Shown: positions 1-33,546 of the stretch, piece by piece | How positions within the stretch are numbered: the first letter of the stretch is position 1 | Layout: each line of letters begins with the position of its first letter | Source of the DNA: Gaiellales bacterium | GTDB taxonomy: Bacteria; Actinomycetota; Thermoleophilia; RBG-16-64-13 | Assembly: GCA_012719395.1 (NCBI GenBank) | Contig: JAAYAL010000079.1 | Span: 1-33,546 of the forward strand | DNA length: 33,546 nucleotides | Direction of reading: 5' to 3' | The notes under the pieces: generated by a model | The model's input: only the letters and a program-made list of their open reading frames with translations | Told to the model about the DNA's origin: nothing | The model's database searches: none | Made by a program: the position numbers and the translations under genes

Positions 1-24
1 CGCCGCGCCGTAGTGCCGCGTGGG

Positions 25-1101
25 TCAGCCGATGATCTCGGTGATCTGCTCGGACGTCAGGTCCGTCTTGAAGAAGCGACTGTAGAAGTCGCCGATCTCC
101 TTGGCCAGCGCCTCAGTGGGCATGATCTCCGGGTAGAGCTTGTTCATCAGCCACAGGATGGTCAGAGGCTGCTCCGGGGTGCGGTTGCCCCACACGTGGG
201 CCACGGTGGGGATCTTGTAGATGGCGCTGTCGACCACCGCCGTGATCTGCGCGAGGCGCGTGTCCGCCTTTATCTCTCCAGCCATCTTGCCGGAGCTGGT
301 GACCATGACGTCGGGATTCCAGGCCAAGAGGTCCTCGGCCGTATACTCGTAGCTCTCGGCGTCACTGGGGCGATCCTTGGTCACGCTGATGCCGCCCGCC
401 TCGGGGATCCACCACTCGGCGATGATGTGCGGCTGCGTGTAGCTGGTGATGGACCCGTACAGCACGGTCTTGCGGTCGGCCTCGAGGATCTTGGCCGCGA
501 GGCCCTCGGCCAGGGCCACTTTCTCGTCAAACCACTTCAGGTAGTCCGCAGCCACGTCCTGCTTGCCCAGCACCTCACCCAGAAGGTTGATACACGTGGG
601 GATGTCATCCAGGTCCTTCCACTCCAGGTAGACGACAGGCAGTCCCTTGCCTTCGAGCAAGGTGGCCGTTTCCTTGGTCATGCAGAAGGAGATGTCGGGA
701 GCCGCCTTCAGTACCTCTTCTATCTGGATCTCGCGGTTGGCGTTCTCGAAGAGGGGCCCGTCCTTGATCTGGGGCGCGAAGACGTACTGGTACTTCCACT
801 GGTCCGTCTTGGTGAAGTTGGCCGACATCTGGTTCAGTATCTTGTCACCGCAGCCCATCGTCTCCACCATGGCGTTGAGCACGCCGATGGCGCCGAAGGT
901 GGCGATGCTATTGATCTCCGCGGGGATCTGGACCGTCCGTCCCGCCATGTCGGTGACGGCGAGTTGCGTGGCCGTCACGACCGTGGTGGACGGAGCCGCC
1001 GCCTGAGTCGTGGTGGTGGTTTCCTCCCCGCAGGCCGCCACAAGAAAACTGACCGCGCAGAGCAGCATCAGCACGGCCAGCAGGTACGCTATTCTCCTCA
1101 T
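25..1101 (-). CDS. ABC transporter substrate-binding lipoprotein, FecB/BtuF type
   Basis: Extracytoplasmic binding protein of the metal-chelate family (Peripla_BP_2, class III fold) that should capture an iron complex, heme or corrinoid and deliver it to the permease at 1952-3082. The start is placed at ATG 1101 because AAGGAAG sits four bases upstream. A GTG at 1143 overlaps the ATPase stop as GTGA and would add 14 residues before the same signal peptide. The N-terminus is Arg-Arg followed by a hydrophobic stretch and the lipobox FLVAAC-G, then a Thr-rich linker (EETTTTTQAAAPSTT) that tethers the domain to the membrane. The mature part opens with DMAGRTVQIP, the family's usual first strand. 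It is the last gene of a permease-ATPase-binding protein operon. Substrate is not determined by sequence; the family and lipoprotein calls are firm. Confidence 0.88.
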   Translation of the reverse strand: MRRIAYLLAVLMLLCAVSFLVAACGEETTTTTQAAAPSTTVVTATQLAVTDMAGRTVQIPAEINSIATFGAIGVLNAMVETMGCGDKILNQMSANFTKTDQWKYQYVFAPQIKDGPLFENANREIQIEEVLKAAPDISFCMTKETATLLEGKGLPVVYLEWKDLDDIPTCINLLGEVLGKQDVAADYLKWFDEKVALAEGLAAKILEADRKTVLYGSITSYTQPHIIAEWWIPEAGGISVTKDRPSDAESYEYTAEDLLAWNPDVMVTSSGKMAGEIKADTRLAQITAVVDSAIYKIPTVAHVWGNRTPEQPLTILWLMNKLYPEIMPTEALAKEIGDFYSRFFKTDLTSEQITEIIG

Positions 1102-1139
1102 GTCGCTTCCTTTCGTGCCTCTTGGCGATACAACTGCAT

Positions 1140-1952
1140 TCACGTGGTTGCCTCTCCCCGGCCGCCGTTCGACATCAGCGGAACACAGACCTTGGCGGTT
1201 AAACCGCAGCCACAGAGTGGTGCCTCGGTGACGTTCACCTCAGTCCCGTACAGCCTGGTGAGGCTCTCCGAGGTGATCACCTCCTCCGGACTGCCTCGTG
1301 CCTTGACCAGGCCGTCCTTCATGAGCACCGCTTGGTTGCAGGCCAGGAAGGCATGGTCGGGGAAGTGCGTGATCAGAAGGATGGAGTAGCCTTCCTCGGC
1401 CAAGTGATGCACCAGTCTCAGTATCCGGACCTGGTTTCCGTAGTCCAAGTTGGCCGTCGGCTCGTCCATGGCCATGATATGCGCCTGCTGGGCCATCGCC
1501 CGGGCCACTAGGACCATCTGCCGCTCGCCTCCGCTCAAACGATTGAACATCTTGCGTCGCAGGTGGGAGATGCCCAGGGACTCCATCGCCTCGCGACAGA
1601 TGCTCTCGTCTTTCTTGCTGGGCGACGCACCTACCCTGAGGTGCGCGATACGCCCCATGAGCACGATCTCCTCGGCCTCATAGGGGAAGGCTATGGTGGA
1701 CGCCTGCGGTACATAGGCCATGTACTCGGCCCTGGCACGTGACGAGACCGTGCTCATGTCCTTGCCGTCCAGCACGATCCGGCCCCCGGCCGGTCTGCTG
1801 AGCCCCAGGAGGCAGCGGAGGAGCGTGGTCTTGCCCGTGCCGTTCGGCCCCAGCACGCAGAGGACGTCGCCACCGTTGAGACCGAAGGTAACGTCTCTCA
1901 ACACGGGCTGGTCGCTGACGTAGGCAAAGCGCAGGTTCTCCACCTGGAGCAT
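1140..1952 (-). CDS. ABC transporter ATP-binding protein, FecE/BtuD type
   Basis: Cytoplasmic ATPase of about 270 residues that powers the importer. Visible motifs are Walker A GPNGTGKTT, signature LSGGERQ, Walker B IMAMDEPTAN and the switch His in LLITHFPDH. ATG 1952 overlaps the permease stop by one base (TGATG), so translation is probably coupled; its own stop overlaps a possible GTG of the binding protein. An open frame continues upstream to 2813, but that part is antisense-like low-complexity sequence in another frame over the permease and is not coding. Odd feature: the C-terminal tail is Cys-rich (APLCGCGLTAKVC). Family assignment is secure; transported compound is unknown. Confidence 0.9.
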   Translation of the reverse strand: MLQVENLRFAYVSDQPVLRDVTFGLNGGDVLCVLGPNGTGKTTLLRCLLGLSRPAGGRIVLDGKDMSTVSSRARAEYMAYVPQASTIAFPYEAEEIVLMGRIAHLRVGASPSKKDESICREAMESLGISHLRRKMFNRLSGGERQMVLVARAMAQQAHIMAMDEPTANLDYGNQVRILRLVHHLAEEGYSILLITHFPDHAFLACNQAVLMKDGLVKARGSPEEVITSESLTRLYGTEVNVTEAPLCGCGLTAKVCVPLMSNGGRGEATT

Positions 1953-3082
1953 CAGGTCCACCCCTGCCGGAGCCGCGGCAACAGCACGGCGAAGATGGGC
2001 GTGCCGATGATGGCGGTCAGCACGCCCAAGGGGACCTCCACGTCCGGTACGCCCCGGATGATGTTGTCGACACACAGCAGGAAGAGGCCGCCCAGCAGGA
2101 ACGAGACAATCAGGATGCGCGAGTAGTGGGCCCCGGACAGCATGCGGGCCAGATGGGGGATGACCAGCCCCACCCAGCCCACGATGCCGGCAATGCTCAC
2201 GGCGCACACGGTCATGAGCGTGGAGGCGGTCACGATCACGGCTTTGACGAGCGTGACGTTCACGCCCATGGTCCTGGCCTCGTCCTCGCCGGCCGCCAAC
2301 GCGTTGATGTGATGCCGGAAGAGAACGAGCATGAGCATGGACACCGCCAGCGCAGGCAGCATGACCAAGACGTCCCGGTTCACGCCCCGGCCCAGGCTGC
2401 CCATCAACCAGAAGGTGATGGAGGGCAGTTGGTTCTCGGTGTCCGCCAGGGTCTTGATGATGGAGAGCATGGCCTGAAAGAGACTGGATACCACGATGCC
2501 CCCCAGGATGAGCACGGTGATGGACTTGCCACCGAACAGGTTGGCGATGGCATAGGCCATGATCACGGCCACCAGGCCGAAGAGGAACGCTGAGCCCTGG
2601 ATCACCACCCAGTTGGCGTTGTTGATCATGGCGAGCGCGGCCCCGAACCCCGCGCCGGCCGAGACACCCAGGATGTCGGGCGAGACCAGCGGGTTCTTGA
2701 ACAGCGTCTGGTAGGAGGCACCCGACGCGGAAAGCGCCCCCCCAACCAGGATGGCAAGGACGATCCTGGGGAGGCGCACGTCGAGCACGACCACACCCAG
2801 CGTTTCCTCCCAATACTGTTCAACAGTCGCCACCTTGGACAGCAAGATATCGATGACCATGCTCACGGAGATGCTGTATCGGCCGATGAGAAAGGAGGTG
2901 ACGAACGCCACCAGGAGAACGGCCAGCAGGACTACCACCGTCAGCCGGAAGCGCTGCGCTGCGCTCAGGTTGCGCAGCCAGGCCGGGCGCCCATGCCCTC
3001 CGCCGGCCGGGGCGTCTGCCTCACGCCGGCTCTCCCCGCCTTCGATCCTACTCGCGAAGACGATGGATCCAGGAGCGCTCAC
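1952..3082 (-). CDS. FecCD/BtuC-family ABC transporter permease
   Basis: Polytopic membrane subunit of about 376 residues, typical of the FecCD family with roughly ten helices. The hallmark of BtuC/FhuB/FecD proteins is present: GGALSASGASYQTLFKNPLV, followed by SPDILGVSAGAGFGAALA. A later segment, GEDEARTMGVNV, fits the cytoplasmic loop that docks on the ATPase, and GWVGLVIPHLAR is another family signature. The first 35 residues are a soluble charged extension rich in Gly, Arg and Glu, longer than usual, so a later start is possible. GTG 3082 has GAGG four bases upstream. It is the first gene of the operon, preceded by a structured leader and a candidate promoter. Confidence 0.9.
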   Translation of the reverse strand: MSAPGSIVFASRIEGGESRREADAPAGGGHGRPAWLRNLSAAQRFRLTVVVLLAVLLVAFVTSFLIGRYSISVSMVIDILLSKVATVEQYWEETLGVVVLDVRLPRIVLAILVGGALSASGASYQTLFKNPLVSPDILGVSAGAGFGAALAMINNANWVVIQGSAFLFGLVAVIMAYAIANLFGGKSITVLILGGIVVSSLFQAMLSIIKTLADTENQLPSITFWLMGSLGRGVNRDVLVMLPALAVSMLMLVLFRHHINALAAGEDEARTMGVNVTLVKAVIVTASTLMTVCAVSIAGIVGWVGLVIPHLARMLSGAHYSRILIVSFLLGGLFLLCVDNIIRGVPDVEVPLGVLTAIIGTPIFAVLLPRLRQGWT

Positions 3083-3095
3083 TTCGCCTCATCTG

Positions 3096-3154
3096 CGCGG
3101 CGTGCATGCCGCGTCTCGCGAAACCCCCGCCACTCTCTGGTTGATGAGCGGGGG
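3096..3154 (-). promoter_or_regulatory. Structured 5' leader of the importer operon (two hairpins)
   Basis: Two perfect stems lie between the candidate promoter and the permease start. One pairs CCCCCGC (3124-3130) with GCGGGGG (3148-3154). The other pairs CGCGGC (3096-3101) with GCCGCG (3108-3113) across a 6-base loop, ending about 14 bases before GTG 3082, close to the ribosome-binding site. I saw no recognisable B12-box of a cobalamin riboswitch. The rest of the gene-less stretch 3083-3421 holds the promoter at 3210-3243 and the hairpin at 3375-3410. Confidence 0.35.
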
Positions 3155-3209
3155 AAGGATGATCCCGCGTTCGTCCCGGCGGCGACTGTTGTCAGTGTGG
3201 ACATCGCGC

Positions 3210-3243
3210 GCGTTATACTGCCATACGCATAACGCCAGGTCAA
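3210..3243 (-). promoter_or_regulatory. Candidate promoter with long spacer and embedded dyad
   Basis: On the minus strand TTGACC (3243-3238) is followed after 20 bases by TATAAC (3217-3212). A perfect 7-base inverted repeat, GCGTTAT at 3210-3216 and ATAACGC at 3229-3235, lies between and over these elements. A spacer of 19-20 bases with a dyad is the arrangement used by MerR-type activators, but a repressor operator would look the same. It would transcribe the importer operon with a leader of about 120 bases. Confidence 0.4.
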
Positions 3244-3374
3244 GATATGCGGCTCTGGAACCAGGACGCTCCACGTGAGCCCCACGCTACGTCCGCCCCC
3301 CGTCTCCCCTCAGGACGCCATTCTGCAGGCGACCGGGTTCTCCGGCGGCATGGACGGGTTCAGGGCTCTGAGGT

Positions 3375-3410
3375 GACCACCCGGAAATCCAGGGTGGCAG
3401 CCGGGTGGTC
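3375..3410 (-). terminator. Hairpin downstream of the lipoprotein gene
   Basis: A perfect 10-base stem (GACCACCCGG at 3375-3384 with CCGGGTGGTC at 3401-3410) encloses a 16-base loop, 12 bases beyond the stop of the lipoprotein gene at 3422. There is no T-run after it on the minus strand, so it is terminator-like rather than a classic intrinsic terminator; GC-rich genomes often show this form. Confidence 0.5.
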
Positions 3411-3421
3411 CGCCGGCGCCG

Positions 3422-4030
3422 TTAGTCTCCCATTTTCAGGTACACCGCGCCGGCGGCCGCACCTCCCTCGGAGCCGGCTATCCACCTGCCGTCCACAACG
3501 GCTGTGAACGGCATGTCCACATTGGCCGGTTCCGGCACCAGTGGCGCTTCCCGCCACGCCTTGTCCAGAAGCGCGATGATGGTCTCGTCCTCGGTGCCAT
3601 CGGTGATCTGCCCACCGATCGTCTCGAACTGGGTCTCCAACGACGAAGCCATATCGACGCCCCGGATAGCCACGGTCACCGTGGCGTTCTTGCCATCGAC
3701 TTCCTCGTCAACGACGGTGAACTGTACCTGGGAGAGCCCTGCCAGCATGGCTTCGGTGAGCTGGGCTTCCTGCTCGGGGGTTGCGCTGACCCCCCACAGG
3801 CTGAGCAGGGTTTGGTTTGCGGACCCAAACACCCCTTCCTCTGTGATCTCGGTATCCGGATTGTATTCCCTGAGCCCAGACACGTTCCCACGCATCGCCT
3901 CCAGATAGAGCGGAGCAACCTCCCTGGGAGACAGCTCCGTGGATTCCTGCCCCGCCGTGCCGCATCCAGCGATGGCGACTGCCAGTATCACTACAACCAG
4001 CAGGGTGGGTAATCCGGCGATTCTCTTCAT
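3422..4030 (-). CDS. Secreted lipoprotein of unknown function
   Basis: About 202 residues. ATG 4030 is chosen because GAGGAGG lies five bases upstream; an earlier start would add 14 residues before the signal peptide. The N-terminus is Lys-Arg, a hydrophobic segment and lipobox VAIAGC-G, so the protein should be anchored outside the membrane. The mature domain begins with a helix (SPREVAPLYLEAMRGNV) and later has alternating strands (TVVDEEVDGKNATVTVAIRG). This is the pattern of small NTF2-like lipoprotein domains found in Gram-positives, such as DUF5105. That resemblance is an impression, not a firm assignment. It stands alone between hairpins at 3375-3410 and 4141-4184, so it is probably monocistronic. 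No catalytic motif is visible. Confidence 0.75.
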   Translation of the reverse strand: MKRIAGLPTLLVVVILAVAIAGCGTAGQESTELSPREVAPLYLEAMRGNVSGLREYNPDTEITEEGVFGSANQTLLSLWGVSATPEQEAQLTEAMLAGLSQVQFTVVDEEVDGKNATVTVAIRGVDMASSLETQFETIGGQITDGTEDETIIALLDKAWREAPLVPEPANVDMPFTAVVDGRWIAGSEGGAAAGAVYLKMGD

Positions 4031-4140
4031 CCGTGCCTCCTCGGTTCGCGTAGCCCCAATTCTTACACGCAACGATGCGCACCTCCTACCGCCGCATCAT
4101 GCCTGTCAGCGCCTCGCGAACCGAGGGCGACTGCGTGCGC

Positions 4141-4184
4141 GGCCGGGGACCGGCCCAGGCGCACATCCTGGCGCTTGTCAGGAT
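4141..4184 (-). terminator. Tandem hairpins after the TetR gene
   Basis: ATCCTG (4165-4170) pairs with CAGGAT (4179-4184), overlapping the TetR stop codon. GGCCGG (4141-4146) pairs with CCGGCC (4150-4155) just beyond. There is no T-run. The position at the end of a minus-strand gene fits transcription termination; the stems are short. Confidence 0.35.
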
Positions 4185-4816
4185 CGGTCGGTCAGGTAAT
4201 GGGGCCGAACGGCCCCCCGCATGATGAAACCCACCACTGATCCCAGCACCTCGTCGAAGGGGGTGGTGCGACCTGGGTGGTACCAGCGCAGCGGCCAGTT
4301 GATGACGCCCAGCACGTTGAGGGTGAGAAGGCGAAGATCGTGCTCCTTGGCAACGATACCCAGCTGCTGTAGATACGCGAGTTGATCATGATAGAGGTCG
4401 AAGACCTCCCGCTGCATCTTCCGCATGATCTCCCGCGTCTCAGCCGTGAGCTCAGAGCTGTCCACCAGGTAGATCTTGGCCTCGTGGTTCAGCTCGCGTC
4501 CCAGCTGGATATGGGTCCGCACCAGCAGCTCGAACTTGTCAAGGGCCGTCATGTCCAAGCCCAACACCCGGTCCAGCTCCCGCATCAGCTTGCGGGACGA
4601 GCGCTCAATGAGAGCGACCAGGATGCCTTCCTTGTTGCCGAAGTAGTGGTAGATGCTGGAAATGCTCATGCCCATCGCTTTGGCGATGTCCCGAATGGAG
4701 GTGGCATCGAAGCCCCTGGTCGCGAACAGCTCGACCGCGGCTGCGAGGACTCTGTCTTTGGTGTCTACCTCGGCCATGCCGACATCCAGTGCGTTCGTCA
4801 CTTCTTCTCGAAACAT
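4178..4816 (-). CDS. TetR/AcrR-family transcriptional regulator
   Basis: Homodimeric ligand-responsive DNA-binding repressor. The N-terminal TetR helix-turn-helix is clear: RVLAAAVELFATRGFDATS, then IRDIAKAMGMSISSIYHYFG, ending NKEGILVAL. The C-terminal half is a helical ligand-binding domain with no diagnostic residues. The start is uncertain: ATG 4816 (GGAA eight bases upstream) gives 212 residues, and ATG 4777 gives the typical 199. The longest frame starts at GTG 4870, inside the 32-base palindrome, and is unlikely. The gene lies just downstream of the ketone-carboxylation operon in the same direction. It probably controls that operon through the dyad at 16895-16927, perhaps with a ketone, beta-keto acid or acyl-CoA as effector (inference). 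Confidence 0.9.
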   Translation of the reverse strand: MFREEVTNALDVGMAEVDTKDRVLAAAVELFATRGFDATSIRDIAKAMGMSISSIYHYFGNKEGILVALIERSSRKLMRELDRVLGLDMTALDKFELLVRTHIQLGRELNHEAKIYLVDSSELTAETREIMRKMQREVFDLYHDQLAYLQQLGIVAKEHDLRLLTLNVLGVINWPLRWYHPGRTTPFDEVLGSVVGFIMRGAVRPHYLTDRS

Positions 4817-4866
4817 GATAGCTGTTCCGGGCGGACTCATGGCCGCTCGGGGGAGAGTCACCTTCC

Positions 4867-4898
4867 GCACCCGCCGGCGGTCGACCGCCGGCGGGTGC
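4867..4898. repeat. Perfect 32-base palindrome between thiolase and TetR genes
   Basis: Bases 4867-4898 read identically on both strands, centred on TCGA at 4881-4884. A transcript would fold into a 14-base, almost all G-C stem (5' arm GCACCCGCCGGCGG) with a 4-base loop. It begins 19 bases after the thiolase stop. It probably ends or attenuates the long operon before the TetR gene; no T-run follows. As DNA it could also be a protein-binding site. Confidence 0.8.
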
Positions 4899-4917
4899 TC
4901 GGTCGAGCAGCGAACGG

Positions 4918-6084
4918 TCAGACGCTCAATACCACTACCGTGCAGGATTTGGAGTCGGCCGCTTTGTCTCCGCCCATGCAGTGAGCCAGTCCCACCCGGG
5001 CTCCGGGCACCTGCCGGGGCCCGGCCTCGCCTCTGAGTTGAGCCACGATCTCACACAGCTGAGCGGCGCCGGTGGCACCAGGCGGGTGTCCGCGGCTGAG
5101 GAGGCCGCCTGAGGGGTTCACCGGAATGCGGCCACCCAGGGCCGTCTCCCCTGCCTCCGCCAGCCGTCCCCCTTCCCCGGCCGGACAGAGGCCCAGAGCC
5201 TCGTAGTGCAGTATCTCGGAGATAGTGAAGGCGTCGTGGCACTCCACCACGTTCAGATCCTCGGGGCCGACGCCCGCCGCCTCGTAGGCAAGACGACAAC
5301 CCCTCTCGTCCGTCTCCCAGTGGGTCAGGTCCTGGGGATTGGCATAGCTCCCCGTGCAGTACACGGCGGCCCTGACGTCGACCGGCCGTACCTTGCCTCT
5401 CGAGGCACCACGGCGCCACCTGGCGAAATCGGCTGAAGCCAGCACCACGGCCGCTGCTCCGTCGGCATTGGGGCAGCACTGCAGCCGGGTGAGGGGGTCG
5501 ACCACCATGGGCGCGGAGAGCACGTCCTCCGGCGTGATCGGGTCGCGGAACTGAGCGTTGGGATTGAGGGCGGCATGGCGGCGGTTCTTCACCGCCACCG
5601 CCGCCAGCTGCGCCTCGGTGGTGCCGAACTCCGCCATATGCCTCTTGGCCCTCAGCGCGAAACCGGCGGGAGCCACCAGGCCCAGCTGCGTATCCAGCTC
5701 GGACTGGCCGGAGTGGATCAGACCCAGCTCCGGCACGTACATCTTCTCGGCACCCACCACCATCGCCACCTCCACCTGCCCCGCCGCCACCTGCCCGCAG
5801 GCCAGGCAGAACGCAGTTGAGGCGGACGTGCAGGCGTTCTCTATGTTGTAGATGGGGATGCGGTTGATCCCTACTTCCCAATAGACGTTCTGGCCGATGG
5901 TGTGATCGCTGAACAGTCGGGCAGCCAAGCCGTTGGAGAAGAAGCCCGCACCGACCTCCCCCGGCTCGACCGCAGCGTCCTTCAGGGCCGCGCGGGCTGC
6001 CTCCGCCGCCATCTCCACCAACAGTTTTTGCGGATGGCGGCCGAAGGGAATCATACCCACGCCCAAGATCACCACCTCACTCAT
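4918..6084 (-). CDS. Thiolase family acyl-CoA acetyltransferase (SCP2-thiolase type)
   Basis: About 388 residues. It should cleave a beta-ketoacyl-CoA with CoA into acetyl-CoA and a shortened acyl-CoA. The nucleophilic Cys is in NACTSAS (about residue 85). The HDAF motif (about 283), the GHPPGATG His (about 333) and the C-terminal CMGG Cys (about 369) complete the thiolase active site in the form seen in SCP-x-like thiolases. ATG 6084 follows GGGGGAGG at good spacing and overlaps the DUF35 gene by eight bases, so the pair is translationally coupled. Such thiolases commonly need a DUF35 partner. As last gene of the operon it fits the final cleavage step after carboxylation and CoA activation. 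A biosynthetic condensation role is possible but less likely beside a ligase and carboxylase. Confidence 0.9.
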   Translation of the reverse strand: MSEVVILGVGMIPFGRHPQKLLVEMAAEAARAALKDAAVEPGEVGAGFFSNGLAARLFSDHTIGQNVYWEVGINRIPIYNIENACTSASTAFCLACGQVAAGQVEVAMVVGAEKMYVPELGLIHSGQSELDTQLGLVAPAGFALRAKRHMAEFGTTEAQLAAVAVKNRRHAALNPNAQFRDPITPEDVLSAPMVVDPLTRLQCCPNADGAAAVVLASADFARWRRGASRGKVRPVDVRAAVYCTGSYANPQDLTHWETDERGCRLAYEAAGVGPEDLNVVECHDAFTISEILHYEALGLCPAGEGGRLAEAGETALGGRIPVNPSGGLLSRGHPPGATGAAQLCEIVAQLRGEAGPRQVPGARVGLAHCMGGDKAADSKSCTVVVLSV

Positions 6085-6559
6085 CTCGGACCTCCCCCCC
6101 GCCCGTGTCCGTCTCCTTCTCCGCATCCTCGTGGTGGTCGCCCGGACTGAAGTAGGGCCGGAGGCACGGCTGGCCGCTGCCGTCGTGACCGAGGACGGAG
6201 ACGGTCAGCCTCAAGGGCATGTCGAGCCGGTAGCGATCGATCGCTGACGGGTCGAGCAGGCAGAAGACGCGCAGGCCGCTCTCCTTCAGGTCCACATAGC
6301 CCACCGCGTACGGCTGCGGCAGTCCCAGGGGCGGCCGCATGCGGATGACCGTGAAGGCGTGCAGCTTCCCCTCGCCTCCCAGATCGGCCGCCTGCACCGG
6401 CTCCAGGCAACTCCGGCAGTACGAAGGGCACGGGAAGTACCAGCGCGCGCAGTCAGGGCAATATCCGCCCACAAGGCGCGGGCGGGAGCCGTCCTCATAC
6501 CCGGTGACAATGCCTTCCGTGACCAGTGTGGCGTGTTTAAGTTCGGTTGTCTCACTCAT
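6077..6559 (-). CDS. DUF35 OB-fold protein with zinc ribbon, thiolase partner
   Basis: About 160 residues with the two-part architecture of this family. An N-terminal rubredoxin-like zinc ribbon has Cys34-x2-Cys37 and Cys48-x2-Cys51 (CPDC, CRSC; an extra Cys at 44). A C-terminal OB-fold begins around GGEGKLHAFTVIRM and contains PYAVGYVDLKESGLRVFCLL. Proteins of this type pair with thiolases or HMG-CoA synthase-like enzymes; in archaea they form a complex that passes acyl-CoA intermediates. ATG 6559 is preferred over GTG 6571. It lies 27 bases after the ADH stop and overlaps the thiolase start by eight bases, which supports a physical complex with that enzyme. Confidence 0.87.
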   Translation of the reverse strand: MSETTELKHATLVTEGIVTGYEDGSRPRLVGGYCPDCARWYFPCPSYCRSCLEPVQAADLGGEGKLHAFTVIRMRPPLGLPQPYAVGYVDLKESGLRVFCLLDPSAIDRYRLDMPLRLTVSVLGHDGSGQPCLRPYFSPGDHHEDAEKETDTGGGEVRDE

Positions 6560-6586
6560 GGATGCTCTCACCGCTGATCTGGTACC

Positions 6587-7630
6587 TCACGCTTTCAGGA
6601 GAACCTTCAGGCACTCGTCTTTGCGATTCTCGAAGAGGTCGTAGGCCTCGAGCGCCTGATCCAGCGCGAAGGCGTGGGTGACGAAGGGGGACAGATCCAC
6701 CCGCCCCGATTCGAGCAGGCCCATCAGCCGGTCCATGCGCGAGGTGTTGGAGAGACCCATGTGCAGGTGGATGCCTTGGAAGGGAAGCCGGTTCATGGGG
6801 ATCTCGAAGGGCGCGGGGAAGAGCCCCACCGCCGAGACGGCCCCGCCCCGGCGAACAGAGTCCAGTGCCTGCAGGAACGTCTGCTGCAGCCCAATGGCCT
6901 CGATGGCCACATCCACCCCCCGGCCGGCGGTGGCGCCTCTCAAGAACTCAACCGCGTCGGTCTCAGCCGCATTGACGGGGACGGCTCCGTAGCCGGCCGC
7001 GATCTCCAGACGGTTGGCCATGGTGTCCACGGCGAAGACGCGCTTGGGCGAGAAGAGCTGCGCGGAGACCACAGCCGCCAATCCGATCGGGCCACAGCCG
7101 AACACGACCACCTCGTCTCCGGTCTTGATGCCCGGCTCGTGGGCGGCGTGATAACCCGTGGACCAGACGTCCCCCACGAACACGGCCTGATCGTCGCTCA
7201 CGGTGTCGGGGATGGGCACCAAGCAGTTGTCCGCGTAGGGGACACGCACGTACTCGGTGGCCGCTCCGTCTAGTCCGGGCCCGAAGATGTCCCCGCCGGC
7301 CCACACCCCGCCCGCCGTGCAGTGCTGCGGTTCCCCTCGCTTGCAGGCCGCACACACCCCACAGTACACCGCGGCCGGCGCCGCCACCCGGTCCCCCGGC
7401 TTGAAGCGTCTAACGTCGGGCGCCACTTGCGCGATGGTACCGACGAACTCATGGCCGATGATGATGCCGGGATGGATGCCCGGCATCATGCCGTACTTGA
7501 TGTGGATGTCGGAACCGCAGATGGCCGCGGTGCTGACCTTGACCAGGACATCGTCGTTTGCACGGAGCTGGGGTTCGGGAACGTCCTCGAGCGCGAAGCG
7601 GTTCCCCTCTTTCAGAACGACAGCTTTCAT
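6587..7630 (-). CDS. Zinc-dependent medium-chain alcohol dehydrogenase
   Basis: About 347 residues, full length for the MDR family. Catalytic zinc ligands are Cys38 (CGSDIH), His60 and Glu61 (GHEFVG). Structural zinc ligands are Cys90, 93, 96 and 104 (CGVCAACKRGEPQHC). The Rossmann motif is VVFGCGPIGLAAV, for NAD(P)H. ATG 7630 has a GGGGGAAGG ribosome site directly upstream. It lies 19 bases after the ligase gene in the carboxylase operon. Context suggests it oxidises a secondary alcohol to the ketone that is then carboxylated, as isopropanol and 1-phenylethanol dehydrogenases do in known pathways. The family also includes threonine and polyol dehydrogenases, so the substrate is inferred from neighbours only. 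Confidence 0.9.
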   Translation of the reverse strand: MKAVVLKEGNRFALEDVPEPQLRANDDVLVKVSTAAICGSDIHIKYGMMPGIHPGIIIGHEFVGTIAQVAPDVRRFKPGDRVAAPAAVYCGVCAACKRGEPQHCTAGGVWAGGDIFGPGLDGAATEYVRVPYADNCLVPIPDTVSDDQAVFVGDVWSTGYHAAHEPGIKTGDEVVVFGCGPIGLAAVVSAQLFSPKRVFAVDTMANRLEIAAGYGAVPVNAAETDAVEFLRGATAGRGVDVAIEAIGLQQTFLQALDSVRRGGAVSAVGLFPAPFEIPMNRLPFQGIHLHMGLSNTSRMDRLMGLLESGRVDLSPFVTHAFALDQALEAYDLFENRKDECLKVLLKA

Positions 7631-7649
7631 CCTTCCCCCTATCGGATCG

Positions 7650-9296
7650 TCATCGCTTGACCTGGTAGCCGGCCGTCTCCCGGTCCCACGTATCCGCGGT
7701 GACCCCCTCATCCCTCAGCTCCTGCTTCTGGATCTTCGCGGTGGGCGTATGGGGCAGTTCCTCCATGATGCGCAGGTAACGCGGCATCATGAAGTAGGCC
7801 ATCTTGTCCTGCACGTAGTCCATCAGCTCGACCGGTGCCAGAGAGGCCGCGGGCTTCAGTGAGAGGCACACCATCACTTCGTCTTCCGACTCCGGCGACT
7901 TCACGGGCACGGCTGCCGACTCCAGCACGGCCGGATGCGAGTTGATAATGCGCTCCACCTCGTAGGAGCTGATGTTCTCGCCGCGCCGGCGCAGCGCATC
8001 CTTCTTTCGATCCTTGTAGTGGAAGTAGCCTTCCTCATCCTTGACCCCGTAGTCACCGGTGTGGAACCAGAGGTCGCGCCAGGCCTCCACCGTCTTCTGT
8101 GGATCCTTGTAGTACTCCAGCAGCATGGTGTACGGCTTCTGGGTGCGGACCAGCATCTCACCCATGACTCCGGCAGCGACCTCCGAGTCGTGGTCGTCCA
8201 CCACCTTGACCTCGCAGCCATACACCGGCCGGCCGATGGTGCCTTTGCGCCCATGCTTCAGGGTGTTCATCAACGGCAGCCCCAGCTCGCTCATGCCGTA
8301 ACCCTCGAGCAACACCACGCCGAAGCGTCTTTCGAACAAGTCGAAGAGATCGGGCGGGCAACCGCCGCCCACCATCACCCGGACGGGATTGTCGGCGTCA
8401 TCGGGACGGGGCTCGGCTTTGAGCAGGATGGGCAGGATGCCGCCGATATAGTTGAACTCGGTGCAACCGTGTCTCTTGATGTCGTCCCAGAAGCGGCTGG
8501 CTGAGAAGCGTTCGGCCAGCACCATGCGGGCTCCGCTCACCAGGGCGGCCATGGTGGAGAGCAACTGGGCGTTGCCGTGGAACAGGGGCAGCGCGTTGTA
8601 CAGGCGATCGGCCTCCGTGTACTCGGCGCACTCGGTGCAGATCTCCCCCATGAACAGCGCATAGTTCTGGGGCATCAGCGAGCCCTTGCTGGGCCCGGTG
8701 GTGCCGGAGGTGAAGATGATGGCGAAGGGATCAGACCAGAAGACGTCTATCTCCTGATACGCGCCGTCGTTGTCCACCAACGCCCGGTAGTCCAGGGTGG
8801 GCCTGCTCAGACCCGGCAACTCCTCCCCTTCCCGGCCCAGCACGATCACCTGCTCCACCCCGGTGTCGTCCAGCACCGGGGCCACCCTGTCGAGCCAGTC
8901 GCTCTCGGTGATGAGCAGGCGGCACTCCGGCTTGTTGATCATGTAGGCCAAGAGGTCCCCTCGGTGAGCCGTGTTGAGTGGCACCTCCACTGCCCCCAGT
9001 TTCGAGAGCCCGAACCAGATGAAGATGAACTCCGGCCGGTTCTTCATCTCGATGGCCACAAAATCGCCCTTCTTCACGCCCAGCTTCTGCAGGCCGGCCG
9101 CCACTCTGTCCGACTCGCGGTCCAGGTCTTCGTAACCGTAGACTCGCTCACGAAAGGTGAAGTACTCTCGGTTGCCGTGCTCCGCCACCCTGCGTTTCAG
9201 CAGAGCGTGAATAGTGCGTTCCCGGGCGGGATCCGGGACAATGCCGGGGGCGGCCGGCGACGCTGCCGGCCGCGCTGCTTCTCTCGACGCAGTCAT
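7650..9296 (-). CDS. AMP-forming acyl-CoA ligase (ANL superfamily)
   Basis: About 548 residues, activating a carboxylic acid to its CoA thioester through an acyl-adenylate. Motifs in order: P-loop-like FTSGTTGPSKGS (near residue 195), YGMSELG, FHTGDYG, DRKKDALRRRGENISS (hinge and A8 region) and PTAKIQK with the catalytic Lys near residue 521. The RRRGENISSYEVE form resembles carnitine/crotonobetaine-CoA ligase-like members. ATG 9296 has GAGGAG five bases upstream and begins eight bases after the HyuB stop; the frame runs upstream to 9410 only by overlapping HyuB. Directly behind the carboxylase genes it is the obvious beta-keto acid:CoA ligase, the role acetoacetate-CoA or benzoylacetate-CoA ligases play in known ketone pathways. 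Confidence 0.92.
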   Translation of the reverse strand: MTASREAARPAASPAAPGIVPDPARERTIHALLKRRVAEHGNREYFTFRERVYGYEDLDRESDRVAAGLQKLGVKKGDFVAIEMKNRPEFIFIWFGLSKLGAVEVPLNTAHRGDLLAYMINKPECRLLITESDWLDRVAPVLDDTGVEQVIVLGREGEELPGLSRPTLDYRALVDNDGAYQEIDVFWSDPFAIIFTSGTTGPSKGSLMPQNYALFMGEICTECAEYTEADRLYNALPLFHGNAQLLSTMAALVSGARMVLAERFSASRFWDDIKRHGCTEFNYIGGILPILLKAEPRPDDADNPVRVMVGGGCPPDLFDLFERRFGVVLLEGYGMSELGLPLMNTLKHGRKGTIGRPVYGCEVKVVDDHDSEVAAGVMGEMLVRTQKPYTMLLEYYKDPQKTVEAWRDLWFHTGDYGVKDEEGYFHYKDRKKDALRRRGENISSYEVERIINSHPAVLESAAVPVKSPESEDEVMVCLSLKPAASLAPVELMDYVQDKMAYFMMPRYLRIMEELPHTPTAKIQKQELRDEGVTADTWDRETAGYQVKR

Positions 9297-9304
9297 GGCT
9301 CTCC

Positions 9305-11386
9305 TCAGGCGAACATCGGCATGGGCGGCATCTGAGCGATACCCACGCTCGGGTGCGGATAGGTCCCGTAGTACTTCAACAGCTGGTCCGGCGGACGCAG
9401 TTGGCTCCACTCCTTGACGAACTCGCTGTAGGGCCTGCCTCGCCGCAGCCGCTCGGCCCGCGCCTGCGCACGCAACTCCGCGGTCTTCTCCTCGTCCAGG
9501 CGCAGGGTGTCGGGATCGTAGGCCACCTTGTAGACGCTGGCGGCGGCGAAAGGCGTGGTCAGGTCCGCCCGCAGGTCGGCGATGACCGCCTGGGGGTCGC
9601 GCTCCAGGGCGTCGCCGTAGCCGGCGCCTCCCCCGCAGGGCACGTAGAAAGTGTCACCCTGGCCGAAGGGCTCGGGCATCATGGTCATGTGGTGGAAGGC
9701 TCTGGTGCCCGCCTCCGGATTGCCCTCGCCGTAAACCTCATCCAGAGCCTTGGGGAGCTGAGGGTCGGAGCCGGCCAGCAACTGATTGACGTTGCTGCCG
9801 TGCACGGCCTGGATGAAGGTGGGCGGAACGGCGTAGCCACCGAAGACCCCCAGGGTGGAGGGGAACTTGGAACCGTAGCCGTGTGCCCCCATCAGAAAGA
9901 ACGGGGAGCCGTGCGTCATCAGCCCCATGCCCACGGCCGCCCCGCCCCGGTGCCTGCCGTGTCCGTACGAGCCATTGAAGAAGTTGCGGAAGAGGTAGAC
10001 GAAAGGCCGATCCGACTCGGTGGTCTCCACATCAGAGCAGTCGCTCATGGTGGCGAAGTAGGAACCGGCGCAGTCCACCCCGTCCATGTCGGGACGGGCA
10101 CCGCAGCCGGTGGCGTTCATCTCCGGGGTAATGTCGGCGCAGGGCTCACCCCACTGGGTCAGCCCGCCGTAGATGGGGACGCCGAAGCCGTTCATCCAGG
10201 CGGCGACCGCGCGGGATCTGTCGTAGTGGTAGGTCATGCGGGCACCGATGAGGAAGACCCCCAGCGCGAAGGCGGCCTGCGGGTAGGGCGCCAGGGAGGT
10301 GGGGGCGTCGCCCTGGGCGTTGATGAGCGCATTGCCCGGGACCTCCCACTCCACCACCTCCAGCAGGCCGTTGTTGGCCGGAAGGTCGTAGAAGAACCAG
10401 CCGCACAGATACACCATAATCAGCCCCAGCGCCCCCTGGAAGTAGGTGTTGAGGGGCTTCTGCGGCATCATGGGAGACGTATCCTCGAAGCTCACGTACA
10501 GCTTCTCTCCCTGCTTGCGGATGGTGATGCCAATCTTGGTCAGTCCTTCCTCCGTGCCCACCGTGTCCATGAAGCGGGGCTGGCGGAAGGTGCCGTCGTG
10601 CAGCAGGCTGAGCTTCTTGCGGGCGGCGTCGGCAGTGACGGTCAGAACCTTTCGTAGCGAGCCGACGAAGAACTCCGCTCCCCTCTGCTCGATGACTTCC
10701 AGGATCCGCCGCTCGGCGATGCGGGAAGCGGCCAACCTGGCCTTGATGTCCAGGATGAGGGTTCGCGGATCGCGGACCATGGCGGAAAACATGGTGAGCA
10801 CGTCGTCCCGGAGCTGATAGTTCTCCCCGACCTTCATAGGCGGGATCTTCAGACCCTCGTCGTACTTGGACTGCGCGCTCGTGCTCACCCCGCCCGGCTC
10901 CGAGGCGCCGCACTCTCCGCTGTGCACGATAGCCCCCACGAAGCAGACCAGCGTGTCGCCGTGGAAGACGGGGATGACCAGACCCATGTCGGCAGGGTGC
11001 ACACCGCAGATATAGGGGTCGTTGAAGAAGAAGGAGTCTCCGGGCTTGACCCCCACGGTGGGATTGTCTACCCAGTGCTTCACGATGTACTTGACCGGGA
11101 TCTGCCCCAGCACCGCGTGGAACCAGATGCCGGTGGCGACCACGGCCACGTCGCCCTGGGCCGTGTAGATGCCGAAGGCCACGTCACCCCAGCGCATGCC
11201 GTTGGAGGCGCCCAGCTTCATTGTGGTCTCTTTGCCCTCCTGGGCGATCATCTCCAGCTTGTGACGGACGATCTCGAAGTCGAGGTCGTCTATCTCAGCC
11301 TGGGCGGCCGCCTCCGTCGCCGTTATCGGCTCCGGTTTGAGCCGATGGACGACCTCGGGATCGCGCGTGTAGGCGACGCCGATCAT
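9305..11386 (-). CDS. HyuB-family subunit of an ATP-dependent ketone carboxylase
   Basis: Hydantoinase B/oxoprolinase family protein (PF02538), 693 residues. The N-terminal part contains EIVRHKLEMIAQEGKETTMKLG, followed by GDSFFFNDPYICGVHPADM and AIVHSGECGASEPGG. These are conserved regions of HyuB proteins around the presumed catalytic site. The C-terminal end has GGGAGYGDALERDPQAVIADL, also family-typical. ATG 11386 overlaps the upstream HyuA stop as ATGA, showing tight coupling. In acetone and acetophenone carboxylases the HyuB-like subunit combines the activated ketone with activated bicarbonate. A hydantoinase or oxoprolinase function is the alternative, but the gamma-like gene, ligase and thiolase in the operon favour ketone carboxylation. 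Confidence 0.88.
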   Translation of the reverse strand: MIGVAYTRDPEVVHRLKPEPITATEAAAQAEIDDLDFEIVRHKLEMIAQEGKETTMKLGASNGMRWGDVAFGIYTAQGDVAVVATGIWFHAVLGQIPVKYIVKHWVDNPTVGVKPGDSFFFNDPYICGVHPADMGLVIPVFHGDTLVCFVGAIVHSGECGASEPGGVSTSAQSKYDEGLKIPPMKVGENYQLRDDVLTMFSAMVRDPRTLILDIKARLAASRIAERRILEVIEQRGAEFFVGSLRKVLTVTADAARKKLSLLHDGTFRQPRFMDTVGTEEGLTKIGITIRKQGEKLYVSFEDTSPMMPQKPLNTYFQGALGLIMVYLCGWFFYDLPANNGLLEVVEWEVPGNALINAQGDAPTSLAPYPQAAFALGVFLIGARMTYHYDRSRAVAAWMNGFGVPIYGGLTQWGEPCADITPEMNATGCGARPDMDGVDCAGSYFATMSDCSDVETTESDRPFVYLFRNFFNGSYGHGRHRGGAAVGMGLMTHGSPFFLMGAHGYGSKFPSTLGVFGGYAVPPTFIQAVHGSNVNQLLAGSDPQLPKALDEVYGEGNPEAGTRAFHHMTMMPEPFGQGDTFYVPCGGGAGYGDALERDPQAVIADLRADLTTPFAAASVYKVAYDPDTLRLDEEKTAELRAQARAERLRRGRPYSEFVKEWSQLRPPDQLLKYYGTYPHPSVGIAQMPPMPMFA

Positions 11387-13530
11387 TGCTCACCCCCTGC
11401 GGTCAGAGAAACGTTGTGGAAGCGGTCGACGGCCAGGCTCCATCCGGGTTCCACCACGTAGGTGCTGTCCTTGGCCTCGACAATCGCCGGCCCCGCCACC
11501 AGGTTGCCCGCCCGGAGCGCCTCGAAGCTGAAGACCGGGGTGTTCTGGGAGCAGGTTGCATCGCCCCACCAGGCCTGGCGGCTTTCCAGCCGGGCCTCCG
11601 CCGGCGGCTCGGAGCCGGCCGGCTCCTCCTCCGCAAGCCGCGGTGCCGGCGTCTCCACCCAGGCGGTCAGGTAGAAGCACTCCACGTTCACCCCGCCCAC
11701 CGGGAAGATCGCCTCCGGGGAGTACATGGCCGAGTAGTCGGCGGTGAACTGGTCGCAGATGTTCTTGAAGTCTTGCGGAGAGGAGACGGTCAGGTGCGGA
11801 GAGATAATGCGCGTGAGGTTGTACTGCATGCCGTAGCGCATGTCGAGTTCCAGCCGGAACTTGACCGCTTCATCCGGGTAGCCCTCCAGCCGCAGGTCGC
11901 GCAGGGCCAGGTCGCGCAGTTCCTCGACCACGGAGTTGAAGGCCTCCACATCCTCCAGGTAGGACTGGTCCTGCCAGCGAAAGATCTTCAGCGTGCGCGA
12001 CTTGTCCCACACCTGCTGGATGTTCATGGTGGAAACGCCGAACGCGCCGAACACCGGCGAGTAGGGTGAGGCCATCACCTTGGTGACCCCCAAGTAGGGC
12101 GCGAAACCGCAGGCGTGGGCCGGGCCGGCGCCGCCGCAGGCCATGAGCACGAAGTCGCGGGGGTCGTACCCCTTGAGTGCGACTTCGTTGAAGACCTCCT
12201 GCCCCATCCTGGCATCAACCAGACGGCGGATGCGCATGGCGGCCTCCATCACACTGATGCCCGCCGGGCGTGCAATCTTCTGCTCGATGGCTTCATAGGC
12301 CAGATCGGGATCGAGCAGCATCTTGCCGCCCAGGTAGTTGTCGGGATTGAGGTAACCCAGCACCAGGTCGGCGTCGGTGACCGTGGGCTCGATCCCCCCC
12401 TTGTCGTAGCAGGCCGGGCCCGGCTGGGAACCGGCCGACTGTGGGCCCACCTCGAGGGTATTGCCCATGAGCTTGTTGATCCAGGCGATCGAACCACCCC
12501 CGGCCCCGATCGACTTCACCTCGATGGCGGGGATGTTGGTGCGCCAGCGGTCGATCACCGGGATGAAGTCGTACGCCTTCATGCGGCCGCCGGTGACCAC
12601 GCCGATATCGAAGGAGGTGCCGCCCATGTCCGTGAAGACCACGTTGCCGTAACCGTAACGACGGCCCAAGGTGGCGGCTCCATGCAGACCGGCCACCGGA
12701 CCGGCATTGTGCGTGAGCACGGCCCGGGTGCGGGAGGCCTTCTTCATGCCGCCCGTGTTGTGGGCCAGCACCAGTGGCTTCCTGTACCCGCCGGTACGGA
12801 GTTCGGTGACCAGCTTGTTGATCTCGTCGCCCATCACGCCCTGGATGTAGGCGTTGACGATGGTGGTGGTGAAGCGGGTGTACTCGCCCGACTTGGGTGA
12901 GACCTCGCTGGAGAGCGTCACCGGCATGGAGCCCAGGTAGTCCTCGGGATACTCCTCCTCGATGATCTGCTTGATCATCTGCTCGTGAGTCGGGTTCTGG
13001 AAGCTCCAGAGCAGGCAGACCACGAAGCCCATGGCTCCCCGATCCACGAGGATCTGCAGCTTCTCCAGCACCTCTCCGCGGGAAAGCGGCGCCAGCACTC
13101 GGCCAAAGGAGTCCACCCGCTCCCGTACCCCGACCACCATGTCCCGAGAGATGAGCGGCTCGGGCTTGCGGATGCGGGCCAGGTCCCGGTTCTCCTGCGG
13201 CGTCCCCCCGTCCGCCCAGCTACGACCCCGTCCGATGTAGATGGCATCCTCGTGGCCGGCAGTAGTGATGAGGCCCAGTTTGGGACCGGTGCGCTCCAGC
13301 AGGGCGTTGGTCCCGACGGTCGTGCAGTAGTGGACCGTATCGGTCCCGGCGAACATCTCGGCCAGGGGCAGCCCGTAGAGCCGGGCCAACTCATTCATGC
13401 CCTTCATGAAGCACACAGAGAGGTCGTAGTGGGTGGTGGGCGTCTTGGTGAGCCGAGTGCCGCTGCCGTTACCGGCCGCGTAGAAGTCGGTGAAGGTGCC
13501 GCCGACGTCGATATTGATGCTGAGACCCAT
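11383..13530 (-). CDS. HyuA-family ATPase subunit of ketone carboxylase (first copy)
   Basis: Hydantoinase A/oxoprolinase family, 715 residues. It begins with the nucleotide-phosphate motif IDVGGTFTDFY of the N-terminal Hydant_A_N domain. The second half of the ASKHA nucleotide-binding fold shows FTDMGGTSFDIGV, then SIGAGGGSIAWI and CGGAGPAHACGFA. These subunits bind ATP and phosphorylate the ketone enol and/or bicarbonate. ATG 13530 has AGGGGG upstream, 16 bases after the UroD-fold gene. The C-terminal about 200 residues are HyuA_C-like, with a Glu/Pro/Ala-rich insert near EEEPAGSEPPAEA. It is distinct from the second HyuA at 14835-16871, so the complex should contain two different ATPase subunits. 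Confidence 0.9.
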   Translation of the reverse strand: MGLSINIDVGGTFTDFYAAGNGSGTRLTKTPTTHYDLSVCFMKGMNELARLYGLPLAEMFAGTDTVHYCTTVGTNALLERTGPKLGLITTAGHEDAIYIGRGRSWADGGTPQENRDLARIRKPEPLISRDMVVGVRERVDSFGRVLAPLSRGEVLEKLQILVDRGAMGFVVCLLWSFQNPTHEQMIKQIIEEEYPEDYLGSMPVTLSSEVSPKSGEYTRFTTTIVNAYIQGVMGDEINKLVTELRTGGYRKPLVLAHNTGGMKKASRTRAVLTHNAGPVAGLHGAATLGRRYGYGNVVFTDMGGTSFDIGVVTGGRMKAYDFIPVIDRWRTNIPAIEVKSIGAGGGSIAWINKLMGNTLEVGPQSAGSQPGPACYDKGGIEPTVTDADLVLGYLNPDNYLGGKMLLDPDLAYEAIEQKIARPAGISVMEAAMRIRRLVDARMGQEVFNEVALKGYDPRDFVLMACGGAGPAHACGFAPYLGVTKVMASPYSPVFGAFGVSTMNIQQVWDKSRTLKIFRWQDQSYLEDVEAFNSVVEELRDLALRDLRLEGYPDEAVKFRLELDMRYGMQYNLTRIISPHLTVSSPQDFKNICDQFTADYSAMYSPEAIFPVGGVNVECFYLTAWVETPAPRLAEEEPAGSEPPAEARLESRQAWWGDATCSQNTPVFSFEALRAGNLVAGPAIVEAKDSTYVVEPGWSLAVDRFHNVSLTAGGEQ

Positions 13531-13546
13531 ATATCCCCCTATCGCT

Positions 13547-14497
13547 CTACACGCGGATCAGAGCGATCTGCTCGATCGCCGCCCGCAGCTTCTCTATCTG
13601 AAAATCACTCCTATCCGGCTCGGCCATGATCAGGACCAAGCTGCTGCCTGCCGCCTGGGCCGCCCCCGCTGCCTGCGCCGCCACGTCTGCGGCTTTGTCC
13701 GGCGCTTCCCCGTCCAGCGAGAAAAGGACCGCGGCGCCACCGCTCTGCACCGAGCGGGCCGTTTCCAGGGAGGGGAACCCACCCGCGACGGACGAGCCCA
13801 GGGCCAGGCAGTCCAGCCCCAGCTCCCGCAGCCCCGACAGATCCTCTTCGCGGTATCCGCGGAGGAAGACCCCGACCGGGATGTTGTAGTAGGAAGCCAC
13901 GTTCCTTACCGTGGCGTAGATGCGCCGGTGGTGAGGGGTGATGCCGCCGGCAGCGAAACCCTGGCCCTCCATGAGCAGCATCAGGTCCGGGCGGGTCTCG
14001 CAGGCGGCCTCCACGCAGCGCAGCATCGGGGCCTTGATGTCCCGGGCCTTCCCCACCGCCTGATCCGGCCCGAAGAGCATGGCCGCGCTGGTGATGGGCC
14101 CGGTGAGCATGGCCACACGGGCACGACCGGAAGAGTCTCCGGCAAACAGGCGGCGCATCACCTCCAGCGCCGTTGCCAGCCTCCCCTTCTTCTCCGGGTT
14201 CTCGGCCATCGTCTCCACCGGGCCAGCCGGTCGGGGCAAACCGTTCTTCCAAGCGATGGGTGCCCCCAGGCCTTCGGCAGTCAGGGTGGGGTCATAGGCC
14301 ACGGCCAGCGCATCGGCGCCGAGCAGCTTGGCGGCAGCCGTCAGCCCGCCCGTCCACAGCCCGGCATCAGACTGCATCTCCTGCAGGCTGCATCCCGCCA
14401 GCTTTGCCGCCAGCCGGTTGACCAGGGGTAGGAACGCCGGCCGGTCGGCCGGTCGCCCCTGGAGGGCATTAAGGAACACCTCTCGTCCTCCGGCCAC
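13547..14497 (-). CDS. Divergent uroporphyrinogen decarboxylase-fold protein
   Basis: About 316 residues resembling the UroD/MtaA family (PF01208). The N-terminus REVFLNALQGRPADRPAFLP is the usual opening helix and loop. Later segments such as GPITSAAMLF, ADALAVAYDPTLTAEGLGAP (an interior strand plus loop) and ELGLDCLALGSSV fit the TIM-barrel. The family includes heme-pathway decarboxylases and zinc-dependent corrinoid:CoM/tetrahydrofolate methyltransferases. The His-x-Cys zinc motif expected before the ELGLD strand is absent (the site reads VGVFLRGYREED), and the protein is shorter than usual. GTG 14497 overlaps neither neighbour and lies two bases after the gamma-gene stop. Its place among carboxylase subunit genes suggests an accessory or structural subunit. 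Its mass, about 33 kDa, is close to the extra ApcE subunit of acetophenone carboxylase as I recall it. Function is not known. Confidence 0.72.
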   Translation of the reverse strand: MAGGREVFLNALQGRPADRPAFLPLVNRLAAKLAGCSLQEMQSDAGLWTGGLTAAAKLLGADALAVAYDPTLTAEGLGAPIAWKNGLPRPAGPVETMAENPEKKGRLATALEVMRRLFAGDSSGRARVAMLTGPITSAAMLFGPDQAVGKARDIKAPMLRCVEAACETRPDLMLLMEGQGFAAGGITPHHRRIYATVRNVASYYNIPVGVFLRGYREEDLSGLRELGLDCLALGSSVAGGFPSLETARSVQSGGAAVLFSLDGEAPDKAADVAAQAAGAAQAAGSSLVLIMAEPDRSDFQIEKLRAAIEQIALIRV

Positions 14498-14499
14498 GA

Positions 14500-14829
14500 T
14501 CAGGCTCCGTACCTGGCTTTGAGCGCATCGACGTCGAGCTCAATCTCGTGCGTGAGCGGGTGGCCGGGCGGCAGGTATTCGTTCTCGATCATCGTGCCGC
14601 AGTTGGGACAATAGAACTCGATGAGCCGGCAGAAGTCCGGGTCCGGCGTGAAGCTGTAGGCCTGGCCGTCGTTCAAGGAGGGATGGACCTCCTCCAACGG
14701 CCGCTGGGCCACCAGGCAACCGGTCTTGTAGTCGTCCCGGGCGCCGGCGAGCGCATAACCACAGCACCGGCAACACCACTCCTCGCGATCGAGATCTATC
14801 TCCAGATACTCGGTGATCCTGACCTTCAT
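14500..14829 (-). CDS. Acetone/acetophenone carboxylase gamma-like zinc subunit
   Basis: About 109 residues matching the small acetone-carboxylase gamma family (Acetone_carb_G). Two Cys pairs typical of a zinc site are visible: WCCRCCG (Cys19, 20, 22, 23) and FYCPNCG (Cys74, 77), with further Cys38 and Cys67. The segment DYKTGCLVAQRPLEEV and the ending DVDALKARYG are also family-like. In known enzymes this subunit is a structural component of the HyuA/HyuB complex. ATG 14829 is chosen, with GAGGAGG about ten bases upstream; GTG 14838 would leave the ribosome site touching the start. It begins six bases after the HyuA stop. This gene separates a ketone carboxylase from plain hydantoinase or oxoprolinase operons, which lack it. 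Confidence 0.85.
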   Translation of the reverse strand: MKVRITEYLEIDLDREEWCCRCCGYALAGARDDYKTGCLVAQRPLEEVHPSLNDGQAYSFTPDPDFCRLIEFYCPNCGTMIENEYLPPGHPLTHEIELDVDALKARYGA

Positions 14830-14834
14830 GCCGC

Positions 14835-16871
14835 TCACACCTCCTCGAGCACGCAGTTGCGATAGCCGTCCACGCTCAGCCTCCAGCCGAACGGCACCAG
14901 GGCGGTTGTGTCCTTGGACTCGACCACGGCCGGCCCGCCGATGACGTGGCCCGCGGTGAGCGCGGCCATGTCGTAGACCGGAACCTGCTCCGCGCCCGCT
15001 CCCCGCCTCAGCACCACCACGCGGCTACCTTTGCGCGCCGCATCCGCCGCGCAGCTTCCCAACGCGCTGCTGGGGAGGCTGTAATGCGGGATAGGGGCCG
15101 AGCAGGAGAGGCTGAGGGTGGTGATGGTCAACGGCCCTCCGTTAACCGACGAGCCGGCATCGGCCAGAGCCGCCCGCACGCTTGCCTCGGCTCCCGCCGT
15201 CTTCTCGGCCGATTCGAAGAAGTCGGGCTCGACGGCTACCTTGAGTTCACAACCGCCGCCGTTCGGCTTGACGAAGAGATCCAGACCCACCCGTCCATCG
15301 TCCAAGGAGAAGCCCTCCCCGCGCAGGTCGCGTTCGGCTTCCCGACGCATGTCGGCCACCGCTGCGGACACGAACTGCGAGAAGTCGGTGTCGCCGAAGA
15401 GGCTTTCCGCCCTTCGGTAGTAGATGTGCCCCACGTCCATGGTGGAGGCGCCGAAGGCGGAGAACACCGAGGCGACCGGCGTCAGCAGAATCTTCTTGAG
15501 CCCTGCCACCTCCGCCACTCCGCAGCAATGTGATGGGCCGGCACCGCCGAAGACCAGCAGCAGCGGTTCGCCTTCCGGCGCCACTTCCTCACGCAACGCC
15601 TTGGTCTCCAACCCCATGTTCCGGTCCACCGTCTCCTTGACCAGCAGCGCAGCCTCCTCCACCGATACGCCAAGGGGTTTGGCCAGTTTCTCCTCGATGG
15701 CCGCCCGGGCCTTGTCCGGCCGCAGCTTCATGCCGCCACCCAGGAAGAAGTCGGGATCCAAGATGCCGAGCACGACGTCGGCATCGGTAACCGTGGGCTC
15801 AGTCCCGCCCAGGTCGAAAGCCACCGGGCCGGGAAGCGCCCCCGCCGACTGCGGCCCCACCTCCAGGCGTCCGTCCTCGATGTGAGCGATCGATCCCCCG
15901 CCCGCCCCTATGGCCCGGATGGATAGCATGGGCAAATTCACAGGAAAGCCCTCCACCGACGGCCGCACGCTGTAGCTAGCGGTACCCCGGTGCACATAGC
16001 CCAGATCGAAGGAGGTGCCGCCCATATCGGCCGAGATGAGGTCGGAGGTCCCGTAGAGATCGGCCATCAGTCTCGCGCCCATGAGGCCGCCGGTCGGGCC
16101 CGAGTTGTAGGTGTTGATGGCGCGGGTCTTCGCCACGCGGGCCACAGCCCCATTATTGTGGCCAATGAACAGGCTCTTGTGGTAAAGGCGCCGCCTCAGG
16201 TCTTCGCCCGCCTTGTAAAGGAGGCGAACCAGCTTCGGGTGGATGTACCCGGAGATGACGGCCGCATTCACTCGTTCCTGCTCGCCCGCCCGGGGTGAGA
16301 TGTTGGAGGAGAGGAAGACAGGCAGGGAGCCCAGGAAGTCGCGCGGATACTCACGTTTGATGGCCGCTTGGACCAGGCGCTCGTTGGCCGGGTTGGCATC
16401 CGAGTTGGCCAGCGCCACCACCAAGCAGCGAGCCCCTTGGTCGATCAGGGTCTGAGCCGCCTGCAACGCCTCGGCCTCGCTGGGAGCCGTCACCACCTCG
16501 CCGGCCGGCGAAACCTCCTCCGCCAACCCCACCACCATATCGGCCGCCACCAGAGGAGCCTTGCCCGGCGCTTCCCCGACTGGCGCCAAATTCTCCCGGC
16601 CCTTGGTCATGATCAGGCCAATCTTGGCTCCGTCCCGCTGGATGATGGTGTTGGTGCCAATGGTGTTGGAGAAACGAACGATCTCGGTATCATGGAGCAG
16701 ATCCTCCAGAGGAAGGCCGAAGCGTTCCGCCCCCGCCTTCACGCACTCCAGGAAGCACACCGTGAGATCGTGCGGCGTGGTGGGAACCTTGACCGTCTCG
16801 ACCTGGTCCCCTCGACATATGAAGCCGTCGGTGAAAGTCCCCCCCGTGTCGATGTCAATCGTGAACCCCAT
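14835..16871 (-). CDS. HyuA-family ATPase subunit of ketone carboxylase (second copy)
   Basis: Hydantoinase A family, 678 residues and the first gene of the operon. Key motifs are IDIDTGGTFTDGF at the N-terminus, SADMGGTSFDLGY, AIGAGGGSIAHI and VFGGAGPSHCCGVA, so both phosphate-binding loops of the ASKHA fold are intact and it should bind ATP. ATG 16871 has a GAGGGGG ribosome site. It aligns by motif order with the copy at 11383-13530 but differs in sequence and length, so it is an old paralogue and not a recent duplication. Two unlike HyuA subunits plus one HyuB and a gamma subunit is the composition known for the acetophenone carboxylase core. Transcription probably starts near 16938. Confidence 0.9.
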   Translation of the reverse strand: MGFTIDIDTGGTFTDGFICRGDQVETVKVPTTPHDLTVCFLECVKAGAERFGLPLEDLLHDTEIVRFSNTIGTNTIIQRDGAKIGLIMTKGRENLAPVGEAPGKAPLVAADMVVGLAEEVSPAGEVVTAPSEAEALQAAQTLIDQGARCLVVALANSDANPANERLVQAAIKREYPRDFLGSLPVFLSSNISPRAGEQERVNAAVISGYIHPKLVRLLYKAGEDLRRRLYHKSLFIGHNNGAVARVAKTRAINTYNSGPTGGLMGARLMADLYGTSDLISADMGGTSFDLGYVHRGTASYSVRPSVEGFPVNLPMLSIRAIGAGGGSIAHIEDGRLEVGPQSAGALPGPVAFDLGGTEPTVTDADVVLGILDPDFFLGGGMKLRPDKARAAIEEKLAKPLGVSVEEAALLVKETVDRNMGLETKALREEVAPEGEPLLLVFGGAGPSHCCGVAEVAGLKKILLTPVASVFSAFGASTMDVGHIYYRRAESLFGDTDFSQFVSAAVADMRREAERDLRGEGFSLDDGRVGLDLFVKPNGGGCELKVAVEPDFFESAEKTAGAEASVRAALADAGSSVNGGPLTITTLSLSCSAPIPHYSLPSSALGSCAADAARKGSRVVVLRRGAGAEQVPVYDMAALTAGHVIGGPAVVESKDTTALVPFGWRLSVDGYRNCVLEEV

Positions 16872-16894
16872 ACGAACCCCCTCTTGGCCCGTCC

Positions 16895-16927
16895 TCGAAC
16901 ACTCGTTCTATTCGTTGGAACGTTCGA
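16895..16927. promoter_or_regulatory. Candidate TetR operator in the leader of the ketone operon
   Basis: The 33-base block is bounded by TCGAAC (16895-16900) and GTTCGA (16922-16927), which are inverted copies. Inside is the perfect 8-base palindrome GAACGTTC (16918-16925), and AACG/CGTT units recur about every eight to nine bases. GAACGTTC-like dyads are typical of TetR-family operators. It lies just after the predicted transcription start, where a bound repressor would block elongation. The TetR protein encoded at 4178-4816 is the obvious candidate. Confidence 0.5.
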
Positions 16928-16944
16928 TATCCACCTACGAGCCG

Positions 16945-16973
16945 AGTCTACTCCGCCCCAACTCGGCGGTCAA
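16945..16973 (-). promoter_or_regulatory. Sigma70-like promoter of the ketone-carboxylation operon
   Basis: On the minus strand TTGACC (16973-16968) and TAGACT (16950-16945) are separated by exactly 17 bases, ideal for a housekeeping sigma factor. Transcription should start near 16938, leaving a leader of about 70 bases to ATG 16871. The gene-less stretch 16872-17196 contains this promoter and the dyad at 16895-16927. In the remainder, 16974-17196, I see no gene and no strong terminator for the serpin. Confidence 0.6.
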
Positions 16974-17196
16974 CCCGTTTCACACGTGACAACGCCGCCG
17001 GGAAGAGCGGCTGCAACGCCGTACGAAGCGCCGCGAGCCGGCTTGGGCCGCGGCATGCGAGGCGGCCTCCCTTCTTCGCGAGAGATGCGGTGCCGGTCGC
17101 GTACTCGTCTTCAGACCCGGCCGCGGCAATCGCCACCGCCCGGCAGTCGCACGTGAACCGGCCCCAGCCTCGGCCGCAGCCTCCCCGGCTCGCCCC

Positions 17197-18546
17197 CTAC
17201 TGCTGCCCCGGGTCCCTGGGGTCCCTGACCTCTCCCACGAAGAGCAGCACGCCGCTGGCCACGTGGCGAATGAAGAAGAGGAAGGGCCGGTTGAGCTCGA
17301 TGCTGCCGCCGATACCCCCCGCAATGGTCACCTCGGTGGCTGCACCCGCCTTGGTCCCCTGCTCGGTGACCTCGATGTAGGCCTGCTGGGCCACGCCGTC
17401 GATGAACCAGCCGGTGGTGGGGGTCATGCCGCTGAAGTCGCCGTCGGAGAAGGCGGTGGTCATGCCCATGGCCGTGAGGCTGGGCTCGAGGTCCAGGTTG
17501 CGCTGGAAGTTGAACCGGGGCATGGTGACGGTGGTGAGGCCGTCGCCGGCCAAGCCGTCGACGATGGCTGCCAGTTTCTCCGGTGTCAGGCTTTCCTCGA
17601 AGGCGGTGAGGCTGCCGCCGGTGGGTGGAGTGGCGGCCACTGAGCCCGTCGGCAGCACGGCCAGGAAGGCAAGCGTGTTGCCGGCATAGGGGAGCTCCAC
17701 CGCCTGGTAGTCCTGGCCTTCGGACACCAGGAAGTCGGTGGTGATGCTCATGGTGTCCACGCTGATCTCGGTGCCGTCGTCCAGGGTGAAGGGGCGGGGC
17801 TGGGTCATGGCGGGGTCGAACTGGTGGGCCCAAAGGGCGTCCAGGCGCACGGCGGACGTGAGCACGCAGAGCAGCGGGTAGGCGTCAGACACGGGGGGCG
17901 CCCACTCGGCGCTGAACTCCCTCCCGATCTCCCGCGCCAGCCACTCCGCCACCATCCGGCTGGCGCCCTCGCGGTCACCGTTGAAGTCTGCGACGGTGAC
18001 ACCGGAGCCGTAGTAGCGGGCCAGCAGGTCCAGGTAGTCCTCGTGGAAGGGCGTCCCATCCTGGGCCCAGAAGGCGGTGGCCGAGTGAAGCTCGGGCGAG
18101 GCGCTCTCCGCCAGCGCAAGATCGCGGGCGTTCACAGCCATCGGCAGCCGTTCGGAGGGAAGCGAGAGATGCAGCGCCGTGGCAATCTCCTGCTGGGTGC
18201 TACCCCGCGCCCCGTCGTGGGTCATGCCCAGCGCCGTCAGCAGCCCCCAGGGCGAGAAGACCAGGTTGCGGCCGTCGGCCGAGAGCCGCGTCAGCAGGTC
18301 GAGGGCGAAGGCCTGCGAATCGGCCACCAGCGCCTCCACCTCCTCGGCAGAGGCCTCCTCCGCCGGTGCCCGGTCTACGGTGGAGTAGATCCGGCCCGGG
18401 GTCAGGTGGGTCTTCTCGTTCTCACCGGCGGCCGACCGACCCTCACCGCCTTCGGCCCCACACCCGGCCAGGATCACCCCCAACATCAGCAGGCAGATGT
18501 ACGCGGTGACGAGCCGGGCACGTGAGCGTATCCTGTTGCGGTTCAT
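17197..18546 (-). CDS. Lipoprotein serpin (serine protease inhibitor)
   Basis: About 449 residues: signal peptide, lipobox VILAGC-G, a charged spacer of about 60 residues, then a full serpin domain. Serpin landmarks include NLVFSPWGLLTALGMTHDGARG, FHSATAFW-like helix residues (LHSATAFWAQDGTPF) and the C-terminal RPFLFFIRH with GVLLFVGEVRDP. The reactive-loop hinge reads EQGTKAGAATE, small residues that permit loop insertion, so it is probably inhibitory. By spacing, the scissile region falls near TIAGGIGG, which suggests an elastase- or subtilisin-like target (inference). It is tethered outside the cell and may protect against secreted proteases. It stands alone between the ketone operon and a divergent MFS gene. 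Confidence 0.93.
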   Translation of the reverse strand: MNRNRIRSRARLVTAYICLLMLGVILAGCGAEGGEGRSAAGENEKTHLTPGRIYSTVDRAPAEEASAEEVEALVADSQAFALDLLTRLSADGRNLVFSPWGLLTALGMTHDGARGSTQQEIATALHLSLPSERLPMAVNARDLALAESASPELHSATAFWAQDGTPFHEDYLDLLARYYGSGVTVADFNGDREGASRMVAEWLAREIGREFSAEWAPPVSDAYPLLCVLTSAVRLDALWAHQFDPAMTQPRPFTLDDGTEISVDTMSITTDFLVSEGQDYQAVELPYAGNTLAFLAVLPTGSVAATPPTGGSLTAFEESLTPEKLAAIVDGLAGDGLTTVTMPRFNFQRNLDLEPSLTAMGMTTAFSDGDFSGMTPTTGWFIDGVAQQAYIEVTEQGTKAGAATEVTIAGGIGGSIELNRPFLFFIRHVASGVLLFVGEVRDPRDPGQQ

Positions 18547-18766
18547 ACCACCGTTCTCCCCTCATCGTTCTTCCCTCGACGGCCTCTGCCCTTCTTCGAC
18601 TCGGCCCCGGATGGCGTGGTTCCCGAAGCGCCTCTGCTGCGGCCGGGCCGCCCTGGGCTGAGACGGGTCACTGCCGCCCCTGCCGCCGCCGACAGCGCCC
18701 GGAGGTGTAGAATCTCACGGGCTTCCCGAGGCCCCTCATGTCGCTCTACTTCACTGGTCACTGCTC

Positions 18767-20044
18767 ATGAACGATCGCGCGCGACCCTGGTATCGCACAT
18801 TCCTCATCATCTTCGCCGGCCAGGCCTTTTCCCTGCTGGGCAGCGCCGCCGTCAACTTCGCCCTGGTGTGGTGGCTCACGGCCACGACCGGATCCGCCGG
18901 CATCCTGGCCTACGCCTCCATCGCCGCCCTCCTGCCTCAGGCTCTCCTTGGTCTTGTGGTAGGACCATTCATCGACCGCTGGGACCGGCGCCTCACCATG
19001 ATCGCCGCCGACACCTTCATCGCCGCCACCAGCCTCGTGCTGCTGGCCCTGTTTGCCCTGGGCTCGCCATCGACGGGGGTCGTGATCGGCATCGTCGCCC
19101 TACGTAGCGTGGGTGCCGCCTTCCACACACCCGCCAGCCAGGCGGCGGTTCCCATGTACGTCCCCGCCGAGCACCTCATGCGCGTGGCCGGCTGGAACTA
19201 CTTCCTGGTGTCCGGCGTGTCCATGGCCGGTCCGGTGCTGGGTGCTTTCCTCATGGGCGTGCTGCCCATGGCCGGCGTGATCGCGCTGGACGTAGGAGGA
19301 GCCGCGTTCGCGGTGGCTTCCCTGCTGCTGGTGCGTATCCCCCACCCGGAAAGGTCGGCGACCGAATCTCCCGCCACGGGCCTCCTAGCCGAGTTCCGCC
19401 AGGGCTGGCGCGAGCTGGTTCACCACCGCGGACTGCTGCAGCTGACGCTGGTGCTGGTGGCGGTGACGCTGGTCTACATGCCGCTGAACGCCTTCTTCCC
19501 CCTCATGACCCTGCAGCACTTCTCGGGCGATGCCGTGCGCGCCAGCATCGCCGAACTGGCCTTCGGCGCCGGCATGCTGGCCGGGTCGGCGGGGATAGGG
19601 GCGCTGGCCGCCCGCATTCCCGGCACGCGGCTGGTGGGAATCGGAATCTTCCTCCTGGGCCTCATGGCGGGGGTGTCCGGGCTCTTGCCCCCCTCCGGGT
19701 TCTGGGTGTTCGCCGTCCTGTGCGTCTTCATGGGCATCTCCGCCCCGCTTTTCGGAGCCCCGCTCACGGCCTTGTTCCAAGGACTCATCGACCCTTCCAA
19801 GCTGGGGCGCGTGATGTCGCTCTACATGGCCATGACCACGGTGGTGGCGCCGGTGGGCCTATTGGCGGCGGGCCCCCTGGCGGAGAACACGGGCGTGGCG
19901 CCCTGGTTCGCCCTCTCCGGGGCCCTGATGTTCTTGACCGGGCTGCCCGTGTGGCTGTTGCCCGCGGTGCGCCGGCTCGATCGCTTGGTCGCCACCCAGC
20001 AGGCGACGCCGCAGGTGGCCGTGGCCGAGGGGGAGGGGCAGTAG
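18767..20044 (+). CDS. MFS transporter, DHA3 (macrolide-efflux-like) type
   Basis: About 425 residues with around twelve hydrophobic helices. The start segment (RTFLIIFAGQAFSLLGSAAV, then LVWWLTATTGSAG) is characteristic of the MefA-like DHA3 subfamily. The loop motif between helices 2 and 3 reads GPFIDRWDRRLTM, the MFS G-x-x-x-D-R-x-x-R-R signature. It is expected to export small hydrophobic compounds with proton exchange; substrate is unknown. The ribosome site is weak. TAGAAT at 18708-18713 could be a -10 element, without a convincing -35. It is divergent from the serpin and followed after 193 bases by a cation exchanger on the same strand. Confidence 0.9.
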   Translation: MNDRARPWYRTFLIIFAGQAFSLLGSAAVNFALVWWLTATTGSAGILAYASIAALLPQALLGLVVGPFIDRWDRRLTMIAADTFIAATSLVLLALFALGSPSTGVVIGIVALRSVGAAFHTPASQAAVPMYVPAEHLMRVAGWNYFLVSGVSMAGPVLGAFLMGVLPMAGVIALDVGGAAFAVASLLLVRIPHPERSATESPATGLLAEFRQGWRELVHHRGLLQLTLVLVAVTLVYMPLNAFFPLMTLQHFSGDAVRASIAELAFGAGMLAGSAGIGALAARIPGTRLVGIGIFLLGLMAGVSGLLPPSGFWVFAVLCVFMGISAPLFGAPLTALFQGLIDPSKLGRVMSLYMAMTTVVAPVGLLAAGPLAENTGVAPWFALSGALMFLTGLPVWLLPAVRRLDRLVATQQATPQVAVAEGEGQ

Positions 20045-20139
20045 GGGAAGCCAGAGGCGCCGCGCGAGGCCGCCCGTCTCAGCGCGTCCGGCCGCGCAAC
20101 AGCGGGCCACAGATACTCTCGCCACGCGAAATGGCCTAT

Positions 20140-20154
20140 CATGACAGGGTCATG
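20140..20154. repeat. Short inverted repeat upstream of the cation exchanger
   Basis: CATGAC (20140-20145) and GTCATG (20149-20154) form a perfect 6-3-6 dyad about 84 bases before the exchanger start. It could be an operator, or a short hairpin in the transcript after the MFS gene. Nothing else stands out in the 193-base spacer. Confidence 0.3.
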
Positions 20155-20237
20155 TTGCGTGTACAAAATGCCGGCACAGCGGCGTTGGTCGTGGTTGCGC
20201 CGAGCTTCATCCACGGCCCTGACCATCGCCGCCGAGC

Positions 20238-21239
20238 ATGACCATCTTTTTTGCCGTGCTATCCATTGTCGCCGGGCTGGCCCTCCTCGTCTGGAGCGCG
20301 GGCCGGTTCGTGGAGGGCGCGGCCTCCACCGCGCGGTACCTGGCCGTGCCGCCGCTCCTCATCGGCATGGTGATCGTGGGCTTCGGCACCTCCGCGCCGG
20401 AGATGGTGGTCTCCGTGTCTGCCGCTGTCCAGGGCAGCCCCGGGATCGCTCTCGGCAACGCGTATGGTTCCAATATCGCCAACATCACCCTCATCCTGGG
20501 CACGACGGCACTGGTCAGCCCCATCGTCGTGCGCTCGGCGGTGCTGCGCCGGGAGATGCCCATCCTGGTGGGCGTGACAGCCGTAACCGCCGTGCTCCTG
20601 TGGAACGGGGACATCTCCCGTCTGGACGCCCTCGTACTGCTGACGGTCTTTGCCGGCCTCCTGGCCTGGAGCATCTGGGAGGGTCGACGGAAGAGGGCCG
20701 ACGCGCTGGCCACCGAGACCCAGCAGGAACTGGAAGCTGACCAGTTGCCCATACGGCAGGCAGTGTTCTGGGTGGTGGCGGGATTGGTGCTGCTCATCGC
20801 CGGCTCGCGCCTCCTGGTGTGGGGCGCGGTGGAGATCGCCCGAGCCTTGGGTGTCAGCGACCTGGTGGTGGGCTTGACGGTCGTGGCCGCCGGCACCTCC
20901 CTGCCGGAGTTGGCCTCATCGATCAGCGCCGTCCGCAAAGGCGAGCACGACATCGCGCTGGGAAACGTCCTTGGCTCCAACCTCTTCAATACGCTGGCCG
21001 GGGTGGGACTGGCTGGGCTCATCCGGCCGTTGGCGGCTGAGCCCGAGGTGTTCACTCGTGACGTGCCGGTGATGACTGCCCTGACCCTGTTCCTGGTGGC
21101 GATAGGCTATGGGCGCGGCGGCGCCGGCCGCACGGGCGCCACCACGGACGGCGGCGGCCGCATCACCCGGCTCAAGGGCGGAATCCTGCTGGCCTGCTAT
21201 GTGGCCTATGCCACGCTGGTTGTATCCACGGCGCTGTGA
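20238..21239 (+). CDS. CaCA-family Na+/Ca2+ (cation) exchanger
   Basis: About 333 residues with two homologous halves of roughly five helices each, as in YrbG-like exchangers. The alpha repeats are visible: GFGTSAPEMVVSV followed by GNAYGSNIANITLILG in the first half, and AAGTSLPELASSI followed by GNVLGSNLFNTLAGVG in the second. The acidic residues of SAPE and SLPE coordinate the transported ions. It should exchange Ca2+ or another cation across the membrane. ATG 20238 has only a weak ribosome site. The stop is 19 bases before the next antiporter gene, so the two ion transporters probably form an operon. Confidence 0.93.
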   Translation: MTIFFAVLSIVAGLALLVWSAGRFVEGAASTARYLAVPPLLIGMVIVGFGTSAPEMVVSVSAAVQGSPGIALGNAYGSNIANITLILGTTALVSPIVVRSAVLRREMPILVGVTAVTAVLLWNGDISRLDALVLLTVFAGLLAWSIWEGRRKRADALATETQQELEADQLPIRQAVFWVVAGLVLLIAGSRLLVWGAVEIARALGVSDLVVGLTVVAAGTSLPELASSISAVRKGEHDIALGNVLGSNLFNTLAGVGLAGLIRPLAAEPEVFTRDVPVMTALTLFLVAIGYGRGGAGRTGATTDGGGRITRLKGGILLACYVAYATLVVSTAL

Positions 21240-21258
21240 CGGTGGTGACCGCTTTCCC

Positions 21259-22746
21259 ATGAACGAACTCTACCTGCTGACCGCCGTGATCCTGATAGTG
21301 GTGGTGTTGGTGGCCGCCCTGCTGGACCGCTGGAGTGTGCCCGTCATTCTGGTGGCACTGGGAGCCGGGATCATCTTCGGCAGCGATGTGCTGGGGTTGT
21401 GGGATTTCAGCGACGTCAACCTCAGCAACCAAGTGGCCGGCATGGCCCTGGTGTTCATCCTGTTTCAAGGAGGCTTCAGCACGCGCCAAGAGGATTTCCG
21501 CTCCGTTGCCCTGGCCGCGGGGGGATTGGCCACCTGGGGCGTGGTACTCACTGCCGGAGCCACCTTCCTCGTCTTGTGGGGAGTGCTGCGGTGGCCTCTC
21601 CAGGAAGCGATGCTTCTGGCCGTCATCATCTCCTCCACCGATGCGGCCGCCACCTTCTCGATTCTCCGCCGACAACAACTCCCACGCAGGCTCTCGTCCA
21701 CGCTGGAGATCGAGAGCGCCGCCAACGACCCCATGGCGATTCTCCTCACTCTTGCCGCTATCGAGGCATTCACTTCCGGTACCGGCACCTGGTACACCGT
21801 GGCGCTGTCGTTCGTGTGGAAGGGGGCGGCCGGGATAGCCATCGGCTGGTTGCTGGCCCGCCCGGCGCTATGGCTGTTCAACCGGCTGGGGCCGCGCGAC
21901 CGCGGCCACTACTACGTCCTGCTGCTGGGCATCGTCCTTCTGGTCTACAGCTTGGCCGAAGAGGCTCGGGCCAGTGGGATGCTGGCGGTATTCGTGGCCG
22001 GCTACGTGACCGGCAACCTCCCCTTCGTCCACAAGCAGGGAGTGGCCAATTTCTCCGCGGCTCTCTCCACCATCGCCGACATAGGCATGTTCGTGCTGCT
22101 GGGGCTGCTCATATCTCCGCGGCAATGGGCCACGCTATGGCCCAAGGGCGTGGTGCTGTTTCTGGTGCTGACCCTCATTGCCCGCCCCGCGGCCGTGTGG
22201 CTGGGTACCCTGGGGATGAAGTTGGGCCTCAAGAACCGCGCGTTCATCTCCTGGGCGGGTTTGAGGGGCGCCGTCCCCATCATCTTGGCCACCTATCCCC
22301 TGGTGGCCGGGATGGCGGTGGGACGGGATGTGTTCAACCTGGTGTTCTTCGCGGTGCTGATGTCCGTGCTGGTCCAGGGGTCCTCCTTGGGCGTCGTGGC
22401 CAGATGGCTGAGGCTCTCCACGACCGCTCGCCCTCAATCCCTGTACAACCTCGAGCTCATCACCATGGCCCACAGCGATCTGGACCTGATCGTGGTGGAC
22501 CTGCCCGATCCCCAGGGTGCCCAGGGGCCGCGCGTCCGTGATCTGCCGCTCCCGCCGGGGTCCGTCATCGTCTTGATCACGCGCGGCTCGGAAGTGGTGA
22601 TACCGAAAGGCAACACGCACCTGGAGGGTTGGGACCAGGTCACGGTTCTGGCCCATGTCAAGGACGAGGCCGCCGTGCGTTCGGCCCTCCTCGACGGCGA
22701 GTACGTCCTACCGGAAGCGCCGGGAGGCGAAAACGCCGAGCCTTGA
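21259..22746 (+). CDS. CPA1-type potassium/proton antiporter with RCK_C domain
   Basis: About 495 residues. An N-terminal Na+/H+ exchanger domain of about 380 residues shows STDAAATFSILRRQQLP and LEIESAANDPMAILLT, the signature of NhaP2/CvrA proteins. The C-terminal about 75 residues (from HSDLDLIVVDLP to GWDQVTVLAH) are a TrkA_C/RCK_C domain that senses ligand or ion. It should expel K+ or Na+ in exchange for H+. ATG 21259 is chosen since residues encoded upstream (to 21109) overlap the exchanger in another frame. The stop codon is part of a hairpin shared with the convergent ABC permease gene. Confidence 0.92.
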   Translation: MNELYLLTAVILIVVVLVAALLDRWSVPVILVALGAGIIFGSDVLGLWDFSDVNLSNQVAGMALVFILFQGGFSTRQEDFRSVALAAGGLATWGVVLTAGATFLVLWGVLRWPLQEAMLLAVIISSTDAAATFSILRRQQLPRRLSSTLEIESAANDPMAILLTLAAIEAFTSGTGTWYTVALSFVWKGAAGIAIGWLLARPALWLFNRLGPRDRGHYYVLLLGIVLLVYSLAEEARASGMLAVFVAGYVTGNLPFVHKQGVANFSAALSTIADIGMFVLLGLLISPRQWATLWPKGVVLFLVLTLIARPAAVWLGTLGMKLGLKNRAFISWAGLRGAVPIILATYPLVAGMAVGRDVFNLVFFAVLMSVLVQGSSLGVVARWLRLSTTARPQSLYNLELITMAHSDLDLIVVDLPDPQGAQGPRVRDLPLPPGSVIVLITRGSEVVIPKGNTHLEGWDQVTVLAHVKDEAAVRSALLDGEYVLPEAPGGENAEP

Positions 22747-22761
22747 GGAGAACCCTCCTCA
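22744..22761. terminator. Bidirectional hairpin spanning two convergent stop codons
   Basis: TGAGGAG (22744-22750) and CTCCTCA (22755-22761) pair perfectly around the loop AACC. The first three bases are the antiporter stop codon, and the last three are the complement of the ABC permease stop on the minus strand. The hairpin therefore serves both strands. There is no T-run, so efficiency is uncertain. Confidence 0.55.
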
Positions 22762-24051
22762 GCCCGCGCTCCTGAATGCCCCCCAGAGATTGTGCGCCGT
22801 GGCATTCTGCCCGCGCATGAGGATGGCGGCGCGGAATACGCGCGTGGCCACCCACAACACCACGGCGCTCAACGCCACCACTCCCAGCAAGGACAGGGCG
22901 ATCTGCCAACCGGCCATCTCACCGCCCGCGCTCACGCGCGCCAGGATCCCACTGGGCGAGGTGAGAGGAAGATAGGAGAGCACCCGGCTCAACAGACCAT
23001 CCGGGGACGCCATCATCAACGAGAAGAACCAGATGGGAAAGAACGGCAGGATCGTCACCCAACTGCCGGCCCCGCCGGCCTCCCGCGCCGACGGCGCAAC
23101 GGCCCCCACCAGAACGCCGAGGGTGGTGACCAACAGGTATCCAGCGATGAAGCAGCCGATGATGATCGCCCACATCTCCCCCGAGATGCCGAATTCGCCG
23201 AAACCGCTGATGCGACGAAACATGGCCGGCAGGATGAGAGCGCCGGCCACGATCCACACCGCTGCCTGCAGCAGCCCGGCCACGGTGAGGGCCAGCAGCT
23301 TGCCCGCCAGCAGCGAGAACGGGGAGACCGAGGTGATCATCACTTCCACCAGACGGCTCTCCTTCTCCTCCGACATGCTCTGCACCATGGTCCCCGCCCC
23401 CACGGCCAAACCCAGCCCGAGGAGAGCGGCAAACAGGAGAGGCACCATGAAGGCCCCGACCGTCTCGGTTATGGGCGGCAGTGGCGCCACGCTACCATCC
23501 TCCACCACCCGGTAGCTTTCGAACCGCGCGGGATCAAGCACGCGCAGGCGCACGCTCGGGTCCACCTGACCGCTCAGGAGAGCGTCGACCAGGAGCGCGC
23601 GGAAGACGGCCTCGCCGCCTGGGTTGGAGGGGAATCTGCCCACGAACTCACCGTACTGCTCCACCTGGCCGGACTGCATGTAGTCCGCGGGTACCACGTA
23701 GAGCCATTCGATGTCACCTCGAGCCAGCGCCCCCACACCCTGCGCCCTGTCATCGAACAACCGCGGCCCGCCGGCGCCGCCCGCCGCCGTGTCCCCTGCC
23801 GCCCTGGCGCCCATGCCCGACCCGCCCAGGGCCGGGAAGCCACCGCTCTCATCGACCACGCCGATCTTGGCCGGGTCGGGGCCGGAGGGCGCCTCCCCGC
23901 CATCGCCATTGACCAGTGGCGGCACCACGAACAGGGCCGCCACCAGCAGCAGCACCACCACGGCGGTCGTCACCTGAAACCAACGACTGCGCACCCTTCG
24001 CCGCAGCTCTTCAGCGAAGATGATCCAGGCCTCACGCGTTCTGCCGGGCAC
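22759..24051 (-). CDS. ABC-2 type exporter permease (NatB-like)
   Basis: About 430 residues. One N-terminal helix (residues about 27-46) is followed by an extracytoplasmic region of about 170 residues rich in Gly and Asp, then five or so helices beginning near TETVGAFMVPLLFAALLGLG. The segment QSMSEEKESRLVEVMITSVSPFSLLAGKLLAL carries the E-K-E-x-R-x-x-E motif of ABC-2 permeases (PF12698). GTG 24051 has GAGGAGG six bases upstream and lies 20 bases inside the ATPase gene, so they are coupled. Role: membrane part of a Na+ or small-molecule exporter; substrate is unknown. Confidence 0.9.
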   Translation of the reverse strand: MPGRTREAWIIFAEELRRRVRSRWFQVTTAVVVLLLVAALFVVPPLVNGDGGEAPSGPDPAKIGVVDESGGFPALGGSGMGARAAGDTAAGGAGGPRLFDDRAQGVGALARGDIEWLYVVPADYMQSGQVEQYGEFVGRFPSNPGGEAVFRALLVDALLSGQVDPSVRLRVLDPARFESYRVVEDGSVAPLPPITETVGAFMVPLLFAALLGLGLAVGAGTMVQSMSEEKESRLVEVMITSVSPFSLLAGKLLALTVAGLLQAAVWIVAGALILPAMFRRISGFGEFGISGEMWAIIIGCFIAGYLLVTTLGVLVGAVAPSAREAGGAGSWVTILPFFPIWFFSLMMASPDGLLSRVLSYLPLTSPSGILARVSAGGEMAGWQIALSLLGVVALSAVVLWVATRVFRAAILMRGQNATAHNLWGAFRSAG

Positions 24052-24940
24052 GGGACACCTCCTCGATGAAGATGTCGGTCAGGGAGGGCCGCACCTGTTC
24101 GAAGCGATCGACCGCGACACCCGAGGCCGCGTACGATCCCAGGATGCGCTCGGGAGTCCAGCCACCGCCCAGCCGGTACTCGATCACGTCGCCGGGCAGG
24201 CTCTCCTGGGGCGCTGCGCGCAGCTCGGCCGGGACGGCGGCCGCCTGCACCTGCACCGCCCGCACACCGCGCTCGCGCCTGATGTCGGCCAGGTCGCCGA
24301 AGAGGAGCAGCCGGCCGTCGGAGATGAGGGCGATACGCTCACACATCTCCTCCACGTCGGCCATGATGTGGGTGCTGAACATGATGGTGGCCCCGGCCTG
24401 CCGGCACTCGGTGAGGATCTCCTTCATGAGCCTCACGTTGAGAGGGTCGAGGCCGGCGAAGGGCTCGTCCAGAATCAGCAACCGCGGCTCATGAACGATG
24501 GCCACGATGAACTGGATCATCTGCCGCATCCCCTGCGAGAGAACATCCACCCGCTTCAGGCGGTGCTGGTACAGATTGACGCGGCGCAGGAGCTCGTTCG
24601 CTCGAACCTCGGCATCTGCGCGCGAAAGGCCTTTCAGCCGCGCCAGGTAACGGATGGTATCGATCACGCGGGCCTTGGCCGGCAGTCCGGCCTCCTCCGG
24701 TAAGTACCCCACCTGGCGCAGCACCGCCAGTTCCGGCCGAGAGCCCAGCACCCACACGCTGCCACCGTCCGGCCGGATGATGTCGAGGGCCATGCGGATG
24801 GTGGTGGTCTTCCCGGAGCCGTTGGGGCCCAGGAAGCCGAACACCTCCCCCGCCTGCACGGCAAAAGTGACACCGTCCACGACCCGGCGCTCACCGAATA
24901 TCTTGGTCAGACCCTCCACCGTGAGGGCAAACTCGCTCAC
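24032..24940 (-). CDS. ABC exporter ATP-binding protein (NatA-like)
   Basis: About 302 residues. Walker A GPNGSGKTTT, signature VLSQGMRQMIQ, Walker B LLILDEPFAGLD and switch STHIMADVEEM are intact. After the ABC domain come about 85 residues typical of NatA/CcmA-like subunits of ABC-2 exporters. The signature has SQGM where many ABC proteins have SGGE, as is common in the NatA group. GTG 24940 is preceded by GGAG. It begins 16 bases after the hicA stop and overlaps the permease by 20 bases. It energises the exporter formed with the product of 22759-24051. Confidence 0.93.
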   Translation of the reverse strand: MSEFALTVEGLTKIFGERRVVDGVTFAVQAGEVFGFLGPNGSGKTTTIRMALDIIRPDGGSVWVLGSRPELAVLRQVGYLPEEAGLPAKARVIDTIRYLARLKGLSRADAEVRANELLRRVNLYQHRLKRVDVLSQGMRQMIQFIVAIVHEPRLLILDEPFAGLDPLNVRLMKEILTECRQAGATIMFSTHIMADVEEMCERIALISDGRLLLFGDLADIRRERGVRAVQVQAAAVPAELRAAPQESLPGDVIEYRLGGGWTPERILGSYAASGVAVDRFEQVRPSLTDIFIEEVSRARQNA

Positions 24941-24956
24941 GCGCCTGCTCCGCCGG

Positions 24957-25178
24957 TCAGATGAGATCCAGGACTTCGTCGACAGTCAGCCCGGCGTTGC
25001 GAATCAACGCGCGTAGCGTCCCAACTGACAGTTCCTTGTGCAGGGGAATCGAGAGATTCGCCCTGACACCGGACTTCACGAGCACCAAATGACTTCCCAC
25101 TTGCCCAAGCGCGACCCACCCGGCCTTCTGAAACGCGATGGCCGCCGCGCGCCCAGAGACATTAGCGAGGCGCCCCAC
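24957..25178 (-). CDS. hicA: HicA-family toxin (mRNA interferase)
   Basis: 73 residues with the HicA/YcfA double-stranded-RNA-binding-like fold. The catalytic His is in VGSHLVLV (His30). The following LSIPLHKELSVGTLRALIRNAGL and VDEVLDLI match the family core and C-terminal helix. HicA toxins cleave mRNA when not bound by HicB. GTG 25178 lies three bases after the hicB stop and has no good ribosome site, so it is probably translated by coupling to hicB. The order here is antitoxin then toxin, the reverse of the usual hicAB. Confidence 0.88.
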   Translation of the reverse strand: MGRLANVSGRAAAIAFQKAGWVALGQVGSHLVLVKSGVRANLSIPLHKELSVGTLRALIRNAGLTVDEVLDLI

Positions 25179-25181
25179 TGT

Positions 25182-25412
25182 CTACACGGCGACGACTATC
25201 GGCGGCCGCAAGCCGGCATCAGGCAACTGCGCCAGGGCCTTCTGGTCCTCGGCCCACAGCCAAGCAATGATGGCCTCCCGCACGTTCGCCAGAGCCTCCT
25301 CTTGGTCCCTGCCTTGAGAGACGCAGCCCGGCAACGCTGGGACTTCCGCAACGAACCAGCCGTCTTCCGCTTCTTCCAGAGTGACGTGGAACAGCACGGC
25401 ATCTCCCCTCAT
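25182..25412 (-). CDS. hicB: HicB-family antitoxin (short form)
   Basis: 76 residues, the partly degraded RNase H-like fold of HicB: FHVTLEEAEDGWFVAEVPAL, then PGCVSQGRDQEEALANVREAI. The PALPGC-S-QG-T/R pattern is the family signature. The protein ends after one more strand (LRPPIVVAV) and has no C-terminal helix-turn-helix or ribbon-helix-helix, so it may neutralise HicA but not bind DNA alone. ATG 25412 lies just downstream (in transcription) of the inverted repeat at 25418-25435. Confidence 0.9.
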   Translation of the reverse strand: MRGDAVLFHVTLEEAEDGWFVAEVPALPGCVSQGRDQEEALANVREAIIAWLWAEDQKALAQLPDAGLRPPIVVAV

Positions 25413-25417
25413 CGGAG

Positions 25418-25435
25418 TACCCTGCTCTTAGGGTA
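25418..25435. promoter_or_regulatory. Perfect inverted repeat at the hicBA start (candidate operator)
   Basis: TACCCT (25418-25423), spacer GCTCTT and AGGGTA (25430-25435) form a perfect 6-6-6 dyad. It fills the gap between the stop of the upstream gene (25436) and the hicB ATG (25412). Toxin-antitoxin operons are commonly autoregulated at such a site. The short HicB lacks an evident DNA-binding domain, so the binding protein is unclear. Confidence 0.5.
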
Positions 25436-27202
25436 TCACCTCGGGGCAAAGTCAGTGGGCAACTCCCAGACGCTCTGGTGCAGCCCCTTGCTGCTGGCGA
25501 AACGGTAGGCCTCGTCGCCCGCCCGCAGGGTGACCGCGGCGGGCGCAACCTCCAAGGTCAGCGGCAACTGGGGGTGGCGGGCGCACAACAGGTTGGCCAG
25601 GAGCACCGCCTTCTCGGCGCCGTCGCCGCGGCCGTAGTTCCAGACCTCGTCGGGTTGGGCAAGACGGCCAGGCTCGTCGTAGATGGACTCTTCGGCCAGG
25701 GCGCGCACGGCGGCCACCACGGCCGCATTGTCCAGGTCCCGACAGGCGGCGATGGAGACCGGGCTGCGCTCCAGAGCAGCTTTGAGGAAGGGGGCGGCCT
25801 CGGTGCGATTGAGATCGCGGTAGGCGTAGAAGGCCAGGTCGGCCGCCTGGTTGTGGGGGCGGACGGCTTCTAGGCGGGCGATGATCTGCTCGCGTGACAT
25901 GGCGGGATCGAGCGCCAAGGGCGTGTCTTCAGGGGTGAGGGTCTTGGCGGCGGCATCCGGCAGGCGCGGTTCCGTCAGGCAGAAGCGGCGCAATCCCTCA
26001 ATGGCATCGGCGGCGGAGGCACAGGTGGCTCCGAACCGTTCCTTGAGCCGGGCGAAGCCCTCCGGCGTGAGGATATCGATCTTCTCCTGCCGCACGAACT
26101 CCTCCAGGTCATCCAGGACCAAACGGCCGGGCAGGGGCTGCAGCTCGAAATCCTCCTCCTCCACCTCGTTCAGGAGCCGCTCGCGGGTCTCGTCGTTGAA
26201 ACGATAGGGGCTGCCCTGCTCGTAGGCCAGCAGCCGTTCCATGGCGATGTGGCGCTCCCCCCCGGGGCGGCGGGTGCGCACCTGCATGCACTTCTGTAGG
26301 TCGCTGGAGTGGCGGACGAAGTTGCCCAGGATCTGCGGCGACAGCGGCGTGCGCAGGAAATGGCGCAGCTTGGTGGCAAAAAGGGTGTAGGCCGCCGGAT
26401 CGATGGTGGCCTCAGGGTACAGCACGTGGATCCAGCCGCTCTCGTGGGCCACGACCGTCACCCGCTCATTCTCCAGGGCCCGCCGAGCCTGGGCGGAGAG
26501 GGCGGTGCCGTTGTACCACATGGCCTTGGTGACGAGGCGGCGATTATTGGTGAGGATGCCCTCCCCCACATCCAGGAAGTTCTGGGAATGCAGGGGGGTG
26601 GCCATGAGGAAGATGTCCTTCAGGGGCAGACCGGTTACCACGAAGAGGGCGGCCGCGTACAGCGCCGCCAGGGAGACACACTCACCGGCGCCGGCCTCGT
26701 AGCCGGGCTTGAAGCGGAAGGCGTCCATGGCCTCCACCGTCTCCGTCTTCCAGTAGGGAATGACATCGCCCTCGTACTTGTCTAGGCCGAAGTGGGTGCG
26801 AATGTCGATGTCGAAGTAGTAGCGGTCGCCCTCGTAGCCGAAGAGGGCGTTGGACTGCGCCAGGGTCTCGGGGCTCACGTAGCCCCGGAACCGCGCCAGC
26901 TCGCGCTCTTTGGAGGTGAGGCCCCAGGTGTCCAGGTCCAGGTTGAAAGCGTAGTGATCCATGATGTACTGGCGCAGGCGCAGGACGCGGCGGTAGGGCG
27001 TGAGCCGGGGCAGGTCCGCGAACCAGGGATCGTCCCGCCACCGCCACAACCGCGGCGACATGATGTTGGCCAGCACCAGGCTGTACATGAGCTCGGGGAA
27101 GATGAAGACTTCCATGTCCGAGAGGGTGGCGGCCGAGGAACGGCGCTCCAGGTCGCGGACGGACGTGGCGGTGGTGGTGAGTGAGGCTGTGTCTACGCGC
27201 AT
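25436..27202 (-). CDS. Unrecognised protein with transglutaminase-like features
   Basis: 588 residues, apparently cytoplasmic (no signal peptide or helices). I do not recognise the family. Residues about 165-215 contain a possible Cys-His-Asp arrangement: AGECVSLAALYAAAL with Cys175, then TPLHSQNFLDV with His205 and Asp211. This is like the core of transglutaminase/protease folds. Near residue 526 is GRGDGAEKAVLLANLL, which resembles the start of a transglutaminase core (normally GDCxDKAxLLxALL) with Gly in place of Cys, as in a degenerate second module. The middle is helical and charged. ATG 27202 has TGAGG about nine bases upstream. It lies between sbcC and hicBA, all on the minus strand, with 123 bases separating it from sbcC. 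Confidence 0.8.
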   Translation of the reverse strand: MRVDTASLTTTATSVRDLERRSSAATLSDMEVFIFPELMYSLVLANIMSPRLWRWRDDPWFADLPRLTPYRRVLRLRQYIMDHYAFNLDLDTWGLTSKERELARFRGYVSPETLAQSNALFGYEGDRYYFDIDIRTHFGLDKYEGDVIPYWKTETVEAMDAFRFKPGYEAGAGECVSLAALYAAALFVVTGLPLKDIFLMATPLHSQNFLDVGEGILTNNRRLVTKAMWYNGTALSAQARRALENERVTVVAHESGWIHVLYPEATIDPAAYTLFATKLRHFLRTPLSPQILGNFVRHSSDLQKCMQVRTRRPGGERHIAMERLLAYEQGSPYRFNDETRERLLNEVEEEDFELQPLPGRLVLDDLEEFVRQEKIDILTPEGFARLKERFGATCASAADAIEGLRRFCLTEPRLPDAAAKTLTPEDTPLALDPAMSREQIIARLEAVRPHNQAADLAFYAYRDLNRTEAAPFLKAALERSPVSIAACRDLDNAAVVAAVRALAEESIYDEPGRLAQPDEVWNYGRGDGAEKAVLLANLLCARHPQLPLTLEVAPAAVTLRAGDEAYRFASSKGLHQSVWELPTDFAPR

Positions 27203-27273
27203 GTGAGTGGCCTCAGGTCATCGCGGGCTGAACAGGCGGCTGCATCCGGCTACTACGGGAGTCTGACACAGGT

Positions 27274-27300
27274 TGCCCGCCCGTATCATGCCGGGCGGCA
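27274..27300 (-). terminator. Hairpin downstream of sbcC
   Basis: TGCCCGCCCG (27274-27283) pairs with CGGGCGGCA (27292-27300) with one bulged C, giving nine base pairs around an 8-base loop. It lies 26 bases after the sbcC stop and before the next gene, so it may end the sbcDC transcript. No T-run follows. Confidence 0.4.
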
Positions 27301-27325
27301 CGGCACATCCCCCACCGGCACGCTC

Positions 27326-30300
27326 CTACGGCACCACAAACCGCGTCCAGCTGCCCGCCGGGCCCCCGTGCACCTCCAACCGCGCGTCAATCACCTGTCG
27401 CAACTCCGGCACGTGCGTGATGACACCCACCAGGCGCCCGCTGTCCTTCAGTTCCATGAGGGCTTCGGTTGCCAGGTCGAGGGCGTCCTGATCCAGCCCC
27501 CCGAAACCCTCGTCCACGAAGATGGTATCAAGGCGGGTACCACCCGCGTATTCCTGAACGGTCTGGGCGAGCCCCAAGGCGAGTGACAGCGCCGCCAGGA
27601 AGCCCTCACCGCCGGACAGGGTGACGGCCGAGCGGGAGCGGTTGGACCAGGCATCATAGACAGCAACGTCCAGTCCACCGGCCCGCCTCAGGTCGGTTGA
27701 CTCGCGCTGGCGTTCCAGCCGGTAGCGGCCCTTGCTCATGGCGGTGAGCCGCCGGGTGGCGGAGGCCAGCACGTCATCCAAGTATGCACCCAAGACCCAA
27801 CGTTGGAAGGAGACCTTGGCCCCTCCTCCCTGGCCCTGCGCCACCTCGGCCAGCCGGCCCACCACGGCGTACCGGTCGGCGACCTCTCGAAAACGCTCGT
27901 CCAAATTCTGGATATCCTCCTTGACCTTCTTGAGAGATTCCTGCCGGCTCTGGGCGGAATGCAGGCGGTTCTGGGCCTCCTTCAGCCTGGCCACCGCCGC
28001 CTGCGCGGCCAGGCGCAACGACTCGATGTCGCCTGCCGCGGGATGCCTCTTGAGCAGGTCCTCCGCCTGCTTCAGCCGGCCGGTTGCCTCCTGGAGGGAG
28101 TCCCGGTGGGCGCTGATTTGGCGCTCCGACTCCAGGAGAGCCTCTTGCGACATGAGTGCCCCCCGACAGGTATCGGCATCCGGGAACGTCGAGTGCCCCA
28201 GTGTCTCATCCCGATTGGCAAAGGCCTCCTGGGCGGCTTTCTGCGCCTTCGCCCGTGCCGTCTGCATGGCCTCCAGGTGGCGCCGTGATCCCGCCGTCTC
28301 CTCGTCCGCCTGTTTGACGGCCGCACGCGCGTCTTCCAGCACCTTTCCCAGCTGCTCCACAAGGGAGCGGGCTTCCCGGAGCGCAGCTTGGAGCGCAACC
28401 GGCGCCCGCAGTTCCTCGGGAATCCCCTTTCCCACTTCCTGGGCCGTGGCCGCTCTGGAGGCGAGAGCAGTAGCGGCATCCCTCTCCGCCACCCGAGCCG
28501 CAGCCTGGCCGCGTTCCGCCTCCGCCAGCTGCTCCTGCGCAATGCTCACCAGCCGGTCCGGATCGGTGTCTCCCGCGACTGTCCGCTGCAGGGACCGGAG
28601 ATCCAGCACACGCTGTTGCAGGTCGAGCTGCGCTGCCGCCATGGTCAACCCCTCGGGGAGGGTTCCCTGGAGCGCCCGCAGTTCCGCGGCGGCCTTCGTC
28701 TCCTCCTTCTCCGCGTCGGCGTGCGCCCTTTGCGCTGCGTCCCACGTGTCACGCAGCCTCTGGAGACTCTCCCGAGCCCGGTCCAACCTCTCATCGTCGA
28801 CCACGGTTGCGGCCGCATCAGCGCCTCTCGCCGGCGCCGGGTGCTCCCTGGACCCGCACACCGGGCACGGCGCGCCCGGCACAAGCTGCTGCGCAAGCGC
28901 CGCCGCCCGTCCGGCACGCCACAGCGACTCCAGGCTGGTCGACTGCCGCTCCGCTTCCCTGAGGTCGGCCTCCGCCCTGCGGAGAGTGACGACGGTCCGC
29001 GCGCAACCGTCTCTGGCAGCCTCCAGACTGGCCGCAGTCTCATCTCTCCTGCCACACTGAGCAAGAGTCTGCCGGGCGCGCCCCGCGCCGTCCTTGGCAG
29101 CCGGCAGCGCAGCCGCGGCGCTCTTGATCTCCGCGGCCAGGCTACGCGCCTCCTCCACCTCGCGCTTGGCCGAAGCCGCCGCCTCCCCGGCTGTCTGCAG
29201 TGCCGCCTGCGCGTCGCGCAGCGTGCGCTCGGCCTCGGTCTTCGCCTCCTCCGCGATCAGCCACCCGGAAACCTTGCCCTGGATGTCCAGCAGCAGTTGC
29301 AACCGTTCCGAAGCGGCGCTGCGCTCGCAGCCACGGGCTTCTGCCGCCCGCAGAGCGCCGGCAGCCTCAGCGCTCGCGGCCAGCGCCTGCAGCAGCGCCT
29401 TCTGCGCGGCCGCTTCATCCACCTCCGCCTGCGCCGCCACCTCCGAGGCCACGCGCGCCGCCTCAAGGCAGGGCGCCAACCGCTCCGCTTCCTTTGCCCG
29501 GACCACGGCCTCCTTGAGTTCGTCGATACGCGGCTGCTCCTTCTGGAGATCCTCAATGCGGGCGGCGGCGGCGACCACATCGGCCAGCGCCGCCACAGAC
29601 TTGCCGGCCTCCTCCACGGCTGCGGCGGCCCACAGCGAGACCTCTTCAGCTATCGCCTCATCACGCGCGGCAGCTTCGACTGCCTCGGCAGCCTCCTCGG
29701 CCAGCGCCTCGAGCTCAGCGTTGCTCGCCGCCCCCACCGTCTCCAGATGTATGCGCCGCTCCATCTGCAGCTCCTGCTGCTGCCGAACCACATCCTTGGC
29801 CCGCTCGGCCAACGCACGCTCCAGAGCCGCGCAATGGTCGGTGCGAAAGAGCTGCCTGAGGATCTCCTCCCGCTTGTCCGAGCCGGCCGAGAGCAGATCT
29901 CGGAACTTCCCCTGCGGCAGCAGCACCACCTGGCGGAACTGCTCCGAGGAGAAGCCCAGCAAGCCCCGTACCGCTTCGTCAACATCCCGGATCTTGGAGC
30001 CCAGGAGCCTGCCTTCGCTCCCGGGCGCAACACCCGTGGTCTCCCAAAGCCCGGCTTCGGCCTGCTTGGGCACCAGCCTCTTGCCGCGTTGGGCCGCAAG
30101 TTCCTGCTTGGGGCGCCGCGTTACTCGAAACTCCCGTCCGCCCAGGGCGAAATCGAACACCACCTCCGTAGGGCTGGTGGGATCAGCCGATTCGCACCGC
30201 ATCTGGGAGCCCTGACGCTCACCGCCACTGGTGTCCCCGTAGAGGGCAAATACCATGGCATCCAGGATGCTGGTCTTACCGGCACCCGTCTCACCGTGGA

Positions 30301-30397
30301 CGAGGAACAGCCGATTGGAGCCGAGCCGGCTGAAGTCGACCACTTCCCTCTTCTTGTACGGCCCGAAGGCCTGCATGGCGATGCGCAGGGGCCTCAC
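27326..30397 (-). CDS. sbcC: Nuclease SbcCD subunit C (SMC-like ATPase)
   Basis: 1023 residues, full length for SbcC. Walker A is GETGAGKTS (residues 35-43). Long Ala/Glu/Arg-rich coiled coils run from about 190 to 500 and 530 to 850. Between them the zinc hook CPVC (near residue 510) dimerises two arms. The C-terminal ATPase lobe has the signature TLSGGEGFLAALSLALGL and Walker B IFVDEGFGGLD. With SbcD it forms the bacterial Rad50-Mre11 complex that cuts DNA hairpins and processes double-strand ends. GTG 30397 overlaps the sbcD stop as GTGA, so the subunits are coupled. A long open frame on the opposite strand is a composition artefact. Confidence 0.97.
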   Translation of the reverse strand: MRPLRIAMQAFGPYKKREVVDFSRLGSNRLFLVHGETGAGKTSILDAMVFALYGDTSGGERQGSQMRCESADPTSPTEVVFDFALGGREFRVTRRPKQELAAQRGKRLVPKQAEAGLWETTGVAPGSEGRLLGSKIRDVDEAVRGLLGFSSEQFRQVVLLPQGKFRDLLSAGSDKREEILRQLFRTDHCAALERALAERAKDVVRQQQELQMERRIHLETVGAASNAELEALAEEAAEAVEAAARDEAIAEEVSLWAAAAVEEAGKSVAALADVVAAAARIEDLQKEQPRIDELKEAVVRAKEAERLAPCLEAARVASEVAAQAEVDEAAAQKALLQALAASAEAAGALRAAEARGCERSAASERLQLLLDIQGKVSGWLIAEEAKTEAERTLRDAQAALQTAGEAAASAKREVEEARSLAAEIKSAAAALPAAKDGAGRARQTLAQCGRRDETAASLEAARDGCARTVVTLRRAEADLREAERQSTSLESLWRAGRAAALAQQLVPGAPCPVCGSREHPAPARGADAAATVVDDERLDRARESLQRLRDTWDAAQRAHADAEKEETKAAAELRALQGTLPEGLTMAAAQLDLQQRVLDLRSLQRTVAGDTDPDRLVSIAQEQLAEAERGQAAARVAERDAATALASRAATAQEVGKGIPEELRAPVALQAALREARSLVEQLGKVLEDARAAVKQADEETAGSRRHLEAMQTARAKAQKAAQEAFANRDETLGHSTFPDADTCRGALMSQEALLESERQISAHRDSLQEATGRLKQAEDLLKRHPAAGDIESLRLAAQAAVARLKEAQNRLHSAQSRQESLKKVKEDIQNLDERFREVADRYAVVGRLAEVAQGQGGGAKVSFQRWVLGAYLDDVLASATRRLTAMSKGRYRLERQRESTDLRRAGGLDVAVYDAWSNRSRSAVTLSGGEGFLAALSLALGLAQTVQEYAGGTRLDTIFVDEGFGGLDQDALDLATEALMELKDSGRLVGVITHVPELRQVIDARLEVHGGPAGSWTRFVVP

Positions 30398-31545
30398 CGC
30401 GCGGCCTCCCGCGCGCTCCGCTCGATCTCCGCCAACACCTCGGCCACCTCCATCTCCTGCGGCCCGCTCATGACCTCGCCGGTCACGTCGTGGAAAAAGC
30501 GGCCAAAGAGCTCTTCGGTGGTGCGGCCGCGAACGGTCTGCCCACCACCCTCTCCCGCGCCGGCCGTCCCCGTCTCCCGGCGGAGAGACAGGATGTGCGG
30601 ATAGACATCACGAAGGCGATCCATGGGATCGAGGACGGCCTCGCTGTCGGTGAGGGTGACCTCAACGTAGGCGTCACGAGACCAGGTCGCCTCCGGATGG
30701 TTGAGGAGATAGGAGAAGGGCCCGCGAAGCCGGACCAGGTCCCGGCGAACGGGGAGCTCCCGCTCCTTGATGCTCAGTGAGCCACCGCCCCCCAACTCCA
30801 CCACGGTCACGGACTTGTGGTGATCCGCCTCGTCAAAAGAATACTTTAGCAGGGAGCCCGCGTAGCGCACCCGCTCGGACACCGACTGCGGGCGGTGCAG
30901 GTGGCCGAGGGCCGCGTAGTCAAACCCTTCGAAGACACCGCGAGGGATCTCGCCCGTGCCCCCCACCGTCAGCGGCCGCTCCGACTCGCAGGTGGTGGCT
31001 CCGGTGACGAAGGCGTGCCCCACCAAGACGTGCCGCGCCTTGGCATGCATGCGCTCCCGGATGCTCGAGATTTGGGCCTCCATCACGCCTTGATGCGTGT
31101 GGATGTCATCGCAGGCCAGCACGCAGCGGGCGGTCTCCGGGTCGGTGTAGGCCAAGGGCCAGAACACTACCTCCACGCCATCCCTGCCCCTCAGGGCCAC
31201 GCCGCGCGGCTCCGCTCCCACCTCACCCACCACGTGCACCCCCACCCGGCCCACCAACCCGTTCAGATACTGCAGACGGACGGGGCTATCGTGGTTGCCG
31301 GCGATCATCACCACCGGCACCTTGAGCCGCAGGGCAAGCTCGGCCAGTATGTCATCGAGCAACTCCACGGCCTGGATGGGCGGCACAGCCCGGTCGAACA
31401 CGTCGCCGGAGATCACCAGCGCCTCCGCCCTCTCCGCCTCCACCAGCCGCAGCAGGCCCTCCAGCGTGAACCTCTGATCGTCCGTGAGGTGAAGGTTGTG
31501 GAACAGCCGGCCCAGGTGCCAATCGCCGGTATGGATGAACTTCAT
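30394..31545 (-). CDS. sbcD: Nuclease SbcCD subunit D (Mre11-like exonuclease)
   Basis: About 383 residues. All metallophosphoesterase motifs are present: FIHTGDWHLGR (Asp8, His10), ISGDVFDRAVPP, MIAGNHDSPVR, LVGHAFV and ALGHLHRPQ, which bind two metal ions. The middle SLLKYSFDEADHHKSVTVVEL is typical of SbcD. A short acidic and Ala-rich C-terminal extension may contact SbcC. ATG 31545 is chosen for its GAGGGGG ribosome site five bases upstream; the longer frame to 31569 lacks one. It is the nuclease subunit of the hairpin- and end-processing complex and precedes sbcC with a 4-base overlap. Confidence 0.97.
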   Translation of the reverse strand: MKFIHTGDWHLGRLFHNLHLTDDQRFTLEGLLRLVEAERAEALVISGDVFDRAVPPIQAVELLDDILAELALRLKVPVVMIAGNHDSPVRLQYLNGLVGRVGVHVVGEVGAEPRGVALRGRDGVEVVFWPLAYTDPETARCVLACDDIHTHQGVMEAQISSIRERMHAKARHVLVGHAFVTGATTCESERPLTVGGTGEIPRGVFEGFDYAALGHLHRPQSVSERVRYAGSLLKYSFDEADHHKSVTVVELGGGGSLSIKERELPVRRDLVRLRGPFSYLLNHPEATWSRDAYVEVTLTDSEAVLDPMDRLRDVYPHILSLRRETGTAGAGEGGGQTVRGRTTEELFGRFFHDVTGEVMSGPQEMEVAEVLAEIERSAREAAR

Positions 31546-31630
31546 GCAGGCCCCCTCGGTGCGCTCCACGAACTGTGGCCGCCGGCGTCCGCGACGAGGG
31601 CGGCGCGCGGCACGTCATAGCCACGGTTTC

Positions 31631-31695
31631 TTAAGAGGGTGCTGAAAAACAACAACCTCGGCCGCCGGAGCGGTCATTCTTCAGTACCCTGTTAA
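31631..31695. repeat. TTAA-bounded 65-base inverted-repeat element
   Basis: The left arm 31631-31649 (TTAAGAGGGTGCTGAAAAA) and the reverse complement of the right arm 31677-31695 agree at 16 of 19 positions, both arms ending in TTAA, around a 27-base centre. AGGGTGCTGAAAAA resembles terminal repeats of some insertion sequences as I recall them. It may be a miniature remnant of a mobile element between the divergent sbcD and TipAS genes, or a structured regulatory region. The right arm also carries GTACC/GGTAC (31684-31688, 31697-31701) and CCTGT/ACAGG (31688-31692, 31700-31704) dyads. Confidence 0.4.
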
Positions 31696-31834
31696 TGGTA
31701 CAGGCTGCGTCGGACAGAGAAGAGAGACGGCTTACTCGGGGGCACCCTCGGCCGAGGAACGTAGCCCATGCGAAGGTCCTCCGGCTATGCTGGCCCTGTT
31801 CGTCTCGCCGATGTGACCGCAGAGAGGTGCCCAC

Positions 31835-32284
31835 ATGAACACACCAGCCCCCGCCTCGCCCAACGGCCGGCGTATGGCCCAGGTCTCTGGTGACATCGAT
31901 CACGGGAAGTACCAGGAGGAAGCCAAGCGGCGTTGGGGTGACACCGACGCGTACGCCGAATCCGCCCGGCGCACGAGCCATTACTCCACGGAGGATTGGC
32001 AGCGCTACGAGGCTGCGAACGAGGAAGTGTGCAAGACCATCGCCGCGCCGATGGACCAAGGCGCCCCACCCACCGACCCCGGTGCCCTCGATGCGGTGGA
32101 ACAGGCTCGACTCCAGATCGACACCTGGTTCTACCCTTGCTCACGGGCTATGCATGCCGAGTTGGGCAAGATGTACGTGGCCGACCCCCGCTTCACCGCC
32201 ACCTACGACACGATCCGACCGGGCATGGCGCAGTACATATGCGATGCCACCCAGGCCAATCTGGCCCGGACAACGCCTCGGTGA
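31835..32284 (+). CDS. Stand-alone TipAS antibiotic-recognition domain protein
   Basis: 149 residues, an alpha-helical TipAS domain (PF07739). Signatures are HGKYQEEAKRRWGDTDAYAES, then RTSHYSTEDWQRYEAANEEV and DTWFYPCSRAMHAELGKMYVADPRFTA (given in parts). In TipAL this domain follows a MerR DNA-binding region and binds thiopeptide antibiotics; here no MerR part is encoded, so it resembles the short TipAS form that sequesters drug. The conserved Cys (FYPCS), which in TipAS forms a covalent bond with thiostrepton-class dehydroalanine, is present. ATG 31835 has AGAGAGG seven bases upstream. About 26 residues precede the domain. A thiopeptide or other stress ligand is likely but unproven. Confidence 0.88.
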   Translation: MNTPAPASPNGRRMAQVSGDIDHGKYQEEAKRRWGDTDAYAESARRTSHYSTEDWQRYEAANEEVCKTIAAPMDQGAPPTDPGALDAVEQARLQIDTWFYPCSRAMHAELGKMYVADPRFTATYDTIRPGMAQYICDATQANLARTTPR

Positions 32285-32418
32285 GCGCAGCCCGGCAGGC
32301 ATGCTTCGCCGCCCAGGGAACCATCGACATCATCATGACCACCACTCAGAGCCTCTTCACGCATGTGGTCAACAACATGGCCAAGACCCCGTATGTGGAC
32401 GGCGGGCCTGGCCGTTGA
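32281..32418 (+). CDS. Possible small ORF coupled to the TipAS gene
   Basis: A 45-codon frame starts at GTG 32281, overlapping the TipAS stop as GTGA, and ends at TGA 32416. Its product contains CFAAQGTIDIIMTTTQS and HVVNNMAKTPYVDGG. I recognise no family. Support is only the 4-base overlap; it may be chance or a decayed gene remnant. Its last bases lie in the hairpin at 32404-32441. I see nothing else between 32419 and 32538 apart from that hairpin. Confidence 0.25.
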   Translation: MSAARQACFAAQGTIDIIMTTTQSLFTHVVNNMAKTPYVDGGPGR

Positions 32419-32441
32419 GTAAAAGGAGTCCGGCAAGGCCC
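32404..32441 (+). terminator. Hairpin downstream of the TipAS gene
   Basis: GGGCCTGGCCG (32404-32414) and CGGCAAGGCCC (32431-32441) pair over 11 positions with one mismatch, around a 16-base A-rich loop. It lies in the space between convergent genes and could stop transcription from either side. There is no clear T-run. Confidence 0.4.
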
Positions 32442-32538
32442 ACTGCTGACGCACAAGGACGTGATGCCCAAACCAGCGCCGGAGACGATGCGGCCCATCC
32501 GTTTACCCACCAGCACTCCTTGGTACGCGCGGCAACAG

Positions 32539-33384
32539 TTACAGGACCTCCACCGACACCACCATGAACGGCGAGTACTTGCCCTCGCTCACCACGCTGT
32601 CCACGCTGGTGACCGGTACCAGCCGCAAGGGGCCCACCGACGCGCCCAGGGGGCTCGCGTCCATCTCGTAGGCCACAATGAGCCGCACCGATGCCGTGCT
32701 CTCAACGCCGGTCAGCCTGTCCCACACCTGATAGGTGCCCTGCTCGGCGGCGGCAAGCCGCTCAGCCTCCCAGACGCAGGGGAAGTTGTCCGAGGTGTTG
32801 ACCTTGAGCGGGCCCGAGCCCAATCCCCCCACCCGACTCAGTAGGTGGACCAGCGCCACGCCTTTGTATCGGTTCACGGCATAGGGCGGGTCGCCCTTGT
32901 GGACTCCCCAGAAGCCGGACACCGAATCCATGGCCCTGAGCTGAGCCATGGTGAACGATGTGGTTCCCGACGGGCCCGCCACCGTCAGAACCACCTCCCC
33001 AGCCGCAGTTGTGGTGGTAGGCCCAGCCGTGGTGGTCGATGTGCCCGGTATCCCCGTGGTGGAGCTGAAGCGGGTGGTTGAACCCGTGCCCCCTTGGCCA
33101 CTGGTCGCGGCGGAGCCGCCGGCCATTCCTCCGGGTGTGGTGGCGGCACTCGAGGCGTCACCCGCCATCCCAGGTCTCTTGGGCGCCGTGGTGGCCGTTA
33201 CCACCTGGGGCGTGCTGGTCGACACGCTGAGGGGGGTGCCGGCGGCCGTGTCCACGGATGTAGTGGTTCCATCCGGCCCCGCCCCGCAGCCCGCGCAAAG
33301 GACCAGCACGGCCACGAGAGCCAGCGCTGCGAAACCCACCACCACACACCCCCATGCAGACGACGCCTTCGACCGTCGCTTCAT
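32539..33384 (-). CDS. Lipoprotein with SUOX-fold (oxidoreductase molybdopterin-binding-like) domain
   Basis: 281 residues. ATG 33384 has GGAGGAGG four bases upstream. The signal peptide ends in the lipobox VLCAGC-G. About 110 residues of Thr, Ala, Gly and Pro follow (for example TTTAGPTTTTAAG), a flexible wall-spanning linker. The C-terminal about 145 residues, from VVLTVAGPSGTTSFTMAQL, resemble the sulfite-oxidase-type molybdopterin-binding fold: YKGVALVHLLSRVGG, VRLIVAYEMDASPLG and GPLRLVPV are characteristic. The motif area usually carrying the molybdenum-ligand Cys reads DNFPCVWEAE; whether this Cys binds a cofactor cannot be told. No Tat signal (twin Arg) is present, and Moco proteins normally need Tat, so it may be cofactor-free. 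It follows the SLH gene by 13 bases. Confidence 0.78.
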   Translation of the reverse strand: MKRRSKASSAWGCVVVGFAALALVAVLVLCAGCGAGPDGTTTSVDTAAGTPLSVSTSTPQVVTATTAPKRPGMAGDASSAATTPGGMAGGSAATSGQGGTGSTTRFSSTTGIPGTSTTTAGPTTTTAAGEVVLTVAGPSGTTSFTMAQLRAMDSVSGFWGVHKGDPPYAVNRYKGVALVHLLSRVGGLGSGPLKVNTSDNFPCVWEAERLAAAEQGTYQVWDRLTGVESTASVRLIVAYEMDASPLGASVGPLRLVPVTSVDSVVSEGKYSPFMVVSVEVL

Positions 33385-33397
33385 GTGACCTCCTCCG

Positions 33398-33546
33398 TCA
33401 ATTCCTTGGGCCGCCGTCGGCCCTGATCAGCATGGTGGCCGCCGCCAGGCGGCTGATGGCTTCCTGGGGAGCCAGATTGCCGGCCGAGGTACCCCGGGTG
33501 ATGCCCTGGTTCACGGCGAAGGCCATCTCCTCGCGCAGGCTGGCGC
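33398..33546 (-). CDS. C-terminal fragment of an SLH-domain surface protein
   Basis: The right edge cuts this gene; 48 codons and the TGA stop (33400-33398) are inside. The translation includes LREEMAFAVNQGITRGTSAG, then NLAPQEAISRLAAATMLIRA. This fits the last S-layer-homology repeat (pattern A-x-x-x-G-I/L-x-x-G ... F/L-x-P-x-x-x-I-x-R-x-x-A-A-x-x-I-x-R-A). SLH repeats bind pyruvylated secondary cell-wall polymers and hold proteins on the cell surface. It lies 13 bases upstream of the linker-bearing lipoprotein, so both may be co-transcribed envelope proteins. The N-terminal function is outside the window. Confidence 0.8.
   Translation of the reverse strand, partial: ASLREEMAFAVNQGITRGTSAGNLAPQEAISRLAAATMLIRADGGPRN

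Follow-up and report, generated by a model that had tools for sequence, protein, structure and literature searches.

The gene at positions 13547..14497 of the minus strand of the 33,546-nucleotide stretch analysed here (the window) very probably encodes a divergent form of ApcE, which is the epsilon subunit in ATP-dependent ketone carboxylases of the acetophenone-carboxylase type (Apc type), as judged from profile matches and a structure model. The product (hereafter E) has 316 aa and 32.9 kDa and is predicted to form a UroD-type barrel without the zinc motif. Its gene is placed within the carboxylase operon in the order A-B-E-C-D, which in our sequence comparisons marks one large and little-described branch of these carboxylases. 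The new elements are this branch, the probable transfer of its operon into an actinobacterium and the indications of which features E can dispense with.

Gene context and carboxylase subunits

The open reading frame of E starts with GTG, and the likeness of its N-terminus (MAGGREVF...) to that of its relatives (METGRELF...) indicates that the annotated start is correct. The minus-strand reading was retained because the protein is conserved across about 50 loci; an opposite-strand frame (13490-14431) was rejected as a shadow frame, with a GC3 of 0.71 versus 0.84 for E. The gene is flanked by gamma (14500-14838) upstream and by a HyuA gene (11383-13530) downstream, and the open reading frames and domain matches of the window agree with the first-pass annotation, which had placed it between these two. 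E is the sole PF01208 match in the genome, a MAG rated 98% complete, so that no HemE and no MtaA-type protein was detected in it.

The operon is read from the minus strand in the order HyuA1, gamma, E, HyuA2, HyuB, ligase, alcohol dehydrogenase, OB-fold, thiolase and TetR, the carboxylase genes overlapping or having few bases between them. The apcA-like gene (HyuA1, 14835..16871; 678 aa, 70.9 kDa; PF01968/PF05378, NCBIfam ApcA/ApcC), predicted Apc alpha-prime, contains the ASKHA motifs DTGGTFTD, DMGGTSFD and GALPGP and lacks the alpha fingerprint R/KERiDsxG. The apcB-like gamma (14500..14838; 112 aa, 12.7 kDa) was identified by PF08882 (1e-31) and NCBIfam ApcB (1.8e-45) and contains two CxxC pairs, C23, C26, C77 and C80, invariant across 16 clusters. 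The apcC-like gene (HyuA2, 11383..13530; 715 aa, 78.0 kDa; NCBIfam ApcC 1.4e-207), predicted Apc alpha, presents both the ASKHA motifs and the alpha fingerprint, as RERVDSFG. The last subunit is the apcD-like HyuB (9305..11386; 693 aa, 75.6 kDa; PF02538, NCBIfam ApcD 2.5e-116), predicted Apc beta. Motif definitions for ASKHA and for the fingerprint were taken from PMC5214803, and A is assigned as alpha-prime and C as alpha because the fingerprint occurs only in the second HyuA.

The repertoire expected of an Apc-type carboxylase is present: two HyuA, one HyuB and a short four-cysteine gamma in one operon, ASKHA ATP-site motifs in both HyuA, the alpha fingerprint in one only, and E as a fifth subunit of the ApcE family. 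The masses of A, B, C, D and E (70.9, 12.7, 78.0, 75.6 and 32.9 kDa) match those of the published Apc subunits (70, 15, 80, 75 and 32 kDa; PMC5214803). The NCBIfam equivalog cut-offs were missed by all five proteins (score/cut-off of 32.9/450 for E, 154/250 for B, 428.8/1250 for A with ApcA, 691.3/1500 for C and 389.6/1500 for D); in the positive control, Panacagrimonas perspica, all five are above the ApcA-E cut-offs. The window thus departs from acetophenone carboxylase proper both in equivalog scores and in the published apcABCD(E) order, and with scores so far below the cut-offs the enzyme may well act on something other than acetophenone.

The remaining genes of the operon, also on the minus strand, comprise an AMP-binding acyl-CoA ligase (7650..9410, PF00501) with a role like that of benzoylacetate-CoA ligase, its true start being probably inside the listed frame; a zinc alcohol dehydrogenase (6587..7711, PF08240/PF00107) that could oxidise a secondary alcohol to the ketone; a ChsH2-type OB-fold/zinc-ribbon thiolase partner (6077..6571, PF01796 and PF12172); a thiolase of the SCP-x/BbsB type (4918..6126, PF22691/PF00108 and NCBIfam thiolase models including BbsB); and a TetR-type regulator (4178..4870, PF00440/PF17932). 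Directly upstream of the operon, a bacterial serpin (PF00079, 3e-74) was identified at 17197-18546 of the same strand.

Kinship of E to ApcE

E matches the Pfam URO-D family PF01208 at 8.4e-10 (38.6 bits, above the gathering score of 23.9), and its AlphaFold2 model is a full UroD barrel (pLDDT 91.7, pTM 0.91); the two together place it in the UroD superfamily, as the first-pass annotation had proposed. The comparison with ApcE suggested there also gave a match, the best among NCBIfam models being the ApcE model NF042977 (4.2e-8), which recognises 34 of 40 relatives of E. In searches of PDB chains, phmmer with the single protein reached the ApcE structure 9fou at 0.0014, and the profile of the 40-member family reached 9fou at 6.8e-23 and MtaA (4ay7) at 1.3e-12, these two being the only chains up to an E-value of 1. 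Foldseek with the model ranked MtaA first and 9fou second; the VIA Z scores were 31.1 for MtaA, about 27 for UroD and 24.6 for 9fou, which itself superposes on the UroD/MtaA fold set.

It had further been suggested that the fold might have a new role here, with E as an accessory or substrate-handling subunit of such a carboxylase. Profiles, masses, operon, association and fold strongly support the accessory subunit; the novelty is not supported, since ApcE is a known fifth subunit with a deposited structure (9fou, released in December 2025) and an NCBIfam model of its own.

Missing zinc motif and conserved residues

In the alignment the MtaA His-x-Cys position is occupied in E by Phe-Leu-Arg (within VGVFLRGY), so E lacks the motif that defines the MtaA/CmuA zinc methyltransferases. 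Of 19 control proteins with the UroD fold, taken from the same phylum, 16 contain H-x-C, with few exceptions at the aligned position, where none of the 40 ApcE-like proteins has it; its absence, already noted for E in the first pass, is hence common to the aligned relatives.

The strictly conserved positions of E include G133, P134, P170, E177 and G234. Gly133-Pro134 and Glu177, on the pocket side, are invariant in 35 E proteins from A-B-E-C-D clusters; the Gly-Pro pair is general to the UroD fold (18-19 of the 19 controls), and the controls commonly have an acidic residue at 177 as well. Arg116 and the aromatic residues 203/204 are kept in E proteins, including those from the other gene order, and almost never occur in the controls. 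By secondary structure they are located within helices or at helix ends, which makes it plausible that they form a docking surface. Asp70 of the window protein is presumably the equivalent of the catalytic Asp86 of human UroD.

A barrel hairpin has been lost in some relatives of E: 8 of the 40 aligned proteins are without part or most of the region at about residues 70-104. One of these (locus L099), with no Pfam match, retains the barrel in a structure model (pLDDT 95.8, VIA Z 26.4 to MtaA). Mean pairwise identity is only 29% for E, as against 69% for gamma, 67% for C, 66% for D and 56% for A, which makes E by far the fastest-diverging subunit. Shortened and very divergent E-like proteins were also seen beside HyuB in L068 (9950-11509) and L070 (1253-1969), both scoring only some 50 bits against the E profile, the latter having no PF01208 match.

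Distribution of the A-B-E-C-D clusters

A scan of genome contigs with the single E sequence yielded no confirmed relative, and the survey was therefore seeded with the better conserved gamma. Among 80 gamma-seeded loci from named genomes, a sample selected by gamma and not by E and biased toward relatives of the window gamma, E was found directly after gamma in 48, after HyuB in 9, before A in 1 and further downstream in 4; in the remainder E was not detected or the contig ends. The 48 A-B-E-C-D loci belong mostly to Desulfobacterota, Myxococcota and Pseudomonadota. Within the same phylum as the window, 16 two-HyuA clusters presented E after HyuB in 9, before the first HyuA in 1, in shortened form in 2 and undetected in 4, the share of 10 in 16 being inflated since some of these clusters were chosen through E or ApcE search matches. 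The association of E with HyuA-gamma-HyuA-HyuB clusters, on which the first-pass proposal depended, is thus conserved; E is not universal, as some Apc-type clusters have none in or near the operon. In three actinobacterial Apc clusters (L066, L071 and L074) A and B are separated by about 450-520 bases; the two genes abut or overlap in the window and in most other clusters.

In the tree of the C subunit, 40 A-B-E-C-D rows and L123, which has no E, form one branch (99% SH-aLRT) standing apart from the canonical Apc of Panacagrimonas perspica, where the gene order is A-B-C-D and then E. L123 is the only A-B-C-D member within this branch, with C directly after gamma and no E seen in the locus. Homologues of the ligase, the OB-fold protein and the thiolase were each identified in 31 of 36 A-B-E-C-D loci, and a TetR homologue in 34 of the 36, upstream of A in nearly all; the alcohol dehydrogenase has a homologue in only 6. 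The A-B-E-C-D order was not described in the literature retrieved with searches for apcABCDE elsewhere, for the 9fou paper and for ketone carboxylase with UroD, subscription papers being outside their reach. Loci of this order would probably be mis-annotated as hydantoinase plus uroporphyrinogen decarboxylase.

Origin of the window copy

The Apc clusters of genomes from the same family (Thermoleophilia/Actinomycetota MAGs) have E after D, and their identity to the window reaches up to 62% in gamma and about 40% in HyuB, versus 80% in gamma, 74% in C and 72% in D for clusters of Myxococcota and Desulfobacterota. The SbcD protein encoded on the contig is closest (60%) to same-family genomes among those searched, and G+C is fairly even along the contig. 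On these two grounds a misbinned proteobacterial piece is considered less probable than a horizontally transferred operon. With the operon nearer to the Myxococcota and Desulfobacterota clusters while SbcD fits the family, the A-B-E-C-D operon of this actinobacterial MAG was likely acquired horizontally, as far as sequence similarity can tell. Over 20 HyuB-like matches were identified in one same-family genome (G400), which suggests a large expansion of hydantoinase/carboxylase-type enzymes there.

Proposed role of the epsilon subunit

In Aromatoleum aromaticum the Apc core shows no activity by itself, and in vitro it works only when the fifth subunit, ApcE, is supplied to it (PMC4729919, PMC5214803). 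It has been proposed that epsilon attaches to the core in its closed form, sets off the kinase reactions and contributes to spanning the distance from one site to the other (PMC5214803). If the published Apc model is carried over to the window, C (alpha HyuA) would phosphorylate the ketone enol and A (alpha-prime HyuA) bicarbonate. A loosely bound epsilon would dock on the core, favour its closed state and bridge the gap between the kinase sites, allowing the enol phosphate to react with CO2 or carboxyphosphate. Activation and cleavage of the beta-keto acid would subsequently fall to the acyl-CoA ligase and the thiolase/OB-fold pair. We regard the clamp or bridge step by epsilon as reasonably probable.

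The likeliest role of E, from alignment and model, is non-catalytic, in assembly or conformation, and this fits its fast divergence, the absent zinc site and the hairpin missing in several relatives. A catalytic E, whose barrel pocket would bind carboxyphosphate, CO2 or enol phosphate and perform the C-C bond forming or a dephosphorylation, appears unlikely. It would agree with the need for ApcE in the activity of the A. aromaticum enzyme (PMC4729919), and a bound ligand or catalysis could explain the invariant pocket-side Gly133-Pro134 and Glu177; however, the first two are fold-wide and an acid at the third is common in the controls, several relatives lack part of the barrel, and being the fastest-evolving subunit is unusual for one that carries an active site.

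The reading of E as a corrinoid/CoM-type methyltransferase (MtaA/CmuA) or a UroD merely sitting in the operon is very improbable. The PF01208 match, weak NCBIfam MtaA/CmuA matches (5e-4 to 2e-3) and MtaA as the closest VIA fold speak for it, but the H-x-C zinc ligands are replaced in every aligned E, dozens of genomes have the gene tied to those of the carboxylase, and the scanned operon genes included none for a corrinoid function. The identity with MtaA was rejected on the replacement of the motif by F-L-R, and that with HemE on the equivalog model TIGR01464, which gave no match to the window E at E-values up to 1; E thus probably has neither UroD nor methyltransferase activity. That the gene is decayed, or a passenger without function, is equally improbable. 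The very low mean identity, the absence of E from some clusters and its shortening in L068 and L070 could be adduced for this, but the frame is intact, the slot is fixed across 48 loci, five residues at least are strictly conserved and the fold is predicted with high confidence.

The non-catalytic reading may be extended, tentatively, to the whole group: the A-B-E-C-D clusters could be a separate and widespread ketone carboxylase branch for a ketone other than acetophenone, in which E is a purely structural clamp that shed the zinc site and then the hairpin and docks to the core through a patch of Apc-specific residues, R116, N199 and Tyr/Phe 203-204. In the Apc mechanism ApcE is needed for activity and yet is unbound in the purified core. 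Divergent natural E proteins, some without part of the barrel, narrow its possible functions and offer natural test variants. The branch also flags an uncharacterised pathway of ketone degradation in many sulfate reducers, myxobacteria-related MAGs, proteobacteria and the actinobacterial MAG of the window.

Comparison with known systems

The closest known system is ApcABCDE of Aromatoleum aromaticum, which shares with the window an epsilon of 32-34 kDa with UroD fold alongside two HyuA-type, one HyuB-type, gamma and CoA ligase genes. The differences are the order A-B-E-C-D instead of apcABCD(E) (PMC5214803), the OB-fold/thiolase and TetR genes accompanying the window cluster, and an identity of only 18-19% in the structural alignment with ApcE (9fou), even though this is the best profile match of E. 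The methylcobamide:CoM methyltransferases MtaA/MtbA (4ay7) have the same barrel (VIA Z 31, 2.6 A over 301 residues), whereas E is devoid of the H-x-C zinc site and belongs to a ketone carboxylase operon. HemE (1uro and others) likewise shares the barrel (VIA Z about 27) and PF01208, but E has no HemE model match and no haem genes adjoin it. Finally, the acetone carboxylase AcxABC and the ATP-dependent hydantoinases/caprolactamase contain homologous HyuA and HyuB, with gamma also in Acx; these systems have a single HyuA and no epsilon subunit (PMC5214803).
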